From the NCBI RefSeq assembly GCF_004854025.1, contig NZ_STGM01000006.1:62001-126000 (forward strand): DNA of 64,000 bases, read 5' to 3'. The DNA comes from Microbacterium hydrothermale (GTDB lineage: Bacteria; Actinomycetota; Actinomycetes; Actinomycetales; Microbacteriaceae). Position 1 is the stretch's first letter. Each line of letters begins with the position of its first letter. Shown here one piece after another: positions 1-64,000 of this stretch. The position numbers and the translations under genes are program-made. Under the pieces are notes generated by a model, which saw nothing but the letters and a program-made list of their open reading frames with translations, was not told the DNA's origin and searched no databases.

Positions 1-15
1 CCGGAGGTCCGGACG

Positions 16-2520
16 ATGAGGCGATGGTGGCGGACCCTCGTGCCGCACGCGGGCGCGCTCGGCCTCGTCGTGATCGCGGTGGCGGTGCTCGTGGCCTCCT
101 GCCTGATCGTGCCCCGCCTGCTCGAGACGGTGGCCGATCGCCGGCTCGACGCGGCGCTCGGCCCGGGCGAGGATGCGGCCGCGGTGACCCTCAGCGCCGA
201 GCTCGACGATTTCGCCCTCGGCGCCGACACGATCGCCGATATCGGCGAGACGCTCGCGACCTATCCCGACACCGTCGACCCTCCCCTGCGCGCTGCGCTG
301 GGTGAGCCGGCCTGGGTGCTCACCTTCCCTGACGTCACGGCCGTCGCCGTGGACGGGACCCTCGTGCGCGTGCGTCTGGGAACGGCCCCGGTGATGCAGG
401 CGGGGGCCGTCGTCATCGAGGGGCGTGCGCCGCGCCCGTGGACCCTCGGCGAGGCCGTCGAGGTCGTCCTCGAGCAATCGGTCGCCGCGCGCATGGGGGC
501 GGTCGTCGGGACGACTTGGAACGGCCCCGGCGGCGCGATCGTCGTCAGCGGCCTCCTCTCCGATGACGACAGTGGGCCCGTCGCGCAGGACGTCTTCCAT
601 CGCGCCGAGTCGGACCGGGTCAACGGCGCGGATCTCGTCACCGGTGGCGCCTACATCGACCCCGCCTCCGTCGCCGCTCTGGGGCCGACGCTCGCTCGTG
701 CGCAGTTCGTGGCCGACGTGCCGGTCGGCGGGGCCGGACTCGGCGCACGCGACGTCGCCGACCTGGAACGCGCCGCGAACAAGACCGCGGCCCAGGGGAC
801 GACCCTGCGCAGCGGATACCCCGTGACGGTGTCGACGCGCCTGCCCGCCCTGCTCGCGGGCCTGGTCGGGGCCCAGGACGCGCTCGTCTCGCTCACCGCC
901 CTGATCGCGGCCGCTCCGCTCGCGTCCGCTCTGCTCGTCGCGGCGCTCGCCGTCTCGGTGGTCGAGCGCCGTCGCGCGCGCGAACGCGTGCTGCGCTCGG
1001 CGCGCGGCGAGTCGACGTGGCGGCTGCAGCTCGCCGCGGCGCGCGACGCCGCGATCCCGATCGCCGCGGGGGCCCTCCTCGGCGGGGCGGCGGCGGTGTC
1101 GTCGACCCCCGACGCCGCGTCCCCGGGCATCGTGCCGGTGCTCGCGGTCGTGATCTGCGGGGTGGCCCTGGCGGCGATCGTCGCGCGGCGCACGGTCGTC
1201 GCATCCGTCGTCCCTCCCGTCCTGCGCGTCGTCGCGGAGATCGCGATGCTCCTGCTCACCCTCGTCGCTTTCGCCCTGCTGGTGAGCCGCGGCCTCCCGC
1301 CCGCCGGAGTCGATCCTCTGCTGAGCGGGGTCGTCGTCTTCGCCGCGGTCACGGCCGGGCTCATCCTCGCGCGGCTGCTCGGGTGGGGGCTCGCTCCCGC
1401 GCTGCGGGCGTCTCATCGTCGGGCGGGAGTGGCGGGCGTCCTCGCGGTCGCGCGCATCGCGCGGGGGAGCGGTCGGGCGCTGCTGATCACGGGCGTCACG
1501 ATCGCCGTCGCGACGGTCACGCTCGCGCTGGGTCTCACCCAGGTCGCGGGTGACGGTCTCGTCTCCGCCGCTCACCGCTTCGTGGGCGCCGACATCCGCG
1601 CCTGCGGAGACGCCGCCGCGACGAGCGACCTGGTCGCGCGTCAGCCCGCGGGGGCGACCGCGATGGTCGAGGTGCGTCGCCTCGCCGGCATCCCCGTCAC
1701 CGGGGAGGGGCGACTGCGGGCGGTCACGGTGCTGTCCGCGCCCACCGTCGACCTCCACCGCGTGCGCGGCGACGTCCCCGTCCTCGATCCCGGGACGCCC
1801 GCGTCCGCGGTGGTGTCGCGGTCGGCGGCCGAGTTGCTCGACGGGGGCGTGATGATCGGGGGGATCGCGGTCGCGCCGACCGCGGTGGTCGACGACGACG
1901 TCCTCCCCTCGGACGGATCCGCGTGGATCCTGCTCGACCGTCGGGATGCCGCCGACCTGACGACCGCCTCGGACACCGCGTGCGTGCTGGTGAACGCCGG
2001 CGAGGTCGCACCCGTGGCCGCGGTCGTGCGCCAGGGGCATCCCGACCTCGACGTCGTCGACGTCGCGAGCGATCTCGAGAACAGGAAGGCGGCCCCCACC
2101 GTGACCACCCTGGCGATCCTGCTGGCCGGAGCGGGCGCCGTCGCGCTGGCCGGGGCCGTCGCCATCTCAGCGGCGACGGAGGTCGCCGCCGCCCGCGAAC
2201 GGCGACGGACCGCCGCCGTTCTGCGCATGATCGGCGCGGGCCGTCCCCGCGGCGTCGTCGCGCTCGAGGTGGGGCCGTTGGCCGCGGTGGCGGCACTCGG
2301 CGGGTGGGGAGTGGGCTGGATCGGCGTCGTGGTCGTCGCCGGCGCGGGGGGATCGGCCGAGCGGCTCGGCATCGTGGCTCCCGTGTCGCCGGCTGCGGTC
2401 GCGCTCACGGCGGCCGCGGCGACGGGCGTCGTCGCGGTGATCGTCGCGACCGCGGTCGTCGTGGCGACCGGGTCGGGATGGAGTGCGCGACGCGTCGCGC
2501 GGAAGAGGGAGCGATCATGA
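16..2520 (+). CDS. FtsX-like ABC exporter permease
   Basis: Membrane subunit of a MacB/LolCDE-type ABC exporter, 834 aa. A first transmembrane helix (about residues 15-35) is followed by a roughly 240-residue extracytoplasmic domain. A first FtsX-type helix block covers about residues 285-400, with further helices to about 515. A second extracytoplasmic domain follows, and a last FtsX block lies at about 700-825, so two FtsX modules are fused in one chain as is common in actinobacteria. GGAGG at 3-7 sets the ATG at 16. The stop overlaps the ATG of the next ATPase gene (ATGA), so the three genes 16-4198 form one coupled operon. The substrate is not readable; family members move lipids, lipoproteins, peptides or drugs, or act as mechanotransmitters. 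Confidence 0.85.
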   Translation: MRRWWRTLVPHAGALGLVVIAVAVLVASCLIVPRLLETVADRRLDAALGPGEDAAAVTLSAELDDFALGADTIADIGETLATYPDTVDPPLRAALGEPAWVLTFPDVTAVAVDGTLVRVRLGTAPVMQAGAVVIEGRAPRPWTLGEAVEVVLEQSVAARMGAVVGTTWNGPGGAIVVSGLLSDDDSGPVAQDVFHRAESDRVNGADLVTGGAYIDPASVAALGPTLARAQFVADVPVGGAGLGARDVADLERAANKTAAQGTTLRSGYPVTVSTRLPALLAGLVGAQDALVSLTALIAAAPLASALLVAALAVSVVERRRARERVLRSARGESTWRLQLAAARDAAIPIAAGALLGGAAAVSSTPDAASPGIVPVLAVVICGVALAAIVARRTVVASVVPPVLRVVAEIAMLLLTLVAFALLVSRGLPPAGVDPLLSGVVVFAAVTAGLILARLLGWGLAPALRASHRRAGVAGVLAVARIARGSGRALLITGVTIAVATVTLALGLTQVAGDGLVSAAHRFVGADIRACGDAAATSDLVARQPAGATAMVEVRRLAGIPVTGEGRLRAVTVLSAPTVDLHRVRGDVPVLDPGTPASAVVSRSAAELLDGGVMIGGIAVAPTAVVDDDVLPSDGSAWILLDRRDAADLTTASDTACVLVNAGEVAPVAAVVRQGHPDLDVVDVASDLENRKAAPTVTTLAILLAGAGAVALAGAVAISAATEVAAARERRRTAAVLRMIGAGRPRGVVALEVGPLAAVAALGGWGVGWIGVVVVAGAGGSAERLGIVAPVSPAAVALTAAAATGVVAVIVATAVVVATGSGWSARRVARKRERS

Positions 2521-3524
2521 ACGATTCGGCCGCCGTCGGGCCCGTCGGGCCCCCGCACCGTCGAAGCGGGGTGGACGCCGGGGCCGAGATCGAGTGCGTC
2601 GATCTCGTGCGGATCTTCCGCGGCGCGGGCGTGGAGGTCCAGGCGCTGCAGGGGCTGAATCTGCGCGTCGAGCGCGGGGAGCTCACCGCCATCGTCGGCG
2701 CCTCGGGCTCGGGCAAGTCGACGTTGCTGTCGATCCTCTCCGGCCTGGACACCGCCAGTGCGGGTCGCGCGAGCGTCGCGGGACGCGACCTGCTCTCGCT
2801 CGGGGCGCGGCAGCGGGCGGAGTACCGGCGCCGGGTCGCCGGCTTCGTCTGGCAGCAGACCGGCCGCAACTTCCTGCCCGCGCTGACCATCCGCGAGAAC
2901 CTCGACCTCACCCTCTCGGTGGGGCGCGTGCCGCGTCGACGACGGTCTGCGCGAGCGGCGGAAGTGCTGTCGTTGCTCGACGTGCGGGCGGTGGCGGATC
3001 GGCGGCCCGGCCAGGTGACCGGTAGCGAGCGTCAGCGCGCCGCGATCGCCCTCGGCCTGGCGAACGGGTGCCGCGTGCTGTTCGCCGACGAGCCCACCGG
3101 TGAACTCGACGAGGCCTCCAGTGCGCAGGTGCTCGAGGCGATGCGCCGGGCCAATGACGAATCAGGGGTGACGGTGCTCATCGTCACGCACGACACCGGG
3201 GTGGCCGATCACGTGCGCCGGACCATCGGCATCCGCGACGGGCGCACGTCGATCGAGGTCTGGCGCGATCGTGCCGGGGGCGATGAGGCCGCTCGGGAGT
3301 ACGCCGTCCTCGACCGGGCGGGCCGCCTGCAGCTGCCGCGGGATCACATCGAGCGCCTCGGGATGCGGGATCGCGTCCGCCTGCAGCTCGAGAGCGACCA
3401 CGTGCGCGTCGAGCCCGCCGTCACCGCCGAGGAGAGCGGGTCGGCGAGAGAGGGCGCGCCGGTGACGACGGGCCCCGCGGCGACCCCCGCTCGCCCGATG
3501 ACGCGGCGGGAGCGCCGGTCGTGA
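2517..3524 (+). CDS. ABC exporter ATPase with degenerate signature and AbrB-like tail
   Basis: Nucleotide-binding subunit, 335 aa, longer than the usual 220-250 aa of LolD/MacB ATPases. Walker A GASGSGKST is at residues 61-69, Walker B VLFADEP at about 187-193 and the switch histidine at about 225. The signature normally read as LSGGQ is VTGSE (about 167-171), so one composite ATP site of a heterodimer is probably weak. Residues about 262-300 (core LDRAGRLQLPRDHIERLGM) look like a swapped-hairpin AbrB/SpoVT-type domain, after which comes a disordered tail. The ATG at 2517 overlaps the permease stop; the stop overlaps the GTG of the second ATPase. It presumably pairs with that ATPase on the permease encoded upstream (inference). 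Confidence 0.85.
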   Translation: MNDSAAVGPVGPPHRRSGVDAGAEIECVDLVRIFRGAGVEVQALQGLNLRVERGELTAIVGASGSGKSTLLSILSGLDTASAGRASVAGRDLLSLGARQRAEYRRRVAGFVWQQTGRNFLPALTIRENLDLTLSVGRVPRRRRSARAAEVLSLLDVRAVADRRPGQVTGSERQRAAIALGLANGCRVLFADEPTGELDEASSAQVLEAMRRANDESGVTVLIVTHDTGVADHVRRTIGIRDGRTSIEVWRDRAGGDEAAREYAVLDRAGRLQLPRDHIERLGMRDRVRLQLESDHVRVEPAVTAEESGSAREGAPVTTGPAATPARPMTRRERRS

Positions 3525-4198
3525 CCGGCCCGCTGTTGCGCGTCGAGGGGCTGTCCCGCGTCTACGGGACCGGCTCCGCGCGCACGGTCGCCCTGCGCGG
3601 CGCGACCCTCGAGGTGGGAGCAGGCGAACTCGTCGTGGTGAGGGGGCCGTCGGGGTCGGGCAAGACGACGCTGTTGACCCTGGCCGCGGGTCTCGACGAC
3701 CCGGATGAGGGCGCGGTGTGGGTGGACGGCGCGAAGATCACCGGTGCCACGGAGACCGAGGGGGCTCGCCTGCGGCGCGAGGTGGTGGGTTTCGTCGACC
3801 AGGAGTTCGCTCTCGTCCCCTTCCTGACCGCGGCCGAGAACATCGAGCTCCCGCTGCGCGCGTCGCGCCTCGCCGCGCGCGAGCGTCGGGCGCGGACGCG
3901 GGAGATGGTGGATGCCGTGGGGCTGAGCGATCATTCCGCGCAGAGGCCCGAGGAGATGTCGGGAGGCCAGCAGCAACGCGTCGCGGTGGCGCGGGCGCTC
4001 GTGCACCGTCCCCGTGTGCTGCTGGCGGATGAGCCGACCGCTCAGCTCGACAGCACGACGGCGTCGTCGGTGATCTCGCTGCTCGCCGAGCACGTCCGCC
4101 GACACGGGACCGCGGCGCTCGTCGCCTCGCATGACACGAGCGTTGCGGAGCGGGCCGACCGGGTGATCGAGATCCACGACGGTCGGCTCCGGGGATGA
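3521..4198 (+). CDS. ABC exporter ATPase, canonical subunit
   Basis: LolD/MacB-type ATPase of 225 aa. Walker A GPSGSGKTT lies at about residues 42-50, the signature MSGGQQQR is intact, Walker B is VLLADEP, and the switch histidine is in ASHDTS. All catalytic motifs are present, unlike the partner ATPase encoded just upstream, whose signature is degenerate. The two would therefore form an asymmetric heterodimer with one fully competent site (inference). The GTG at 3521 overlaps the previous stop by four bases. The gene ends 16 bp before a convergent phosphatase gene, with no clear terminator between them. Confidence 0.88.
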   Translation: MTGPLLRVEGLSRVYGTGSARTVALRGATLEVGAGELVVVRGPSGSGKTTLLTLAAGLDDPDEGAVWVDGAKITGATETEGARLRREVVGFVDQEFALVPFLTAAENIELPLRASRLAARERRARTREMVDAVGLSDHSAQRPEEMSGGQQQRVAVARALVHRPRVLLADEPTAQLDSTTASSVISLLAEHVRRHGTAALVASHDTSVAERADRVIEIHDGRLRG

Positions 4199-4214
4199 GG
4201 GCGCCCTGCGCGCC

Positions 4215-4832
4215 TCAGCGCCCCCGCACGTGGTTCCACTGCGTGATGACCTCGCTGCCGTGCTCGAACCCGAGTTCGCTGACCGCCGACGTGCCCAGCA
4301 CGAAGTAGCGGCCGCCCGCGGCGGTCAGTCCCAGCCAGGTTCCCGCGAGGGCGCGCAGGAAGTGCCCGTGCGAGAACAGAAGCACCTGTTCGCCGGCGCG
4401 CACCCGCGGGCGCAGTTCCGCGAGCAGCGACTCCGCCCGGACGGTGACCTGGGCGACGGATTCGCCCGGGGTCGCGCCGGCGGGCGTGCCCTCCCAGATC
4501 GTCCACGGGCGTCCGAGCTGATCCACGATCTCGGGGGTGGTGAGGCCCTCGTAGGCGCCATAGTCCCACTCGACGAGTCGCGCGTCGGTCTGCACGTCGG
4601 GGTAGCCGGCGCGCGAAGCGGTCTCGACGGCGCGCTGGAGGGGGCTCGAGAGGATCAGGTCGTAACGGCGGGTGGCGAGCAGCGTCCCCGCGAGCTCGGC
4701 CTTGTAGGCGCCGGTCTCGGTCAGCGGGATGTCGGTCAATCCGGTGTGCCGCCCGGTGCGGCTCCACGCGGTCTCGCCGTGCCGCACCAGCACGATGCGT
4801 CCGTCGGGTTCGGTCAGCTCGTCGTCCTTCAC
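4215..4832 (-). CDS. histidine phosphatase family protein (PhoE/GpmB-like)
   Basis: Cytosolic histidine phosphatase of 205 aa. LVRHGETAWS near the N-terminus carries the phospho-accepting histidine, SSPLQRA the second arginine, and FSHGHFLRA the second catalytic histidine. The GTG at 4832 is chosen because GGGAGG lies eight bases upstream. An upstream ATG at 4967 would add a cysteine-rich stretch that reads through two hairpins and is unlikely. The substrate is unknown; relatives hydrolyse sugar phosphates, phosphoglycerate or cobalamin intermediates. It lies downstream of, and on the same strand as, the transsulfuration enzyme gene at 5049-6251, with a structured 216-bp gap between them. Confidence 0.82.
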   Translation of the reverse strand: MKDDELTEPDGRIVLVRHGETAWSRTGRHTGLTDIPLTETGAYKAELAGTLLATRRYDLILSSPLQRAVETASRAGYPDVQTDARLVEWDYGAYEGLTTPEIVDQLGRPWTIWEGTPAGATPGESVAQVTVRAESLLAELRPRVRAGEQVLLFSHGHFLRALAGTWLGLTAAGGRYFVLGTSAVSELGFEHGSEVITQWNHVRGR

Positions 4833-4881
4833 GTGTCCATCCTCCCGCTGCGCCGCGGAACCCGGGCACGGGCGCACGAAG

Positions 4882-4913
4882 AAGGGCCGGTCGGAGGTGT
4901 CCGACCGGCCCTT
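4882..4913 (-). terminator. strong GC hairpin with short U tracts, terminator or attenuator
   Basis: A 13-bp perfect stem (4882-4894 with 4901-4913) has a 6-nt loop. Pyrimidine-rich tracts follow on either strand (TTTCC on plus, TTCTTC on minus). On the minus strand it lies between the transsulfuration gene and the phosphatase start, so it can act as the terminator of the former or as an attenuator in the leader of the latter. Confidence 0.65.
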
Positions 4914-4944
4914 TCCTGCACCAGAGTGTCCTGCAATCACATGT

Positions 4945-4973
4945 CGGTAGCTGCCACAGCAAAACAACTACCG
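4945..4973 (-). other. second leader hairpin
   Basis: CGGTAGCTG (4945-4953) pairs with CAACTACCG (4965-4973) in a 9-bp stem containing one G.U, with an 11-nt loop. It lies just upstream of the terminator-like hairpin on the minus strand. A TTATAG hexamer (4983-4988, minus) immediately before it may be a -10 element, which would put both hairpins in the 5' leader of the phosphatase mRNA. The -35 is poor, so the promoter call is tentative. Confidence 0.4.
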
Positions 4974-5048
4974 TGCTCTCACTCTATAACGGTCAGGTAA
5001 CGGAGGGGAAGGGGATGCCGCTCGGACATTCGAAATCCATAGGTCGGT

Positions 5049-6251
5049 TCACGCCCCGGATGCGTCGAGCGCCGCCGTGATGTCGGCGACGAGGTCGTCG
5101 GCATCCTCAAGTCCCACCGACAGCCGCAGGTGACCGAGCCGGCGGAACGGTTCGGGGTAGGTCGCGGTGCGGGGGCCGTCGGCGGCCGTGTGCACGATGA
5201 GGCTGTCGTCGTGACCGAGGGAGAACCCCGAGGTGATCAGGCGCAGCTGCGCCACGAAGCGGTTCTGCAGGTCGGGGTCGCCGTCGAGGGCGAAGGCCAT
5301 CATGCCGCCGTACGCGGCCCCGCCGAACTGCCGACGCGCGAGCTCGTGCTGGGGGTGCGACGGCAGTCCCGGGTACGCGACGAACGCGACGCGCGTGTCG
5401 GCCTCGAGCGTCTCGGCGATCCGCTGGGCCGAGGCGAAGTGCTGACGCAGCCGCAGGGGCAGGGTGACCGACCCGCGCTGGATCAGCCACGCGTTGAAGG
5501 GCGAGATCACTCCGCCGACGTCGACCATGGCATCCGCCTTGATGGGTTCGATCAGCTCGCTGCGCCCGACCACGGCCCCGCCCATCGCGTCGCCGTGACC
5601 GTTGATGTACTTCGTCAGCGAGTGCACGACGAGATCGGCGCCGTCGTCGAGGGGGCGGTAGAACGGCGGGGGAGTGAAGGTGGAGTCCACCATCAGGACG
5701 GCGCCCGCGGCGTGCGCGATCTCGGCGAGCATCGCGATGTCGGCGACCTTCGTGGTGGGGTTCGCGATGGCCTCGACGCACACGAGGCGGGTTTCGGGCC
5801 GCATCGCCGCGCGGACGGCATCCGGGTCGGTGACGTCGACGAAGGTGGCTTCGATGCCGTAGCGGCGGGGCAGGAGTTCGGTCCAGAGGCGCCAGGTGGC
5901 TTCGTAGACCACGTCGCTGACGACGACGTGGTCGCCGACGCGGACGTGGGTGAAGAACACCGCGTGCAGGGCCGCGACCCCGGATGCCAGGGCGACGGCC
6001 TGTTCGCCGTGATCGAGGGCCGCGAGCTTGCGCTCGAGCGCGAGCTGGTTGACGCCCGTGTTGCGCGTGTACAGGCCCGGTGCGGTGGCCGACCAGCTGA
6101 TCTCGCTGGGGTCTTCGGGCAGGGCGAAGGAGTTCGACATCACGAGCGGCGTGCGCAGGGCTCGGGTGCTGTCGAGCTCGATGCCGCCGTGGACGGCGAG
6201 ACTCGCGTCGCCGAGACTCGTGGCGTCGGTGCGGTCCGGGTGTGTCGTCAT
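5049..6251 (-). CDS. PLP-dependent transsulfuration enzyme (cystathionine gamma-synthase/lyase family)
   Basis: Cys/Met-metabolism PLP enzyme of 400 aa, the usual family length. The PLP-binding lysine is K214 in the motif SLTKYINGHGDAMGG; the cofactor aspartate is in VLMVDSTF (about D189), and YTRNTG (about 61-66) matches the conserved phosphate-binding tyrosine/arginine. The family includes cystathionine gamma-synthase, cystathionine and methionine gamma-lyases and O-acylhomoserine sulfhydrylases, and sequence alone does not separate them. The ATG at 6251 is taken because family homology begins a few residues later. It diverges from an Lrp/AsnC regulator across a 106-bp gap containing two palindromes, so Lrp-type, amino-acid-responsive control is likely. 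That points towards catabolism more than housekeeping synthesis (inference). Confidence 0.85.
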   Translation of the reverse strand: MTTHPDRTDATSLGDASLAVHGGIELDSTRALRTPLVMSNSFALPEDPSEISWSATAPGLYTRNTGVNQLALERKLAALDHGEQAVALASGVAALHAVFFTHVRVGDHVVVSDVVYEATWRLWTELLPRRYGIEATFVDVTDPDAVRAAMRPETRLVCVEAIANPTTKVADIAMLAEIAHAAGAVLMVDSTFTPPPFYRPLDDGADLVVHSLTKYINGHGDAMGGAVVGRSELIEPIKADAMVDVGGVISPFNAWLIQRGSVTLPLRLRQHFASAQRIAETLEADTRVAFVAYPGLPSHPQHELARRQFGGAAYGGMMAFALDGDPDLQNRFVAQLRLITSGFSLGHDDSLIVHTAADGPRTATYPEPFRRLGHLRLSVGLEDADDLVADITAALDASGA

Positions 6252-6311
6252 CTCGGAGGCCCTTTCCGTCGTCCGCGTGACGGGACGATCGATCTGAGCT
6301 ACCCTAGCGTG

Positions 6312-6344
6312 CAATATACGCATTGGCGAGTGCTGAATGAGCAC
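6312..6344. promoter_or_regulatory. two palindromes in the Lrp/PLP-enzyme divergent promoter
   Basis: CAATATACGCATTG (6312-6325) has 4-bp arms around a 6-bp core, like Lrp/AsnC sites. GTGCTGAATGAGCAC (6330-6344) has 5-bp arms around a 5-bp core. TATATT within the first, read on the minus strand, would serve as a -10 for the PLP-enzyme gene, so a bound regulator would block it. Assignment to the adjacent regulator is inferred from position. Confidence 0.5.
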
Positions 6345-6357
6345 GCAAGGAGCTGAA

Positions 6358-6801
6358 ATGGTCCGCCCCCGCACGGATGCCGTCGATGACCGCATCCTCG
6401 CTGAGCTCCACGCCGACGCGCGCATCCCCCTCGTCACGCTCGCCTCGCGCGTGCACCTCTCGCGCAACGCGGTCAAACAGCGCATGGAGCGCATGGAGCG
6501 CGACGGATTGATCGCCGGATACACCCTCGCGCGCGGGCGCGTCGATGACGGCCGCGTCACCGCGATCGTGCTCGTCTATCGCGCCGACCGCATGCGCGGC
6601 GCCGGTGTCATCACGGAGCTCGCCCGCATTCCCGAGGTCGTGCAGTGCGACATCCTGTCGGGGCAGTTCGACCTTCTCGTGACCCTCCGCGCCGACACGA
6701 TGGAACGCATCGGGCAGATCTGGGAGCGCATCGCCGCTCTCCCGGAGGTCAGTGACACGGTCACCTCGGTCTCGCTCACGCGCGTCATCGATCGCGCGTG
6801 A
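6358..6801 (+). CDS. Lrp/AsnC family transcriptional regulator
   Basis: Feast/famine regulator of 147 aa, the standard length. An N-terminal helix-turn-helix (DDRILAELHADARIPLVTLA and SRNAVKQRMERMERDGLI) is followed by an alpha-beta RAM effector domain (from about residue 65). AGGAG at 6349-6353 favours the ATG at 6358 over an in-frame ATG at 6337, which has no ribosome site. It is divergent from the PLP enzyme gene and probably controls it and itself through the palindromes between them. The effector is probably an amino acid such as methionine, cysteine or homoserine (inference). Confidence 0.88.
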   Translation: MVRPRTDAVDDRILAELHADARIPLVTLASRVHLSRNAVKQRMERMERDGLIAGYTLARGRVDDGRVTAIVLVYRADRMRGAGVITELARIPEVVQCDILSGQFDLLVTLRADTMERIGQIWERIAALPEVSDTVTSVSLTRVIDRA

Positions 6802-6876
6802 CGAGGGTCATGCGGCCCGGCGTGCCGGCCCGCTCACGCGTGGCGTTCCCCCGCTCGCGGCGCCGATGTCGGAATC

Positions 6877-6921
6877 CGGATGCCACGCCCCCGTGCTCGT
6901 GGCCGGAGGGCGTGGCATCCG
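6877..6921. terminator. bidirectional terminator between convergent genes
   Basis: A 14-bp perfect stem (6877-6890 with 6908-6921) has a 17-nt loop, in the gap between the Lrp gene and the converging aldehyde dehydrogenase gene. It has no U tract, as is common in high-GC actinobacteria. Both arms contain the GGATGCC/GGCATCC heptamer that recurs across this window. Confidence 0.65.
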
Positions 6922-6925
6922 AGGG

Positions 6926-8317
6926 TCATGCGTTGATGCACACGACCTTGGGCTGGGTCATCTCCTCGTAGGCGAAGCGCACTCCTTCGCGGCCCATGCT
7001 CCCGTACTTGGCCCCGCCGAACGGCATGCTGTCGACGCGGTAGTCGGAGGAGTCGTTGATCATGACGCCCCCGGCCTCCAGGCGCTCCGCCACGCGCAGG
7101 GCGCGGCCGAGGTCGCGGGTGAACAGCCCCGCGTGCAGGGCGTATTCGATGTCGTTCGCCTGTGCGATCGCTTCGTCCTCGGTGTCGAACGGCGCGAGGA
7201 CGACCACGGGGGCGAAGGCTTCGTCAGCCCACAGCTCGCACGAGAGAGCGACGCCCTCGATGACCGTCGGGGCGTAGACCGAGCCGTCCCGGCGATGGCC
7301 GGCGAGCACGCGCGCCCCGGCCCGCACGGCGTCGTCGACCACGTGTTCGGCGCGCTCCGCGGCATCCGTCGTGATCATGGGACCGACGTCGGTCGCCTCT
7401 TGCGTCGGATCGCCCGCGCGCAGCGCCGCGGTCGCCGCGACGAAACGCTCGCGGAAGGCGTCGTGGATCCCGCGCTGCACGAGGATGCGCTGCGCGCCGA
7501 CGCAGTTCTGCCCCGCGGCCCAGAACGCCCCCGACACGCACGCCTCGACGGCGTGCGCGAGGTCGGCGTCATCGAACACGAGCACGGGCGCATTGCCGCC
7601 GAGCTCCATCGCGAGTCGCTTGAGTCCCGCGCCGCGCGCGATCGCCTCGCCCGTGGCGAAGCCGCCGGTGAACGACACCAGGCGCGCCTCGCGTGCCGAG
7701 ACGAGCGCCGCGGCCACGTCGCGATCGCCGTGCACGACCGTCACGATCTCGTCGGGCAGGCCCGCGTCGATCAGGATGCCGACGAGGAACTCCGCCGTGA
7801 GCGGGGTATGCGGCGACGGCTTGAGAATCACCGCGTTGCCGCCGGCCAGGGCGGGTCCGAGCTTGTGCGCGACGAGGTTCAGCGCGTCGTTGTAGGGCGT
7901 GATCGCCACGACGATGCCGAGCGGTTCACGGGTGAACCACCCTCGGCGGTTCTCGGACCCCTCGAAGGCGTCGAACGGGATGACCTCGCCCGTCGCGGCG
8001 CGAGCCGTCTCGGCCGAGAGCGACAGCGTCGTCACGGCGCGGCGCACCTCCTTGCGGGCCTGTCGGACGGTCTTGCCGGCCTCGCGCACGATGAGCGCCG
8101 CCGCCTCGTCGGCGCGGTCGTCGAGCAGCTGCGCCGCCCGGTGCAGGACCGCGTGCCGGGCGAAGCGCGAGAGACCGCGCGACAGTTCGGCGCCGACGCG
8201 GGCGCGATCGAACACGGCGGGCACGTGGTCGACGCCGATGGTCGGCACGCTGCCGATCACGGAGTCGTCGAAGGGGTTGCGCACCTCGAGGGCGTCGGTG
8301 GGCATCGTCAGCGTCAT
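6926..8317 (-). CDS. NAD(P)-dependent aldehyde dehydrogenase
   Basis: Non-phosphorylating aldehyde dehydrogenase of 463 aa. Oxyanion N143 is in TPYND, K166 in LKPSPHTP binds cofactor, E238 in MELGGNAP is the general base and C272 in GQNCVGAQR is the nucleophile. It oxidises an aldehyde to an acid in the cytosol. Its start ATG (8317) overlaps the stop of the homoserine dehydrogenase gene (ATGA), so the two are translated as a pair. The coupling suggests that the aldehyde is the keto-side product of that enzyme, aspartate 4-semialdehyde, giving aspartate (inference, untested). Succinate semialdehyde or lactaldehyde are alternatives. Confidence 0.85.
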   Translation of the reverse strand: MTLTMPTDALEVRNPFDDSVIGSVPTIGVDHVPAVFDRARVGAELSRGLSRFARHAVLHRAAQLLDDRADEAAALIVREAGKTVRQARKEVRRAVTTLSLSAETARAATGEVIPFDAFEGSENRRGWFTREPLGIVVAITPYNDALNLVAHKLGPALAGGNAVILKPSPHTPLTAEFLVGILIDAGLPDEIVTVVHGDRDVAAALVSAREARLVSFTGGFATGEAIARGAGLKRLAMELGGNAPVLVFDDADLAHAVEACVSGAFWAAGQNCVGAQRILVQRGIHDAFRERFVAATAALRAGDPTQEATDVGPMITTDAAERAEHVVDDAVRAGARVLAGHRRDGSVYAPTVIEGVALSCELWADEAFAPVVVLAPFDTEDEAIAQANDIEYALHAGLFTRDLGRALRVAERLEAGGVMINDSSDYRVDSMPFGGAKYGSMGREGVRFAYEEMTQPKVVCINA

Positions 8318-9369
8318 CGCCGTGCCACCGCGGCCTGCGCCACGCGGGCGTCGATCTCGATGATGTCCGAGAGCAGCGCGTAGGCCGTCTCGACGCGTCC
8401 GGCTCCGGGGCCGCTCACGGTCACCGTGCCGAGCAGGTCGGTGTCGAACGACACCGCGTTGGTCGGACCGCTGATACCGGCGAGCGGGTGGGTGAGGGGC
8501 AGGGCGACGGGCTCGACGCTCGCGCGCACCGTGCCGTCGGCGAGGCGTTCGGCCGCGCCGATGAGCTTGTACCGAAAACCCCGGGCTGCGGCATCCACGA
8601 TGTCGGCGGGGGTGATGCCCGTGATGCCGACGCAGGTCACGTCGGCGGGGGTGATGTCGGCGCCGAGGACCTCGTTCGCGAGGATGACGACCTTAAGGCG
8701 CACATCGGAACCCTCGATGTCGGCGGTCGGGTCGGCCTCCGCGTAGCCGAGGGTCTGCGCCTCGGCGACCGCGGTGGCGAGGTCCATGCCCGTCTCCATC
8801 TGGCCGAGCACGTAGTTGCTCGTGCCGTTCAGGATGCCGCGTACCGCGTCGACGCGCAGTCCCTGCAGCGTTGAGGAGGCGAAGCGCAGCACGGGCGTAC
8901 CGCTCACGACGGAACCTTCATAGGCGAAGTGCACGCCGTTCGCCGCGGCGATCGCGTTCAGTTCGGGGCCCGCGAGGGCGACGGGGCCCTTGTTCGTGGT
9001 GGTGACGCTCTTCCCCGCCTCGAGGGCCAGGCGCACGTGCGAGACACCGGGCTCGCCGTCGACCGGGTTGGTGAAGGTCGCCTCGACGACGATGTCGGCG
9101 GTCGTGTTCCGGATGACCTCGACGTTCCGGGGCTCGGCGTCCCCTCCCGGCCAGCCGGCGAAGGTGGCGCCGGGTGCCAGGGCCAAGACGGCGTCCAGAT
9201 CGATGCCGTCCTCCTGCATGAGGGAGCCCAGGCGCAGGTCGGTGATCGCGACGATGCGCAGCGCGAAGCCGAGCTCGGTCGCGAGGTCGTCGCCGCGGTC
9301 GCGGATGAGCTCGGCCAGGGCGCGGTTCACGCCGCCGAAGCCGATGAGGGCGAGATCGTGACGGTTCAT
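8314..9369 (-). CDS. homoserine dehydrogenase, short form without ACT domain
   Basis: Homoserine dehydrogenase of 351 aa. The Rossmann motif is GFGGVNRA (10-17), TTTNKGP holds the catalytic lysine (K127), and the family signature runs from about 210 to 230 (core EADPTADIEGSDVRLK) with K226. The protein stops where the barrel domain ends. The C-terminal ACT domain that gives threonine feedback in the biosynthetic enzyme of actinobacteria (about 430-450 aa) is absent. GAGGAG lies just before the ATG at 9369. Translational coupling to an aldehyde dehydrogenase, and a neighbouring amino-acid permease gene, suggest a catabolic role oxidising homoserine to aspartate semialdehyde; a feedback-free biosynthetic enzyme remains possible. 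Confidence 0.86.
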   Translation of the reverse strand: MNRHDLALIGFGGVNRALAELIRDRGDDLATELGFALRIVAITDLRLGSLMQEDGIDLDAVLALAPGATFAGWPGGDAEPRNVEVIRNTTADIVVEATFTNPVDGEPGVSHVRLALEAGKSVTTTNKGPVALAGPELNAIAAANGVHFAYEGSVVSGTPVLRFASSTLQGLRVDAVRGILNGTSNYVLGQMETGMDLATAVAEAQTLGYAEADPTADIEGSDVRLKVVILANEVLGADITPADVTCVGITGITPADIVDAAARGFRYKLIGAAERLADGTVRASVEPVALPLTHPLAGISGPTNAVSFDTDLLGTVTVSGPGAGRVETAYALLSDIIEIDARVAQAAVARR

Positions 9370-9518
9370 GGGTCTCCTCGAGAGGGTGCAGGACGGGGTC
9401 TTCGGCCATCGTCCGTCGCCGTCGTGTCGCTCTGCGCCTGGCATTCCGACGGTGAGGGATGCCGTTATGTCGGTGCGGCTGCCGGATCGCCCGATCGATC
9501 GCCGAGCGTTCTCCGCCC

Positions 9519-9547
9519 TTGAGCGGACCGCCCGAGGCCGCTACTGT
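9519..9547 (+). promoter_or_regulatory. promoter of first APC permease gene
   Basis: TTGAGC (9519-9524), a 17-bp spacer and TACTGT (9542-9547) make a good housekeeping-sigma promoter. It places the transcript start near 9555, immediately before the palindrome at 9567-9588 and about 80 nt before the permease start. Confidence 0.6.
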
Positions 9548-9566
9548 CCGAGGAAACATGTGCGAA

Positions 9567-9588
9567 ATGAACACAGTGCAGTGTTCAT
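9567..9588. promoter_or_regulatory. operator-like palindrome, probable IclR site
   Basis: ATGAACAC (9567-9574) and GTGTTCAT (9581-9588) are perfect 8-bp inverted arms around a 6-bp core. The site lies just downstream of the predicted transcript start of the permease-iclR operon and in the divergent region of the homoserine dehydrogenase operon. One arm extends as GTTCATGCC (9583-9591). Its complement GGCATGAAC recurs at 12705-12713, before the second permease gene. Confidence 0.55.
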
Positions 9589-9636
9589 GCCACACGAAAT
9601 GCGATCCGTTCCCCTTCTTCCCGAATGCGAGACGCC

Positions 9637-11133
9637 ATGCCACGCCCCACCGACTCCTCGTCCCTTCCCAACGCCCTCCCGCAGACCGTCGCGACACAGG
9701 TGCCGCTGCGGCGCCTGCAGCGCTCCATGGACGCGCGCCACCTGGTGATGATCGCCCTGGGCGGCGTGATCGGGTCGGGGCTCTTCCTCAGCTCGGGCTA
9801 CACGATCAACCAGGCCGGCCCGCTCGGTGCGATCGTCGCCTACCTCGTCGGCGCGTTCGTCGTGTACCTGGTGATGTCGTGCCTGGGCGAACTCGCCGTG
9901 GCCTACCCCGTCTCGGGCGCCTTCCACATCTACGCTGCCCGCGCGATCAGCCCCGCCACCGGGTTCACGACGGCCTGGCTGTACTGGCTGTGCTGGGTCG
10001 TCGCCCTCGGCTCCGAGTTCACCGCCGCCGGCATCCTGATGCAGAGATGGTTCCCCGGCGTGGAGGTGTGGGTGTGGTGCCTGGTGTTCGCCGGCATCCT
10101 GTTCACCCTCAACGCGATCTCGGCGCGCGTGTTCGGCGAGACGGAGTTCTGGTTCTCGCTCATCAAGGTGGTCGCGATCGTCGCGCTCATCGTGCTCGGC
10201 GGTGCGGCGATCTTCGGCTTCACCCCGCTGTCGTCCGAGCACCCCGGGGCCGTCCTGTTCAGCAACTTCTCGACGCCCGACGGGCTCTTCCCCACCGGCA
10301 TCGCCGGCGTCCTGATGACCTCTCTGGCCGTCTTCTACGCCTTCAGCGGCTCGGAGCTCATCGGCGTCGCCGCGGGCGAGACGAAAGACCCCGCCCGCAA
10401 CATCCCGAAGGCCCTGCGCTCCACCGTGCTGCGCCTGCTCGTGCTCTTCGTCGGCTCCATCACCGTCATCGCCGCGATCCTTCCCTACGAGCAGGCGGGC
10501 CTGACCTCGAGCCCCTTCGTCGACGTCTTCGAATACGTCGGTGTGCCGTTCGCCGGCGACATCATGAACTTCGTCATCATCACCGCGCTGCTCTCGGCGG
10601 GCAACAGCGGCCTCTTCTCGTGTGCGCGGATGCTGTTCTCCCTCGCGGAGGAGGGGCACGCTCCCCGCGCGTTCACGAAGCTCACCTCCCGCGGCATCCC
10701 GATCGTCGCCCTCAGCGTCAGCATGGCGGTCGGTCTCGTCTCCCTGGTGTCGAGCGTGATCGCCGCCGAGACCGTCTACCTCGTGCTCGTCTCGATCGCC
10801 GGGTTCGCCGTCGTGGCGGTGTGGATGTCGATCGTCGCGGCGCAGTTCTTCCACCGGCGGGCCTTCGTCCGTGGGGGCGGTGACATCAAGACGCTCGCCT
10901 ACCGCACGCCGTTCTACCCCGTCGTCCCGATCCTGGCGTTCGTGCTGCTCGGGGTCTCGATCGTCGCGATCGCCTTCGACCCGAACCAGGTCGCGGCGCT
11001 ATACTTCGGCATCCCGTTCGTCGTCGCGTGCTACGTGTTCTTCTGGTGGCGGTACGGTCGTCGGGGAGCCGCTGCCGGGGCCACGCTCGATGAAGAGGCG
11101 CCGCAGGCGCCCGTGACCGAAGGACGCCGATGA
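9637..11133 (+). CDS. APC family amino acid permease, copy 1
   Basis: Amino acid-polyamine-organocation permease of about 498 aa with some 12 membrane helices. GGVIGSGLFLSSG (helix 1) is the substrate-binding glycine motif, and FYAFSGSELIGVAAGETKDP is the conserved helix 6 region of the amino-acid transporter subgroup. The start at 9637 rather than 9625 is chosen because the second copy (12779-14242) aligns from the same residues (MPRPTDSS against MSRPLDSS). It ends in an ATGA overlap with an iclR gene. Substrate unknown; neighbours suggest homoserine, threonine, methionine or a related amino acid. Confidence 0.86.
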   Translation: MPRPTDSSSLPNALPQTVATQVPLRRLQRSMDARHLVMIALGGVIGSGLFLSSGYTINQAGPLGAIVAYLVGAFVVYLVMSCLGELAVAYPVSGAFHIYAARAISPATGFTTAWLYWLCWVVALGSEFTAAGILMQRWFPGVEVWVWCLVFAGILFTLNAISARVFGETEFWFSLIKVVAIVALIVLGGAAIFGFTPLSSEHPGAVLFSNFSTPDGLFPTGIAGVLMTSLAVFYAFSGSELIGVAAGETKDPARNIPKALRSTVLRLLVLFVGSITVIAAILPYEQAGLTSSPFVDVFEYVGVPFAGDIMNFVIITALLSAGNSGLFSCARMLFSLAEEGHAPRAFTKLTSRGIPIVALSVSMAVGLVSLVSSVIAAETVYLVLVSIAGFAVVAVWMSIVAAQFFHRRAFVRGGGDIKTLAYRTPFYPVVPILAFVLLGVSIVAIAFDPNQVAALYFGIPFVVACYVFFWWRYGRRGAAAGATLDEEAPQAPVTEGRR

Positions 11134-11879
11134 CACCTCCCGCCTCGCTGACGCAGGGACTCTCGCTGCTGGACGCGGCGATCGAGAGGGAGCGGTCGGG
11201 GCGGGCCGGGTTCGCCCTCGCCCGCCTCGCCGAAGCGGCCGGGGTCGAACGCAGCCGCGCCTCGCGCGTGACGCAGGAGCTGCGGCGCCTCGCCTTCATC
11301 GAGCGCGACGCGACGACCGTGCTGCACGCGGGCCCCGCCTTCTTCGACGCGGCGGGCGCGCGTCACGAACCCTGGCTGCGCGCAGCCCGCATGCACCTGC
11401 GTGCGTTGGCCGCGCACCTGGGGATGATCGCCCGCGTGGTGGCCGCCGACGGGCAGAGGGCGCTGCTGCTGCGCATCGAGGGCGCGGGGGCGAGCGGCGA
11501 GGGAACCCTGCGTCCGGCGGCGGTCACGCCGGTCTGGTGCACCGGCGCCGGGCGGGCATTGCTCTGGGATCACTCGCGCGCCGCCCTCGACACCCTTCTG
11601 CGCGATGCGCAGTTCGTGGGCGTCGGCGGGCCGGCCGCCGCCCGGACGGTCGACGCGGTCGACGCGCTCCTGCAGCGCGATCGAGAGCGCGGGCTCATCA
11701 TCGCGCGCTCCGAGTACGTCGCCGGCCTCGACGAGTTCGCCCTGCCCGTGCGGGGGGCGCACGGTATCGTCGCGGCTCTCTCCGTGAGCGGTGCGCCGGT
11801 CTCGGCGGCGCGCGAGCGCCACATCGAGACGCTGCTGTCGCAGAGCGCGGAGCGGCTGAGTTCTCTGGCACGAGGCTGA
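11130..11879 (+). CDS. IclR family regulator, permease-linked copy 1
   Basis: IclR-type regulator of 249 aa. The N-terminal winged helix-turn-helix (about 15-65, with SRASRVTQELRRLAFIERD) is followed by the GAF-like effector domain (about 85-245). It overlaps the permease stop by four bases and is therefore made with the permease, as in autoregulated transport operons. The natural target is the palindrome at 9567-9588. Divergence from the family average is notable in the HTH, so a database search may score it weakly. It converges on the second iclR gene with only five bases between stops. Confidence 0.8.
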   Translation: MTPPASLTQGLSLLDAAIERERSGRAGFALARLAEAAGVERSRASRVTQELRRLAFIERDATTVLHAGPAFFDAAGARHEPWLRAARMHLRALAAHLGMIARVVAADGQRALLLRIEGAGASGEGTLRPAAVTPVWCTGAGRALLWDHSRAALDTLLRDAQFVGVGGPAAARTVDAVDALLQRDRERGLIIARSEYVAGLDEFALPVRGAHGIVAALSVSGAPVSAARERHIETLLSQSAERLSSLARG

Positions 11880-11884
11880 ACGGG

Positions 11885-12679
11885 TCAGCCGCGGCCCCGC
11901 CCGCCGCCGAGACGTTCGGACAGGGCCGCCGCGGCGCGTCGGCAGGCGGTTGCCGCCTGAGACGTGCGCGGCTGCAGGATGGTGCGTTCTCCGACCACCT
12001 GGATCGCCGCGACGACCTCTCCGCGGAAGTCCCAGACCGGTGCCGCGACGGAGTACAGTCCCGCCTCGGCCTCCTCGTCCACGATCGTGTACCCGCGCTC
12101 GCGGGCCTCGCGCAGTCGGCCGAGGAAGTCGTCGACGGATGCCGGAGCCCGGGGCCCCGCGCCGGCGAAATCGGTCGCGGCGAACACCGCGCGCACCTCC
12201 TCGTCATCGGCGTCCCACAGCACGGCCTGGCCGGCGTCGCTGCAGAAGGCGGGGTAGCCGCGCCCGATCCACGTTCCGACCATGTTCGAGGCCGAAGGGA
12301 TGCTTTCGACGATGGTCACCGTCGTGTCGCCGCGCAGTACGCCGAGGAAGACCGCCTCGCCGGTCGCGGCGGCCAGGTCATCGAGGACGGCGAGGCCCTC
12401 CAGCCGCAGGCGGCGGTCGACGAGGTCTTCGGCGGCGGTGTACCACGCCCACGACGGTCGGTAGCGGCGCTCGTCGTCGCGCGCGACGACATCCTGTGCA
12501 GCGAGCGCCGTAAGCGTGCGGGAGACGTGCGAGCGTTCGCGCCCGAGCGCCCGGGCGACGTCGGTCGCCGACGCTCCGCGGCCCGTGCGGGTGAGCGAGG
12601 CGACGGCGGACACCACGTCGAAGGCGCGGCTCACGGTCGAGGTGGCGTCGTCGTCGGTGCCGGCGCCCACGGTGCTCAT
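11885..12679 (-). CDS. IclR family regulator, permease-linked copy 2
   Basis: IclR-type regulator of 264 aa. The winged HTH includes SATDVARALGRERSHVSRTL (about residues 44-65), and a complete effector domain follows. The start at 12679 is favoured over 12709 because a -10-like TACGCT ends six bases before it on the minus strand, implying a leaderless mRNA. It is divergent from the second APC permease gene. With the first iclR and permease genes it makes a near-symmetrical arrangement: permease, iclR, then reversed iclR, permease. The two regulators are clearly different in sequence although the permeases are near copies. Confidence 0.82.
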   Translation of the reverse strand: MSTVGAGTDDDATSTVSRAFDVVSAVASLTRTGRGASATDVARALGRERSHVSRTLTALAAQDVVARDDERRYRPSWAWYTAAEDLVDRRLRLEGLAVLDDLAAATGEAVFLGVLRGDTTVTIVESIPSASNMVGTWIGRGYPAFCSDAGQAVLWDADDEEVRAVFAATDFAGAGPRAPASVDDFLGRLREARERGYTIVDEEAEAGLYSVAAPVWDFRGEVVAAIQVVGERTILQPRTSQAATACRRAAAALSERLGGGRGRG

Positions 12680-12704
12680 CGGCCCAGCGTACCGAGGGGC
12701 CTCC

Positions 12705-12719
12705 GGCATGAACTACTGT
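12705..12719 (+). promoter_or_regulatory. half-operator and -10 of second permease gene
   Basis: GGCATGAAC (12705-12713) repeats one arm of the palindrome before the first permease gene and directly abuts TACTGT (12714-12719), the same -10 hexamer as at 9542-9547. No good -35 is seen. The shared half-site suggests cross-regulation by one or both IclR proteins (inference). Confidence 0.4.
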
Positions 12720-12778
12720 GACTGCGTCGCCCGGACGCCTCGACGGCTCCGGGCTCGATCATGAAGGCGAGCACCCCC

Positions 12779-14242
12779 ATGAGTCGTCCCCTCGATTCCT
12801 CCCTCGACACGTCCGGCTCCGCGGGCGCACCCCGGCGACTGCGCCGCGCCATGGATGCGCGCCACCTCGTCATGATCGCCCTCGGCGGGGTGATCGGCTC
12901 GGGCCTGTTCCTCAGCTCGGGCTACACCATCCATCAGGCCGGCCCGCTCGGCGCGGTCCTGGCCTACCTGCTGGGCGCGTTCGTGGTGTGGCTGGTCATG
13001 GTGTGCCTCGGTGAGCTCGCGGTGGTCTACCCGGTGTCGGGCTCGATCCACATCTACGCCGCGCGCACGATGGGTCCCGCCACGGGGTTCGCCACGGCGT
13101 GGTTGTACTGGCTGTGCTGGGTGGTGGCGCTCGGGTCTGAGTTCACGGCATCCGGGATCCTCATGCAGCGCTGGTTCCCCACCGTCGACGTGTGGGTGTG
13201 GTGCGTGGTGTTCGCCGGCGTCCTGTTCACCCTCAACGCGATCTCGGCGCGCGTGTTCGGCGAGACGGAGTTCTGGTTCGCCCTCATCAAGGTCGTCGCG
13301 ATCGTGGCCCTCATCGTGCTCGGGACGATGGCCATCTTCGGATTCACCCCGCTGTCGCCGGAGCCGCATCAGGCGGTGGGTCTGAGCAACTTCGTCACCC
13401 CCGACGGACTGCTGCCCGCCGGGCTCGGCGGCGTGCTCATCACCTCGCTCGCGGTCTTCTACGCCTTCAGCGGTGCGGAACTGGTGGGTGTCGCCGCCGG
13501 GGAGACGAAGGACCCCCGCCGCAACATCCCGCGCGCACTGCGCTCGACGGTGCTGCGCCTGCTCGTGCTCTTCGTGGGCTCGATCGTCGTCATCGCCGCC
13601 CTCCTGCCCTACGACCAGGCGGGGCTGTCGTCGAGCCCGTTCGTCGACGTCTTCGAGTACGTGGGTGTGCCGTATGCCGCCGACATCATGAACTTCGTCG
13701 TGATCACGGCGCTGCTCTCGGTGGGCAACAGCGGCCTGTATTCCTGCGCGCGCATGCTCTTCTCGCTCGCCGAGGAGGGGTACGCCCCGAAGGTCTTCAC
13801 GAAGCTCACCCGCCGCGGCATCCCGATGGTCGCGCTCCTGGTGAGCCTGGCCATCGGCCTCGTCTCGCTCATCTCCAGCGTCGTCGCGGCCGAGACGGTG
13901 TACCTCGTGCTCGTCTCGATCGCCGGATTCGCCGCGGTGGCGGTGTGGATGTCGATCGTCGCCGCGCAGTTCTTCCACCGCCGCCAGTACCTCCGATCCG
14001 GCGGCGACGTCGCCGACCTCGCGTTCCGCACACCCCTGTACCCGCTCGTCCCGATCCTCGCCTTCGTGCTGCTGACGGCCTCGATCGTCGCGATCGCCTT
14101 CGACGAGAATCAGGTCGCGGCGCTGTACTTCGGCATCCCGTTCGTGGGCGCGTGCTACCTGTTCTTCTGGCTCCGGTACGGCCGCCGCGGGGCTCGGCCC
14201 GTTCCACTGAACGAAGAGGCTCCCGCGGGATCCGTCGACTGA
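12779..14242 (+). CDS. APC family amino acid permease, copy 2
   Basis: Close paralogue of the permease at 9637-11133, about 487 aa. Long stretches are identical in protein and largely in DNA, for example TLNAISARVFGETEFWF and MSIVAAQFFHRR. Motifs GGVIGSGLFLSSG and FYAFSGAELVGVAAGETKDP are conserved. An in-frame ATG at 12761 exists, but the paralogue alignment begins at 12779, and AAGG plus GAG just upstream can serve as the ribosome site. The C-terminal tails diverge. A recent duplication followed by regulatory specialisation is likely, so the two may take up related amino acids under different signals. Confidence 0.86.
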   Translation: MSRPLDSSLDTSGSAGAPRRLRRAMDARHLVMIALGGVIGSGLFLSSGYTIHQAGPLGAVLAYLLGAFVVWLVMVCLGELAVVYPVSGSIHIYAARTMGPATGFATAWLYWLCWVVALGSEFTASGILMQRWFPTVDVWVWCVVFAGVLFTLNAISARVFGETEFWFALIKVVAIVALIVLGTMAIFGFTPLSPEPHQAVGLSNFVTPDGLLPAGLGGVLITSLAVFYAFSGAELVGVAAGETKDPRRNIPRALRSTVLRLLVLFVGSIVVIAALLPYDQAGLSSSPFVDVFEYVGVPYAADIMNFVVITALLSVGNSGLYSCARMLFSLAEEGYAPKVFTKLTRRGIPMVALLVSLAIGLVSLISSVVAAETVYLVLVSIAGFAAVAVWMSIVAAQFFHRRQYLRSGGDVADLAFRTPLYPLVPILAFVLLTASIVAIAFDENQVAALYFGIPFVGACYLFFWLRYGRRGARPVPLNEEAPAGSVD

Positions 14243-14260
14243 CGGCGGTCGTCGGTGAGA

Positions 14261-14300
14261 GCGTCGCGCATCGACGGGTGCGCGAGGTTTCGCGCGACGC
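14261..14300. terminator. possible terminator hairpin after permease copy 2
   Basis: GCGTCGCGC (14261-14269) and GCGCGACGC (14292-14300) can form a 9-bp stem with a 22-nt loop 18 bp after the permease stop. There is no U tract and the loop is long, so this is a weak call. Confidence 0.35.
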
Positions 14301-14320
14301 CACCCACGGATGACGGACGC

Positions 14321-14393
14321 GACTACCTGGTCCCCCCGACTCGGTAGTCGGATTGCGATGCGCAGCTGCGGGTCCGTCGGCGGGTCGGTAGTG
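14321..14393. promoter_or_regulatory. phased GGTAGT repeats upstream of the SipW cluster
   Basis: GACTACC (14321-14327), its complement GGTAGTC (14343-14349) and GGTAGTG (14387-14393) begin 22 and 44 bp apart, multiples of about two DNA turns. They lie in the 287-bp gap before the surface-protein cluster, upstream of a TTTGACC (about 14419). A small hairpin, 7-bp arms 14441-14447 and 14452-14458, lies nearer the gene. The rest of the gap shows nothing recognisable. Confidence 0.4.
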
Positions 14394-14529
14394 CGCGGAC
14401 CACTGGTTCTTCATCTGGTTTGACCCGACTGCTCTTGGCGCGCGCTCCGGAGAGCGCGAGTGTCGGCGTCGCGGGGCCTCCCCGCCCGCTGGGCACCAGC
14501 CGAGCGGATCGAACCTGATGGGGGTATCC

Positions 14530-15216
14530 ATGGAGAACCAGAAGCGCCGACTCGTTCGGCGTCGCATCTTCGCCGTCGCCGCGGGTGGCGCGGCTCTGGG
14601 GGTCGGCGTCGCGGCGACCCTCGCCGCCTGGACCGATACCGAGTGGGTGTTCGGCGGCGACGGTGCAGGAGGGGCGGGGGTGGGCACCTCCACCTTCGCG
14701 ATCGAGCAGAACACCGACCCCGGCTTCGACCCGACCGCGTGGACGGACGAGCCGGACAACCCGGGCGGCCAGATGGTGTTCACCGCTGCGGGACTGCTGG
14801 GGACGGAGCTCACCCCGGGCGACAGCGTCTACGCCGCGGTGGCGCTGCGGACCAAGAACGCCTCCATCGCCGGCGACGTCCAGCTCCAAGCGGCCGATCC
14901 CGCCGCGGGGATCGCCACCGACGACCCCGGCGACCTGCTCTTCGACGCCCTCGACGTGCGCGTCGCGACGAGTGCCACCGCCTTCACCTGCGACGCGACC
15001 GCCTTCACGGGACCGGTGACCGTCATCGCCGACGGGTCGCTGGCGAACACCGGAGCCACGCTCACGCAGTCGCTCGCCGCGGCGTCGGGCTCGACGCAGT
15101 ACTACTGCTTCGAGGTGACCCTGCCCGACCCGATCCCGCTGGCGGGCGGGACGACCCCCGAGGACTACATGGGTCGGACGATCGCCCCGGCGTGGGAGTT
15201 CGTGGCCACCTCGTGA
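14530..15216 (+). CDS. SipW-type secreted surface protein (camelysin/TasA-like)
   Basis: Secreted protein of 228 aa. The N-terminus is basic (KRRLVRRR), followed by a hydrophobic stretch (about 13-35) ending in TLAAWTDTEWVFGG. This A-x-W-x-D-x-E-W junction is typical of substrates of SipW-type signal peptidases, and a SipW-type peptidase gene follows directly. The mature part is a threonine/alanine-rich beta-type domain with two cysteines. GGGGG (14520-14524) supports the ATG at 14530 over 14518. By analogy with TasA and camelysin it may be a fibre or matrix subunit; sequence similarity to them is limited to the signal region and overall character (inference). Confidence 0.7.
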   Translation: MENQKRRLVRRRIFAVAAGGAALGVGVAATLAAWTDTEWVFGGDGAGGAGVGTSTFAIEQNTDPGFDPTAWTDEPDNPGGQMVFTAAGLLGTELTPGDSVYAAVALRTKNASIAGDVQLQAADPAAGIATDDPGDLLFDALDVRVATSATAFTCDATAFTGPVTVIADGSLANTGATLTQSLAAASGSTQYYCFEVTLPDPIPLAGGTTPEDYMGRTIAPAWEFVATS

Positions 15217-15845
15217 ACGACCTGGTCACGGCATCCCGTCCGCTCGCCGCGCACGCCGCGGGTCCGCGGCACCGGTTCTCCCCTCCCGCGTCGGCCGCTG
15301 AGGCGCCGACGCCCCTCGAGCGGGTGCGGGATGCCGTGACCACCCTCGTCGGATGCCTCGGCATCCTGACCGTCGCCTGGCTCGTTGCCAGCGCCGTAGG
15401 GGGACTGGGGATCATCGTCTTCGTCACCGGCTCGATGTCGCCCTCGCTCCCCACCGGTGCCGCCGCCATCACCCGATCGGTGGATGCCGCAGATCTCGCC
15501 GTCGGCGACATCGTCACGGTGCGACGCCCCGGGAACGGTGCGCAGGTGACCCACCGCATCGTCGAGATCGCGCCCGTCGCCGGCGACCCGCGGGCGCGCA
15601 GCCTCGTGCTCCGCGGTGACGCGAACCAGGCCGCCGACCTCCAGCCCTATGTCGTGCAGAGCGCCCCACGGGTGCTGATCGGTGCTCCCCTCGTGGGCAC
15701 GATCATCACGACGGCGAAGGCCCCACCGGTGATGCTCGCCACCGCCGTCCTGATCGCCTTCGTCATCGCGTGGGCACTGTGGCCCTCCGCTGAACGAGTG
15801 CCGCACCTCGACGCCGATCAGCCGACTCCTGCTTCCTCCCGCTGA
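15213..15845 (+). CDS. SipW-type (S26B) signal peptidase I
   Basis: Membrane signal peptidase of 210 aa. A helix at about 42-72 leads straight into VTGSMSPSLPTG, whose S74 is the nucleophile. The usual catalytic lysine is replaced by a histidine (H114 in VTHRIVEI), and LRGDAN carries the conserved aspartate (D136). That Ser/His/Asp arrangement is the endoplasmic-reticulum/SipW subtype rather than LepB. A second helix (about 165-185) is near the C-terminus. The GTG at 15213 overlaps the previous stop by four bases, coupling peptidase to substrate. It is expected to process the W-x-D-x-E-W proteins encoded on either side. Confidence 0.88.
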   Translation: MNDLVTASRPLAAHAAGPRHRFSPPASAAEAPTPLERVRDAVTTLVGCLGILTVAWLVASAVGGLGIIVFVTGSMSPSLPTGAAAITRSVDAADLAVGDIVTVRRPGNGAQVTHRIVEIAPVAGDPRARSLVLRGDANQAADLQPYVVQSAPRVLIGAPLVGTIITTAKAPPVMLATAVLIAFVIAWALWPSAERVPHLDADQPTPASSR

Positions 15846-15858
15846 CCATCGGAGAACC

Positions 15859-16587
15859 ATGACCCTCTCTCCTCGCGTCGCCGGTCGGCGCGTCAGCGCG
15901 GTCCTCGCCGCCGCCGCCTCCCTTGCGCTCCTCGGAGCCGGAGGGGTGTTCGTCGCCGATGCGGCACGCGCCGCCTTCGTCGACGTCCCGCCCACGGGCG
16001 CACCGGGACGACTCGTGCTCTCCGCCGATCCGTATCCCGCCGAGTTCTTCGAACTCAGCCCCGGAGATCCCGCCTTCTGGCAGATCCAGGCGCGCCTGGA
16101 GGATGCCACGTCCGCCACGCTCGCGCTCGAGTTGCGCAAGAGCGGCCCGTTGGCGGAAGTGCCCCGCGGGCTGGTCATGCGGGTGGACGTCTGCGACGAC
16201 CCCTGGTCGGGTGCACCCGATCAACCCGTCTGCGCCCGGGGGAGCCGCTCCATCACGGTCGCGACGCCGTCCGACGAGTACGCGACGACGTCGCCCTCGT
16301 TCGAACTGCGCCCGCTCACGCCGTCGGCCCCGCAGTATCTGCTGGTGACCCTCTCGGTCGAGGACTCCGCCGCGGCGCGGGAGGACGCCTCCCTGATGGG
16401 CTTGCGCGGACGGATGGGCGTCGGACTCACGGCGATGTCGGTCGACGACGTGCCGGTGCGCCCACCGGGGCGGTTGCCGGCCACCGGTTTCGACCCGATG
16501 GCGCTCGTCGGCGTGGGTGCGCTCGCCGCGGGGCTCCTCGGAATCGGGGCGTCGATGCGGATCGCACGGAACGGGGGACGGCGATGA
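15859..16587 (+). CDS. LPXTG cell-wall-anchored surface protein
   Basis: Secreted protein of 242 aa. It has a signal peptide (about 1-40) and a mature beta-rich domain with two cysteines (C112, C125). A classical sorting signal completes it: LPATG at 206-210, a hydrophobic helix (about 212-235) and a basic tail RIARNGGRR. A sortase should attach it to peptidoglycan; no sortase gene is in this window. CGGAGAA precedes the ATG at 15859. It lies between the signal peptidase and the large secreted protein and overlaps the latter (ATGA), so it may be the wall anchor of a multi-subunit surface structure (inference). No known adhesin or enzyme domain is recognised. Confidence 0.75.
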   Translation: MTLSPRVAGRRVSAVLAAAASLALLGAGGVFVADAARAAFVDVPPTGAPGRLVLSADPYPAEFFELSPGDPAFWQIQARLEDATSATLALELRKSGPLAEVPRGLVMRVDVCDDPWSGAPDQPVCARGSRSITVATPSDEYATTSPSFELRPLTPSAPQYLLVTLSVEDSAAAREDASLMGLRGRMGVGLTAMSVDDVPVRPPGRLPATGFDPMALVGVGALAAGLLGIGASMRIARNGGRR

Positions 16588-18344
16588 AGGCTGTGATTCG
16601 GGCTGCTCTGGCCGCCGCGACGGGAATGCTGCTGGTGGTGCCGTTGGGCATCACGGCGACGACCGCGAACTGGAACGACGCCGAATGGGTCCACGACGAG
16701 GCCCTCGGGACGGGCGTCCTGGATTGCGCGCAGAATCCCGCTCTCGAGAGCCGGTCTCGGGGAACCTTCCTCGCGGGGGAGTTGCTCGGGGTCGACCTGG
16801 ATGCGCTCGCGCAGCTCGATGACATGCGTCTGACGGTGCGGCCGGACGGGGTGGCGGTACCCGATCCGGCGAACGCGCTGAATCTCGGCTCCCCGCCCCC
16901 GACCTCCACTTTCGCCAACCCGCTGAACGTGGGGGCGCTGGGGATCGTGGGGGTCGATCTCACCGGCTTCTCGGTCGGGCTGCCGGGCGCGACCCTCGGA
17001 GCGGCGAACCAATGGACGCAGGGGGCTGCCACCGGGAGCGCCGTGGGGGCGTCCGGCCTGATCAACAATTCCGGGGCCGTCCTGGTGTCGGACACGACAC
17101 CCGACAGCGACCTTCCCCGGCCCGCGACGATCGACATCACCGCTCTTCTGCCGACCGTCGCGGGGCTGAACGCCGCGCGGCTCGAGGTCGGTGCGGTCGC
17201 CGCCCGTTCGCAACTGAACGGGTGCGCCGCCCTGCTCGACCAGGTGTGGGGCGTGCCCGCCGCTCAGCCGATCGCGCAGCGGGCCTACGGCATCGCGGGT
17301 CTCGGTCTCGTCCTCGACGCTCCCGCGGTGGGGGCGTTGACCGGGGCGGTCACGACGACGGTGGGACAGCTCGAGACGGCGGTCGCCGGGCTCGTGGGGC
17401 AGAACGGCCTCATCTCGCAGACGTTGAGCAACACCCTCCGACTCCGTGTCTCCACTCTCGCGAGCACGCAGACGACGGGTACGGTAACCATCACGGGTCT
17501 CGACCTGCGGTCGACGGTCGCCCCGTTCCTCGCCCTGCAACTGCGGGGCGACGGATTCACGATCGACCTGGCGAACGGACGGATCCTCGTCGATCTCGAG
17601 CGGCTGACCGGCCCGCTGAACAACGCGGCCCCCAACACCCAGCTCGTCCTCAACGCCGGTGTCGTGAACGCCATCACGGCCGAAGCGGGCGCGCTCCTGG
17701 ATGCGTGGGCGACGGACGTCACCGCGGCGTTGCGCGCGGCGATCCTGAACGCGCAGATCAGCATCGACCTGAGCGTGCAGGTGGGCGTCAGCCTGACGAC
17801 CAACGCCCCGACCACCAACCTGGCGACCGCTCGACTCACGTTGAACACCACCATTCGCAGCCTCTTCGAAGGGAGCCCGGCGCCGGTGATCGGGGTTTCC
17901 CTCTCCGGGGTGCCCACGACGGGGCTCACCGCGCTCAACGCCGCTCTCGGCCTTCTCGGACTGCCGAACCTGACGACGATCGTCAACACCCTCTCCCTGT
18001 CCGGACCCGTCCTGACGACGTCCTTGACCAGCCTGCTCACCACCGAACTCCTGAACCGCGTCACCACCCTCGGCGCGACGCTGTCCACGCTCTCGGCACC
18101 GGTGGTCACCGTTCTGGCGAATGTGTTGAACGCGCTGCCGTCGGTCGTGTCGGTGATGGTCAACGTGCAGCCGGACGTGTCCGGGGCTCCTCCGGGGTCG
18201 ACGTACACGCTGCCGACAGCCCGCTCGACGGCCGAGTACGCGGTGACCGCGCTCCGGCTCGGGCTCGCCGACTTCGCAACCCCCTCCGACGTCGCCCACG
18301 TCCTCTTCGCCACGGGATCGGCGGGGCCGGTCACCCTTCCCTGA
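16584..18344 (+). CDS. large secreted surface protein (choice-of-anchor G type)
   Basis: Secreted protein of 586 aa, low in lysine and rich in Thr, Leu, Ala and Asn. The signal peptide ends in TTANWNDAEWVHDEA, the same W-x-D-x-E-W junction as the protein at 14530-15216, so the SipW-type peptidase probably processes both. The mature chain has many short beta-prone repeats of the kind LTTxLTxLLT and a long Leu/Thr-rich tail with few charges. It resembles actinobacterial 'choice-of-anchor G' proteins, named for family architecture and not for function. There is no LPXTG, so attachment would depend on the wall-anchored neighbour or on self-assembly (inference). Confidence 0.72.
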   Translation: MKAVIRAALAAATGMLLVVPLGITATTANWNDAEWVHDEALGTGVLDCAQNPALESRSRGTFLAGELLGVDLDALAQLDDMRLTVRPDGVAVPDPANALNLGSPPPTSTFANPLNVGALGIVGVDLTGFSVGLPGATLGAANQWTQGAATGSAVGASGLINNSGAVLVSDTTPDSDLPRPATIDITALLPTVAGLNAARLEVGAVAARSQLNGCAALLDQVWGVPAAQPIAQRAYGIAGLGLVLDAPAVGALTGAVTTTVGQLETAVAGLVGQNGLISQTLSNTLRLRVSTLASTQTTGTVTITGLDLRSTVAPFLALQLRGDGFTIDLANGRILVDLERLTGPLNNAAPNTQLVLNAGVVNAITAEAGALLDAWATDVTAALRAAILNAQISIDLSVQVGVSLTTNAPTTNLATARLTLNTTIRSLFEGSPAPVIGVSLSGVPTTGLTALNAALGLLGLPNLTTIVNTLSLSGPVLTTSLTSLLTTELLNRVTTLGATLSTLSAPVVTVLANVLNALPSVVSVMVNVQPDVSGAPPGSTYTLPTARSTAEYAVTALRLGLADFATPSDVAHVLFATGSAGPVTLP

Positions 18345-18346
18345 CG

Positions 18347-18378
18347 GGCCGCGGCGGCGCCCGGACGTCGCCGCGGCC
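18347..18378 (+). terminator. terminator of the surface-protein cluster
   Basis: A perfect 10-bp GC stem (18347-18356 with 18369-18378) with a 12-nt loop starts 3 bp after the stop codon. A new promoter follows, with TACTCT (18417-18422) as the likely -10 of the amine oxidase gene. Confidence 0.6.
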
Positions 18379-18454
18379 ATCTCCGGGGCGGCCGCCGTCG
18401 ACGACCCCGGGCGGACTACTCTCGTCACACGGTCGTCTACCCGAGGGAGCCGTC

Positions 18455-19783
18455 ATGCAGGAGCAGTTCGACACCGTCGTCGTGGGAGCGGGCATCTCCG
18501 GCCTCGCCGCCGCCCGGCTTCTCGCCCGTCACGGGCATCGAGTGGTCGTGCTCGAGGCCCGTGACCGCGTCGGCGGCCGGGTCTTCACCGACCGCAGCGA
18601 AGGGCACGTCACCGACCGGGGGGCGTCGTGGATCCACGGCATCGACGACAGTCCGGTCGCCGAGGCCGCACGCGCCTTCGGGATGCCGATGGTGGAGTTC
18701 ACCGTCGGGGGCTACCAACCGGACTCGCGTCCCCTGACGTACTTCGACGCCGAGGGTCACCGCCTGGCGCCCGAGGCGGTGCGCCGCTACGCCGACGACA
18801 TCCGCGCGCTCAATGCGGCCCTGGTGGACGTGATCGCCGAGGCCGCGGACGATGCGACCTACGCCGAGGTCGTCGAGCGGGCGCTCGCCGCGCAGGACTG
18901 GGATGCCGAGCGCGCCGAGCGCGTGCGCGAGTACAACGACCGCCGCGCCCAGGAGCAGTACGGCATCGGCATGGCCGGTCTCGGGGCCCACGGTCTCGAC
19001 GACGACACCGTCAACGGCGACGAGGTCGTCTTCCCGCGCGGGTACGACGAGCTCGCGACGCGGTTCGCCGAGGGACTCGACGTGCGACTCGAGCACGTGG
19101 TCTCCCGCGTGCGGTGGGCGGCCGACGGGGCCGAAGTCGAGACGGACCTCGGCACGTTCCACGGCAGGCACGTGGTGGTCACGGTGCCGGTGGGGGTTCT
19201 GCAGGCGGGTGATCTCGAGATCGAGCCCGCCCTCCCCGCGGCGCACGCCCGTGCGCTCGGCCTGCTCCGCATGAACGCCTTCGAGAAGGTCGTGCTCCGC
19301 TTCGCCGAACGGTTCTGGGAGCCCGACGTCTACGGCATCCGTCAGCTCGGCGACGAGGGGCAGTGGTGGCACTCCTGGTACGACCTCGGGCGCCTGCACG
19401 ACGAGCCCGCCCTGCTCACCTTCGCCGCGGGTCCCGCCGCCCTCGCGACGCGCGCGTGGAGCGACGACGAGATCGTGGCGTCCACCCTCGCGCAGCTGCG
19501 GCGGCTGTACGGCGACGCGGTGCCCGAGCCCGAGAGTGCGGTGGTCACCCGGTGGCAGGACGATCCGTTCTCGCACGGCTCGTACGCCTACATGCTCCCG
19601 GGGTCGGTCGGCGCGGATCACGACGACCTCGCCGAGCCGGTCGGCGGGGGAGTGCTGCACGTGGCCGGCGAGGCGACGTGGGGCGACGACCCGGCGACGG
19701 TCCCCGGCGCGATGCTCTCGGGGCATCGCGCGGCGCAGAACGTGCTCGGTCGAGAGGTCGCGGTCGGCGACCTCTGGGCCTGA
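18455..19783 (+). CDS. flavin-containing amine oxidase
   Basis: FAD-dependent amine oxidase of 442 aa, similar in layout to polyamine/monoamine oxidases. The dinucleotide-binding fold is at the N-terminus (VVVGAGISGLAAA, about residues 8-20), followed by EARDRVGGRV. The C-terminal FAD motif is LHVAGEATWGDDPATVPGAMLSG. It would oxidise a primary or secondary amine to an aldehyde with release of H2O2. GAGGGAG precedes the ATG at 18455. There is no signal peptide, so it is cytosolic. It is monocistronic between a terminator and the converging rhodanese gene. Substrate unknown. Confidence 0.85.
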   Translation: MQEQFDTVVVGAGISGLAAARLLARHGHRVVVLEARDRVGGRVFTDRSEGHVTDRGASWIHGIDDSPVAEAARAFGMPMVEFTVGGYQPDSRPLTYFDAEGHRLAPEAVRRYADDIRALNAALVDVIAEAADDATYAEVVERALAAQDWDAERAERVREYNDRRAQEQYGIGMAGLGAHGLDDDTVNGDEVVFPRGYDELATRFAEGLDVRLEHVVSRVRWAADGAEVETDLGTFHGRHVVVTVPVGVLQAGDLEIEPALPAAHARALGLLRMNAFEKVVLRFAERFWEPDVYGIRQLGDEGQWWHSWYDLGRLHDEPALLTFAAGPAALATRAWSDDEIVASTLAQLRRLYGDAVPEPESAVVTRWQDDPFSHGSYAYMLPGSVGADHDDLAEPVGGGVLHVAGEATWGDDPATVPGAMLSGHRAAQNVLGREVAVGDLWA

Positions 19784-19798
19784 CGCGACGGAGAGCGC

Positions 19799-20662
19799 TC
19801 AGCGCGGCGCGGGGCCCGTCGCGACGGGGAGCTCGGGGTGGTTCGACCACTGGCTCCACGATCCCGGGTACAGGCGCGGTTCGAAGCCCGCGAGGGTGAG
19901 GGCGACGGCCTGGTGCGCCGCGGTCACCCCGGATCCGCAGTAGACGCCCACGCTCATCCCGTCGTCGGCGCCCAGCAGGCGGAACCGCGCGCGCAGGTCG
20001 TCGGGGGAGCGGAATCGCCCGTCGGCGCCGACGTTCTCGGTCGTGGGTGCGCTCACGGCTCCCGGCACGTGGCCCGCGCGCGGGTCGATCGGCTCGGTCT
20101 CGCCGCGGTAGCGTTCGCCGGCGCGCGCGTCGAGGAGCAGGCCCTCCGCGGCGACGTCGGCGACGTCGTCGAGCTCGAGCACGGGCAGGGCGCCGTAGGC
20201 GAGGTCGACCGTTCCGGGCGCGGGGGTCGCGGCATCCCCCTCCTCCTGCGCGAAGCCGGCGTCGACCCAGGCGCGATACGCGCCGTCGAGCAGGCGCACG
20301 TCGGTGAGACCGGCGTAGCGCAGGAGCCACCAGGCCCGCGCGCTCGCCATGTTGTTCGCGTCGTCGTAGACCACGACGGTGTCGCCCGCGTCGATCCCCC
20401 AGCGGCGCGCGGTGGCCTGCAGGTGGTCGACGGAGGGGAGCGGATGCCGCCCCTCGCTCGACGAGGCGCCGTGGGCCGCCAGGTCGCGGTCGAGGGCGAC
20501 GTACTGCGCGCCGGGGATGTGGCCCTCGCGGTAGTCCGGTCGCCCGTCGGGGCGGTCGAGCCGCCACCGCACGTCGAGCACGCGCACGGGGCCGCCGTCG
20601 GGGTACGCCCCCGCGGCGAGGGCGGCGTTCAGGTCGGCGGCGGTGGTGAGGAGCGATTCCAT
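19799..20662 (-). CDS. two-domain sulfurtransferase (SseA/rhodanese)
   Basis: Tandem rhodanese protein of 287 aa. The first domain (about 5-140) lacks the catalytic cysteine, having VYDDANNMASARAW at that loop. The second (about 160-285) has C242 in the loop YCGSGVTAAH, the form typical of 3-mercaptopyruvate sulfurtransferases. WSQWSNHPELPV near the C-terminus is the family end motif. It transfers sulfane sulfur from mercaptopyruvate or thiosulfate to a thiol or cyanide acceptor in the cytosol. A -10-like CAGAAT ends six bases before the ATG. Loss of the first-domain cysteine is normal for the family. Confidence 0.88.
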   Translation of the reverse strand: MESLLTTAADLNAALAAGAYPDGGPVRVLDVRWRLDRPDGRPDYREGHIPGAQYVALDRDLAAHGASSSEGRHPLPSVDHLQATARRWGIDAGDTVVVYDDANNMASARAWWLLRYAGLTDVRLLDGAYRAWVDAGFAQEEGDAATPAPGTVDLAYGALPVLELDDVADVAAEGLLLDARAGERYRGETEPIDPRAGHVPGAVSAPTTENVGADGRFRSPDDLRARFRLLGADDGMSVGVYCGSGVTAAHQAVALTLAGFEPRLYPGSWSQWSNHPELPVATGPAPR

Positions 20663-20666
20663 ACGC

Positions 20667-21185
20667 TCATTCTGTCCCCGCGGTCGCCGCGGCGGTCGGT
20701 GCGGGGCCCGTGCGGCCGTCGGCGACGCGCGCGCGAGCCCGGTCGTGGCGGGAGGCGATCGGCACCACCGCGGTGGCCTTCGGCAGGCCCATCGCGGGGG
20801 TTCCCACGTAGATGGTCTCGGCGCGGTCGACCACGTAGGTCTCGTGCCAGATGCCGACGGCCCCCAGGTTCGAGCGCGCCCGGCGGTTGAACCGCGTCCA
20901 CGCGGGGCGGTGCTCCTGCGTGGGGGCCGAGGCGTAGGCGTAGAGCTTGTCGAGCGACGACCAGTACTGCACGAGGTAGGGCCCGCGCGCGCCGAGCAGC
21001 ATCGTGAAGCCGAGCAGGCCGGAGTCGGCGTCGACGCTCAGCTCGCGGAGCATCTTCGGCATGTCGCTCATGAGCGGCATCCACTGGTCGACACGCCACC
21101 AGCGGTTGACGGTCATGCCGATGTGGAAGACGACGAGTTCGTCGTCCCAGCGGTGGGTCATCCGACCCGGATTGATGGGGGCCAT
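20667..21185 (-). CDS. DUF4188 family protein (monooxygenase-like)
   Basis: Protein of 172 aa of the DUF4188 family, which has a dimeric alpha-beta barrel-like fold resembling small heme or antibiotic monooxygenases. The conserved core (residues about 5-140) includes VVFHIGMTVNRWW, GPYLVQYW and HRPAWTRFN; the C-terminal tail is Ala/Arg-rich. GAGGAC lies before the ATG at 21185. It is divergent from a MerR regulator, and the shared region holds two tandem operators, so it is the likely regulated target. The family is often paired with small-molecule stress regulators; the reaction is unknown. Confidence 0.8.
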   Translation of the reverse strand: MAPINPGRMTHRWDDELVVFHIGMTVNRWWRVDQWMPLMSDMPKMLRELSVDADSGLLGFTMLLGARGPYLVQYWSSLDKLYAYASAPTQEHRPAWTRFNRRARSNLGAVGIWHETYVVDRAETIYVGTPAMGLPKATAVVPIASRHDRARARVADGRTGPAPTAAATAGTE

Positions 21186-21200
21186 GGCACGTCCTCACTC

Positions 21201-21238
21201 GATAGTGGCACTATCCAGTGTTGGATAGTTTCGCTATC
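21201..21238. promoter_or_regulatory. tandem operators GATAG-N5-CTATC for the MerR regulator
   Basis: GATAGTGGCACTATC (21201-21215) is a perfect 7-1-7 palindrome. GATAGTTTCGCTATC (21224-21238) repeats the GATAG-N5-CTATC plan with a 23-bp start-to-start distance. The two also form one larger inverted repeat with 20-bp arms (17 of 20 positions pair) around a 6-bp centre. They fill the space between the DUF4188 start and the MerR start. Confidence 0.75.
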
Positions 21239-21253
21239 GAGTCAAGGGGGAAC

Positions 21254-21868
21254 GTGCGGATCTCAGAGCTGGCGGCGCGCAGCAGCGTCCCCGTCGCGAC
21301 CATCAAGTACTACCTACGCGAGAAGCTGCTGCCCGAGGGGGAGCGGTCCTCTCCCACGCAGGCCGCCTACGGCGAAGCCCACGTGCAGCGACTCGGCGTC
21401 ATCCGTGCCCTCGTCGACGCCGGCGTCGGCATCGCGGGCGTCCGCAAGGTCGTCGCGCTGCTCGAGGAGCCGCCCGAGAACCCCTCCGACCTCCTCGGCG
21501 CGGCCAACGCCGCCGTGACGCCGGCGGTCTCGAGCGACCTCGACCTCACGGCGGCGCTCGCCCTCCTGGAGCGCATGGGCGGCTCGGCGGAGCACTGCTT
21601 CCCCGACCAGGTCGCCGCGGTCGCGCAGGCCCTCGCGACCCTCGATCGCGCGGGGTTCACGGTGCCGGACGCCGTCATGGACGCCTACATCGAGCACCTC
21701 GGCGCCCTCGCCGAGGCCGAACTCGCGGCGACCCCCGACTCCTCGATCGAGGATGCCGTGCGGTACGTCGTGCTGGGGACCGCGCTCGTCGAACCCCTCA
21801 TCCTGGCGCTGCGCCGCGTCGGCGAGCAGATCGCCGCGTCGCGACGCTTCGGGGCGGGTTCCGCCTAG
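21254..21868 (+). CDS. MerR family transcriptional regulator
   Basis: Regulator of 204 aa. The MerR winged helix is at the very N-terminus (VRISELAARSSVPVATIKYY, then YGEAHVQRL), followed by a dimerisation helix and a longer C-terminal domain (about 85-204) without metal-binding cysteines, so it is an organic-effector type. The GTG at 21254 is chosen over an upstream ATG at 21218 because AAGGGGGA lies immediately before it and the upstream ATG would lie inside the operators. It should bind the double palindrome at 21201-21238 and control itself and the DUF4188 gene. Its stop overlaps that of the converging DUF4287 gene in a shared CTAG. Confidence 0.85.
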   Translation: MRISELAARSSVPVATIKYYLREKLLPEGERSSPTQAAYGEAHVQRLGVIRALVDAGVGIAGVRKVVALLEEPPENPSDLLGAANAAVTPAVSSDLDLTAALALLERMGGSAEHCFPDQVAAVAQALATLDRAGFTVPDAVMDAYIEHLGALAEAELAATPDSSIEDAVRYVVLGTALVEPLILALRRVGEQIAASRRFGAGSA

Positions 21869-22155
21869 CGGTTCGGGTTCGAGGCGGCGCCGTCGAGCCA
21901 GAGCTCGTCGGTCGCGTCGCCGTGCGGACCGGTGGAGCCCACGTGCGCGTCGCTGATCTTCGGTCCCTTCGTGATCACGTGCACCAGAGCCATGCCGTGA
22001 CCGCGGCCGAGGTCGTGATCGTCCTTCAACCACTGCAGGATCGGGCCGGCCTTCGTGCCGGGCCCGAACCCGCGCTCTTCGGCGAGGGCGAGGAACTGAC
22101 GCGGCGTGAGTCCGGTCTTGGTCTCGATGTTGTCGAGGTACGCCTGAAACGACAT
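21865..22155 (-). CDS. DUF4287 domain protein
   Basis: Protein of 96 aa of the DUF4287 family. The core SFQAYLDNIETKTGLTPRQF, GPGTKAGPILQWLKDDHDLGRGHGMALVHVI is very conserved in bacteria. Function is unknown; the family is often found with, or fused to, DUF5655/DUF1801-type small proteins. The -10-like TAGCCT ends six bases before the ATG, implying a leaderless transcript. It converges on the MerR gene with overlapping stop codons (the bases CTAG serve both strands). Confidence 0.82.
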   Translation of the reverse strand: MSFQAYLDNIETKTGLTPRQFLALAEERGFGPGTKAGPILQWLKDDHDLGRGHGMALVHVITKGPKISDAHVGSTGPHGDATDELWLDGAASNPNR

Positions 22156-22242
22156 GCCAGGAGGCTAGCGCCGCGGAACGACCGCGTCCACGGCGCGATC
22201 GAGGCGTCCGCCTCGCGCCGGACGCCCGGGTACGGTCGAAGC

Positions 22243-22701
22243 ATGGCCGTCACCCTGCATCGGGCGCCCGTCGCCGGCATCCCCCCGCTCGCTCTCTACC
22301 GCATCCTGTGGATGCGCGTGAGCGTGTTCGTCGTGGAACAGCAGGCCGCGTACCCCGAGATCGACGGCCGCGACATCGAGCCGGGCGCGGAGCTGATGTG
22401 GGCGAGCGAGGGCGACGACGTGCTCGCCACCCTGCGGATGCTGCGCGAACCGGCGAACACCCGCATCGGGCGGGTCGCCACCGCCCCGCACGCCCGGGGC
22501 CGCGGCATCGCCGCCGACCTCATGCGCGCCGCCGTCGCCCACCTGGATGCCGAGGCGCCAGGCCTTCCCATCCTGCTCGACGCGCAGGAGCACCTCGCCG
22601 ACTGGTACGGCCGGTTCGGGTTCGTCGTCTCGGGGGAGCCCTTCGCCGAGGACGGGATCCCTCATGTGCCGATGCGGCGCGATATCGCTGGCGTCGCGTG
22701 A
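22243..22701 (+). CDS. GNAT N-acetyltransferase, ElaA family
   Basis: ElaA-like GNAT of 152 aa. YRILWMRVSVFVVEQQAAYPEIDGRDIE is the ElaA hallmark, RIGRVATAPHARGRGIAADLM is the acetyl-CoA-binding loop (Q/RxxGxG/A) and WYGRFGFVVSGEPFAEDGIPHVPM closes the domain. It would transfer acetyl from acetyl-CoA to an amine; the substrate of ElaA proteins is not established. TACGGT ends exactly six bases before the ATG, so the mRNA is probably leaderless. The stop overlaps the GTG of the lipoprotein gene. Confidence 0.87.
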   Translation: MAVTLHRAPVAGIPPLALYRILWMRVSVFVVEQQAAYPEIDGRDIEPGAELMWASEGDDVLATLRMLREPANTRIGRVATAPHARGRGIAADLMRAAVAHLDAEAPGLPILLDAQEHLADWYGRFGFVVSGEPFAEDGIPHVPMRRDIAGVA

Positions 22702-24461
22702 CGCGCCGCGCCCTGCAGGCCGGGATCCTGGCCCTCGCGTGCACGCTCGTGCTCGCGGGATGCGACCTGAGATTCTCGCTCGGTTTCGGCACCGGTTCCG
22801 ACGGATCGTTCTCGGGTTCGGAGGTGACCGTGCCCGTGCTCTACGCCAGTGGGAAGAAGGGCGGGGTGACCAGTCAGCGCATCACGGCCGACTCCGCCGA
22901 CGGCGGCGACCTCAGCATCGACATCACCGAGAACGACGTCAGCGGTGTCGACCCGGTCACCCAGTCGGCGACGTGGACGGCCGTGACCGCCGCGACCCTG
23001 CTCACCGGCGCCCGGCCCGACACCGCTTACACCTTCGGTTTCGACGCCCGCATCGCCACTCCCGCGGCGGGAGCGGTCACCGCGGTCGGCGTGCTCGCGC
23101 TGTACTACGGCACCGAGGTGCAGCCCGGGGTCGCGCTCACCGGACGGGTGACGCCCCTGGGCACGATCGGCCCGGTCGCGGGACTGCCCGAGCAGGTCAC
23201 GGCGGCGATCGAGGCGGGCGGGATCGACACGATCCTCGTTCCCGCGGGCCAGCGGACGGCGATGGATGCCGAGGGCACGGCCGTCGATCTCGACCAGCTC
23301 GCCGCGACCGGGGGCATGACCGTCACCGAGGTGGCCGACATCGCGAGCGCGTACGCCGTGATGACCGGGGAGGACCTCCCCGAGGCCGCCTTCCCGACGC
23401 CTCCGCCGTCGCCGTCCCCCCTGCCCACGGCGGAGGAGGCGCCGACGGCCCCCGATTCCGTGATGATGGCGGTCGACGACGCCCTGGATCGCGCGCGCTC
23501 GTCGCTCGTCTCCGCACCGGAGGGGGCGCTCGCCGACCGGGCGCGGGCCGCGGTCGATCGCGGCGAACGCCTGCGCGATGCCGGCGACGCGGGTGGTGCC
23601 TGGGCGGCAGCGTCGACGGCCGCCGACATCGCCGCCGCTGCGGCGGCTCCCGCCCTCTCGCCGGTGGATGCCGCAGCGCTCGCGGCGGACGCCGCCGGCG
23701 ATGCCGACGCCGTGCTCACGGTGTCGACCGAAGCACCCTCCACGCTCGACGACGCCGACGGTGCACTCGCGGCGATCGGTGGGGCGGCCGAGGCCCGCGC
23801 CCTGGCCGCGCAGGCGCAGGCGTACCTCGCGACCGAAGCCGACCCCTCGCTCGCTCCCGCGGGGCTGACCTCCGCCGCGCTGGCCTCCTCCGCGGCGCGC
23901 AACGCCCGGGCGATCGCCGACCTGCGCGGCGAGATCGACGGGACGGGCGCCCTCGCCTCGGATGCCGACCTCGACGGTCTCGCCTCCCTGCTGCGCCGGG
24001 CGGCGATCGCGACCACCGACGCCGTCGACGCGCGGCGCGGTGACGCGGCCGTGCCCGCCGACGACCTCGATGGTCTGCGCACGAGCGCGTTCGAGGCCGC
24101 GCGCGACGAGCTCGCCGCGCGCGCCGACGAGGGGGGCGAGTGGCTCGCGTTGGGCATCTCGACCGCCGCGTTCACCCGTGGTTCCGCGGCGCTGTCGGCG
24201 TTGACCGCGGTGCGGGTGCCCGACGGCGTCGACCCCTCGGATGCCGTCTCGCAGCGCATCGGCATCGCCGACGAGTACACGGTCCGGGCCGTCGACGCGC
24301 TGACGGCGACCGGCGCCGAGCTCCCGCTTCTGCGCGGCGCCCTCGCCGACGCGGCGGCGGCCGCGACGGCCGATCCGGCGCCGGGGGCGTCAGGCGTCTT
24401 CACCGCGTCCTTCCTGCGGGCGCGCGTCCTCGCCTTCGCCGGGGGCGTGCAGCGCGACTGA
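22698..24461 (+). CDS. lipoprotein with inactive Lon-protease-like domain
   Basis: Exported lipoprotein of 587 aa. The lipobox is LVLAGC, with C22 as the lipidated cysteine. Residues about 45-222 follow the S16 (Lon) proteolytic fold: AYTFGFDARIATPAAGAVTA, VALTGRVTPLGTIGPVAGLP, GGIDTILVPAGQRTAM. The catalytic serine position (PSAG in Lon) is alanine (A123 in TPAAG) and the lysine position (GGLKEK) is proline (P164 in AGLPEQ), so it should not cleave peptides. A proline-rich linker (about 233-252) leads to a long Ala/Asp-rich helical region to the end. Possible roles are a binding scaffold or regulator at the cell surface (inference). The GTG overlaps the ElaA-family stop. Confidence 0.68.
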   Translation: MTRRALQAGILALACTLVLAGCDLRFSLGFGTGSDGSFSGSEVTVPVLYASGKKGGVTSQRITADSADGGDLSIDITENDVSGVDPVTQSATWTAVTAATLLTGARPDTAYTFGFDARIATPAAGAVTAVGVLALYYGTEVQPGVALTGRVTPLGTIGPVAGLPEQVTAAIEAGGIDTILVPAGQRTAMDAEGTAVDLDQLAATGGMTVTEVADIASAYAVMTGEDLPEAAFPTPPPSPSPLPTAEEAPTAPDSVMMAVDDALDRARSSLVSAPEGALADRARAAVDRGERLRDAGDAGGAWAAASTAADIAAAAAAPALSPVDAAALAADAAGDADAVLTVSTEAPSTLDDADGALAAIGGAAEARALAAQAQAYLATEADPSLAPAGLTSAALASSAARNARAIADLRGEIDGTGALASDADLDGLASLLRRAAIATTDAVDARRGDAAVPADDLDGLRTSAFEAARDELAARADEGGEWLALGISTAAFTRGSAALSALTAVRVPDGVDPSDAVSQRIGIADEYTVRAVDALTATGAELPLLRGALADAAAAATADPAPGASGVFTASFLRARVLAFAGGVQRD

Positions 24462-24489
24462 CGGGCTGGTCGCGGGCGGGTGCCCGGGG

Positions 24490-24680
24490 TCGGCGTGGGA
24501 TCGCCGTGGGCGCGTGATCGCCCGTTCTCGCGGGCGCCGGGGGATCGGCGTGCGATCGCCGTGGGCCCGCGATCGCCCGTCCTCGCGGGCGCCGGGGACC
24601 GGCGTGCGATCGCCGTGGGCCCGCGATCGTCCGTCCCCACGCGTGCCGGGGGACCGGCGCGTGATCGGCGCGGACGGCGC
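24490..24680. repeat. 55-bp tandem repeat, three and a half copies
   Basis: Copies start at 24490, 24545, 24599 and 24654 (the last partial), 54-55 bp each, with few differences between the first three. Each contains GCGATCGCC or GATCGCCG and CCCGCGATCG-like cores that can pair with TCGCGGG in the same unit. The array sits between the lipoprotein stop and the siderophore promoter. There is no ribosome site or convincing reading frame in it. Confidence 0.8.
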
Positions 24681-24738
24681 GCGTCATCCCCTCGCGTACC
24701 TGTCGCGACGCCATCTTCGGTGGATTCGACATATTTAC

Positions 24739-24757
24739 ATAGCTAAGGCTAACCTAA
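24739..24757. promoter_or_regulatory. DtxR/IdeR iron box
   Basis: ATAGCTAAGGCTAACCTAA matches the 19-bp DtxR/IdeR consensus (TTAGGTTAGGCTAACCTAA) at 16 positions. It lies 66 bp before the siderophore-binding lipoprotein gene, in an AT-rich patch that also supplies promoter-like TATTTA and TACATA. Iron-loaded DtxR should repress the importer operon, giving expression under iron starvation. Confidence 0.85.
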
Positions 24758-24822
24758 CTTTCCCGAGCGGTCGGGGTCCTCCCGCCGCTCGCGCACCGTA
24801 TCCCGCACTGGAGTGACACCTG

Positions 24823-25803
24823 ATGAGTTCTCGCCTGTCCCGCACCGCCCTCCGGCCCGCCGCGATCGTCTCGCTCGCCGCCGCCCTCGCCCTCACCGGC
24901 TGCGCCTCCGGAGCCGCCGCGCCCGTGGACCAGGCCGCGGCCGCGCGCACCGTCACGGTCGACGACAACCACGGATCGATCGAGGTGCCCGTGGCGCCGG
25001 AGCGGGTCGTGGCGCTCGACAACACCACCTTCCAGACGCTCAGCGACTGGGGAGTCACCCTCGTCGCGGCCCCCAAGCCGCTCATGTACGACCTGTGGCC
25101 CTCGCTCTCCGGCGGCGACGAGGTGCTCGACGTCGGACTGCACCGCGAACCCGACATCGAGGCCGTCGTGGCGAGCGAGCCCGATCTGATCGTCGGCGGC
25201 TACCGCTTCCGCGACATCTACGCGCAGCTGAAGGACATCCAGCCCGCGACCATCGAGACGAGTCCGCGCGACGGCGAGGACCACACCGCCGAGCTGAAGC
25301 GCCAGACGGCCATCCTCGGACAGGTCTTCGACAAGAACGACGAGGCGGCGCAGCTCTCCGCCGACCTCGACGCCGCCATCGCCGACGCGAAGAAGGCCTA
25401 CGACCCGTCGCAGACGGTGATGGGGCTCATCGCCTCCGGCGGCAAGATCGCCTACGCCGCCCCGGGGGAGGGGCGCGGAGTCGGGACGCTCTTCCCGACC
25501 CTCGGCCTGACCCCCGCGCTCGACCGCGCCGCCGAAGACGCCTCGCACGGCGACGACATCAGCGTCGAGGCGATCGCCGCGGCCAACCCCGAGTGGCTCT
25601 TCGTCCTCGACCGAGACGCGATGTTCGGCGAGGACGGGTACGTCGCGGCCCGGCAACTCGTCGAGAACTCGGAGGCGCTGAAGAACGTCCCCGCGGTGCA
25701 GAAGAACCAGATCGTCTACCTCGACGCGGGCTTCTACCTCGACGAGGGCATCCAGGCCTACACGAAGCTGTACCGCTCCGCCGCCGAGGCCTTCGCCTCC
25801 TGA
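24823..25803 (+). CDS. siderophore ABC importer, substrate-binding lipoprotein
   Basis: Periplasmic-binding-type lipoprotein of 326 aa. The signal peptide ends in LALTGC, with C27 lipidated. The FecB-type fold follows: two lobes, with PERVVALDNTTFQTLSDWGV and DVGLHREPDIEAVVASEPDLIVGG in the first, and a long helix linking to the second. It resembles the YclQ/CeuE/FatB group that binds catecholate or mixed siderophores; the ligand is not certain. GGAGTGACACCT precedes the ATG. It is the first gene of an iron-regulated operon under the DtxR box and supplies the two permeases and ATPase downstream. Confidence 0.88.
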   Translation: MSSRLSRTALRPAAIVSLAAALALTGCASGAAAPVDQAAAARTVTVDDNHGSIEVPVAPERVVALDNTTFQTLSDWGVTLVAAPKPLMYDLWPSLSGGDEVLDVGLHREPDIEAVVASEPDLIVGGYRFRDIYAQLKDIQPATIETSPRDGEDHTAELKRQTAILGQVFDKNDEAAQLSADLDAAIADAKKAYDPSQTVMGLIASGGKIAYAAPGEGRGVGTLFPTLGLTPALDRAAEDASHGDDISVEAIAAANPEWLFVLDRDAMFGEDGYVAARQLVENSEALKNVPAVQKNQIVYLDAGFYLDEGIQAYTKLYRSAAEAFAS

Positions 25804-25827
25804 CCGCTGTCCGCACCTCGCTCGCGT

Positions 25828-25879
25828 GAGGGGTCGAGGAACACCGTCGAGCCGCTTCCGGCGACGCGGACGACCCCTC
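25828..25879 (+). other. intercistronic inverted repeat in siderophore operon
   Basis: GAGGGGTCG (25828-25836) and CGACCCCTC (25871-25879) can pair across a 34-nt loop in the 99-bp gap between the binding protein and permease genes. Such a stem can stabilise the upstream message and favour excess binding protein, or partially terminate (inference). Confidence 0.4.
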
Positions 25880-25911
25880 CCGCGGGCGCGGTCCCGACAG
25901 GGATGGATGCC

Positions 25912-26877
25912 ATGCCTCAGACCGCCCTCCGCCCACGCGCGCGACTCGCGCTGCCCGCCGCGGCAGCCGGTGTCGCCGCCCTCGTCCTCCTCTCGCTCTT
26001 CGTCGGCGCCTACGACCTGACCGCCGACGCCTTCGGGGCCGAGATGTTCGCCATCTCGCGCGTCCCCCGCACGACCGCCCTCGTCCTCGCCGGCTGCGCG
26101 ATGGCCGTCTCGGGTCTGACCATGCAGCTGCTCACGCAGAACCGGTTCGTCGAACCCTCGACGACGGGCACCTCCGAGTGGGCGGCTCTGGGCCTGCTGC
26201 TGACCGTGCTGCTCGTCCCCTCGGCGCCCCTGTGGGTGCGCATGGTCGCGGCATCCGTCGCCGCCTTCGCCGGCACGATGGTGTTCCTCGGCATCCTGAG
26301 GCGCATCTCGCTGCGCTCGTCGCTCGTCGTCCCGCTCATCGGCATCATGCTCGGATCCGTCGTGTCGGCGTTCACGACCTACCTCGCCGTGTCGACCAAC
26401 TCGCTGCAGATGCTCGGCACGTGGTTCATGGGCAGCTTCACCTCGATCGTCCGCGGCCGGTTCGAGGTGCTCTGGATCGTCGCGATCGTCGTCCTGCTCG
26501 TCTTCTTCTACGCCGACCGCATCACGGTCGCCGGTCTCGGTCGCGACATCGCCACCGCGGTGGGCGTGGACCACGCGCGCGTGCTGCTGGTCGGCACCGC
26601 CCTCGTCGCGGTGGCCACCGGGGTCACCACCGTCGTCGTGGGCTTCCTGCCCTTCCTCGGACTGGTCGTTCCCAACCTCGTCTCGATGTGGCGGGGCGAC
26701 GACGCGCGGTCGAATCTCCCGTGGGTGTGCCTCGGGGGCGTCGCGATCGTCGTGGCCTGCGACATCCTGGGTCGTGTCGTGCGGATGCCGTTCGAGGTGC
26801 CCGTGTCGATGATCCTCGGCGTCGTGGGCTCCGTCGTCTTCATCGCCCTGCTGTTGCGGATGCGTCCCCGTGGCTGA
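25912..26877 (+). CDS. siderophore ABC importer permease 1 (FecCD family)
   Basis: FecCD-type permease of about 321 aa with 8-9 helices, YclN-like. Hallmarks are SRVPRTTALVLAGCAMAVSGLTMQ, NRFVEPSTTGTSEWAALGLLL and PFLGLVVPNLVSMWRGDD, the last being the coupling helix that contacts the ATPase. AGGG at 25899-25902 suits the ATG at 25912; an ATG at 25903 is the alternative. It forms the membrane channel with permease 2, whose GTG overlaps this gene's 3' end by eight bases. Confidence 0.87.
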   Translation: MPQTALRPRARLALPAAAAGVAALVLLSLFVGAYDLTADAFGAEMFAISRVPRTTALVLAGCAMAVSGLTMQLLTQNRFVEPSTTGTSEWAALGLLLTVLLVPSAPLWVRMVAASVAAFAGTMVFLGILRRISLRSSLVVPLIGIMLGSVVSAFTTYLAVSTNSLQMLGTWFMGSFTSIVRGRFEVLWIVAIVVLLVFFYADRITVAGLGRDIATAVGVDHARVLLVGTALVAVATGVTTVVVGFLPFLGLVVPNLVSMWRGDDARSNLPWVCLGGVAIVVACDILGRVVRMPFEVPVSMILGVVGSVVFIALLLRMRPRG

Positions 26878-27880
26878 GGTGCTCACCGCCAGCGCCGTCG
26901 CGGCGCCCGCTCGACGCCCCCGGATCGCCTGGCGCTTCGGCATCCTGGCCCTCGTGGTCGTCGTCGCCGCGATCGGCGTGCTGACGTGGGACCTTCCCGG
27001 GGTGCCCGGCTCCCGCGGCTTCTGGATCGCCGTCGACCTGCGGATCGTGAGCGTCGCCACGATCGCCCTCGTCGCGTGCTGTCAGGCGGTGGCCACGGTG
27101 CTGTTCCACACCGCGACGGCGAATCGCATCCTGACGCCCTCGATCATGGGGTTCGACGCCCTGTACGTCGTCATGCAGACGGCCCTGGTGTTCTTCTTCG
27201 GCAGCGCGGCCCTGTCGGCCACCGACGGTCTGGCGAAGGTGATCGTGCAGAGCGTGCTCATGGTCGGCTTCGCGACGCTGCTGTACGGGTGGCTGTTCGC
27301 CGGGCGCCGCGGCAACCTGCACGTCATGCTGCTGGTCGGAGTCGTGCTCGGCGTCGGCTTCGGATCGCTGTCGACGGTGATGCAGCGCCTTCTCACCCCC
27401 AGCGACTTCGACATCCTCTCGGCCCGGCTCTTCGGCAATCTGTCGAACTCGGATGCCGAGTACCTCCCCTGGGGTGCGCTCGTGGTCGCTGCGGTGCTCG
27501 CGGTCGTCTGGCGACGCCGTCACCGCCTCGACGTGATCGCGCTCGGGCGCGAGACCGCGCTGAACCTCGGGGTGGCGTACCGGCGCGAGGTGGTCGGCAT
27601 CCTGGTGCTCGTCGCGGTGCTCATCTCGGTGTCGACCACGATGGTGGGGCCGATGACCTTCTTCGGGTTCCTCGTCGCCACCCTCGCGTACCAGCTCGCC
27701 GGGTCGTCGCAGCACCGCGTGGTGCTGCCGTTCGCCGCCCTCCTGGGCGCGGCGACGCTGCTGGGTGGCTACCTCGTGCTGCGGCACGTGTTCTATGCCG
27801 CGGGCATGCTCTCGATCATCATCGAGTTCGTCGGCGGTCTGTTCTTCCTCATCTTCCTGCTGCGAAAGGGAAGCCTGTGA
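26870..27880 (+). CDS. siderophore ABC importer permease 2 (FecCD family)
   Basis: Second FecCD permease, 336 aa, YclO-like, with about nine helices. VDLRIVSVATIALVACCQAVATVLFHTATANRILTP is the N-terminal family motif and VGPMTFFGFLVATLAYQLAG the ATPase-contacting region. The start is the GTG at 26870, overlapping permease 1. Its own stop overlaps the ATPase GTG (GTGA). It is predicted to heterodimerise with permease 1. Confidence 0.87.
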   Translation: MAEVLTASAVAAPARRPRIAWRFGILALVVVVAAIGVLTWDLPGVPGSRGFWIAVDLRIVSVATIALVACCQAVATVLFHTATANRILTPSIMGFDALYVVMQTALVFFFGSAALSATDGLAKVIVQSVLMVGFATLLYGWLFAGRRGNLHVMLLVGVVLGVGFGSLSTVMQRLLTPSDFDILSARLFGNLSNSDAEYLPWGALVVAAVLAVVWRRRHRLDVIALGRETALNLGVAYRREVVGILVLVAVLISVSTTMVGPMTFFGFLVATLAYQLAGSSQHRVVLPFAALLGAATLLGGYLVLRHVFYAAGMLSIIIEFVGGLFFLIFLLRKGSL

Positions 27881-28635
27881 TCTCGCTCTCCGACATCACG
27901 ATGACCTACGGCGACCAGACCGTGCTCGGTCCGGTCTCGCTCGACATCCCCGCCGGAGGAGTCACCGCGCTGGTGGGACCGAACGGCGCCGGCAAGTCGA
28001 CGCTGCTGACGATCGTGGGTCGTCTCACCGCCCCGACGAGCGGACGGGCGCGCGTCGGCGGTCATGACGTCGCCACGACGCCCGGCCGGACGCTCGCGCG
28101 CGTCGTGTCGATCCTTCGCCAGGAGAACCACTTCGTCACGCGTCTCACGGTGCGAGAGCTCGTCGGGTTCGGACGCTTCCCGCACTCGCAGGGGCGGCTC
28201 ACCGCCGCCGACCACGCGAAGATCGACGAGGCGATCGCCTTCCTCGACCTCACCGCTCTCGCGGGCCGCTACCTCGACCAGCTCTCCGGCGGTCAGCGCC
28301 AACGGGCGTACGTGGCGATGGTGCTCGCACAGGACACCGACTGCATCCTGCTCGACGAGCCGCTGAACAACCTCGACATGAAGCACGCCGTCGCCATGAT
28401 GGGACAGCTGCGCCGCGCCGCCGACGAGCTGGGCAAGACGATCGTCATCGTGGTGCACGACATCAACTTCGCGGCCGCCTACGCCGACCGCATCGTGGCC
28501 CTCGCCGACGGGCGCGTCGTGCACGTCGGTCCGCCCGCGGAGCTGATGACGCCCGAGATCCTCGAGCGCGTGTTCGGCACCCCGGTCGAGGTGCGCCGCG
28601 ACGGTCCCTACCCCCTCGCGGTGTACTACCGGTGA
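27877..28635 (+). CDS. siderophore ABC importer ATPase (FecE family)
   Basis: ATPase of 252 aa. Walker A GPNGAGKST, Q-loop ILRQENHF, signature LSGGQRQRAYVAMVLAQ, Walker B ILLDEPLNNLD and switch histidine VVHDINFAA are all intact. It powers siderophore uptake with the two permeases encoded upstream. The GTG at 27877 overlaps the previous stop by four bases. The operon ends here; the next gene converges after four bases with no terminator visible between them. Confidence 0.9.
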   Translation: MISLSDITMTYGDQTVLGPVSLDIPAGGVTALVGPNGAGKSTLLTIVGRLTAPTSGRARVGGHDVATTPGRTLARVVSILRQENHFVTRLTVRELVGFGRFPHSQGRLTAADHAKIDEAIAFLDLTALAGRYLDQLSGGQRQRAYVAMVLAQDTDCILLDEPLNNLDMKHAVAMMGQLRRAADELGKTIVIVVHDINFAAAYADRIVALADGRVVHVGPPAELMTPEILERVFGTPVEVRRDGPYPLAVYYR

Positions 28636-28639
28636 CGCG

Positions 28640-28861
28640 TCAGAGCTGGATGCCGTTGTCGGGATCGTTCACGCCGACGTTGCGGCCGCGGCTGGACTCG
28701 TAGGCGATGAGCCACCCCACCGACACCGCCGCCGCGATGACGAGGCCGAGCCAGACGTTCTGCCAGACCAGCCCGAAGAGGATGCCGAGACCCAGCAGCA
28801 GAACGCTGCCCAGCACCCAGTACGTCCGTCCGCGCGGCCAGCCCGTCCCCGATTGCGTCAT
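28640..28861 (-). CDS. small two-helix membrane protein
   Basis: Protein of 73 aa with two membrane helices (about 13-31 and 36-53), a short cytoplasmic N-terminus and a polar C-terminal tail. No named family is recognised. TAGGGT ends six bases before the ATG at 28861, implying a leaderless message. Coding is supported by the promoter spacing and hydrophobic pattern; function unknown. Confidence 0.65.
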   Translation of the reverse strand: MTQSGTGWPRGRTYWVLGSVLLLGLGILFGLVWQNVWLGLVIAAAVSVGWLIAYESSRGRNVGVNDPDNGIQL

Positions 28862-28932
28862 GGGCCCACCCTACGGGGGCGCGGGCGACCGGCGTCTCGC
28901 GGACGGGGGCGCCGCGGAACCGGCGGTCCCGT

Positions 28933-29922
28933 TCACCGGTTGCGGTGGTCCTCCGGGTGCAGTCGGGGGCCGCGCCGGGGCTCGAGGCCCGAACCGGCGT
29001 AGATCAGACGGATGACGCGCTGCCGGTGTCCGACGAACGGCTCGAGCAGTTCGAGCATCCCGTCGTCGTCGGTGCGATGGCCGGTGAGGGCGAAGCCCAC
29101 CTGATGGGCGAGGTGGTAATCGCCCACGCTCACGGCATCCGGATCTCCGAACGCGCGGATGCGGGTCTCGGCGCTCGTCCAGATGCCGACGCCCCGCAGG
29201 CTGATGAAGACGCGGTCGCGGGCCTCGCCGTCGGCGGCGGCGGCGGCGGCGCGGACGATCGCGGAGCCTCGACGGGCCGACTCGACGATGGTGCGGGACT
29301 GCGGAGGCTCGAGGCCCGCGCGATGCCAGGCCCATGACGGCACATGCCGCCAGCCCTCCACATCGGGCGGGGCGAACATCGCTCGCGGGGTGGGGCCGGG
29401 AGCGCGTTCGCCGTACCAGGTCACGATGCTGCGCCAGGCCGAGAACGCCTGCATGCTCGTCACCTTCTGCTCCATGATCGCGCTCACCAGGGCGTCGAAC
29501 ACGAGGTCGGTGCGGCCGATGCGCAGATCGGGGTGGCGGCGGTGCCACTCGGCGACGGAGGGATGCCGCGACGCGTCGAAGCCCTCGGGATCGTCGTGTG
29601 CGCCGCACAGCGCCGGCAGCTGGTCGAGGGCCCAGGTCGCCCCCGGCCCCCATGCCGCGGCCCGCACGCTTCCGTCGGCGCGCTGACGCACGGCGAGCGT
29701 CGCGACGCCGAGCGGGGTGCGGCTGACCCTCCAGACCACCCCGCCGCTCGACAGTGGAGCGGTCGCGACGTAGGTGGGGTCGTTGACGCCGTGGCGCTGC
29801 GCGGAGATCGCGCGGCTCACGTCGACCGCGGAGGACGGGCGGTACTCGGTCTCGACGGGAGGCGGCGCCGGGGCGCCGAGGTCGCGCGGGGGTCGCGGCG
29901 TGCGCACCCCGGTCGATCTCAT
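28933..29922 (-). CDS. DNA-3-methyladenine glycosylase family (AlkA-like)
   Basis: HhH-GPD base-excision glycosylase of 329 aa. The N-terminal part (about 1-125) resembles the AlkA TBP-like domain. The helical core has VFDALVSAIMEQKVTSMQAF, the helix-hairpin-helix LRGVGIWTSAETRIRAFGDPD and the catalytic aspartate in VSVGDYHLAHQVGFAL. It would remove alkylated purines from DNA. TAGGGT lies six bases before the ATG at 29922, so it is probably leaderless. The C-terminal tail is rich in Arg and His. The exact lesion range cannot be read from sequence. Confidence 0.84.
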   Translation of the reverse strand: MRSTGVRTPRPPRDLGAPAPPPVETEYRPSSAVDVSRAISAQRHGVNDPTYVATAPLSSGGVVWRVSRTPLGVATLAVRQRADGSVRAAAWGPGATWALDQLPALCGAHDDPEGFDASRHPSVAEWHRRHPDLRIGRTDLVFDALVSAIMEQKVTSMQAFSAWRSIVTWYGERAPGPTPRAMFAPPDVEGWRHVPSWAWHRAGLEPPQSRTIVESARRGSAIVRAAAAAADGEARDRVFISLRGVGIWTSAETRIRAFGDPDAVSVGDYHLAHQVGFALTGHRTDDDGMLELLEPFVGHRQRVIRLIYAGSGLEPRRGPRLHPEDHRNR

Positions 29923-30034
29923 GCCGACACCCTACGTCGCATCGCCGACATCGCGGCATCCGCCGGTCGGTCCGCGCATTCGGCGGCCCGTCGGAACGGG
30001 TGTCGCGCTCGCGGGAGCCCGGCGGGGCGCGCCC

Positions 30035-30799
30035 TCAGAAGCGGTCGGGCGAGGGGGTGCCGTGTCCGTAGCGGATCGAGACGTCGGCGTGACGGTCGAA
30101 GCGGTAGCCGACGCCGCGCACGGTGCGCACGATGTCTTCGTAGACGCCGAGCTTGGCGCGCAGGCGACGCACGTGCACGTCGATCGTGCGCTCTCCGGGG
30201 GCGTCTTCGTCGGGCGAGCCCTCCCACAGCGAGGCGACCAGTTCGGTGCGCTCGATCGTGCGTCCCTCGCGGAGAACGAGGTACTGCAGCAGCTCGAACT
30301 CCTTGAAGGTGAACGCCGCCGACTCCCCGTCGATCAGCACGCGCTTGCGCGAGATGTCGACGACCACACCGCCGGGTGCCCGATCCTCTTCGGCCGGCTC
30401 GTCCTTCGTGCGGGCCACGGCCGACGGCTCGTGCAGGGCCAGGCGCACCACGTCGACGTCACGTCCGCCGGAGCCGACGGGGGCGAGCGCGACGGTGGCG
30501 TACGTCTCCGCCGCGGGGGCGAGCTCGCCGAGCGTGCGGCGCAGGGCCTCGACGAGGGTGCCGAGGCTCACGCCGGCGGCGGCGGCCTTGGCCTCGTCGA
30601 TGCCGACGTAGAGCGCGAAGCCGCGGGGGGCGGTGGCGGATGCCGCGCGGGGGGCGTCCGCGGCCGGGGCGGCGGGAGCGGTGGCCGGCGCGGGGCGTGC
30701 CGCGGCGGGGCGGGGGGTGGCGGGAACGGTCACGCGCGGGGCCTGGGCGCGGACGGCGGAAGCGGTCTGGGGGCGGTCGAGAACAGCGGAGATCGACAT
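30035..30799 (-). CDS. OmpR/PhoB-type winged-helix regulator without receiver domain
   Basis: Protein of 254 aa. The N-terminus (about 1-60) is a disordered Ala/Pro segment. Residues about 60-122 form a small conserved alpha-beta domain (FALYVGIDEAKAAAAG to VDVVRLAL) that is not a phospho-receiver. The C-terminal OmpR/PhoB winged helix runs from about 146 to 234 (FTFKEFELLQYLVLREG, RTIDVHVRRLRAKLG, VRTVRGVGYRF). With no receiver, activity must be controlled by level, ligand or partner. The start at 30799 is preceded by AAGGA. The mRNA would carry a leader of about 280 nt from the promoter at 31089-31117. Confidence 0.8.
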   Translation of the reverse strand: MSISAVLDRPQTASAVRAQAPRVTVPATPRPAAARPAPATAPAAPAADAPRAASATAPRGFALYVGIDEAKAAAAGVSLGTLVEALRRTLGELAPAAETYATVALAPVGSGGRDVDVVRLALHEPSAVARTKDEPAEEDRAPGGVVVDISRKRVLIDGESAAFTFKEFELLQYLVLREGRTIERTELVASLWEGSPDEDAPGERTIDVHVRRLRAKLGVYEDIVRTVRGVGYRFDRHADVSIRYGHGTPSPDRF

Positions 30800-31088
30800 G
30801 AGGAGAAGTCCTTGCGTGGGTGAACCCGGGCGTCGGTCGAGAGCGGGGTTCGACGGGAGGTGAGGGCCGAATGGCCGGAGCGCGGTGCCGGAGGGCGCGT
30901 GATCGACGCGCGGCTCGGGCGACCGGGGGACGAGGTCGGCATACAGAAGCGCGAGGTCGTCCGGGCGAGGGGTCGCTGTTAGCGGCACATTCGACAACAC
31001 ATGACAGCGCGGCCGGGCATCATCATGCCGGCAGTCCCGTTCGCCTCCCGGGCGGACAGAGAACGCGCAGTCACAGTCATGGGGGTGA
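30800..31088 (-). promoter_or_regulatory. long 5' leader of the winged-helix regulator
   Basis: About 280 nt are transcribed before the regulator's start if the promoter at 31089-31117 is used. The stretch contains several short hairpins, for example GGCAT-GATG-ATGCC on the minus strand near 31020-31030, but no riboswitch class I recognise. No open frame with a ribosome site is evident on either strand. Confidence 0.4.
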
Positions 31089-31117
31089 TTATTACCTACC
31101 GCGTCGGTGGCCGTCAA
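31089..31117 (-). promoter_or_regulatory. near-consensus promoter for the winged-helix regulator
   Basis: On the minus strand TTGACG (31117-31112), a 17-bp spacer and TAATAA (31094-31089) form the best -35/-10 pair noticed in the window. The transcript start should be near 31082, which rules out coding starts above that point for the regulator. Confidence 0.75.
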
Positions 31118-31237
31118 ATCATCCGCGGTCGGCCGGTCAGTGAGCATTGTGCGCAGTCGATCTTCGTCCTCTGTCGGTCCGGCTGTGCATTGTGCGCGAT
31201 CGGGCCCTGTCGTTCAGGAGCGGCGTACTCTCTCGGC

Positions 31238-31537
31238 ATGGCCGACCTGAGCTTCGCCGACGACAAGACGGCATCCCGATTCACCCTCCACCGGGGCGAC
31301 GACCTCGTCTCGGTGCTCGACTACCGCGACGACGGGCGCACGATCGCCCTCACGCGCGCCTTCACGATCCCCACCTTCCGCGGCCACGGCTACGCGGGTG
31401 TCGTGACCGAGCGGGCTGTGGACGCCATCGAGGCGGCGGGCGACCGCGAGATCATCCCGGTCTGCTGGTACGTGGGCGAGTGGTTTGAGGCGCACCCCGA
31501 GCGTGCGGGTCTCCTCCACCGCCGCCCCGCCGGGTGA
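31238..31537 (+). CDS. small GNAT-fold acetyltransferase (YjdJ-like)
   Basis: Protein of 99 aa of the short GNAT group (COG2388). FTLHRGDDLVSVLDYRDDG is the first half, TFRGHGYAGVVTERAVDAIEAAG the acetyl-CoA loop and helix, and IIPVCWYVGEWFEAHPE the closing motif with the conserved C-x-Y-V. Proteins of this type bind acetyl-CoA; substrates are poorly known. TACTCT ends six bases before the ATG at 31238, so translation is probably leaderless. Confidence 0.83.
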   Translation: MADLSFADDKTASRFTLHRGDDLVSVLDYRDDGRTIALTRAFTIPTFRGHGYAGVVTERAVDAIEAAGDREIIPVCWYVGEWFEAHPERAGLLHRRPAG

Positions 31538-31628
31538 GGGCCGCGCCTACGCGCGCCGTGAGCGAGCGTCAACCCCTGCCGGGTGCCCTCCCGCCCCGAG
31601 CAAGCTGGACTCCTCGAAAGGGGGAGTC

Positions 31629-31838
31629 ATGAACGACGACCGCGACCTACCCGAAGGCGTCATCGACGCCGACCCGCCCGGAGGATGGGAGAGCGGCGCC
31701 GTCGCCGACGGCGAGACGGCCGAGCGCAACGAGAGCGCCAAAGGATCGTCCCGCCTCAACGACGCCGCCCCCTCGGACCCCATCGAAGGCGATGCCGCCA
31801 GTCACGGCATCGATCCCGATCTGAGCACGGAGGACTGA
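31629..31838 (+). CDS. small acidic hypothetical protein
   Basis: Protein of 69 aa, strongly acidic (many Asp and Glu) and predicted to be disordered. No family is recognised. GGGGGAG just upstream of the ATG at 31629 is a strong ribosome site, which supports expression. It is one base from the next small gene, so both belong to one operon. Confidence 0.6.
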   Translation: MNDDRDLPEGVIDADPPGGWESGAVADGETAERNESAKGSSRLNDAAPSDPIEGDAASHGIDPDLSTED

Positions 31839-31839
31839 C

Positions 31840-32157
31840 ATGGCCGACCAGACACGAGCCCCCGAACCGGGCGACGGCGCCGACGGCGGCGCCGGGGCGG
31901 CCGATTCCGTCGGTGGTGCCCTGCACCGCGATCGCAAGGTCGCGCGGCCCGACGAGCAGTCGGAACCGGCCATGGACACGCATCCGACGGATGACGAGGC
32001 CCGCATCCAGGGCGTCGTCGTGCAGACGCGCGCCGACGTCGGCGACAAGAGCGAGCAGCGCATCGCCGACGTGCTGCGCCAGCGTTTCACCGAGGTCGGC
32101 CTCGACCTGGGCGACGACCGCATCCGCGCCCTCGCCGCCGAGATCGCCGGCGCGTAA
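31840..32157 (+). CDS. small hypothetical protein
   Basis: Protein of 105 aa. The first half is disordered and acidic. The second half (about 50-105, RIQGVVVQTRADVGDKSEQRIADVLRQRFTEVGLDLGDDRI) is helical and looks like a folded domain. No named family is recognised. GGAGG lies just before the ATG at 31840, inside the last codons of the preceding gene. A strong terminator follows at 32165. Confidence 0.62.
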   Translation: MADQTRAPEPGDGADGGAGAADSVGGALHRDRKVARPDEQSEPAMDTHPTDDEARIQGVVVQTRADVGDKSEQRIADVLRQRFTEVGLDLGDDRIRALAAEIAGA

Positions 32158-32164
32158 CCACCTC

Positions 32165-32203
32165 CGAACGCCCCGCCCCCGCCTGTCGGGTGCGGGGCGT
32201 TCG
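32165..32203 (+). terminator. terminator after the small acidic genes
   Basis: A 12-bp perfect stem, CGAACGCCCCGC (32165-32176) with GCGGGGCGTTCG (32192-32203), has a 15-nt loop and starts eight bases after the stop. It separates the small-gene operon from sbcDC. Confidence 0.7.
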
Positions 32204-32280
32204 CACGCCGGGCGGACTGCAGCCACGGGGCGAGGGCGTTGCGGCGAGCCGATGTCGGAGGTGCCGCGTACCGTGGCTGC

Positions 32281-33435
32281 ATGCGAATCCTGCACACCTC
32301 CGACTGGCACATCGGGCGCACGTTCCACGGGCATTCGACGCTCGACGCGCTGAGCGAGGTGCTGTCGACGCTGGTCGACCAGGTGCGCGAGAACGCGGTC
32401 GACGTCGTCATCGTCGCGGGCGACGTGTTCGATTCGGCGGCCCCCGCCGCCGCCTGCTATCCCGTCCTCACGCGCACGCTGGCCTCGCTCGTCGACGGCG
32501 GTGCGAGGGTCGTCGTCACCAGCGGCAACCACGACTCGGCCGCCCGCCTCGGCTTCCAGTCCGCCCTGCTGCGCGACGAGATCACGATCGTCACCGATCC
32601 CGCCACCGTGGGCACCCCGATCACCCTCGCCGACGAGCACGGCCCCGTCCACTTCTACGGCATCCCCTACCTCGAACCCGCCATCGTGCGGCACGTGTGG
32701 CAGGGCGTCGAGCTCCGCAGCCAAGCGCAGACCATGGCGCACGCCTTCGACCTCGTCCGCGCCGACCGCGCCGAGCGCGGGGGCCGTGCGGTGGTCGCCG
32801 CCCACTGCTTCGCCGCCGGGGTCGATTCCACGCCGGGTGTCGAGCGCGAGATCCGTCAGGGCGGACTCGACGTGGTGCCGCTGCCGACCTTCGACGGCCC
32901 CGACTACGTCGCGCTCGGGCACATCCACGGGCGGCAGCAGCTCTCCGATCGCGTCCGTTACGCCGGAGCGCCGTTGCACTACAGCTTCGGCGAAGCGGGA
33001 AAACCCCGAGGGTCGTGGCTCGTCGACCTCGACGCGCAGGGCCTTGCCGCCGTCACCTGGCTCGACCTCCCCGTCCCCCGGCCGCTCGCGACCCTCCGCG
33101 CCCCGCTCGACGATCTCCTCGACGACGAGCGGTTCGCCGCTTACGAGGGCCACTGGGTGCGCGCCGAATACACCGATTCCACCCCGCAGCCCGATCCCAT
33201 GCGGCGTCTGCAGGAGCGGTTCCCCTGGTGCGCCACGGTCGCGCACCTCCCGGCCGCGGCGCACGTCGACGACGGCGTGGGCTACGCCGAGCGGGTCCGC
33301 GCGGCGCGCAACGACAGCGAGGTGATCGACGCGTTCCTCGCGCACGTCCGCGAGGGCGAGGGGGCGTCCGAGGCCGAACGCGCGCTCATCCGCGACGTGC
33401 TCGACGCCCGCCGGGTCGAAGAGGCGCGGTCGTGA
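32281..33435 (+). CDS. sbcD: exonuclease subunit SbcD
   Basis: Mre11-type metallophosphoesterase of 384 aa. The five metal motifs are in order: HTSDWHIGR, VIVAGDVFDS, SGNHDS, AAHCFAAG and LGHIHGRQ. With SbcC it forms the ATP-dependent nuclease that opens DNA hairpins and processes double-strand ends. TACCGT ends six bases before the ATG at 32281, so it is probably leaderless. The stop overlaps the sbcC start (GTGA). Confidence 0.93.
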   Translation: MRILHTSDWHIGRTFHGHSTLDALSEVLSTLVDQVRENAVDVVIVAGDVFDSAAPAAACYPVLTRTLASLVDGGARVVVTSGNHDSAARLGFQSALLRDEITIVTDPATVGTPITLADEHGPVHFYGIPYLEPAIVRHVWQGVELRSQAQTMAHAFDLVRADRAERGGRAVVAAHCFAAGVDSTPGVEREIRQGGLDVVPLPTFDGPDYVALGHIHGRQQLSDRVRYAGAPLHYSFGEAGKPRGSWLVDLDAQGLAAVTWLDLPVPRPLATLRAPLDDLLDDERFAAYEGHWVRAEYTDSTPQPDPMRRLQERFPWCATVAHLPAAAHVDDGVGYAERVRAARNDSEVIDAFLAHVREGEGASEAERALIRDVLDARRVEEARS

Positions 33436-36400
33436 AGCTGCACCGCCTCGAGCTCGAAGGGTTCGGCCCGTTCCTCGAGACGCAGACGGTCGACTTCGAC
33501 GCCTTCGCCGCCGACGGGATCTTCCTCATCACCGGCCGCACCGGCGCGGGCAAGTCGAGCGTCCTCGACGGCGTCTGCTACGCCCTCTACGGCGGAGTCC
33601 CGCGCTACGACGGCGCCGAGAAGCGGCTGCGCAGCGACCACTGCTCGCCCGACGACCCGACGCGGGTGACGCTCGAGTTCAGCGCCGCCGGAGAACGCTG
33701 GCGCATCACGAGGTCCCCCGAATTCGAGCGCCCCAAGCGTCGCGGAGGGGGGACGACGAAAGAGCCGCACCGTGCCCTGCTCGAGCAGCTGCGCGAAGAG
33801 GGATGGACCGGTGTCGCCGCGCGACCCGTCGACGTGGCCGCGCACCTCGACGACGTCCTCGGCCTCACGCAGCAGCAGTTCCTGCAGGTCATCCTGCTGG
33901 CGCAGAACCGATTCGCCCGCTTCCTCCTGGCCAAGAACGACGAGCGCCTGGGACTCCTGCGCACGCTGTTCGGCACTCGCACGTTCGAGCAGTACGCCGC
34001 CGACCTCGACGACCGCCGCAAGCGCGCTCACGAGGCGCTCGCCGCCGAAGGCGTCGAGGTCTCCACCCTCCTCGACGAGGCGGAGCGCCTGGCCGGCGAG
34101 CTCGACGCCGCGCACGACACCGACACCTCCGACGGCGACGCCGTGGAAGCCTCCCCCGAGGAGCTCGCGTCCGCCGCTCCCGCCGAGCGCCTCGCGCGGC
34201 TCGTTCGTGCGGTGGAACGGGCGGAGTACCGCGTGGAGTCGCTGGGTCGCGAGCGTGAGCGGGCCGACGCCCGACTCGACGCGGCCCTGCTGGCGCAGCG
34301 CGAGGCGACCGCCCTTCGCGATCGTCTCGACGAGCGCGCGCGGGTCAGGGAGCGGCTCCGTGCGCTCGAGGCCGACGACGAACGTGTCACGCGCTCACGC
34401 GAAGAATCCGCCCGGGCGGTCGAGGCCGAGCGGATCCGGGGCGCGCTCGACATCGCGGCCGCGACGGCCGCGGCCGTGACGCAGGCCGAGGACCGTGCGC
34501 GAACGGCCGCCGAGCGGGCCGGTGCCCTCGACGAACCGGCCGGGCCGTCTGCCGCCGCCGGCGCGACCACGGCCGGCGACGGCGACGGCGACAGCGCCGA
34601 TGTCGGGCTCGACGGGGAGGCCGCGTCCGCCACCGCCCCGTTCGAGGCGGACGTCGTTCTCGCCCTCGACGATGCGACCCTCGCCCAGCGCGAGGACGAT
34701 CTCACGGCGTCGTTGTCGAGGGGAGAAGCCGCTCTCACGGCCGAGACGGACTCCGCCCGCGTGCACGAGCGGATCCAGGGCCTGCAGGGACGGGTGGCCG
34801 CGGCGCAGGCCGAGCGCGACGTCCTGTTCGCCGAGCGCGACGGCATCCCCTCCGCTCTCGACGCCCTCGACCGACGTCTCGACGAGCTGTCCGCGGGAGC
34901 GGCGCTCCTCGAGACGGCGCGTTCGGCGCGCGACGAGGTGCAGCACCGCCTCGATGCCGCCATCGAGGCGGCGCGTCTGCTCGAGCATCGCGAGCAGGCC
35001 GATCTGGCCGCGCTCGTGCGTTCCGATGCCCTCCAACGGGCGCTCGAGGAATGGACCGGCCTGCTGCGCAGACGGCTGGCCGGCGCGGCGACCGAGCTCG
35101 CGCACGACCTGGTCGAGGGCGAGCCCTGCGCGGTCTGCGGCTCGCTCGAGCACCCGAGTCCCGCGGTCGGCGACGCGCAGCCCGTGTCCGACGACGAGCT
35201 GGCGGCCGCCGAGGAGCGCAAGAACGTCGCCGCCGAAGAAGATCGCGAGGCCTCCGACGCGGCGAGGGTGGCGCGCGACATCCACGCGCTGGCCGCGGCC
35301 CGCGCGGGCGGGCACGACGTCGAGACCCTGTCCGCTCGACGGGAGGCCGCCGAGCGGACGGTGGCCGAGGCGACTGCCGCCGTCGAGGAGCAGGAGAGCG
35401 TGCGCGCCGAGCGCGCGCGACTCGGCGCCGATGACGCGCGGATCGCGCGTCGTCTCGACGACCTGGCGGGGGAGCTCGCCGACGCGAAGCAGGAGCTGGC
35501 GCTCGCGCGCCAGCGCGGTGACGACCTCGACCGCGTCGTCACCGAGGCCCGCGGGGCCTTCGACTCGGTCGCCGCGCGTCAGGACGACCTCCGCGCGCGC
35601 CGTGACGCCGTGCGCGAGCTGCGCGATGCCCGCAGCGAGCTCATCCGCACGCTCGATCAGCGGCAGACCGCGCACCGGACGCTCGACGAACTCGTCGCGG
35701 CCAGTCCGTTCGCCGAGGCCGAATCCGCCGCGGCGGCGCTCCGCTCCGAGGAAGAACGCCGCCGACTCGACGCCCTCGTCGCGGAGCACGTCGCGGCCGT
35801 CGCCTCCACCCGAGAGCGGCTGCTCGAACTCGAGCTTCAGCTCTCGGGGGTCGCCGACGATGCACTCGATCCGGAGCCCTTCGCCGCCGCGGTCGTCTCC
35901 GCGCGCACCGAGGTGCAGGCGGCCGCCGCCGCGCACGCCGAGGCGAGGGCTCTCGCCGAACGGCTGCGGGCACTCGCCCAGCGCGCCGACGCCGCCCACG
36001 CGTCGGTCGCGACCCTGGCCGAGGAGCACGCGGTCATCGCCCGTCTCGCCGACACCGTCGCCGGTCGGGCGCCGAACACCCGTCGCATGACGCTGGAGAC
36101 CTTCGTGCTGGCGGCCGAGCTCGAAGAGATCGTCACGGCGGCGAACCTCCGACTCGACGAGATGTCGTCGGGTCGTTACCGCTTACAGCACACCGACGCG
36201 CTGGCGGCGCGCGGAGCGGCGAGCGGACTGGGTCTCGAGATCATGGACGCCTTCACCGGCCAGTGCCGACCGCCGCAATCCCTGTCGGGGGGAGAGACCT
36301 TCCTCACCTCGCTGGCGTTGGCGCTCGGACTGGCCGAGGTGGTCACCGCGCGGGCGGGCGGCATCCATCTCGACACCCTGTTCATCGACGAGGGGTTCGG

Positions 36401-36590
36401 CTCCCTCGACGACGACACGCTCGACCTCGCGATGCGCACGCTCGACGAACTGCGCCAGGGGGGACGGACGGTGGGCGTCATCAGCCACGTGGCCTCGATG
36501 AAAGACCAGCTCCCGGCCCAGCTGCATGTCTCGGCCACATCTCGGGGACCGAGCATCATCCGCCACGATCGCGGGCTCGCACCCGTCTGA
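33432..36590 (+). CDS. sbcC: exonuclease subunit SbcC
   Basis: Rad50-type SMC-like ATPase of 1052 aa. Walker A GRTGAGKSS lies at about 35-43. Two long coiled coils flank the zinc hook, C566-A-V-C569. The signature SLSGGETFLTSLALALGLAE is at about 951 and Walker B LFIDEGFGSLD at about 983-993. An insertion of about 45 residues rich in Ala, Gly and Asp (around 360-400) interrupts the first coiled coil and looks disordered. The GTG at 33432 overlaps sbcD, coupling the two subunits. Confidence 0.93.
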   Translation: MKLHRLELEGFGPFLETQTVDFDAFAADGIFLITGRTGAGKSSVLDGVCYALYGGVPRYDGAEKRLRSDHCSPDDPTRVTLEFSAAGERWRITRSPEFERPKRRGGGTTKEPHRALLEQLREEGWTGVAARPVDVAAHLDDVLGLTQQQFLQVILLAQNRFARFLLAKNDERLGLLRTLFGTRTFEQYAADLDDRRKRAHEALAAEGVEVSTLLDEAERLAGELDAAHDTDTSDGDAVEASPEELASAAPAERLARLVRAVERAEYRVESLGRERERADARLDAALLAQREATALRDRLDERARVRERLRALEADDERVTRSREESARAVEAERIRGALDIAAATAAAVTQAEDRARTAAERAGALDEPAGPSAAAGATTAGDGDGDSADVGLDGEAASATAPFEADVVLALDDATLAQREDDLTASLSRGEAALTAETDSARVHERIQGLQGRVAAAQAERDVLFAERDGIPSALDALDRRLDELSAGAALLETARSARDEVQHRLDAAIEAARLLEHREQADLAALVRSDALQRALEEWTGLLRRRLAGAATELAHDLVEGEPCAVCGSLEHPSPAVGDAQPVSDDELAAAEERKNVAAEEDREASDAARVARDIHALAAARAGGHDVETLSARREAAERTVAEATAAVEEQESVRAERARLGADDARIARRLDDLAGELADAKQELALARQRGDDLDRVVTEARGAFDSVAARQDDLRARRDAVRELRDARSELIRTLDQRQTAHRTLDELVAASPFAEAESAAAALRSEEERRRLDALVAEHVAAVASTRERLLELELQLSGVADDALDPEPFAAAVVSARTEVQAAAAAHAEARALAERLRALAQRADAAHASVATLAEEHAVIARLADTVAGRAPNTRRMTLETFVLAAELEEIVTAANLRLDEMSSGRYRLQHTDALAARGAASGLGLEIMDAFTGQCRPPQSLSGGETFLTSLALALGLAEVVTARAGGIHLDTLFIDEGFGSLDDDTLDLAMRTLDELRQGGRTVGVISHVASMKDQLPAQLHVSATSRGPSIIRHDRGLAPV

Positions 36591-36623
36591 GTCGGGTATC
36601 CGCGCGCCGTCTAGGCTGGGCGC

Positions 36624-36806
36624 ATGCGCAAGAGCACCCTGTGGACCGTTCTCGGCGTCATCGCCGCCGTGATCATCGCGTGGGTCGTGGTGAACGTGCT
36701 GTTCTCGCTGATCGCGTTCGTCTTCCGGCTGGTGGCCGTCGCCGTCGTCGCGCTCATCGTCTTCTTCGTGTTGCGCGCGGTATTCGCCCGCCGCGACGTC
36801 GACTGA
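36624..36806 (+). CDS. small membrane protein
   Basis: Protein of 60 aa that is nearly all hydrophobic, with two helices (about 6-28 and 32-52) and a basic ARRDVD end. It has no recognised family. TAGGCT ends exactly six bases before the ATG, giving a leaderless start consistent with other genes here. Function unknown. Confidence 0.62.
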   Translation: MRKSTLWTVLGVIAAVIIAWVVVNVLFSLIAFVFRLVAVAVVALIVFFVLRAVFARRDVD

Positions 36807-36905
36807 CACCCCCACGAACCACGTCCCCGCCGACGACGGGGTCGTGTCCGCCGCGACGCGCAAGCCCGGCCGCCGTGTCGGAGGCCGGGAGTAGCGTCCA
36901 TCCCG

Positions 36906-38408
36906 ATGTCTGATTCCACGTCCGCTCCCGCAGAGACCGCCCACCCCGTCACACGCGACATCGTGCTGTCGCCGAAGCACCGGTGGAGGGCGTACTGGGT
37001 CGCGGTCGCGGTCGCGGCGCTGACCATCCTCGACCTCACGAAGGTCAACGTGGCGCTGCCCTCGATCGAGGCGGCGCTGAACGCCGGACCCACCGAATTG
37101 CAGCTCGTCGTCTCGGGCTACATCCTCACCTTCGGATTGGTGCTGGTCCCCGCGGGGCGACTGGGTGACCTGCGCTCGCGTCGTGTGCTGTTCCTCGTCG
37201 GGCTCTCGCTGTTCCTCGTGACGAGCCTCGCGTGCGCCCTCGCCCCGAACACCACCGTCCTGCTCGTCGCGCGTCTTCTCCAGGGCGTGGCCGCGGGTAT
37301 CCAGATGCCCCAGGTGCTGGGTCTGGTGCAGCAACTGTTCCAGGGCAAAGAGCGCGGTCGCGCCTTCGGCCTGTTCGGCGCCACGATCGGCATCGCGACG
37401 GCGTTCGGCCCGACCCTGGGCGGGCTTCTCATCGCACTCGGCGGCGACACCGACGGGTGGCGGTTGATCTTCTGGATCAACATCCCCCTCGTCGCGATCG
37501 TGATCGCGCTCGCCGCGTGGCTTCTTCCCAACACGCGCGAGAAGTCGCGGCGACGACTGGATCTCGACCCGGTCGGGGTGCTGCTGTTCGCGCTGACGAT
37601 CCTCGCGCTGATGTGGCCGTTCCTGTTCACCACCGGCAGCCCCGACGACAACCCGAACCGCTGGTGGCTGCTCGTGGCATCCGTCGTCTTCGCGGCGGCG
37701 TTCGTGTTCTGGGAGCGCCGCTACGCCGATCGGGGGCGGATGCCGCTCATGCCCTTCTCGATCTTCTCGCTGTCGTCGTATCGCAACGGCGTCCTCATCT
37801 CGACGGCCTACTTCTCCGCGGTCCCGGCGATGTTCCTCCTCGGAACCCTCTTCCTGCAGGGCGGGCTCGGGCTCGCGCCGGTGTTCGCGGGCATGGTCAC
37901 GATCGGTTTCGCCGTGGCATCCGCGTGCAGTTCGTGGATCGGGGGCAATCTGGTGACCCGACTCGGACGTCCCCTCGTGGTGTGGGGGATCCTCGGCATG
38001 GTCGCGACCGCGGGGGGCCTCGTGCTCGTGGCGCTGTTCACCGCTCCGGAGTGGACGCCGTGGGCGATGGCCGCCGTGATGGTGTTCGGGGGTTTCGCGG
38101 GCGGCCTGGTCATCTCGCCGAACCAGACGCTCACCCTCGCCGACATCCCGGTGCGCAGCGGCGGGGTCGCCGGATCGGTCGGCCAGCTCGGACAACGCAT
38201 CGGAACCGCGGTGGGGACGGCGATCGCCCTGGCCCTCTTCTACGCGACCGTCTATCGAGAGCAGGGCACCGTCGACGACACCGTGGTGCTCTACCACGAC
38301 GCCTACGCCTCGGGCATGATCACCGTCGGCGTCTTCCTGGGTCTGGCCCTCATCGTCGGCGTCGCCGACCTCGCCGGACGTGCGCGTTCGGGTTCGCAGA
38401 CGCCCTGA
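36906..38408 (+). CDS. MFS transporter, DHA2 (14-helix) family
   Basis: Drug:H+ antiporter-type transporter of 500 aa with 14 predicted helices. Motif A-like GRLGDLRSRR lies in the first cytoplasmic loop, LDLTKVNVALPSIEAALN is the DHA2 motif D1 region, and GATIGIATAFGPTLGGLL is motif C of antiporters. It would export a hydrophobic compound or drug in exchange for protons. TAGCGT ends eight bases before the ATG. It converges on the nucleosidase gene with a bidirectional terminator between them. Substrate unknown. Confidence 0.87.
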   Translation: MSDSTSAPAETAHPVTRDIVLSPKHRWRAYWVAVAVAALTILDLTKVNVALPSIEAALNAGPTELQLVVSGYILTFGLVLVPAGRLGDLRSRRVLFLVGLSLFLVTSLACALAPNTTVLLVARLLQGVAAGIQMPQVLGLVQQLFQGKERGRAFGLFGATIGIATAFGPTLGGLLIALGGDTDGWRLIFWINIPLVAIVIALAAWLLPNTREKSRRRLDLDPVGVLLFALTILALMWPFLFTTGSPDDNPNRWWLLVASVVFAAAFVFWERRYADRGRMPLMPFSIFSLSSYRNGVLISTAYFSAVPAMFLLGTLFLQGGLGLAPVFAGMVTIGFAVASACSSWIGGNLVTRLGRPLVVWGILGMVATAGGLVLVALFTAPEWTPWAMAAVMVFGGFAGGLVISPNQTLTLADIPVRSGGVAGSVGQLGQRIGTAVGTAIALALFYATVYREQGTVDDTVVLYHDAYASGMITVGVFLGLALIVGVADLAGRARSGSQTP

Positions 38409-38450
38409 TCCCGCGACGTAGCGCGGCCGGCCCCGCGGTGCGCGGACGGA

Positions 38451-38475
38451 CGCCGTCGCGCGGTCCGCGACGGCG
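38451..38475. terminator. bidirectional terminator
   Basis: CGCCGTCGCG (38451-38460) and CGCGACGGCG (38466-38475) form a perfect 10-bp stem with a 5-nt loop, 42 bp after the MFS stop and 15 bp before the nucleosidase stop. Confidence 0.7.
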
Positions 38476-38490
38476 ACGCCGTGGGGGCCG

Positions 38491-39048
38491 TCAGACCCCG
38501 TAGCGGGCGCGGATCTCGGCGCGCAGCTCGTGGCTGCAGCGCTCGACGACGTCGTCCCAGAGCTCGGTCGCACCGTCCTGCGCGCGGTCGGACACGGCGC
38601 GCAGGATGCGGATGGGCACATCGAACTGCTGGGCGACCCAGATGAGCGCGTAGGACTCCATGTCGACGAGGCTCGCGCCCAGCTCGCGGATCCGCCGGAC
38701 GGTGTCGGCGTCGTCGACGAAGTGGTCGCCCGTGGCGATCACGAGGCCGTCATGTCCCGTCTCGACGCGCGCGGGGAGCGAGACGTGCTCGCCGAAAGTA
38801 CCGTCCAAGCCCTTCACGTCATGCTGGATGGCGGCGGCGAGATCGTAGATGCCGCCCTCGACGGCGTCGTCGATCGCGCCGGCCGTCCCGACGACGACGA
38901 TCTCGTCGTACGTGCCCGTCGACAGGGCGCGGGTCAGGGCGAAGGCGGCGGGGATCTTGCCCACTCCCGTCAGCAGGCGTTCGAAGCCGGGGATGTCGTC
39001 TTCGAAGGCGACGAGTTCGGAGGCGTGGGCCGCGACGAGGAGTTTCAC
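38491..39048 (-). CDS. nucleosidase (PNP/MTA-SAH nucleosidase superfamily)
   Basis: Protein of 185 aa, shorter than Pfs (about 230 aa). VVVGTAGAIDD matches the phosphate/ribose region, LVDMESYALIWVAQQF the ribose-binding M-E motif, and ILRAVSDRAQDG carries the catalytic aspartate of nucleosidases. It probably hydrolyses a purine nucleoside such as methylthioadenosine or S-adenosylhomocysteine. The start is the GTG at 39048, whose upstream GAGAAT six bases away fits a leaderless promoter; GGGAGG abuts it too closely to act as a normal ribosome site. The shortened length leaves substrate uncertain. Confidence 0.8.
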   Translation of the reverse strand: MKLLVAAHASELVAFEDDIPGFERLLTGVGKIPAAFALTRALSTGTYDEIVVVGTAGAIDDAVEGGIYDLAAAIQHDVKGLDGTFGEHVSLPARVETGHDGLVIATGDHFVDDADTVRRIRELGASLVDMESYALIWVAQQFDVPIRILRAVSDRAQDGATELWDDVVERCSHELRAEIRARYGV

Positions 39049-39102
39049 CCTCCCATTCTCGCCCGAGATGCGGGAGGTCGCGGATGCCGTGCGTCCGTCG
39101 GG

Positions 39103-39136
39103 GCACCCGTGTCCCGCGCGCGCGGGACACGGGTGC
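39103..39136. terminator. 34-bp perfect palindrome, terminator of the reductase gene
   Basis: The 34 bases are their own reverse complement, with GCACCCGTGTCCCGCG as one half. As RNA they fold into a stem of up to 16 bp closed by a minimal loop. The palindrome is 17 bp after the stop of the aldo/keto reductase (minus strand) and before the nucleosidase promoter, so termination is the simplest role. Confidence 0.65.
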
Positions 39137-39152
39137 GGGACCCGGGTGGGGC

Positions 39153-40097
39153 TCAGGCCTGCGCGGGCTCCGAGGCGGCGGAGAGACGGGCGATCTCGTC
39201 CGCGGTCAGCTCGAGCGCGGCGCCGGCCAGCAGGTCGGCGACCTGCGACACCTTCGACGCGCTCGCGATCGGTGCGGCGACGGTCGGCTGGGCGCGCAGC
39301 CAGGCGAGGGCCGTGGAGGCGATGGACGCGTCGTGTGCGGCGCCCACCTCTTCGAGCGCGTCGATCAGCGCGAGACCGGCGGGCGTCGCGAGCTTCGCGG
39401 CTCCCTCGGCGCGCGGCGACCCGCTCGCGGCATCCCCACCGCGGTACTTCCCGGTGAGGAATCCGCTGGCCAGGGCGTAGTAGGGGACGAGCGACATTCC
39501 GTACTGCTCGGCGACGGGGACGATCTCCCGCTCGACCTCGGTGCGGTGCACGAGGTTGTAGTGCGGCTGCACGGCGATGGGGAGATCCGCTCCGGCGGCC
39601 TCGGCGAGCGAGATCCACTCGCGGATGCGCGCGGCCGAGTAGTTCGAGACGCCGACGTAGCGCACCAGCCCGTCGCGCACGAGATCCGCGAAAGCAGCGA
39701 CCGTCTCTTCGAGGGGCGTGTCCGCGTCGTCGAAGTGGGCGTAGTACAGGTCGATCGTGTCGAGCCCGAGGCGCGACAGCGAGGTCTCCGCGGCGGCGCG
39801 GACGTTCTTCGCGGAAAGGCCGCGGAACTCCGGATGCTGGCTGACCTTGGTCGCGACGACGACATCGCGCGGTGCGCGCGAGGCGAGCCACTCGCCGATG
39901 AGGGTCTCGCTCTCGCCGCCGGAGTTCCCGGGCGCCCACGCGCTGTACGCGTCGGCGGTGTCGATGAAGTCGCCACCGCCCGCGTGGAACGCGTCGAGCA
40001 CCTCGAACGAGGTGTCGCGGTCGGCGGTCCAGCCGAAGACGTTGCCGCCGAGCGAGAGGGGGAGGATGTCGAGGTCGCTGCGTCCGATGCGCGTCAT
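39153..40097 (-). CDS. aldo/keto reductase
   Basis: NADPH-dependent aldo/keto reductase of 314 aa, YajO/YhdN-like. The tetrad is D61 and Y64 (FIDTADAY), K96 (VVATKVS) and a histidine in YYAHFDD. GVSNYSAARIREW and the C-terminal ASKVSQVADL cofactor-binding stretch complete the barrel. It reduces an aldehyde or ketone in the cytosol; the physiological substrate is unknown. AAAGGG precedes the ATG at 40097; an upstream ATG at 40136 lacks a ribosome site. Confidence 0.87.
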   Translation of the reverse strand: MTRIGRSDLDILPLSLGGNVFGWTADRDTSFEVLDAFHAGGGDFIDTADAYSAWAPGNSGGESETLIGEWLASRAPRDVVVATKVSQHPEFRGLSAKNVRAAAETSLSRLGLDTIDLYYAHFDDADTPLEETVAAFADLVRDGLVRYVGVSNYSAARIREWISLAEAAGADLPIAVQPHYNLVHRTEVEREIVPVAEQYGMSLVPYYALASGFLTGKYRGGDAASGSPRAEGAAKLATPAGLALIDALEEVGAAHDASIASTALAWLRAQPTVAAPIASASKVSQVADLLAGAALELTADEIARLSAASEPAQA

Positions 40098-40173
40098 GAT
40101 GCCCTTTCTGCCGAGGTCGAGAGACCCTCGTGACAACGACGGGCGCGGGAGGGCATTCCCGCGACGCGCCGGT

Positions 40174-40314
40174 TCAGCTGCCCCCGGACAGGATGCCGAT
40201 CAGTCCGCTCACGAGCAGCCACAGGCCGATGCCGGCTCCGGCGATCCAGATCACGACCGTTCCGGCCGGGTACTTCTTCTTGCCGTCGCCGGCGGGGCCC
40301 TCGGGCGCGCTCAC
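40174..40314 (-). CDS. very small single-helix membrane protein
   Basis: Protein of 46 aa with a charged N-terminus (GDGKKKYPAG) and one membrane helix (about 20-42, VVIWIAGAGIGLWLLVSGLI). The GTG start overlaps the stop of the upstream membrane-protein gene (GTGA), which supports it as a translated partner. No family recognised. Confidence 0.55.
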   Translation of the reverse strand: MSAPEGPAGDGKKKYPAGTVVIWIAGAGIGLWLLVSGLIGILSGGS

Positions 40315-40508
40315 GAGCGCACCATCATCACGATCGACACGATGAGCACGGCGAGACCTCCGATGACGGCGATGGCGGCGATGATGGGTCCGCCTCCGGC
40401 GAGGAAAGCGGCGACGCCGAGGGCGACGAACAGGATGGCCAGCACGATCCCGCCGATCTGGTACACGCGGTACCGCCGATCGACACTCGACGTCTTCTGA
40501 TCGCTCAC
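40311..40508 (-). CDS. small two-helix membrane protein
   Basis: Protein of 65 aa: polar N-terminus (SDQKTSSVDRRYRVYQIGG), then two hydrophobic helices (about 18-38 and 42-62). AAAGGGGGA precedes the GTG at 40508, a strong ribosome site. It is coupled to the 46-aa membrane protein gene, so the two may act as a pair. Function unknown. Confidence 0.65.
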   Translation of the reverse strand: MSDQKTSSVDRRYRVYQIGGIVLAILFVALGVAAFLAGGGPIIAAIAVIGGLAVLIVSIVMMVRS

Positions 40509-40609
40509 GCTGTCCCCCTTTCGCCCAGGCTACCGAAAAGCTGTGGGCTCCCTGAGCCGATCTCCCCGGTCCCCGCCCGTCCCGCACGAACCCGGCGTAG
40601 CGTTGACCC

Positions 40610-41110
40610 ATGGTGTCGCGCCCCGTTCCCGATCCCGTCCGCCCCGGCCAGCAGTCCGTGTGGGATTATCCGCGCCCGCCGCGCGTCGAGCGGGTGCGCA
40701 AGCGCGCCCAGATCGATTTCGGGGGCGTGCGCATCGCCGACACCGACGACGTGGTGCGCGTGCTCGAGACGAGTCATCCCCCCGTCTACTACCTCCCGAT
40801 CGCCGCTTTCGGCGATGCGCTGACCCTCGGCGAGGGCGCGTCGTTCTGCGAGTTCAAGGGCGGCGCCCGCTACTTCGACGTCCACGGCGGCGGGGGAGCG
40901 GTGGCTCCGCGCGCGGCGTGGAACTACCCGCACCCGATGCCGGGTTACGAGATCCTCGACGACCGTGTCGCCGTGTACGCGGGCGCCATGGACCGTTGCA
41001 TCCTGGGCGGCGAGACCGTGCAGCCGCAGCCCGGCGGGTTCTACGGCGGATGGGTCACCAGCGACCTGGCGGGGCCCTTCAAGGGCGTCCCGGGGTCGAT
41101 GGGCTGGTAG
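40610..41110 (+). CDS. DUF427 family protein
   Basis: Protein of 166 aa of the DUF427 family, common in actinobacteria. Conserved blocks are ADTDDVVRVLETSHPPVYYLP, FCEFKGGARYFDV and WNYPHPMPGYEILDDRVAVYAGAMD. A role is not established. The TAGCGT -10 ends six bases before the ATG, implying a leaderless mRNA. It converges on nadE with 12 bp between stops. Confidence 0.85.
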   Translation: MVSRPVPDPVRPGQQSVWDYPRPPRVERVRKRAQIDFGGVRIADTDDVVRVLETSHPPVYYLPIAAFGDALTLGEGASFCEFKGGARYFDVHGGGGAVAPRAAWNYPHPMPGYEILDDRVAVYAGAMDRCILGGETVQPQPGGFYGGWVTSDLAGPFKGVPGSMGW

Positions 41111-41122
41111 ATCCTCTTGGGC

Positions 41123-43183
41123 TCAGTCGCCCGCGAACGCCTGCGGCACCGCGGCGTGCAGATCGGCGAGCCAGGCCCGGGCGTTGCCGTCGGACGGTGC
41201 CCGCCAGTCCCCGCGCGGCGAGAGCGAGCCGGCCGGTGACACCTTGGGCCCGTTCGGGATCGCGGAACGCTTGAACTGAGCGAAGCCGAAGAAGCGGCGG
41301 AGGAAGACGTCGAGCCATTTCGCGATGGTGACGAGGTCGTACGACGGGCGTTCGCCCTCGGGGTATCCGGGCGGCCAGGTCCCGGCATCCGGATCCGCCC
41401 ACGCGTGCGCCGCGAGGAACGCGATCTTCGACGGCCGGAAGCCGAACCTCATCACGTGGTACAGCGTGAAGTCGTGCAGGTTGTAGGGGCCGATGCGGTC
41501 TTCGGTGGACTGCATGCGGCCGTCTTGGCCGGCGGGCACGAGCTCCGGGCTGATCTCGGTGTCGAGCACCGCCTGCAGCACCGAGATCGTCGCGGCGCTC
41601 AGCTCGCCCGACCCGATGACCCAGCGGATGACGTGCTGGATGAGGGTCTTGGGCACCCCGGGATTGACCGAGTAGTGGCTCATCTGGTCGCCCACGCCGT
41701 AGGTCGACCACCCGAGCGCGATCTCGGACAGGTCGCCGGTGCCGACGACGATGCCGCCGTGCAGGTTGGCGAGTCGGAACAGGTAATCGGTGCGCAGGCC
41801 CGCCTGCACGTTCTCGAAGGTGACGTCGTGCACCGGCTCGCCCGCCGCGAACGGGTGGCCCACGCGGGAGAGCATCTCGGATGCCGCGGGCCGGATGTCG
41901 ATCTCTTCGATCGTGGCTCCCACGGCCTCGGCGAGGGCGATCGCGTTGCGCTTGGTCGCGTCGCTGGTCGCGAATCCGGGGAGGGTGTAGGCGAGGATGT
42001 CGCTGCGCGGGCGCCCCATGCGGTCCATCGCCCGGGCGATGACCAGCAGCGCGTGCGTGGAATCGAGCCCTCCGCTCACGCCGAGAACGGGCTTCGGGTC
42101 GCCGATGGCCTGGAGTCGCTGAACGAGTCCCGACACCTGGATGTTGAAGGCCTCGTAGCAGTCCTGCGCGAGTCGGGCGGGATCGTCGGGGACGAACGGG
42201 AAACGGTCGAGCGCGCGACGCAGCCCGACGTCGGCGGCGGGCGGCGACAGCTCGAACGACACGGTGCGGAACACCGGACCGATCGAGCGACGGTTGTCGT
42301 CGAACGTGCCCTGGCGCAGGCGATCCTGCCGGAGCCGGTCTAGATCGACGTCGGCGACGCTGCGGCGGGGTCCGTCGGGGAAGCGCTCCGTGGTGGCGAG
42401 TAGCTGGCCGCCCTCATGGATCATGGTCTGGCCGTCCCACGAAACATCGTTCGTCGATTCGCCCTGCCCGGCTGCCGCGTAGACGTAGGCGGCCAGGCAC
42501 CGCATCGACTGCGACTGCGACAGGAGCAGCCGGTCGTCGGCGCGCCCGATCGTGATGGGGCTGCCGGAGAGGTTGGCGAGGACGGTCGCCCCGGCCAGGG
42601 CCGCGTGCGACGACGGCGGGACGGGAACCCACACGTCTTCGCAGACCTCGGCGTGCACGACGAGTCCGGGGACGTCGGTGGCCTCGAACAGCAGGTCGGG
42701 GCCGAACGGGACCGTGACCCCTGCGACGCGGATGTGCTGGGCGGTCTGATCGTCGCCGCGCGCGTACCAGCGGTGCTCGTAGAACTCGCGGTAGGTCGGC
42801 AGATACGACTTCGGGACCACGCCGAGCACGCGACCCCGGTGCACGACGACCGCGCAGTTGAACAGGCGGTTGCCGTGGCGCAGGGGAGCGCCCACCAGCA
42901 GCACGGGGAGGAGGTCGACGGATGCCGCGACCAGACGGTGCAGCGCCGACTCGACCGCGTCGAGCAGGGGGTCCTGCATGACCAGGTCGTCGATGGCGTA
43001 CCCGGTGAGGCAGAGCTCGGGGAAGACGGCCACGGCCACGGCCTCGTCGTGGCAGGCGCGCGCGGAGGCGAGCACGGCGTCGACGTTGCGGGCGGGGTCG
43101 GCCACCGCGACGGGGATCGTGCACGCGGCGACGCGCGCGAACCCGTGCCGGTACGCGCTCTCGAACGGCAGGTCGGTGATCAC
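41123..43183 (-). CDS. nadE: glutamine-dependent NAD(+) synthetase
   Basis: Two-domain NadE of 686 aa. The N-terminal nitrilase-type glutaminase has E56 (FPELCLTGY), K125 (VPKSYLPTYREF) and C181 (HAEVCEDVWVP), the same triad spacing as the mycobacterial enzyme. The C-terminal synthetase has the pyrophosphatase loop SGGLDS at 370-375. It amidates nicotinate adenine dinucleotide with glutamine-derived ammonia, the last step of NAD synthesis. The start is the GTG at 43183; a CAGACT -10-like element ends six bases before it. Confidence 0.95.
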   Translation of the reverse strand: MITDLPFESAYRHGFARVAACTIPVAVADPARNVDAVLASARACHDEAVAVAVFPELCLTGYAIDDLVMQDPLLDAVESALHRLVAASVDLLPVLLVGAPLRHGNRLFNCAVVVHRGRVLGVVPKSYLPTYREFYEHRWYARGDDQTAQHIRVAGVTVPFGPDLLFEATDVPGLVVHAEVCEDVWVPVPPSSHAALAGATVLANLSGSPITIGRADDRLLLSQSQSMRCLAAYVYAAAGQGESTNDVSWDGQTMIHEGGQLLATTERFPDGPRRSVADVDLDRLRQDRLRQGTFDDNRRSIGPVFRTVSFELSPPAADVGLRRALDRFPFVPDDPARLAQDCYEAFNIQVSGLVQRLQAIGDPKPVLGVSGGLDSTHALLVIARAMDRMGRPRSDILAYTLPGFATSDATKRNAIALAEAVGATIEEIDIRPAASEMLSRVGHPFAAGEPVHDVTFENVQAGLRTDYLFRLANLHGGIVVGTGDLSEIALGWSTYGVGDQMSHYSVNPGVPKTLIQHVIRWVIGSGELSAATISVLQAVLDTEISPELVPAGQDGRMQSTEDRIGPYNLHDFTLYHVMRFGFRPSKIAFLAAHAWADPDAGTWPPGYPEGERPSYDLVTIAKWLDVFLRRFFGFAQFKRSAIPNGPKVSPAGSLSPRGDWRAPSDGNARAWLADLHAAVPQAFAGD

Positions 43184-43290
43184 CCCCTCAGTCTGTCAGG
43201 CCCCTCCGACACTGCGGGGGTCGGATCGCGTCGTGCGCCCCTGTGGAGGCGGCGCCGGTCGATGTCGGGGGTCGCGATTAGCGTGGGACC

Positions 43291-46200
43291 ATGCGGTACA
43301 TCGAGCACGACGCGCGAATCGTCTGGAGCGCCAGCGACCTGAAGGCCGCGGCCGAATGCGAGTTCGCCTGGCTGCGGGCGATCGACGCCAAGCTCGGGCG
43401 CGTGCCCGCGGTCGACGACCCCGAAGACGCCACGCTCGAGCGCGCGGCGCGCCTCGGCACGGCGCACGAGCTCCGGGTCCTCGACGAGTACCGCGCGCGC
43501 TGGGGCGACGCGGTGCGCGAGATCCCCGCGGCGCGCTCCTCCGACGTCGAGGCGCTCGCCGATGCGGTGCGCCGCACCGACGCCGCGCTCGCCGACCCCG
43601 CCGTCGAAGTGGTCTACCAGGCGGCGTTCTCGACCGCCGAGTTCGTCGGTTTCGCCGACTTCCTCGTGCGCACCCCCGAGGCCGATGCCGAGGGGCGCCG
43701 TCCCTGGATCGTGCAAGACACCAAGCTCGCCCGGCGGGCGCGCGTGACCGCCCTCATGCAGCTCGCCGCCTACGTCGACCAGCTCGATCGACTGCGCGTC
43801 CCGCGGGCCGACGAGGTGCAGCTCCTGCTGGGCGACGGCACGACGAGCACCCACCGGGTCGACGACCTGCTCCCGGTGTTCGCGCTGCGTCGCGCCCGGC
43901 TCCGGGCCCTCATCGCCGACCGCGATATCGCCGCGGGGGCGTCCGGGGCCGCGATCCCGTGGGGCGACGCCCGCGGCGCGCTCGACGTCGTGGCGTGCGG
44001 CCGATGCGCCACGTGCGAGCTCGAGGTGGTCGCCCACCGCGATCTGCTGCTGGTCGCGGGGATGCGACCGGTCCAGCGCGAGCGACTCCGCGCGGGCGGC
44101 ATCGACACGATCGACGCCCTGGCCGCCGCCACCCAGGCCCCGCCCTCGATGAGCGTCGACACCTTCGTCTCGCTGCGCACGCAGGCGCGGTTGCAGCTCG
44201 AGAGTCCCGCGGGCGTCCCCGGGGCCGACGTCCCCGCTCACGCCGTTCCCACCTTCGAGGTCGTCGCTCCGAAGTCGCTCGGCGTGCTGCCCCGCCCCGA
44301 CCACGGCGACCTGTTCTTCGACTTCGAGGGCGACCCGCTGTACACCGAGGGCGACGGCGAGCACTGGGGGATCGACTACCTCTTCGGCTGGGTCGACAGC
44401 CGGGAGGTCTACGGCGCCCTGTGGGCCCATACCTTCGCCGAGGAGCGCGCGGCGCTCGAACGCTTCCTCGACATGATCGCGCTGCGGAGGCAGCAGTACC
44501 CGGCGATGCACATCTACCACTACGCCCCCTACGAGCCGAGCCACCTGCTGACGATGGCGGCGCGGTACGGCGTGCGCGAGGCCGACGTCGACCGGCTCCT
44601 GCGCGACGGGGTGTTCGTCGACCTCTACCCGGTCGTCCGCCGCGCCCTGCGCGTGGGGTCACGGTCGTACTCGATCAAGAAGCTCGAGCCGCTCTACATG
44701 GGCGACGAGGTGCGCACGAGCGAGGTGCAGCGCGGCGACGACTCGATCGTCAAGTACGTCGAGGCGCGTGCCCTGGCCGCCGACGGCGACGCCGCGGGGG
44801 CGCAGCAGGTGCTCGACGACCTCGCCGACTACAACCGCTACGACTGCGTCTCCACCCGTCGTCTGCGCGACTGGTTGGTCGATCGGGCGCGCGAGTCGGG
44901 TGCCGTCCCGTCGCGCAGCGCCGAGCCCGACGAGCAGGCTTACGAGCCGTCGCCGCGCGCGACGGCCCTGCAGCACTGGGCCGCCGACGCCGTCGAGCCC
45001 GATGCCACCGCGCTGCGCCTGGCGGCCGCCGCGATCGACTACTACCCGCGCGAAGAGAAGACCTATTGGGCGACGCACTTCCTGCGCCTGCGCGAGCCGA
45101 TCTCGGTGTGGGAAGAGACGCGCGACGTGATCGTCGTCGACGCGGCGCGCTCCCGGGTCGTCGCCGACTGGCACATCGCGGAGTCCGGTCGCGGGTCCGA
45201 GCGCCGGCTCGTGGAACTGCGCGGTGAGCTCGCCCCCGGCACGCGCGTGAGTCCGGATGCCGAGCCCTTCGCGCTCTACGACCTCCCCGCGCCCTTCCCG
45301 CTCGAGACGCGACCCCGCTGGATCCACGGTGCTCGACGCGTCACCGTGCGCGAGGTGCTCGACGACGGGGTCGTCATCGAAGAGGTCGCGGCGGACGGCG
45401 TCACCTGGGACGACCTCCCGCTCGCCCTCACACCCCCCGCACCGCCGCGCGCCGGCAACCAGCAGAAGGCGATCGATTCCTGGGCCGACGCGGTCCTCGC
45501 GACGGCCCCGCGTCTGCCCGACGGCCCGGCGGCCGACATCCTGCGTCGTGTGCCTCCGCGCACGCGGTCCGGCTCCCTCGCGCCGGTCACGGCGATCGCG
45601 GGCGAGCCCGGCGACGACGAGGTCGCCGCGATCTCGCGGAGCGTCGTCGACCTCGACCACAGCTACCTCGCGGTGCAGGGCCCTCCCGGCACGGGCAAGA
45701 CCTACGTCGGCTCGCACGTCATCGCTCGACTCGTCGCCGAGCGCGGATTCCGCGTGGGCGTCGTCGCCCAGTCGCACGCGACCATCGAGCACATGCTCGA
45801 GCGGGTCATCGCGGCCGGGGTTCCGGCGTCCCGCGTCGGCAAGGCGCCGAAGGATCCGAGCGTCGCGCACGCGTTCACGGTGCTGCCCAAGAACGGTGTC
45901 GCCGCCTTCACTGCCGAGAACGCGGCGCACGGCGTCGTCGTGGGAGGAACGGCGTGGGACTTCAGTCACGAGGCGCGCATCCCGCGGGGGAGCCTCGACC
46001 TCCTCGTCATCGACGAGGCCGGCCAGTTCTCCCTCGCCTCCACCATCGCCGTCTCGGTCGCGGCGACGCGGCTCCTGCTGCTCGGTGATCCCCAGCAGCT
46101 TCCGCAGGTGAGCCAGGGCACCCACCCCGAGCCGGTCGACACCTCGGCCCTCGGGTGGATCATCGACGGGGCCGAGGTGGTGCCCGCCGAGCTGGGGTAT

Positions 46201-46833
46201 TTCCTCGCCCGCACGCGCCGCATGCATCCCGCCGTGGCGGAGCCGGTCTCGCGGCTGTCGTACGAGGGGCGTCTCGCCGCCCATCCGTCGACCGCGCTCC
46301 GGCAGCTCGAGGGAGTCGAGCCGGGTGTGCACGTCCGCCCGGTGCACCACCGCGGCAACGCGACCTCGTCGCCGGAAGAGGCCGCGGAGGTGGTGCGCAT
46401 CGTCGCCGATCTGGTGGGACGGGTCTGGACCGGGGCCGAGGGAGGGGCCGGCGAGTCGGCCACCGTCGAACCGCCCCGCGCTCTGCTCCCGGACGACATC
46501 ATCGTCATCACGCCCTACAACGCCCAGCAGGTCGCGGTCGAAGAGGCCCTGTCGGCCGCGGGCTTCCCCGACGTCCCCGTCGGCACGGTCGACCGGTTCC
46601 AGGGCAAGGAGGCCGTCGTGGCGATCCTCACCCTCGCCGCGTCGGCCGGACGCGACGCTCCGCGCGGGCTGGAGTTCCTCCTCCTGCGCAATCGCATCAA
46701 CGTCGCCGTCTCGCGCGCGATGCAGGCGGCCTACGTGGTCTTCTCGCCCGCGCTGCTCGACGATCTCCCGCGCACCCCCGAGGGGGTGGCGCGACTCAGT
46801 GCCTTCGCCCGCCTCGTCGGCGAGGCGCGCTGA
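43291..46833 (+). CDS. TM0106-family fusion: RecB-like nuclease, RNase H-like domain, Upf1-type helicase
   Basis: Protein of 1180 aa. The N-terminal PD-(D/E)xK nuclease has the metal/catalytic D-x-K in VQDTKLARR (about 144-150). It may hold an iron-sulfur cluster through C23 and C236, C239 and C242, an AddB/Cas4-like layout. A DEDD-type RNase H-like domain begins at DLFFDFEGDP (about 345). The SF1 helicase has Walker A GPPGTGKT (about 797-804), DEAGQ (about 908), GDPQQLPQVSQG and VGTVDRFQGKE. It is probably a DNA/RNA end-processing machine. TAGCGT ends six bases before the ATG. Its last codons are part of a tandem repeat. Confidence 0.86.
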   Translation: MRYIEHDARIVWSASDLKAAAECEFAWLRAIDAKLGRVPAVDDPEDATLERAARLGTAHELRVLDEYRARWGDAVREIPAARSSDVEALADAVRRTDAALADPAVEVVYQAAFSTAEFVGFADFLVRTPEADAEGRRPWIVQDTKLARRARVTALMQLAAYVDQLDRLRVPRADEVQLLLGDGTTSTHRVDDLLPVFALRRARLRALIADRDIAAGASGAAIPWGDARGALDVVACGRCATCELEVVAHRDLLLVAGMRPVQRERLRAGGIDTIDALAAATQAPPSMSVDTFVSLRTQARLQLESPAGVPGADVPAHAVPTFEVVAPKSLGVLPRPDHGDLFFDFEGDPLYTEGDGEHWGIDYLFGWVDSREVYGALWAHTFAEERAALERFLDMIALRRQQYPAMHIYHYAPYEPSHLLTMAARYGVREADVDRLLRDGVFVDLYPVVRRALRVGSRSYSIKKLEPLYMGDEVRTSEVQRGDDSIVKYVEARALAADGDAAGAQQVLDDLADYNRYDCVSTRRLRDWLVDRARESGAVPSRSAEPDEQAYEPSPRATALQHWAADAVEPDATALRLAAAAIDYYPREEKTYWATHFLRLREPISVWEETRDVIVVDAARSRVVADWHIAESGRGSERRLVELRGELAPGTRVSPDAEPFALYDLPAPFPLETRPRWIHGARRVTVREVLDDGVVIEEVAADGVTWDDLPLALTPPAPPRAGNQQKAIDSWADAVLATAPRLPDGPAADILRRVPPRTRSGSLAPVTAIAGEPGDDEVAAISRSVVDLDHSYLAVQGPPGTGKTYVGSHVIARLVAERGFRVGVVAQSHATIEHMLERVIAAGVPASRVGKAPKDPSVAHAFTVLPKNGVAAFTAENAAHGVVVGGTAWDFSHEARIPRGSLDLLVIDEAGQFSLASTIAVSVAATRLLLLGDPQQLPQVSQGTHPEPVDTSALGWIIDGAEVVPAELGYFLARTRRMHPAVAEPVSRLSYEGRLAAHPSTALRQLEGVEPGVHVRPVHHRGNATSSPEEAAEVVRIVADLVGRVWTGAEGGAGESATVEPPRALLPDDIIVITPYNAQQVAVEEALSAAGFPDVPVGTVDRFQGKEAVVAILTLAASAGRDAPRGLEFLLLRNRINVAVSRAMQAAYVVFSPALLDDLPRTPEGVARLSAFARLVGEAR

Positions 46834-46988
46834 GCTACCGCGTCCCGTCTCGTCGCCGGGCGCGCCGAGCTTCCGCGTCCCGTCTCGTCGGCGAGCGCGC
46901 TGAGTTCCCGTGTCCCGTCTCGTCGGCGAGCGCGCTGAGCCTCCGAGTCTCGCCTCGTCGGCGGGCGCGCTGAGTTCCCGCGTCACGG
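46813..46988. repeat. five 35-bp tandem copies of the helicase gene 3' end
   Basis: Copies occupy 46813-46848 (36 bp), 46849-46883, 46884-46918, 46919-46953 and 46954-46988. The first holds the last six codons and TGA stop of the helicase gene (LVGEAR-stop) and the next 15 bases. Later copies keep the CTCGTCGGCG-(A/G)GCGCGCTGAG core with scattered changes. There are no spacers, so this is not a CRISPR array. The array continues the gene's own end rather than inserting into it. Confidence 0.85.
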
Positions 46989-47148
46989 GCTTTCGCCGGA
47001 CTCGGCCGCGGCGCTCGGCTCCGTCGGCTGCCGCCCCGACGCGCGAGATCGTCGAGCGCCGGCGAGCGGCACTCTCCGCAGGGCACGGATGCCACGGCAT
47101 CCGGGCCCTTTCCGCGTTGCGTCGGCAGCGCGGGCGCAGGCGCCGCAC

Positions 47149-47225
47149 GAGATTACACGGTCGGCGCGACGTCACACGCTCGTGCGTCGCCGGAACGTGT
47201 GACGTCGCGCCGAACGTGTGATCTC
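47149..47225. repeat. long inverted repeat with 30-bp arms
   Basis: Arms 47149-47178 and 47196-47225 match at 28 of 30 positions around a 17-bp loop. Each arm contains two CACAC(G)-type boxes about 16 bp apart. It lies 66 bp after the upp stop (minus) and 315 bp after the helicase stop (plus). A terminator, a REP/MITE-like element or a double regulator site are all possible. A separate GGATGCC-AC-GGCATCC palindrome lies at 47087-47102; the remaining gap shows nothing else. Confidence 0.7.
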
Positions 47226-47291
47226 GGCGGCTCAGCGATCGCGGCGCGACCTCGCGCGGAACGAAGGATCCCGCCGGGACGCGGGGTCGCG

Positions 47292-47924
47292 TCAGGCCGT
47301 GCCGTACAGGCGGTCGCCGGCGTCGCCGAGACCGGGCACGATGTAGCCCTTCTCGTTGAGGCGCTCATCCATTGCGCCGAGCACGAGGGTCACGTCGTGG
47401 CCCTCGACCTGCTTCTCGATCGCCGCGACGCCCTCGGGGGCGCCGAGCAGGCAGATCGCGGTGACATCCTGCGCACCGCGCGCGAAGAGGAAGTTGATGG
47501 CCGCGCCGAGCGAGCCGCCGGTCGCGAGCATCGGGTCGAGCACGAAGCACTGGCGGTCGCTGAGGTCGTCGGGCAGACGCTCGGCGTAGGTGGTGGGCTC
47601 GAAGGTCTCCTCGTCGCGCACCATGCCAAGGAATCCGACCTCGGCGGTGGGGAGGAGCTTCACCATTCCCTCGAGCATGCCGAGGCCGGCGCGCAGGATC
47701 GGGACGACGATCGGGCGCGGCTCGCTGATCTTCACGCCCATCGTGGTGGTGACGGGCGTCTGGATCTCGATGGGGTCGACGCGGACGTTGCGGGTCGCCT
47801 CGTACGCGAGGAGCGTGACGAGCTCCTCGGTGAGCTGTCGGAACACCGGCGACGACGTCTGGACGTCACGCAGCACCGTGAGCTTGTGGGTGATGAGCGG
47901 GTGATCGGCGACGTGGACACGCAT
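47292..47924 (-). CDS. upp: uracil phosphoribosyltransferase
   Basis: Upp of 210 aa, full length. [13 protein letters not shown] is the conserved N-terminal block, [14 protein letters not shown] the PRPP-binding loop, and [17 protein letters not shown] the uracil-binding C-terminal end. It salvages uracil with PRPP to give UMP. TAGCCT ends seven bases before the ATG at 47924, so translation is probably leaderless. It is divergent from tadA. Confidence 0.95.
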
Positions 47925-47978
47925 AGGCTCAAGGCTAACCGCTTCCCCCGCACGCCTCAGCCTCGTTTTCGGAGCCCC

Positions 47979-48440
47979 GTGACCCCCACCTCCCTCGACC
48001 TCGACGCCATGCGGCGAGCTCTCGCGCTGGCGGAGACGGCCCGGGCCGACGGCGACGTGCCCGTGGGAGCGGTCGTCGTCGACGCCCGGGGCACCGTGCT
48101 CGGCGAGGGACGCAACCTCCGCGAGGTCACGCACGATCCCACGGCGCACGCCGAGATCGTGGCGCTGCGCGAAGCGGCATCCGCCCTCGGCTCGTGGCAC
48201 CTGGCCGACTGCACGCTCGTGGTGACGCTGGAGCCGTGCGTCATGTGCGCGGGCGCCATCCTTCAGGCGCGCGTGGCCCGGGTCGTATTCGGATCGTGGG
48301 ATGCCAAGGCGGGCGCCGCCGGGTCGATGTACGACGTCCTGCGCGACCGGCGCCTCCCGCACCGGGTCGAGGTCGTCGGAGGGGTCGAGGAGGAGCGCGC
48401 GGCCGCGCAGTTGCGCGCGTTCTTCGCGGACCGTCGCTGA
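47979..48440 (+). CDS. tadA: tRNA-specific adenosine deaminase
   Basis: Zinc deaminase of 153 aa. The metal and catalytic residues are in [10 protein letters not shown] (His and the proton-shuttle Glu) and [11 protein letters not shown] (two Cys). Tail [19 protein letters not shown] is typical of TadA. It converts wobble A34 of tRNA-Arg to inosine. The GTG at 47979 has GGAG four bases upstream; an ATG at 48009 is possible but would remove the first helix. It is divergent from upp, a common actinobacterial arrangement. Confidence 0.92.
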
Positions 48441-48554
48441 GCAGGTCCCGCACACCGCTCGCCGCGAGACGGTGACCCCGTCGCCGTTCCGACGAGCAGC
48501 GGTGCAGGGATGCGGGCCCGGGCTCCGGTTCCTCGAGAGCGGCGACGCCCGCCG

Positions 48555-49484
48555 TCAGCGGGGGAGCAGGGGCAGCAGCTCGGTGCCGACGAGGTCGGCG
48601 TGCTCGACGTCGCGCAGGTCCATCAGCTGGAAGTAGACGCGCTCGGCGCCCAGACGGTGCAGGCGCTCGGCCTTCTCGGCGACCTGCGCCGGCGTCCCGA
48701 TGAGGTTCGCGCCGTTGTCGAACTGCTCGCGCGACTGGCCGATGGCCGCCGCCCGGCGGGAGATCTCGGCGTCGTCGCGACCGACGATCGTGGGGAGGGC
48801 GACCGAGAGCTTGAGTGTGGCGGGGTCGCGGTCGATCGCCTCGCACGCGGCGCGCACGACCGCGAACTTCTCGGCGACGACGTCTTCGGCGACGAAGCCG
48901 ATGTTGAACTCGGTCGCGTAGCGGGCCGCCAGCGCGGGGGTGCGCTTCGGCCCTCCGCCCCCGACGATGACCGGAACGCGCTCCTGCGCCGGCTTGGGCA
49001 GCGCCGGCGCCTCGTCGAGACGGTGGTGCGCGCCCTCGAACGAGAAGGTCTCGGCATCCGGGGTCTGCCACAGGCCCGTCACGATCTGCAGCTGCTCCTC
49101 GAGCAGGTCGAATCGCTTCGCCGGGAAGGGGATGCCGTAGGCGGCGTGCTCGCGCTCGAACCATCCGGTCCCCAGGCCGAGCTCGGCCCGCCCGCCCGAC
49201 ATCGCGTCGACCTGCGCGACCTGGATCGCGAGGATCGACGGCACGCGGTAGGTGACCGACGAGACGAGGGTCCCGAGCCGGATGCGGGAGGTCTCGCGGG
49301 CGAGGCCCGCCAGGGTGGTCCAGGCGTCGGTGGGACCCGGACGGGGGTCTCCCTCGCCCATGCGCAGGTAGTGGTCGGAGCGGAAGAACCCGTCGAGGCC
49401 GTTGCGCTCGGCCGACTGCGCGAACGCGAGCTGGTCGTCGTAGCTGAAGCCCTGCTGGGGCTCGGTGAACAGGCAGTACTCCAC
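48555..49484 (-). CDS. LLM-class F420-dependent oxidoreductase
   Basis: Luciferase-like monooxygenase-fold protein of 309 aa. FTEPQQGFSYDDQLAFAQ, FRSDHYLRMG, ELGLGTGWFEREHAAYGIPFP and VPVIVGGGGPKRTPALAARYA are typical of the F420-dependent subgroup of actinobacteria. It probably uses reduced F420 to reduce or oxidise a small molecule. The start is the GTG at 49484, with GGAGG directly upstream. It follows a hydrolase gene on the same strand with a 31-bp gap, and the two may be co-transcribed. Substrate unknown. Confidence 0.85.
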   Translation of the reverse strand: MEYCLFTEPQQGFSYDDQLAFAQSAERNGLDGFFRSDHYLRMGEGDPRPGPTDAWTTLAGLARETSRIRLGTLVSSVTYRVPSILAIQVAQVDAMSGGRAELGLGTGWFEREHAAYGIPFPAKRFDLLEEQLQIVTGLWQTPDAETFSFEGAHHRLDEAPALPKPAQERVPVIVGGGGPKRTPALAARYATEFNIGFVAEDVVAEKFAVVRAACEAIDRDPATLKLSVALPTIVGRDDAEISRRAAAIGQSREQFDNGANLIGTPAQVAEKAERLHRLGAERVYFQLMDLRDVEHADLVGTELLPLLPR

Positions 49485-49515
49485 GGGAGCCTCCGGGGGA
49501 TCGAGAGCGGTGGGG

Positions 49516-50628
49516 TCAGTCGGCCGAGCGCAGGATGATCGCCTCGGTCGGCGGCGCCGGGTCGGCGGGACGACCGACGTAGCCGATATGGGTCAGCAGC
49601 GCACGACGGAACACCGCGGGGCGCTCGAGGTGCACGGAGTGTCCGGCTCCCTCGACGGGGACCTCGGTGACCTCCCCGCCCTTCTCCGCGTACGCGGCGA
49701 GCACGTCGCGCGTCTGCGAGACCATCGGCTGCGCCGGGGCCACCTCGGCGCCGGGCCAGCCCGGGACGACGCCCAGGGCGCCCAGGTGGTTCAGGTCGTA
49801 GAACGAGGTGTCCGACACGATCGCGTCCGCGGTGCCGTGGATCCACAGGATCGGCGGCTTCCGCTCGAGGTCGACGATGCCCGAGACATCGAAGTTCTTC
49901 GGGGCCATCGTGTTGAGCACGCCGGTGGTCCCCGGCGCGAAGCCCGGCCACGTCGAGGTGGTCACGGAGTCGCCGGGGTAGTTGCCGCCCGCCGTCGAGG
50001 TCGTGAGCATCGACTCGACCCAGACGTCCTCGTGCTCGCTTGTGTATCCCGGGGCGACGTACCCCGAACGGAACACCGATCGCGGCGACGTGGGGGCGTC
50101 GGCCGTGGTGTCGTGGTCGATGAGACGCTGCACGAAGTCGGCGTTGGCGCCTCCCGCGCCGGTGCCCGCGTCTTCGTCGTTCAGCCGCGAGCCGTCGCGG
50201 CGCGTGCCGCCGAAGCCATAGGGCGACACGGGCGCCTGGAGAGTGAGGGAGCGCACGGGATGGTCGAGCGCGTACTGCATCACGACGCCGCCGCCCATCG
50301 ACCATCCCACGAGGTGGGCCTCGGGGATGCCGAGGGCCTGGAGGGTCGCGAACAGGTCGTCGCTGAAGTCGCGCACGCCGCGGGTCGCGTCGATGGGGGT
50401 GTGCTCGGTGCGGCCGAAACCGCGCAGGTCGACGGCGAGCACCCGCAGGTCGCTCGGCAGGTCCTGCATGATCTCCTGCCAGAACAGCGACGACGACACG
50501 TTGCCGTGCACGAAGACCACCGTGTGATCGGGGGTCGTGGCCGGGTCGTCGCCCACGCGCTCGAGCACGTTCACACCCAGCCGGTCGGTCTCGACCAGGC
50601 GCGCGCTGATGCCGTCGAAGAGAGTCAT
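49516..50628 (-). CDS. alpha/beta hydrolase
   Basis: Alpha/beta-hydrolase fold protein of 370 aa. HGNVSSSLFW is the oxyanion region, GWSMGGGV the nucleophile elbow (Ser), and GAGHSVHLERP carries the catalytic histidine. A lid insertion of about 100 residues lies between strands 6 and 7. It hydrolyses an ester, epoxide or similar bond; there is no signal peptide. GGAGGACC before the ATG at 50628 is a strong ribosome site. It is upstream of the LLM oxidoreductase gene on the same strand. Confidence 0.85.
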   Translation of the reverse strand: MTLFDGISARLVETDRLGVNVLERVGDDPATTPDHTVVFVHGNVSSSLFWQEIMQDLPSDLRVLAVDLRGFGRTEHTPIDATRGVRDFSDDLFATLQALGIPEAHLVGWSMGGGVVMQYALDHPVRSLTLQAPVSPYGFGGTRRDGSRLNDEDAGTGAGGANADFVQRLIDHDTTADAPTSPRSVFRSGYVAPGYTSEHEDVWVESMLTTSTAGGNYPGDSVTTSTWPGFAPGTTGVLNTMAPKNFDVSGIVDLERKPPILWIHGTADAIVSDTSFYDLNHLGALGVVPGWPGAEVAPAQPMVSQTRDVLAAYAEKGGEVTEVPVEGAGHSVHLERPAVFRRALLTHIGYVGRPADPAPPTEAIILRSAD

Positions 50629-50750
50629 CCAAGGTCCTCCGTGTCGCTCGCCGGTGCCCCGGTACACCGGCTTCCGATGCTAACGCGCACCCCTGTCGCC
50701 CGCATTCAGGCTTGCCCCGGGGGAGGGGCGTGGTTCATAGACTGAGCGTC

Positions 50751-51602
50751 ATGACGGATGCAGATGCTGTGACCTCGCTGCCCCCGGTCGCGATCCTCGG
50801 GGCCGGCTCGATGGGCGGGGCGATCCTGCGCGGACTCGTCGCCGCGGGACTCGCCGACGGCGGGGTGACCGCCACCAACCGCACGATCGCCAAGGCCGCC
50901 GAGCTCGCCGAGCTCGAGGGCGTGACGAGCGTGGCCCTGGAGGCCAACCCGCGGGGCAACATCGAGGCCGCGGCCCGCGCCGACATCGTGCTGATCGGGG
51001 TGAAGCCCGGGATGGTGCCCGACCTGCTCGACGAGATCGCCCCGCACCTGCGCCCCGGGGCGATCGTGGTCAGCCTGGCCGCCGGCGTGACCCTCGCCAC
51101 CTTCGCGCGGCACCTCGGCGACGACGTCGCCACCCTGCGGTCGATGCCGAACACCCCCTCGCTCGTGGGGAAGGGCGTGACGGGACTCGCGGCCGGCCCC
51201 GCGGCATCCGTCGACGACGTCGCGGCGGTGCGCGCGCTGTTCGAGACGGTGGGGGCCGTGCTCGAGGTCCCCGAGGCGCAGATCGACGCCCTCTCGACGA
51301 TCTCCGGCTCCGGCCCCGCCTACGTGTTCCTGCTGGTGGAGGAGTTCACCAAGGCCGCGGTGCGCATGGGCTTCGACGACGACCAGGCGCGGCTCCTCGC
51401 CGAGCAGACCTTCATCGGCGCGACGACGCTGCTCGACGCCTCCGACGTCGACCCCGCCGAGTTGCGTCGCCGCGTCACGAGCCCGAAGGGCACCACCGAG
51501 CGCGCCGTCGCCGTGCTGCAGGCGGCGCACCTGGACGACGTCTTCACCCGGGGCGCCGAGGCGGCCCTGGCCCGCGCGAAAGAACTGGCCGCCGGGAGCT
51601 GA
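50751..51602 (+). CDS. proC: pyrroline-5-carboxylate reductase
   Basis: ProC of 283 aa. ILGAGSMGGAILRGL is the NADPH fold, VLIGVKPGMVPDLL and RSMPNTPSLVGKGVTG are conserved, and STISGSGPAYVFLLVEEF is the substrate-binding helix; RRRVTSPKGTTERAV is the C-terminal signature. It makes proline from pyrroline-5-carboxylate. TAGACT ends seven bases before the ATG, so it is probably leaderless. A bldC-like gene and bS22 lie about 3 kb on, a partly preserved mycobacterial order (proC, excisionase-like, bS22). Confidence 0.95.
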   Translation: MTDADAVTSLPPVAILGAGSMGGAILRGLVAAGLADGGVTATNRTIAKAAELAELEGVTSVALEANPRGNIEAAARADIVLIGVKPGMVPDLLDEIAPHLRPGAIVVSLAAGVTLATFARHLGDDVATLRSMPNTPSLVGKGVTGLAAGPAASVDDVAAVRALFETVGAVLEVPEAQIDALSTISGSGPAYVFLLVEEFTKAAVRMGFDDDQARLLAEQTFIGATTLLDASDVDPAELRRRVTSPKGTTERAVAVLQAAHLDDVFTRGAEAALARAKELAAGS

Positions 51603-51603
51603 C

Positions 51604-51891
51604 ATGCGCCTGCGCTTCGCGGGACCGATCTGGTACTGGCGCGGCCCCGCGCCGTACCACTTCGTGACCGTGCCGGCCCGGGAGGCGGCTCTCATCGCCG
51701 AGGTCTCCCCGGTGGTCACCTACGGGTGGGGCATGATCCCGGCATCCGTCACGGTCGGGGCGACCACGGTGATGACATCGCTCTGGCCGAAGGACGGCGG
51801 CTACGTGGTGCCGGTCAAGAAGGCCCTGCAGGATGCCGAGGACCTCGGCGTCGGCGACGAGATCGAGGTCGTGCTCGACATCGACGCGTGA
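51604..51891 (+). CDS. DUF1905 family protein
   Basis: Protein of 95 aa, DUF1905. The conserved pattern FAGPIWYWRGPAPYHFVTVP, GWGMIPASVTVG and TSLWPKDGGYVVPVKKAL is complete. It is a small beta-barrel of unknown function, sometimes fused to YdeI-type domains. The ATG is one base after the proC stop, so they are co-transcribed. AGGA-like GGGAG at the end of proC serves as the ribosome site. Confidence 0.86.
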   Translation: MRLRFAGPIWYWRGPAPYHFVTVPAREAALIAEVSPVVTYGWGMIPASVTVGATTVMTSLWPKDGGYVVPVKKALQDAEDLGVGDEIEVVLDIDA

Positions 51892-51956
51892 CGTCCCGTC
51901 GTGCCGGCGCGCGTCACGCGGGAACGCCCCGCGGGTGCTGTCGTCGGTGCCCGTGC

Positions 51957-52628
51957 TCAGCGGTCGAGGGCCGCGAAGCGCTCGATGTCGCTGTTCGTGC
52001 CCGAGACGATGATGAGGTCGTGGTTGGTGACGACCGTGTTCGCCTCGGCGTAGCGGAACGGGCGCCCGGGGCTCTTCACCCCGACGACCGTGACGTTGTA
52101 CTTCGTGCGCACGCCCGACTCGTTCAGCCCCACGCCGCGCACGAGCTTCGGCGGGTACATCTTGGCCAGCACGAAGTCGTCGTCGAAGCGGATGAAGTCG
52201 AGCATGCGTCCGCTCACCAGGTGGGCGACGCGCTCACCCGCCTCCGCCTCGGGGTAGATGACGTGGTTGGCCCCGACGCGGGCGAGGATCTTGCCGTGCG
52301 ACTGCGAGACGGCCTTCGCCCAGATCTGCGGGACCTTCAGGTCGACGAGGTTCGCGGTGATGAGCACCGACGCCTCGATGAGGGAGCCGACCGCGACGAC
52401 CGCGACCTGGAAGTCCTGAGCGCCGATCTGGCGCAGCGCGTCGATGTTGCGCGCGTCGGCCTGGACGGCGTGGGTGACGCGCTCCGACCACTTCTGCACG
52501 AGCTCGAGGTTGCCGTCGACGGCGAGCACCTCGCGGTCGAGCCGGTCGAGCTCGCCCGCGCAGGCCGCTCCGAACCGCCCGAGGCCGATGACCAGGACGG
52601 GGGCGTCACTGCGGATGCGTTCAACCAA
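51957..52628 (-). CDS. ktrA: potassium uptake regulatory subunit KtrA (TrkA family)
   Basis: RCK-domain protein of 223 aa. LVIGLGRFGAACAGEL is the NAD/ATP-binding GxGxxG, and the RCK-N domain runs to about 140. A TrkA-C domain (about 140-220) follows. The start is a TTG at 52628, supported by GGAAAGG seven bases upstream and an eight-base overlap with ktrB. It gates the KtrB channel in response to ATP/ADP or NAD(H). Rare TTG use suggests low translation, consistent with regulatory stoichiometry (inference). Confidence 0.88.
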   Translation of the reverse strand: MVERIRSDAPVLVIGLGRFGAACAGELDRLDREVLAVDGNLELVQKWSERVTHAVQADARNIDALRQIGAQDFQVAVVAVGSLIEASVLITANLVDLKVPQIWAKAVSQSHGKILARVGANHVIYPEAEAGERVAHLVSGRMLDFIRFDDDFVLAKMYPPKLVRGVGLNESGVRTKYNVTVVGVKSPGRPFRYAEANTVVTNHDLIIVSGTNSDIERFAALDR

Positions 52629-54063
52629 CGATGGGCCTTTCCACGGGGAGCGCGTACAGCTGCGACCGGGACGACGCCGCCACGGCCGCGGCGAGAGTCA
52701 CTGTACCAATGCGCCCCATGAACATCGTGGCCGCCATGACGTAGACGGCCGGGTCGGGCAGCTGGGCGGTCAGCCCCGTCGACAGGCCCACGGTGGCGAA
52801 GCCCGAGACCACGTCGAAGAGCACGTGCTCGATCGGGGCGTCGGTGATGCGGCTGATGGTGACGGTCGAGACGGCGACGATGGTCGCGCCCCACGCCACG
52901 ACCGACAGGGCGACGCGCTGCACGTCGCTGGGGATGCGTCGGCCGAAGGCCTGCACCGAGGGGCGGCCCTTCGCCTCGGAGAACACGGCGAGGGCGAGGA
53001 CGGCGAGGGTCGTGACCTTGATACCGCCGGCGGTGGATGCCGAACCCCCGCCCACGAACATCAGCATCGAGCCGACGATGAGGGTCGCGCCGTTGAGGTC
53101 GCCGATGTCGATCACGCTGAATCCGCCGGAGCGCGTCATGGCCGACAGGAAGAACGCCTGGAACGTCGTGTCCCACGCATCCATGCTTCCGAATGTCAGC
53201 GGGTTGTCGTATTCCAGCAGCAGAATGACGCCCGCCCCGACGAAGAACAGCACCACCGTGGTGATGATGGTGAGCTTCGCGTGCAGCGACCACAGCCGGA
53301 ACTTCCAGTAGTGCCGCCACAGCGTGAAGATGACCGGGAAGCCGATCGAGCCGAGGAAGACGCCGGCCATCAGCACCGTGAGCAGGAAGTAGTCCTGCGC
53401 GAAGGGCGTCAGGCCGTCGGCGTTGGGGATGAATCCCGTGTTGGTGAAGGCCATCGCCGCGTAATAGGGCGCCTCCCAGAGCGCGACGAGCGGATGGATG
53501 CCGCCGATGATGAGCGACGGGTAGATCAGGACGGTGAGCACCGCCTCGATCACGAGGGTCGACAGGGCCACGGTCCGCAGCAGCTGACCGACCTCGCCGA
53601 GGCGCACCGTCTGTCCCTCGTTGACCGGTCCGCCGTGCGCGCGCAACGGGTTGCTGTCGCCCGCGGCGATGAGCTTGGCGCGCAGTCCGAGGCGTTTCGA
53701 GATGACCAGACCGAGGATGGAGGCCAGCGTGAGCACCCCGAGGGCACCGACGTTGACGCCGATGTAAGTGATGACCCGGCCGAGCGGCGACAGGTCCGAG
53801 TACATGTTGATGGTCGACAGCCCGGTCACGCAGATCGTCGACACGGCCGTGAAGACGGCATCGGCGAGGGGGATGCGCTGACCCGTCGCCGAGGCGGCGG
53901 GCAGGGAGAAGAGCGCCGTGAAGAGAGCGATCAGGGTCGCGAAGACGAGCACGGCGAAACGGGCCGGCGATGCCGTCGTGAGATTGCGCAGACGATCCCA
54001 TGCCTCGTAGGCGATGCGCCGCATGCGCACCGGCAGTCGCGCCTCGTTCGGCGTCGCCGCCAT
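52621..54063 (-). CDS. ktrB: potassium uptake channel KtrB (TrkH family)
   Basis: K+ transporter of 480 aa with four M1-P-M2 repeats. The four filter glycines are in CVTGLSTI, TNTGFIPN, TRSGGFSV and ATVGLSTG. It imports K+ (often with Na+) with KtrA, which is coupled downstream. GAAGGGAG lies before the ATG at 54063. It diverges from an ArsR-like regulator 68 bp away. Confidence 0.9.
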   Translation of the reverse strand: MAATPNEARLPVRMRRIAYEAWDRLRNLTTASPARFAVLVFATLIALFTALFSLPAASATGQRIPLADAVFTAVSTICVTGLSTINMYSDLSPLGRVITYIGVNVGALGVLTLASILGLVISKRLGLRAKLIAAGDSNPLRAHGGPVNEGQTVRLGEVGQLLRTVALSTLVIEAVLTVLIYPSLIIGGIHPLVALWEAPYYAAMAFTNTGFIPNADGLTPFAQDYFLLTVLMAGVFLGSIGFPVIFTLWRHYWKFRLWSLHAKLTIITTVVLFFVGAGVILLLEYDNPLTFGSMDAWDTTFQAFFLSAMTRSGGFSVIDIGDLNGATLIVGSMLMFVGGGSASTAGGIKVTTLAVLALAVFSEAKGRPSVQAFGRRIPSDVQRVALSVVAWGATIVAVSTVTISRITDAPIEHVLFDVVSGFATVGLSTGLTAQLPDPAVYVMAATMFMGRIGTVTLAAAVAASSRSQLYALPVERPIVG

Positions 54064-54131
54064 GCGCCGCTCCCTTCGATGCCCGAACCCGAATCATGGT
54101 ACTCGGGGCGGGGCGCGGCTAATCTGATGCC

Positions 54132-54527
54132 ATGGCGGACATCTTCGACGTGATCGCTGACGGAACGCGTCGCGACATCCTTCAGCTGCTCCTCGACCGG
54201 GCGACCGGCGGTGAGCGGGGGACGAGCGTCTCCCAGATCGTGGCGGCGCTCGGCGTGAGCCAGCCGACGGTCTCGAAGCATCTCAAGGTGCTGCGCGAGG
54301 CCGAGCTCGTCTCGGTGCGCGAAGAGGGGCAGCACCGGTATTACAGTCTCGCGGTCGCGCCTCTCGACGAGGTGGACGACTGGCTCGTGCCGTTCTTCTC
54401 CATCGACGAAGAGAACGAGCCGGCTCTCCCCGAGTCCGCGGTGCACGCCGCCGAGGTGGTCGGCCGGGCCGCGGCATCCGTCAAGCACTCGTTCTCGACG
54501 GCGTTCCGCAAACTCCCCGGACGGTGA
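54132..54527 (+). CDS. ArsR-type winged-helix regulator
   Basis: Regulator of 131 aa. IADGTRRDILQLLLD and VSQIVAALGVSQPTVSKHLKVLREAELVSVREEGQHRYYSL form the ArsR winged helix. The family metal sites are absent. A C-terminal helical tail (about 90-131) is longer than usual. TAATCT ends six bases before the ATG, suggesting a leaderless transcript. It diverges from ktrBA and may control it (inference); the effector is unknown. Confidence 0.85.
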   Translation: MADIFDVIADGTRRDILQLLLDRATGGERGTSVSQIVAALGVSQPTVSKHLKVLREAELVSVREEGQHRYYSLAVAPLDEVDDWLVPFFSIDEENEPALPESAVHAAEVVGRAAASVKHSFSTAFRKLPGR

Positions 54528-54587
54528 GCCGGAGGATGCCGCACATCGGGCATCTGCAGAGCACATCCGTCACAGAAGCCGCATAGG

Positions 54588-54617
54588 TTTACAGCCGTCT
54601 CGCGCAGACCCTAGAGT
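54588..54617 (+). promoter_or_regulatory. promoter of the bldC-like gene
   Basis: TTTACA (54588-54593), an 18-bp spacer and TAGAGT (54612-54617) lie before the bldC-like gene, with the transcript start expected near 54624 and a leader of about 40 nt containing a strong GAGGGG ribosome site. Confidence 0.55.
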
Positions 54618-54664
54618 GTGCTCAGCATCAGGAGGGTGAGTTCACCCGGAACGAGGGGTGAGCC

Positions 54665-54856
54665 ATGGCCGAGCTGCCGGACGTGCGGTTCTTGACGGTC
54701 GCCGAGGTCGCCGAGCTCATGCGCGTGTCGAAGATGACGGTCTACCGTCTGGTGCACGCGGGCGAACTGCCCGCGGTGCGCTTCGGACGCAGCTACCGGG
54801 TGCCCGAATCGGCGGTCGTGGAGGCCGTGCAGCGACCGGTGTCCGACGTCGGCTAG
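54665..54856 (+). CDS. BldC-like excisionase-family HTH protein
   Basis: Protein of 63 aa consisting of a single MerR/excisionase-type winged helix: FLTVAEVAELMRVSKMTVYRLVHAGELPAVRFGRSYRVPESAV. This is the BldC group, which in Streptomyces binds DNA cooperatively as head-to-tail oligomers and times development. GAGGGGTGAGCC precedes the ATG. A bS22 gene follows 83 bp later, as in mycobacteria. Confidence 0.86.
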   Translation: MAELPDVRFLTVAEVAELMRVSKMTVYRLVHAGELPAVRFGRSYRVPESAVVEAVQRPVSDVG

Positions 54857-54939
54857 ACTGATCCGAGGCTTTTTTCCGAACGCCTAGTGTTCCCGGGCGC
54901 CGACATCGGCACCCAGACCCCGACTTAGTGAGGTTTTCC

Positions 54940-55038
54940 GTGGGTTCTGTCATCAAGAAGCGCCGTAAGCGCATGGCGAAGAAGAAGCACCGCAAGCTGC
55001 TTCGCAAGACTCGTCACCAGCGCCGCAACAAGAAGTAA
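54940..55038 (+). CDS. ribosomal protein bS22 (AURKAIP1/COX24-type)
   Basis: Protein of 32 aa, GTG start at 54940 and TAA at 55036-55038. It is highly basic (MGSVIKKRRKRMAKKKHRK, then KTRHQRRNKK), the sequence of the small actinobacterial 30S protein bS22 located by cryo-EM in mycobacteria. Codons use CGC/CGT and AAG as expected of a highly expressed gene. GTGAGG lies six bases upstream. It was not long enough for a default open-frame search. The promoter may be TAGACT at 54854-54859, overlapping the previous stop. Confidence 0.9.
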   Translation: MGSVIKKRRKRMAKKKHRKLLRKTRHQRRNKK

Positions 55039-55054
55039 CGCGGCCACCACACCG

Positions 55055-55080
55055 AGCGCCTGTCCGATGCGACGGGCGCT
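55055..55080 (+). terminator. terminator of bS22
   Basis: AGCGCCTGTC (55055-55064) and GACGGGCGCT (55071-55080) pair as a 10-bp stem with one U.G and a 6-nt loop, 16 bp after the stop. A short GC-rich direct repeat (CGCGCTGCGCGA, twice near 55091-55120) follows. Confidence 0.65.
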
Positions 55081-55184
55081 TCGTGTATCCGCGCGCTGCG
55101 CGACGCCGCGCGCTGCGCGATGCCGCGTTGCGTAGACCCACGCGACGTCGCTCGCGCCCACCCGTCCGCCCTCAGGAGGCACGC

Positions 55185-55478
55185 ATGCAGTCCATCTCGG
55201 TCCACGACCTGCACGCGGGGCGCGAGCGCCCCCTCATCGACGTGCGCGAAGAGCACGAGTTCGCCGCGGGGCACGTCCCCGGTGCGGTGAACATGCCGAT
55301 GTCGACCATCGGCGAGCACCTCGACGACCTGCCGGGCGAGCCCTTCGACGTCATCTGCCAGGCGGGCGGCCGTTCGGCACGCGTGGTCGAGGCGCTCTCG
55401 GCTCGCGGCCACGACGCCACCAACGTCGACGGCGGAACGGGTGAATGGATCGCCGCGGGATACGACGTCGAAGCCTGA
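55185..55478 (+). CDS. single-domain rhodanese-like protein
   Basis: Rhodanese domain of 97 aa. DVREEHEFAAGHVPGAVNMPM is the first half and VICQAGGRSARVVEAL holds the active-site loop with C66 (CQAGGRS). GGTGEWIAAGYDVEA ends the domain. AGGAGG precedes the ATG at 55185. It transfers or senses sulfane sulfur or thiols in the cytosol. It precedes a glutaredoxin-like gene by 40 bp with a separate leaderless-type promoter. Confidence 0.87.
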   Translation: MQSISVHDLHAGRERPLIDVREEHEFAAGHVPGAVNMPMSTIGEHLDDLPGEPFDVICQAGGRSARVVEALSARGHDATNVDGGTGEWIAAGYDVEA

Positions 55479-55518
55479 GCTCCGGCCCCGCGCCGATCGC
55501 GCCTCCTAGGATGGAGAC

Positions 55519-55797
55519 GTGACCACCCTCACGTTGATCGGCAAACCCGCGTGCCATCTGTGCGAGGTCGCGGAGCAGATCGTCGACACGGTCATCGAAG
55601 GCCTCCCGGCCGACGTGGCCGACCGCATCTCCGTCGAGCACGCCTCCATCGCCGAGGATGCCGCGCTCTACGCGACCTGGTGGGAGAAGATCCCGGTCGT
55701 CCTCATCGACGGCGACCTGCACGCGCATTGGCGCGTGTCGGCCGACCGTCTCCGCGCCGCACTGATGGCGGCCGACACCCAAGGAGCCTCCGCGTGA
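55519..55797 (+). CDS. glutaredoxin-like protein
   Basis: Thioredoxin-fold protein of 92 aa with the redox motif C12-H-L-C15 near the N-terminus and KIPVVLIDGDLHAHWRVSADRL, including the cis-proline. It belongs to the small actinobacterial DUF836/glutaredoxin group. TAGGAT ends six bases before the GTG at 55519. Its stop overlaps the next gene's GTG (GTGA). Physiological partner unknown; a role in thiol/mycothiol redox is likely. Confidence 0.86.
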   Translation: MTTLTLIGKPACHLCEVAEQIVDTVIEGLPADVADRISVEHASIAEDAALYATWWEKIPVVLIDGDLHAHWRVSADRLRAALMAADTQGASA

Positions 55798-56096
55798 GCA
55801 TCCGCCACATCGTCCTCTGGAAGCTCTCCGCGGACGACGCCGACACCCGTGCGCTGCACGCCGAGCAGATCAGCGAGAGACTGCTCGCCCTCGAGGGGAC
55901 GGTCACCGAGATCGACCGCATCGAGGTCGGGCGCAACGTCGTCAACCCCTCGTCGAACTGGGACGTCGCCCTGACGATCGACTTCGCCGACGTCGACGCC
56001 CTCGAGCGCTACCAGGTGCACCCCGCGCACCAGGAGGTCGCGGGATTCATCCGCTCGGTCGTGTCCGAGCGGTCCTGCGTCGACTACCCGTTCTGA
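55794..56096 (+). CDS. Dabb family (stress-responsive A/B barrel) protein
   Basis: Dimeric alpha-beta barrel protein of 100 aa. VSIRHIVLWKLS is the diagnostic first strand, and NWDVALTIDFADVDALERYQVHPAHQEVAGFI completes the fold. GTG at 55794 overlaps the glutaredoxin stop, so they are translationally coupled. Function unknown, often stress-linked. Confidence 0.86.
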   Translation: MSIRHIVLWKLSADDADTRALHAEQISERLLALEGTVTEIDRIEVGRNVVNPSSNWDVALTIDFADVDALERYQVHPAHQEVAGFIRSVVSERSCVDYPF

Positions 56097-56121
56097 GCCC
56101 GTCCGCTGGGCCGGTGCCGGT

Positions 56122-57186
56122 TCAGCCGAGAGGCCGCACCGTCGCCGGGACCGCCGCGAGGGCGATGCGGACCGCGTCCCGATCGTCGACGCGCTGGTCG
56201 GGCGCGTGCTCGACGACGACCCGGCTGCCGTCGCTCGTGCGCACGGTCGATCGGCGCACGCTGCCCAGGAAGATCGTCTCTTCGACGACCGCATCCACGC
56301 CGGGGGCGTCGGGGCCCACCAGCAGCACGTTCTCGGGGCGGACCACGACCTCGCAGTGACCGTCGTGCGCGGCCGCCGCGAGGGGGAGCTCCTGCCCCCA
56401 CACCTCGACGACGACGCCCTCGACGATCCCGGGGACGGCGCTGACCGGCCCGAGGACCTCGGCGACCGCCGTATCGCCGACGCGGGCGTAGACCTCGTCG
56501 GGCGTGCCCGCGGCGACGACGCGCCCCGCATCCATCACGACGAGCTGATCGGCCACGGCGGCACCCTCGGCGGTGTCGCGCGTGGCCCACAGCGTCGTCA
56601 CGCCGCGTTCCCGCAGCTCTCGAACCAGTCGATCGCGGGTCGCGGCGCGCGCGCTCGTGTGCAGGGCGGCCAGGGCGTCGTCGAGCACGAGGGCGCGGGG
56701 CCGCGAGGCCAGAGCACGCGCGAGCGCCCACCGCTGGCGATCGCCGTGCGACAGGCGGTGCACGCTCTTGTGGCCGGTGGTCAGACCGACCAGCTCGCAC
56801 AGACGGTCGGCCTCGGCATCCGGATCGATGACCCCCGCGTGCCGGCCCGCGGCGACGATCGCCGCGCGCGCACGGCCGAAACGCGCCACCGGCGTGCGGT
56901 CGCGGACCTCCGCGACGCGGGGCGCCGCCGGCCCCACACGGCCCTCGATCGTGACGGTGCCCGCATCGGGCCTCTCCGCTCCGCTCACCAGGCGCAACAG
57001 CGTCGACGCCCCGCAGCCGGAGGGACCGACGAGACTGACGATGCGTCCGGCGGCAACATCGAGATCGACGCCGTCGAGGATGACGACCCCAGAGCGTTCG
57101 CGCCGGACGCCCTCGAGGACGATGGTCCAGCCCGTGGGGCGCGACGCGTCGCCCGGTGACGGATCGAGGGCGGTGACGGCGACCAT
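56122..57186 (-). CDS. ABC ATPase homologue lacking catalytic residues
   Basis: Orphan ABC-type protein of 354 aa with the sulfate/iron/polyamine importer layout: ATPase core (about 20-245) then a TOBE-like beta domain (about 250-354). The Walker A lysine is alanine (GPSGCGAST, A60). Walker B ends in D170 where Glu is expected (VLDDALAAL), the switch His is R203 (ATRDTAEG) and no Q-loop glutamine is seen. A signature-like LSHGDRQR (145-152) remains. It should not hydrolyse ATP. There is no permease or binding protein gene nearby. TACCGT ends six bases before the ATG, so it is probably expressed. It could be a regulator or a decaying gene (inference). Confidence 0.78.
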   Translation of the reverse strand: MVAVTALDPSPGDASRPTGWTIVLEGVRRERSGVVILDGVDLDVAAGRIVSLVGPSGCGASTLLRLVSGAERPDAGTVTIEGRVGPAAPRVAEVRDRTPVARFGRARAAIVAAGRHAGVIDPDAEADRLCELVGLTTGHKSVHRLSHGDRQRWALARALASRPRALVLDDALAALHTSARAATRDRLVRELRERGVTTLWATRDTAEGAAVADQLVVMDAGRVVAAGTPDEVYARVGDTAVAEVLGPVSAVPGIVEGVVVEVWGQELPLAAAAHDGHCEVVVRPENVLLVGPDAPGVDAVVEETIFLGSVRRSTVRTSDGSRVVVEHAPDQRVDDRDAVRIALAAVPATVRPLG

Positions 57187-57219
57187 GACCCGACGGTAGA
57201 TGCCCCGGATGACATGCGA

Positions 57220-57245
57220 ACGCCCGGGGAGTGAACCCCGGGCGT
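57220..57245 (-). terminator. terminator of aspS
   Basis: ACGCCCGGGG (57220-57229) and CCCCGGGCGT (57236-57245) form a perfect 10-bp stem with a 6-nt loop, 14 bp after the aspS stop on the minus strand. Confidence 0.75.
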
Positions 57246-57259
57246 CGCCGGACCGAACC

Positions 57260-58600
57260 TTACGGAGCCAGGCGCGTCGGGCCGCGGAAGAGGTAGGTGA
57301 CCTCGCGGATCGACGACTCGCCGAGCAGCAGCATGAGCACGCGCGCGAGACCCATGCCGAAACCGCCGTGCGGGGGAGCGCCGAAGCGGAAGAAGTCCAG
57401 GTAGAAGTCGAGGTGCTCGGGGTCGAGCCCCTTCTCCTTGGCCTGCTCGACGAGGACGTCGACGCGGTGCTCGCGCTGCGCGCCGGTGGTGATCTCGACG
57501 CCGTTGAACAGCAGGTCGTACGACTTGGTCAGCCCGGTCTCCTCGTCGCGCATGTGGTAAAACGCGCGGATCTCGGGGTGGTAGTCGGTGATGAAGACGA
57601 ACTGGTGTCCGTACGTCTCGGCGACGTGCGCGGCGATCTGGCGCTCGCCCTCGGGGTCGAGGTCGCCGTCGGTGCGGGGGATCTCGTAGCCGCGGGCGGC
57701 GACGATCTCGCGCGCCTCGGCGAGCGGGATGCGGGGGAACGGGAGCGTCGGAACCTGAACCTCGATGCCGAACAGCTCCTGGATCTCGGCCCCGTGCTTG
57801 TCGGCGACGGCCTGGAAGGCGGTCTGCAGGAGCTCCTCCTGCATGCGGGCGACGTCTTCGTGCGAGTCGATCCAGCTGATCTCGGCGTCGATCGAGGTGA
57901 ACTCGGTCGCGTGACGGCTGGTGAACGACGGGTCGGCGCGGAAGGCCGGGGCGATCTCGAAGATCTTGCCGAAGCCGGCGACCTGCGCCATCTGCTTGAA
58001 GAACTGCGGGCTCTGCGCGAGGTAGGCGGTCTTGTCCTCGAAGTAGGGCACCTCGAACAGCTCGGCGTTGGACTCCGAGGGGGAGGCCATGAGCTTGGGG
58101 GAGTGCACCTCGATGTAGTCGCGCTCGACCCAGTAGGTGCGCATGGCGTGCTCGAGCGTGGTCTGCACGCGGAAGATGAGGTTGTTGCGGCGCTGGCGCA
58201 GGTCGAGGAAGCGCCAGTCCATGCGCTTGTCGGGGCTGCTGTCGGCGGCGATGGGCGTCTCGGGGTTGGCCGCGGCGGCGACCACCAGCTCGCCGACCTT
58301 GATCTCGACGCCGCCGAGCTTGACGCGCTCGTCGTGCTTGAGCTCGCCGCGCACGGTCAGGAACGTGCCGGTCGCGAGGCCGCCGATCGTCTCGGTGAGG
58401 GCGAGGGCGGCGGCATCCTGCTCGCCGGCGTCCTCGGCGGGGCGCGTCGCCGGGTTGACCAGCTGCACGGCGCCGGTCTCGTCGCGCAGGACGACGAACT
58501 GCACCTTCTTCTGATCGCGCACGGTTTCGACCCATCCCGACACCTCGACGGGGCCGGCGGGGAGGGATTTCAGCTGGTTGACCAGGACGCGTTCGCTCAC
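57260..58600 (-). CDS. aspS: aspartate-tRNA ligase, archaeal-type (probably non-discriminating)
   Basis: Class IIb synthetase of 446 aa. The OB anticodon-binding domain is at the N-terminus (about 15-120). Class II motifs follow: FRVQTTLEHAMRTYW and SPKLMASPSESNAELF (motif 1 region), FEIAPAFRADPSFTSRHATEFTSIDAEI (motif 2) and GFGMGLARVLMLLLG (motif 3). The bacterial GAD insertion (which makes AspRS about 590 aa) is absent, so it is the archaeal/eukaryal type. Such enzymes often charge both tRNA-Asp and tRNA-Asn and work with GatCAB. The GTG at 58600 follows TAGACT by eight bases; no ribosome site is seen, so leaderless initiation is likely. Confidence 0.9.
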   Translation of the reverse strand: MSERVLVNQLKSLPAGPVEVSGWVETVRDQKKVQFVVLRDETGAVQLVNPATRPAEDAGEQDAAALALTETIGGLATGTFLTVRGELKHDERVKLGGVEIKVGELVVAAAANPETPIAADSSPDKRMDWRFLDLRQRRNNLIFRVQTTLEHAMRTYWVERDYIEVHSPKLMASPSESNAELFEVPYFEDKTAYLAQSPQFFKQMAQVAGFGKIFEIAPAFRADPSFTSRHATEFTSIDAEISWIDSHEDVARMQEELLQTAFQAVADKHGAEIQELFGIEVQVPTLPFPRIPLAEAREIVAARGYEIPRTDGDLDPEGERQIAAHVAETYGHQFVFITDYHPEIRAFYHMRDEETGLTKSYDLLFNGVEITTGAQREHRVDVLVEQAKEKGLDPEHLDFYLDFFRFGAPPHGGFGMGLARVLMLLLGESSIREVTYLFRGPTRLAP

Positions 58601-58732
58601 GATCGACCAGTCTACGTGCGGGCGGTCGCGCGCCCCTCGTCGGCTCCGCGTCGGGGGTCGTCGCGGTGCGGCCGGCCGTGTGCGGAGTCGATCCGCGGGC
58701 GGGGCGCGCCCGCCGTCCCTATGATGGCGCTC

Positions 58733-59122
58733 GTGACGTTCTCCCTCCCCCCGGAGTCGTTCCGGACGCTGCGTCCGGAACCCCGCGGGCGTGCCGCGCG
58801 ACCGTGGGACGTCGCCCTCACCATCGTCCTGCTCGTGCTCCTGCCGCTGCTGGCGCTCGTGGCGACCTACGCCGGGGTGGTCCTCGCCTCCGCCGCGCAG
58901 GCCTGCGCGACGCAGTCGTGCGACGCCGGGCTCATGAACACCGGCTTCTGGACCGCCGTCATCGCCCCGTGGGTGATCCTCGTGATCGGCGTCGTCGCCG
59001 CCATCGTCCGTCTCGTGCGCCACCGCCTGGCGTTCTGGGTCCCCCTCGTCGCGATCGCGACCATGGTCGCCGTGTGGTTCGTCGCCGCCGCCCTCGTCGG
59101 CGCCGGGCTCTCGGCATCCTGA
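58733..59122 (+). CDS. small three-helix membrane protein
   Basis: Protein of about 129 aa with three membrane helices (about 27-52, 70-92, 100-125) and a cytoplasmic N-terminus. No named family is recognised. TATGAT ends seven bases before the GTG at 58733 and looks like a -10, so the ATGs at 58721 and 58724, which lie inside the element, are unlikely starts. Function unknown. Confidence 0.7.
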   Translation: MTFSLPPESFRTLRPEPRGRAARPWDVALTIVLLVLLPLLALVATYAGVVLASAAQACATQSCDAGLMNTGFWTAVIAPWVILVIGVVAAIVRLVRHRLAFWVPLVAIATMVAVWFVAAALVGAGLSAS

Positions 59123-59222
59123 ATCGCTCGGGGGCAACCCCCAGGAACCGTGCCGGGCCGGGCCGTAGCCTGGATCGAGGACGCCTGGACGGGCGGCCGA
59201 TCACCGAGCGCGAAGGCACCCG

Positions 59223-59912
59223 ATGACCGACACCACCCTCTCCCTCTCCCCGCTGCGGGCCGGCTCCGGTTCCGCCGAGGAGCAGTCCTGGCTGACCTCG
59301 CTCGCCGACTGGACCGTGTCGCTCATGGAGGTCATCGGGCCCGTCGGCGCCGGCGTCGCGATCGCCCTCGAGAACCTCTTCCCCCCGCTCCCCAGCGAAG
59401 TGGTGCTCCCGATGGCCGGGCTCACCGCCAGCCGCGGATCGTTCACCCTCATCGAGGCCCTGCTGTGGACCACGGTCGGTTCCGTCGTCGGCGCCTTCCT
59501 GCTCTATGGGCTGGGACGCTGGCTCGGCGCCGCGCGGCTGCGGGCGTTCGCGGCCAAGATGCCGCTGCTGCATCCCGAAGACGTCGACCGGACCGTCGCC
59601 TGGTTCGAACGCCACGGCGGCAAGGCCGTGTTCTTCGGTCGGATGATCCCGATCTTCCGCAGCCTCATCTCGATCCCGGCCGGCGTCTCGAAGATGCCGC
59701 TGTGGCGCTTCGGGCTGCTCACCGGCGCGGGGAGCCTGATCTGGAACACGATCTTCGTGCTCTCCGGCTACCTGCTCGGCGAGAACTGGCACATCGTGGA
59801 GGAGTACGCCTCGATCCTGCAGTACGTCGTCATCGCCGCGGTCGGCGTAGGCGTCGCGTGGTTCCTCTACTCGCGGGTGAGGTCGTTGCTCGCGGCCCGT
59901 CGGGACGCCTGA
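59223..59912 (+). CDS. DedA family membrane protein
   Basis: DedA/SNARE-associated family protein of 229 aa. ALENLFPPLPSEVVLPMAG is the conserved re-entrant region, FGRMIPIFRSLISIPAGVSKMPLWRF the second, and the C-terminus has a long helix. Members flip undecaprenyl phosphate or phosphatidylethanolamine across the membrane. GAAGG lies before the ATG at 59223. It is monocistronic, just upstream of the cytochrome c maturation operon. Confidence 0.88.
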   Translation: MTDTTLSLSPLRAGSGSAEEQSWLTSLADWTVSLMEVIGPVGAGVAIALENLFPPLPSEVVLPMAGLTASRGSFTLIEALLWTTVGSVVGAFLLYGLGRWLGAARLRAFAAKMPLLHPEDVDRTVAWFERHGGKAVFFGRMIPIFRSLISIPAGVSKMPLWRFGLLTGAGSLIWNTIFVLSGYLLGENWHIVEEYASILQYVVIAAVGVGVAWFLYSRVRSLLAARRDA

Positions 59913-59989
59913 GCGGGGGATATCTCCACGTCGAGGCAACCGGCATCCGGACTCAGTCAGACCACAGAACCCGCGCCTAGACTGGGATC

Positions 59990-60631
59990 GTGCCCGCCGA
60001 TCGCCTTCATCTCGTGCGCCACGGAGAGGTCTACAACCCCCGTCGCGTGCTGTACGGTCGGCTCCCCGGTTTCGGTCTGAGCGTCGAGGGGCGCCGCATG
60101 GCGCGGCAGGCGGCCGAGTACGTCCACGGCCTCGAGCGTCCCGTGAGCGCCCTCGTGGTCTCGCCCCTGCAGCGGACGCGCGAGTCGGCCGAACCCTTCG
60201 TCGAGCTCTTCGGCGCCGAGCCGTTCATCGACGATCGCGTCATCGAGCCCACCAACGTCTTCGAGGGCCGCCGCATGAAGCAGGCGCTCGCGAACCCCCT
60301 GAACTGGCGTCACCTGAGCCGCCCCGCCGTGCCCAGCTGGGGCGAACCGTACGAGCGCATCGTCGCCCGCATGGTCGCGGCGATGGACGACGCCTGGAAC
60401 CGCGTGCCCTCGGGCGACGTCGTCGTCGTCTCGCACCAGCTGCCCATCTGGGTGACACACCTCGCCCTGTCCCACCAGCCCACCCGCCACGACCCGCGCA
60501 AGCGCCGCTGCGAACTGTCGAGCGTGACGAGCTTCGAACGGCGCGAGGGCGCCGGCGGTCCGCGGTTCGTCGAGGTGGCGTACGCAACGCCGGCATCCAC
60601 CGCCGGTGCCGTCGACGTAGGAGCCGTGTGA
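59990..60631 (+). CDS. histidine phosphatase, first gene of the cytochrome c maturation operon
   Basis: Histidine phosphatase of 213 aa. LVRHGEVYNPRRVLYGRLPGFGLS carries the catalytic histidine, SPLQRTRESAEP the arginine and VVSHQLPIW the second histidine. The gene matches the position of Rv0525 in Mycobacterium, upstream of thioredoxin, ccdA, resB and ccsA. Its biochemical link to cytochrome c assembly is unknown. TAGACT ends six bases before the GTG at 59990. The stop and next ATG overlap by one base. Confidence 0.87.
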   Translation: MPADRLHLVRHGEVYNPRRVLYGRLPGFGLSVEGRRMARQAAEYVHGLERPVSALVVSPLQRTRESAEPFVELFGAEPFIDDRVIEPTNVFEGRRMKQALANPLNWRHLSRPAVPSWGEPYERIVARMVAAMDDAWNRVPSGDVVVVSHQLPIWVTHLALSHQPTRHDPRKRRCELSSVTSFERREGAGGPRFVEVAYATPASTAGAVDVGAV

Positions 60632-61236
60632 TGCGCCGAATCCTCACCGCGGCCGGAGCCGTCCTGGCCTCCGTCGCGCTCATCGCGGGCCTGTCCGCCT
60701 GCAGTGCCGATCCTCTCGCCGACCAGTACCGCGCCGGCGACAACAAGGGCTACATCGCCGCCAACGGCTTCCAGACCAAGGAGATCGCGGCCGACCAGCG
60801 CGGCGAACCCGTCGACTTCTCGGGAACACTCGACAACGGCTCTCCCGTCTCGAGCGCCGACTTCGCGGGCAAGGTGCTCGTGGTCAACTTCTGGTACGCC
60901 ACGTGCGGACCGTGCATCATCGAGGCTCCGCGTCTCGAGCAGGCCTACCAGAGCTTCCAGGGTCAGGATGTCGCCTTCCTCGGCATCAACACGTACGACC
61001 AGCCCGCGACGGCCCTGTCGTTCGCGCGCGACCACGAGGTGTCGTACTCCAGCGCGATGGCCGTCGACGACGCGCAGCTGAAGCTCGCGTTCAACAAGGC
61101 GACCCCGCTGAACGCCACCCCCACCACCCTCGTGCTCGACAAGCAGGGCCGCGTCGCGGCCCGCATCGTCGGCGAGCTCCCCGAGGCGTCGATCCTCGAG
61201 GCGATCGTGCGCACGCTGGTCGCGGAGAACGCGTGA
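60631..61236 (+). CDS. thiol-disulfide oxidoreductase, ResA-like lipoprotein
   Basis: Membrane-anchored thioredoxin-fold protein of 201 aa. The signal peptide ends in LSAC, with C24 as the lipidation site, and the redox motif is C92-G-P-C95 (WYATCGPC). TlpA/ResA type. It reduces the apocytochrome CXXCH cysteines on the outer face of the membrane, drawing electrons from CcdA. AGGAG seven bases upstream favours the ATG at 60631 over the GTG at 60628. The stop overlaps ccdA. Confidence 0.9.
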   Translation: MRRILTAAGAVLASVALIAGLSACSADPLADQYRAGDNKGYIAANGFQTKEIAADQRGEPVDFSGTLDNGSPVSSADFAGKVLVVNFWYATCGPCIIEAPRLEQAYQSFQGQDVAFLGINTYDQPATALSFARDHEVSYSSAMAVDDAQLKLAFNKATPLNATPTTLVLDKQGRVAARIVGELPEASILEAIVRTLVAENA

Positions 61237-61982
61237 ACCCGGGCGCTCTCGTCTTCGACGGGGCGCTGTGGGTGGCCGTCCCCATCGCGCTCGCGGCGGG
61301 GCTCATCTCCTTCCTGTCGCCGTGCGTGCTGCCGCTGGTCCCGGGATACCTGGGCTACATCGGCGGTGCCGTCGCTCCCCGCGGGGGATCGGCATCCGGG
61401 CCCGGCCGCGGGCGGCTGCTCGGCGGGACCCTGCTGTTCATCGCCGGTTTCACGGCGGTGTTCATGGCGATCAACGTCCTGGGCGGCACCCTCGGCGCCT
61501 TCTTCATCGAGTACGCCGACGTCATCACGCGCGTCATGGGCGTGGTCATCATCTTGATGGGGCTGGTGTTCATCGGTCTGTTCGGGCTCGCCCAGCGATC
61601 GGTGCGCATGCAGTCCCGCGCGAACCTCGGGCTCATCGGCGCCCCGCTGCTGGGCATCGCCCTCGGCATCGGCTGGACGCCGTGCATCGGCCCCACCCTG
61701 ACCGCGATCCTCTCGGTGTCGTACAACCTGGGCGACCCGGGCCGGGCGGCGCTGCTCGGACTGGCGTACTCGCTCGGCCTCGGCATCCCGTTCGTCCTGC
61801 TCGCCCTGGGCCTCGGGTGGGCCACGCGGTCGGTGTCTTTCGTCCGCAGGCACATCCGCGTCGTGAACCTCATCGGCGGAGGGCTGCTGATCGTCCTCGG
61901 CCTGCTCATGGTCACGGGCCTGTGGGGCCAGTGGATGTCGGTGCTGCAGGGGGTGATCCAGGGTGTCCAACTCCCGCTCTGA
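61233..61982 (+). CDS. ccdA: cytochrome c biogenesis protein CcdA
   Basis: Thiol-shuttling membrane protein of 249 aa with six helices. The two redox cysteines are C31 (LSPCVLPLVPGY) and C151 (GWTPCIGP), each in its usual helix. It carries electrons from cytosolic thioredoxin to the ResA-like protein. The GTG at 61233 overlaps the previous stop (GTGA). It precedes resB by 13 bp. Confidence 0.94.
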   Translation: MNPGALVFDGALWVAVPIALAAGLISFLSPCVLPLVPGYLGYIGGAVAPRGGSASGPGRGRLLGGTLLFIAGFTAVFMAINVLGGTLGAFFIEYADVITRVMGVVIILMGLVFIGLFGLAQRSVRMQSRANLGLIGAPLLGIALGIGWTPCIGPTLTAILSVSYNLGDPGRAALLGLAYSLGLGIPFVLLALGLGWATRSVSFVRRHIRVVNLIGGGLLIVLGLLMVTGLWGQWMSVLQGVIQGVQLPL

Positions 61983-61995
61983 TCGAGGGAACACG

Positions 61996-63693
61996 ATGAC
62001 CGACCCGCTGCGTCCGTCCGACCACGCCGACAGCGGCTCCGCCGACGAGGTCACCCAGCCGAAGCTGGGCGTCGTCGGCTGGCTGCGCTGGGGATGGCGT
62101 CAGCTGACCAGCATGCGCACCGCCCTGGTGCTGCTGCTCCTGCTCGCGATCGCCGCGGTGCCCGGCTCGCTGGTGCCGCAGCGCAGCGCCGACCCGAACG
62201 GCGTCACCCAGTACTTCACCGATAACCCCGACCTCGCGCCGGTGCTCGACAAGCTGAGCCTGTTCGACGTCTACACCTCGCCGTGGTTCTCGGCCATCTA
62301 CCTCCTGCTGTTCATCTCGCTGATCGGCTGCGTGCTGCCGCGCACGAAGCACCACTGGAAGGCCCTGCGCTCGCAGCCGCCGCGTACGCCGGCGCGTCTG
62401 TCGCGCCTGGACGACCACCGCTCCCGCACGATCGCGGTCGAGGGTGAAGCGGATGCGGATGCCGATGCCGTGGCGGCGGCCGCCGTGGAGTCCGCGGCCG
62501 CGCAGCTGCGCAAGAGCGGCTACCGGGTGGCGCGCTACGACGGGCGCGGATCGTTCTCGGTGTCCGCCGAGCGCGGATACCTGCGCGAGACCGGGAACCT
62601 GCTCTTCCACGGTGCGCTCGTGGGCGTGCTGATCGCCGTCGGCGTGGGCGGGGGATTCACCTACACCGGTCAGCGCGTTCTCGTCGAGGGGCAGGCCTTC
62701 GCGAACAGCCTGCTCGACTACTCCTCGTTCAACCCGGGTCGCTTCGTCAGCGGCGACACCCTCACGCCGTACTCGATGACGCTCGACAAGTTCGACGTCA
62801 CCTACGTCCCCCCGGGGCAGCCCGGATCGGGTCAGGCCGGCGATTTCGTCGCGCACGTCACGACGCAGGCCCCCGGTACCGATCCGCAGGACGGGGAGGT
62901 GCGCGTCAACCACCCGCTCGACGTGCAGGGCGACCGCGTCTACCTGCTCGGCAACGGCTACGCCCCGACCGTGACGATCCGCGACGCCCAGGGCAACGAG
63001 GTGTTCCACGACTCGGTCGCCTTCCTGCCCCAGGATGCCAACATGACCTCGCTCGGCGTCATCAAGGTCGCCGACGGCCTGCCCGAACAGCTCGGCCTGC
63101 TCGGATTCTTCTACCCGACGATGGACGTGCTCCCCTCGGGCGCCCTGACCTCCACCTACGGGGCGCTGGAGTACCCGACGCTGACGCTGCGCGTCTACGA
63201 GGGCGATCTCGGCATCGACGACGGCACCCCCCGATCGGTGTACACGCTCGACCCCTCGGGCATGACGCAGATCGCCGGAGGAGACAGCGGGAACCCGGCC
63301 ATCCAGCTCATGCCCGGCCAGACGGAAGACCTGCCGAACGGCCTCGGCACGATCACCTTCGAGAACGAGGCGCCCGCGGGAGCCGTCGGGTACGAGGGGT
63401 CGGTCAAGCGTTTCGCCTCCCTGTCCATCCACCGCGACCTCGCGGGACCATGGGTGCTCTCCTTCGCCCTGCTGGCCCTGCTCGGTCTGCTCGCCGCGCT
63501 CTTCGTGCCGCGCCGCCGCATGTGGGTCAAGGCCACCCCGCAGGGCGACTCCGTGCTCGTCGAGTACGCGGGCCTCGCGCGCGGGGAGGACCCGACGCTC
63601 GCGGCGGCCGTCGACCAGCTCGCCGAGAAGCACGGCGCGACCCTTCCCCCGACCCCCGGCCAGAGCCACCCCGACACCGGAAAAGTAGACTGA
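61996..63693 (+). CDS. resB: cytochrome c biogenesis protein ResB
   Basis: ResB/Ccs1 of 565 aa. Three N-terminal helices (about 37-55, 95-115, 215-240) are followed by a large extracytoplasmic domain (about 245-495) and a final helix (about 500-522). SMRTALVLLLLLAIAAVPGSLVPQRS is the conserved start and GLLGFFYPT near the middle is a family block. With CcsB it moves heme to the outer face and attaches it to apocytochrome c. GAGGGAACACG before the ATG at 61996 is preferred over the in-frame GTG at 61963 that lies inside ccdA. Confidence 0.92.
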   Translation: MTDPLRPSDHADSGSADEVTQPKLGVVGWLRWGWRQLTSMRTALVLLLLLAIAAVPGSLVPQRSADPNGVTQYFTDNPDLAPVLDKLSLFDVYTSPWFSAIYLLLFISLIGCVLPRTKHHWKALRSQPPRTPARLSRLDDHRSRTIAVEGEADADADAVAAAAVESAAAQLRKSGYRVARYDGRGSFSVSAERGYLRETGNLLFHGALVGVLIAVGVGGGFTYTGQRVLVEGQAFANSLLDYSSFNPGRFVSGDTLTPYSMTLDKFDVTYVPPGQPGSGQAGDFVAHVTTQAPGTDPQDGEVRVNHPLDVQGDRVYLLGNGYAPTVTIRDAQGNEVFHDSVAFLPQDANMTSLGVIKVADGLPEQLGLLGFFYPTMDVLPSGALTSTYGALEYPTLTLRVYEGDLGIDDGTPRSVYTLDPSGMTQIAGGDSGNPAIQLMPGQTEDLPNGLGTITFENEAPAGAVGYEGSVKRFASLSIHRDLAGPWVLSFALLALLGLLAALFVPRRRMWVKATPQGDSVLVEYAGLARGEDPTLAAAVDQLAEKHGATLPPTPGQSHPDTGKVD

Positions 63694-63697
63694 GACC

Positions 63698-64000
63698 ATG
63701 CCCGGAACCGACCCGCTTCTCCTCGACGAGATCTCCCTCCTCCTGGTGTGGACGGCGGTCGCCATCTACGTGCTGGCGTTCATCGCCTACGCGATCGACC
63801 TGGCGCGCCGCTCCGACCTCGCGCTCAAGGCGAAAGACGAGGTCGTCGCGCGCGAGCTCGTGACCGCGGGCGGCGGGGGAGTGATCTCCTCCGGCGGCGG
63901 GTCGGCGGCATCCGGTGCCTCCGCCGCTAAGCCGCGCTACCTCTGGGCCCGCCTGGGCACCGTGCTCACGGCGCTCGGGTTCGTCTTCCACCTGGTGGCG
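63698..64000 (+). CDS. ccsB: cytochrome c biogenesis protein CcsB, 5' part
   Basis: First 101 codons only; the gene runs off the window. LLVWTAVAIYVLAFIAYAIDLARR is the first membrane helix, and a linker of about 40 residues leads to YLWARLGTVLTALGFVFHLVA, where the helix that begins the CcsA/CcsB heme-handling domain starts. TAGACT ends six bases before the ATG at 63698, so it can also be made from its own leaderless promoter inside the operon. It would pair with ResB to form the System II synthetase. Confidence 0.85.
   Translation, partial: MPGTDPLLLDEISLLLVWTAVAIYVLAFIAYAIDLARRSDLALKAKDEVVARELVTAGGGGVISSGGGSAASGASAAKPRYLWARLGTVLTALGFVFHLVA

Follow-up and report, generated by a model that had tools for sequence, protein, structure and literature searches.

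A four-gene SipW operon of Microbacterium hydrothermale and its predicted TasA-like, wall-anchored surface assembly

The four-gene operon

The window, the whole 64,000-nucleotide stretch of Microbacterium hydrothermale DNA that was analysed, contains at positions 14530-18344 of the plus strand an operon of four coupled genes, G1-SipW-G3-chG (Table 1). G1 overlaps SipW by 4 bp (GTGA) and G3 overlaps chG by 4 bp (ATGA), with a gap of 13 bp between SipW and G3. All four overlapping or closely spaced genes of the original prediction, which was made from the sequence alone, were recovered. A scan from 14200 to 18500 found no sigma-70-like promoter site, a result that says little for this organism.

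Table 1. Genes and predicted features of the operon
Feature	Position	Strand	Basis
G1, 228 aa, exported protein of the SipW-dependent type; predicted to form the stalk (donor segment and TasA-like beta sandwich)	14530-15216	+	TIGR04088, AF2 model, 8aur match
Predicted N-terminus of mature G1, AWTDTEW...GVGTSTF (residues 33-56), a predicted donor segment	14626-14697	+	cleavage site by analogy with TasA
SipW-like type I signal peptidase, 210 aa, GTG start	15213-15845	+	TIGR02228; Ser74, His114, Asp136
G3, 242 aa, exported, with TasA fold and C-terminal sorting signal; predicted acceptor base on the wall	15859-16587	+	AF2 model, 8aur, G1 profile match
G3 LPATG sorting motif, ahead of a hydrophobic stretch and a basic tail	16474-16488	+	sequence
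chG, 586 aa, choice-of-anchor G protein with SipW-type N-terminus and without sorting signal; predicted to be the tip	16584-18344	+	NF033766; anchor comparison
Predicted N-terminus of mature chG, NWNDAEWVHDEALGTGVLDC (residues 29-48), resembling a donor segment	16668-16727	+	alignment; cleavage site by analogy
Choice-of-anchor G domain, residues 55-354	16746-17645	+	NF033766 match range

The peptidase passes the cut-off of TIGR02228, the model for type I signal peptidases of the SipW/archaeal-ER type (57.6 bits, cut-off 51.85), and the three residues predicted for it were confirmed. Ser-His-Asp residues mark this peptidase type; the Ser, His and Asp boxes are found in 93, 90 and 95 of 97 SipW matches. 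The equivalog model of Bacillus SipW, NF046067, gave 35.5 bits, below its cut-off of 190. Small proteins adjoining other SipW genes of the same genome have, by eye, an aromatic residue after the hydrophobic stretch.

Two of the exported proteins carry the predicted W-x-D-x-E-W motif, as WTDTEW in G1 and WNDAEW in chG, and G3 has none. G1 matches TIGR04088, the SipW-dependent signal region (23.9 bits, cut-off 19), and chG matches NF033766 (220.1 bits, cut-off 45). The W, D, E and W are invariant in 17 G1 proteins that were collected as neighbours of chG, and also in 73 G1 proteins for which one of the three search patterns contained the motif. To judge from these sequences, its conservation in G1 exceeds chance. 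The motif had been read as a cleavage region. While the motif itself stands, its place is refined to the N-terminus predicted for the mature protein, where TasA has its donor strand, and it therefore need not be a cleavage signal only.

G3 has a Sec-type signal peptide and the predicted LPATG, with the hydrophobic stretch and basic tail of a sortase-anchored wall protein. The genome has three sortase matches, on contigs C11, C12 and C14, and there is no sortase gene on the contig of the window (C15). A sorting signal was found by rule in 18 of 22 and in 59 of 71 G3 relatives. There is no sorting signal in the sequence of G1.

Searches with the sequences alone placed these proteins poorly. No NCBIfam family matched G3 at E up to 1, and at the same limit the TasA equivalog NF046066 is absent among the matches of G1 and G3. 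Membership of the camelysin/TasA family by sequence was rejected for both, as neither an NCBIfam TasA model nor a model of the Pfam family camelysin/M73 was matched at E up to 1. Among PDB sequences, no relative was found with the G1 profile or the single chG sequence. The matches that did appear were not useful: weak ones to an antibody and carbonic anhydrase for G1, two chance-like ones for the G3 profile, and, for the chG profile, short ones to viral spike helices, a BPI-fold protein and a designed protein (E 0.0085-0.83).

Fold and relationship of G1 and G3

AlphaFold2 models were obtained for G1 (pLDDT 92.4) and G3 (pLDDT 91.1). The best match of both models among 350,542 PDB chains is the TasA fibre 8aur, with E 1.2e-4 for G1 and 7.8e-4 for G3. 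The G1 alignment starts at model residue 1 and TasA residue 28, the start of the donor (151 aligned, rmsd 3.8), and that of G3 starts at TasA residue 43, past the donor (146 aligned, rmsd 5.1). The scores, Z 8.6 for G1 and Z 8.8 for G3, lie in a range (8-9) barely higher than that of unrelated beta sandwiches, and the Foldseek TM-scores are modest, at 0.50/0.43 (rmsd 7.4) for G1 and 0.40/0.31 (rmsd 17.2) for G3. Toxin domains, sialidases, capsid proteins and pilins also matched in fold, which was put down to how widespread the beta-sandwich arrangement is.

Profile-profile comparison aligned G1 and G3 collinearly, with probability 81 and E 1.2e-5 for profiles of 73 and 66 rows; with 17 and 18 rows the probability was 6.5. 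A one-pass profile of mature G1 reached G3 weakly, in 1 of 93 targets (E 0.0061), and found 0 of 150 chG. An argument for homology from the iterated HMM search alone was discarded as circular, given this one-pass result. The relationship between G1 and G3 rests on the profile-profile comparison and the predicted models, in which both have a TasA-like beta-sandwich fold with the TasA fibre as nearest match.

The two SipW-type proteins differ in kind: G1 has the TasA fold, and chG shares only the N-terminal region. On sequences and models there is a clean division among the three exported proteins: G1 combines the donor-type segment with the TasA fold, G3 combines the TasA fold, lacking the donor segment, with a sortase anchor, and chG combines the donor-type segment with the choice-of-anchor G domain. 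The common N-termini of G1 and chG may reflect descent or recognition by SipW.

Conservation across genomes

The original prediction depended on the three secreted proteins occurring together elsewhere and called for the four-gene order to be compared. Both are borne out: among 80 named loci, the best 80 of 97 G1 relatives, 74 retain the order G1-SipW-G3-chG. The six exceptions are two loci at a contig edge, three from Cellulomonas in which a fusion of SipW and a G3-like protein is followed by chG, and one without chG (L196). Thirteen of the 80 loci share DNA with the first survey, from which the profiles came, and all six exceptions are among the other 67.

Starting from G3, chG lies directly downstream of 30 of the 32 strong matches (E below 1e-20) in 299 genomes. 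At E up to 0.001 there are weak G3 matches in 173 of the 299, with up to nine candidates scored per genome. Many of these span the sorting signal only, so this figure was not taken as a prevalence and the 32 strong matches were used. In a search for G3 across the phylum (396 genomes), E 1e-12 was passed by the window's own genome alone.

The anchors of chG

The presence of a sorting signal was compared in all 143 other chG places in the 299 genomes and in the window, 144 in total, on stop-to-stop frames; the two rows of a broken gene (G009) were merged and one row below the cut-off was excluded. Of these, 32 adjoin G1 and SipW, 99 are full-length orphans and 13 are orphans that run off the fetched region. 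The operon chG never have a sorting signal (0/32), and 30 of the 32 have both a neighbouring G3 and the SipW-type (W-x3-E) N-terminus. Among full-length orphans the sorting signal is present in 74 of 99 and the motif in one. The difference in sorting signals gives a Fisher p of 2.9e-15, with the caution that relatives are not independent. The lone orphan motif match (SWAQGQFL, in G190) is chance-like and resembles the start of the chG domain itself. The two remaining operons, G097 and G159, have G1, SipW and chG and lack both G3 and W-x3-E; the base is therefore not always present.

By eye, the 25 orphans without a sorting signal by rule comprise five that have one below the hydropathy cut, seven with a membrane stretch at the end that lack the motif, six that are broken or odd and seven without an anchor, six of which have Tat-like signals as called. 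Measured from the start of the domain, the operon chG are 500-598 aa, and 63 of the 74 orphans with a sorting signal are longer (median 1268). Three of five scanned orphans of 882-1965 aa have TIG (Ig-like) repeats, in 15, 15 and 4 stretches.

An earlier table, made with a home-made gene caller, covered 77 of the 143 other places, mostly the higher-scoring, and the window; three regions gave no chG and 10 edge-cut orphans were excluded. There, the motif was in 19/19 operon chG and 0/46 full orphans, and the sorting signal in 0/19 and 43/46. Since this was a partial sample, the comparison was repeated on all 143 places and the window. The full table is less clean, adding the two operons without G3 and the 25 of 99 orphans without a signal, and is the one relied upon. 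In the named loci, W-x3-[EQ] is found in 71 of 74 operon chG (53 by the strict pattern) and a sorting signal in none of the 74. Those that fail by rule are L147, L148 and L175, although AAWTDREW can be seen by eye in L148.

Sister clusters

In a second type of cluster, G3 is followed by a protein of 131-165 aa, as called, that has a SipW-type N-terminus and no match to chG. These sister clusters hold two G1 genes. A short-spacer form of the N-terminal segment, by a pattern written after the sequences had been seen, is present in 13 of 14 of their G1 proteins and five of six of their candidate tips; in the main type it is present in 0 of 73 G1 and 1 of 89 chG. The sixth tip (L201_9) was missed because a later W was picked, and by eye it has SWTTAETGTGSF. 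No tip was seen in sister cluster L203. Two further loci, L202 and L204, which are weak G3 matches, have other SipW and G3-like genes without the motif or a tip.

A proposed donor-strand assembly

The complementary spread of donor-type segment, fold and anchor suggests a TasA-like donor-strand assembly fixed to the wall, with G3 as base, G1 as stalk and chG as tip. By sequence, model and analogy we consider this somewhat probable. SipW would cut the signal peptides off G1 and chG, freeing their N-terminal WxDxEW segments as donor strands. G3, exported by its ordinary signal peptide, would be linked through LPATG to peptidoglycan by a sortase and would serve as a TasA-fold base that only accepts. 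As G1 is predicted to have both a groove and a donor segment, its donor could fill the putatively open groove of G3 or of another G1, and stacking of G1 would then give a stalk of one to many copies. Having the donor segment only, chG would cap the free end as a tip, probably as a binding or adhesion module. There is a precedent in the available text of PMC9674648 and PMC10151520, where the N-terminus of TapA is similar to the donor of TasA and, in a model, fills TasA. The original prediction, of an assembly unlike the TasA/camelysin systems in which a sortase anchors the base and SipW processes two subunits, thus gains support from the co-occurrence and the predicted folds.

The same strand exchange could occur without polymerisation and would then give not a fibre but a small complex anchored to the wall, with a single G1 as the link between G3 and chG, or with chG seated directly on G3. 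The window has a single gene each for G1, G3 and chG, as do most of the loci inspected, which would suit such a complex. We consider it rather unlikely, as G1 joins a donor-type segment to a TasA fold, the polymerising combination in TasA according to the available text of PMC9674648, and the G1 gene is doubled in the sister clusters.

It is less likely still that the three exported proteins act separately, at the surface or secreted, with no more in common than an operon and, in the case of G1 and chG, a dedicated peptidase, WxDxEW being a SipW recognition sequence. This would leave unexplained why the sorting signal is missing from every operon chG, where G3 supplies one, when three-quarters of the full-length orphans carry their own, as well as the SipW-G3 fusions and the agreement between tip and G1 segments by cluster type. 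It would fit the description of TIGR04088 as a SipW-dependent-type signal region, the aromatic residue seen by eye in small proteins beside the genome's other SipW genes, and the seven orphan chG without any anchor.

A third alternative, with G1 as a free, TasA-like matrix protein, chG as a TapA-like initiator and G3 as an independent wall protein, would accord with the two operons lacking G3 and with TapA, which donates its N-terminus to TasA with no sortase anchor named in the available text of PMC9674648 and PMC10151520, but is improbable given the predicted TasA fold of G3, its position between SipW and chG in the 74 conserved loci and its adjacency to chG in nearly all strong matches.

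The wall-anchored donor-strand assembly may extend to a class of modular, tip-swappable fibres covalently fixed to the Gram-positive wall, made of one or more TasA-fold stalk proteins, SipW, an acceptor-only anchor that also has the TasA fold, and a donor-only tip; this is put forward tentatively, as a reading about which we are evenly divided at best. The anchor would be separate from or fused to SipW, and the tip would be either chG or a different, small protein, each tip bearing the donor segment that goes with its stalk type. The chG domain would then be carried either on a covalent stalk with its own anchor, in some cases with Ig-like repeats, or on a non-covalent, self-assembling one. 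The few relatives that lack G3 would be TasA-like forms without an anchor.

Comparison with known systems

The operon shares with TapA-SipW-TasA of Bacillus subtilis (8aur) a dedicated SipW, a TasA-fold subunit with an N-terminal donor-type segment and a second exported protein that shares the segment, with chG in the place of TapA. It differs in being actinobacterial, in not matching the NCBIfam TasA model, in its extra anchored TasA-fold protein without a donor segment (G3) and in having chG as the donor-only protein. We read the operon as a variant of the TasA/TapA/SipW kind with a predicted sortase-anchored acceptor base added. In the available text of PMC9674648 and PMC10151520 the hold of TasA fibres at the cell rests on TapA, which is thought to anchor TasA in one and is unlikely to be in the filament beyond initiation in the other. 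The operon suggests a solution to fibre attachment, through a third protein that shares the fold of the subunit, lacks a donor strand and has a sortase signal. If true, this would join two principles of display, donor-strand fibres and sortase anchoring. An LPXTG protein so far without a name would gain a role, as would a domain known for nothing but its change of anchors.

In the CalY/TasA/CapP system of Bacillus cereus there are likewise TasA-like subunits, which form heteropolymers with an accessory protein and, unlike the assembly proposed here, are sortase-independent (PMC13082335, available text). The sipW-bsaA operon of Clostridium perfringens also encodes, with further secreted proteins, a SipW-dependent exported subunit that forms stable polymers; it differs in that no LPXTG-like sequence is predicted in BsaA, loss of srtB has no effect and the polymers are mainly extracellular (PMC7395162, available text).

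Sortase-assembled pili, of the class C sortase type, are wall-anchored, multi-protein surface structures. The operon differs from these in that it has no sortase gene in the cluster or on its contig and that neither the stalk nor the tip candidate has a sorting signal; covalent polymerisation by a sortase is therefore not expected. The full-text literature searched, in which most subscription papers are lacking, describes no such system, which is no proof of its absence in print; it yielded nothing on SipW in Microbacterium or on 'choice-of-anchor G', and on SipW-dependent signals it gave papers on Bacillus.

The sortase-anchored NF033766 orphans have the same domain in one polypeptide with its own anchor, some with TIG repeats, whereas the operon divides tip, stalk and anchor over three proteins. 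If the proposed assembly is true, part of the anchor change of chG would be explained, the domain having swapped a covalent stalk for an assembled one. The second-best fold match of G1, with E 3.2e-4, is the archaeal bundling pilus of Pyrobaculum (7ueg), which is termed TasA-like in the available text of PMC9674648.

The four-gene operon

The SipW-centred cluster of four genes proposed in the original prediction is confirmed. The genes, G1 (predicted stalk subunit), SipW, G3 (the predicted base, bearing LPATG) and chG (a choice-of-anchor G protein, the predicted tip), lie at 14530-18344 and are carried by a 3.58 Mb draft assembly. G1 and SipW overlap by 4 bp, as do G3 and chG, and 13 bp separate SipW from G3; with such tight junctions, a single operon with translational coupling is probable.

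Features of the operon and its flanks (positions in the window)
Feature	Length	Location	Remark
Amino-acid permease		12761-14242	flanks operon
G1	228 aa	14530-15216	first gene
SipW	210 aa	start at 15213	GTG start
G3	242 aa	15859-16587	third gene
chG	586 aa	16584-18344	fourth gene
Amine oxidoreductase		18455-19783	flanks operon

Based on NCBIfam, G1 belongs to TIGR04088 (SipW-dependent-type signal), the peptidase to TIGR02228 and chG to NF033766 (choice-of-anchor G), while G3 has no NCBIfam match. The peptidase carries Ser74, His114 and Asp136, as had been claimed, and scores below the cut-off of the NCBIfam equivalog for Bacillus SipW. The TasA and camelysin profiles are absent from the NCBIfam and Pfam matches of G1 and G3, and TasA proper is rejected as their identity by the curated profile. 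Among the 80 named loci, relatives of the two flanking genes were found in 2 and in 4, respectively, thus the conserved unit stops at the boundaries originally assigned to it. The flanking permease is similar to another at 9625-11133, S-methylmethionine permease being the best NCBIfam match, below cut-off; an IclR-type regulator (11885-12709, minus strand) and a gene that is regulator-like by eye (11130-11879) lie between the two.

Conservation of the gene order

A search of the G1 alignment against a collection of 84,980 species genomes identified 97 relatives, and the 80 best of them were retained. The nearest in named genomes are in Microbacterium sp. RU1D and M. testaceum NS220, both 88% identical. 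The best 80 of the 97 include relatives in Microbacterium, Curtobacterium, Leucobacter, Herbiconiux, Labedella, Frigoribacterium, Agreia and Clavibacter, and also in Cellulomonas, Sanguibacter, Jonesia, Nakamurella, Citricoccus, Paenarthrobacter and others. Conservation of the four-gene order had been named as a check; SipW, G3 and chG follow G1 in the same order in 74 of these best 80 of 97, using profiles trained on an earlier survey with which 13 of the 80 loci have DNA in common.

All six exceptions are among the 67 loci sharing no DNA with that survey. In two (L122 and L159) the contig ends within the locus. In three from Cellulomonas (L185, L189 and L190), chG comes after a SipW frame of 464-511 aa whose C-terminal part is G3-like (E 1e-14 to 1e-22) but was missed by the first G3 profile. 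The last, L196, lacks chG and carries two G1 genes, with SipW and G3 together in a single frame.

Among 299 genomes of the family, 30 of 32 strong G3 matches (E below 1e-20) have a chG match directly downstream; both of the others are in one genome, G039. At phylum scale, a strict G3 search of 396 genomes matched only the genome of origin. This suggests that the gene set is lineage-restricted, though the G1 search places it in several families.

Predicted folds of G1 and G3

Confident AlphaFold2 models were obtained for mature G1 (73 sequences, pLDDT 92.4, pTM 0.86) and mature G3 (66 sequences, pLDDT 91.1, pTM 0.85). Both have the TasA fibre 8aur as their top match among 350,542 PDB chains (E 1.2e-4 and 7.8e-4, respectively). 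The second-best match of the G1 model is the archaeal bundling pilus 7ueg. TM-scores to 8aur are modest, 0.50/0.43 for G1 and 0.40/0.31 for G3. A second aligner again placed 8aur first for G1 (Z 8.6, 151 residues, rmsd 3.8) and G3 (Z 8.8, 146 residues, rmsd 5.1), and gave Z 6.9 for monomeric TasA, 5of2, against G1. The beta sandwich is a widespread fold, and Z values of 7-8 are also obtained for unrelated entries; the weight of the fold evidence lies in the same fibre coming first for both proteins. The alignment to TasA begins at residue 28, the start of the donor strand, for G1 and at residue 43 for G3. The G1 and G3 sequence profiles are collinear over 146 columns (probability 81, E 1.2e-5), and a one-pass profile search hardly connects the two.

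Division of parts and proposed assembly

Matches of an iterated G1 profile, used to locate regions and not for significance, overlap chG only within the first 59 profile positions (the signal, WxDxEW and GT-x-F) and overlap G3 only from profile positions 39-72 onwards, in the 12 rows listed for each. The profile of mature G1 alone found none of 150 chG, thus the match between G1 and chG depends on the signal and the short segment that follows. By these matches, G1 has both halves, chG the first half, and G3 the second half together with the sorting signal. Mature G1 is predicted to begin at A33 and mature chG at N29.

According to one study, TasA residues 28-38 form the strand passed to the next subunit, and the TapA N-terminus resembles this donor strand and was modelled as filling TasA (PMC9674648). 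In another, the N-terminus of TapA reportedly serves as a donor, and a role past initiation is considered unlikely (PMC10151520). By this precedent, and from the distribution of parts, G3 would be an acceptor only, chG a donor only, and G1 both donor and acceptor. The result would be a chain of base, stalk and cap, with its base fixed and its end capped.

The interpretation offered in the original prediction, an anchored base with SipW-processed subunits, is supported. On balance, the operon probably works like a donor-strand fibre system, with polymerisation and wall linkage predicted. It is of the same kind as the TasA/TapA/SipW systems, varied by its anchored base and exchangeable tip. BsaA of C. 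perfringens is reported to be SipW-dependent, with no LPXTG-like sequence predicted and no effect of srtB loss (PMC7395162), and the CalY/TasA/CapP system of B. cereus is described as sortase-independent (PMC13082335). Compared with these two, the operon in the window adds a predicted anchored base that has the subunit fold but lacks a donor segment, and its predicted exchangeable tip is also new.

Three sortase matches are present in the genome, none of them on the contig of the window; a sortase acting on G3 would therefore be encoded elsewhere.

Anchors of the choice-of-anchor G proteins

NF033766 proteins are present in 114 of the 299 genomes of the family. The table of chG comprises the window and every one of the 143 further places above the cut-off, with fragments of one broken gene merged. 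In 32, chG adjoins G1 and SipW. Thirty of these also include G3, and it is in exactly those 30 that chG shows W-x3-[EQ] after a hydrophobic stretch; a sorting signal is absent from all 32. The remaining 112 are orphans, not beside G1 and SipW, and 13 extend past the fetched region, leaving 99 full-length. A sorting signal is present in 74 of the 99, in contrast to the operon chG (Fisher p 2.9e-15, the relatives not being independent), and the single W-x3-[EQ] match among them resembles the start of the chG domain. An earlier, partial table was cleaner (motif in 19/19 operon chG and 0/46 orphans, sorting signal in 0/19 and 43/46), and the complete one slightly lowers the likelihood of a donor-strand fibre system. 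The operon-type chG is a class with a SipW-type N-terminus and no anchor of its own.

When the 25 full orphans without a rule-based sorting signal are inspected by eye, 5 carry one under the hydropathy cut, 7 end with a membrane stretch plus basic tail but no motif, another 7 are anchorless (six of which, as called, have Tat-like signals), and 6 are broken or odd. These varied C-termini suggest that chG proteins use several anchors, matching the family name. Two operons of G1, SipW and chG without G3 (genomes G097 and G159, loci L269 and L270), in which chG has AAW or ASW rather than W-x3-E, count against G3 being needed in every case.

Stand-alone chG with Tat-like signals by eye and no C-terminal anchor are at L247, L254, L263, L264, L265 and L266, the L254 call beginning past the expected twin-arginine position. 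Shorter chG with a terminal membrane stretch and basic tail, lacking the sorting motif, are at L249, L253, L255, L256, L257, L259 and L262. The genome of the window has a second chG protein (G000:C11:886-1710), an orphan extending past the contig end. In three genomes of genus g51 (L062, L064 and L069), a 917-aa regulator-like protein with, by eye, a LuxR-like helix-turn-helix at its C-terminus lies between a giant orphan chG and a SipW cluster without chG.

Counted from the domain start, the 32 operon chG are 500-598 aa long, against a median of 1268 aa in the 74 sorting-signal orphans; 63 of the 74 exceed the longest operon chG. A Pfam scan of five hand-picked orphans (882-1965 aa) found 15, 15 and 4 TIG (Ig-like) stretches in three and none in two. 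Together with the anchors, these lengths suggest that the chG domain is displayed either on a single long self-anchored chain or on a short one. The short operon chain has neither length nor anchor of its own, but accompanies G1 and G3.

Sister clusters

At two loci a divergent second cluster adjoins the main one (L156:2072-5023 and L182:1102-4088), with two G1-like genes, SipW, a G3 with LATTG and a last gene whose product is 165 or 162 aa long. This terminal protein has a SipW-type N-terminus, is anchorless by rule and has no chG match. L196, L200 and L201 (two copies) follow this plan too, except that a single frame encodes both SipW and G3. The L203 cluster has two G1 and a G3, with no tip seen.

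A short-spacer N-terminal segment, as in EFATGTFTAG, is present in 13 of 14 sister G1 and 5 of 6 sister tips, and in 0 of 73 G1 and 1 of 89 chG of the main type, by a pattern composed after the sequences had been inspected; in the sixth sister tip it was recognised by eye. Where the two cluster types lie side by side, each tip resembles its own G1 beyond the zone that a signal peptidase would be expected to read, a resemblance by cluster type that common descent of the segments could also cause.

Other SipW clusters in the genome

A further SipW cluster (G000:C1 ~357660-360400; L114:5662-8375) has a 367-aa SipW with LPLTG at the end of its frame, along with three small exported proteins, one of which belongs to TIGR04089. 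Two more SipW-like proteins, at G000:C11 ~198050-200430 (L115:6053-8432) and G000:C14 ~133130-134870 (L116:5127-6873), match TIGR02228 below cut-off and have long C-terminal extensions and an adjacent small exported protein. The C-terminus of the 568-aa member of this pair seems, by eye, to be a lectin-like domain.
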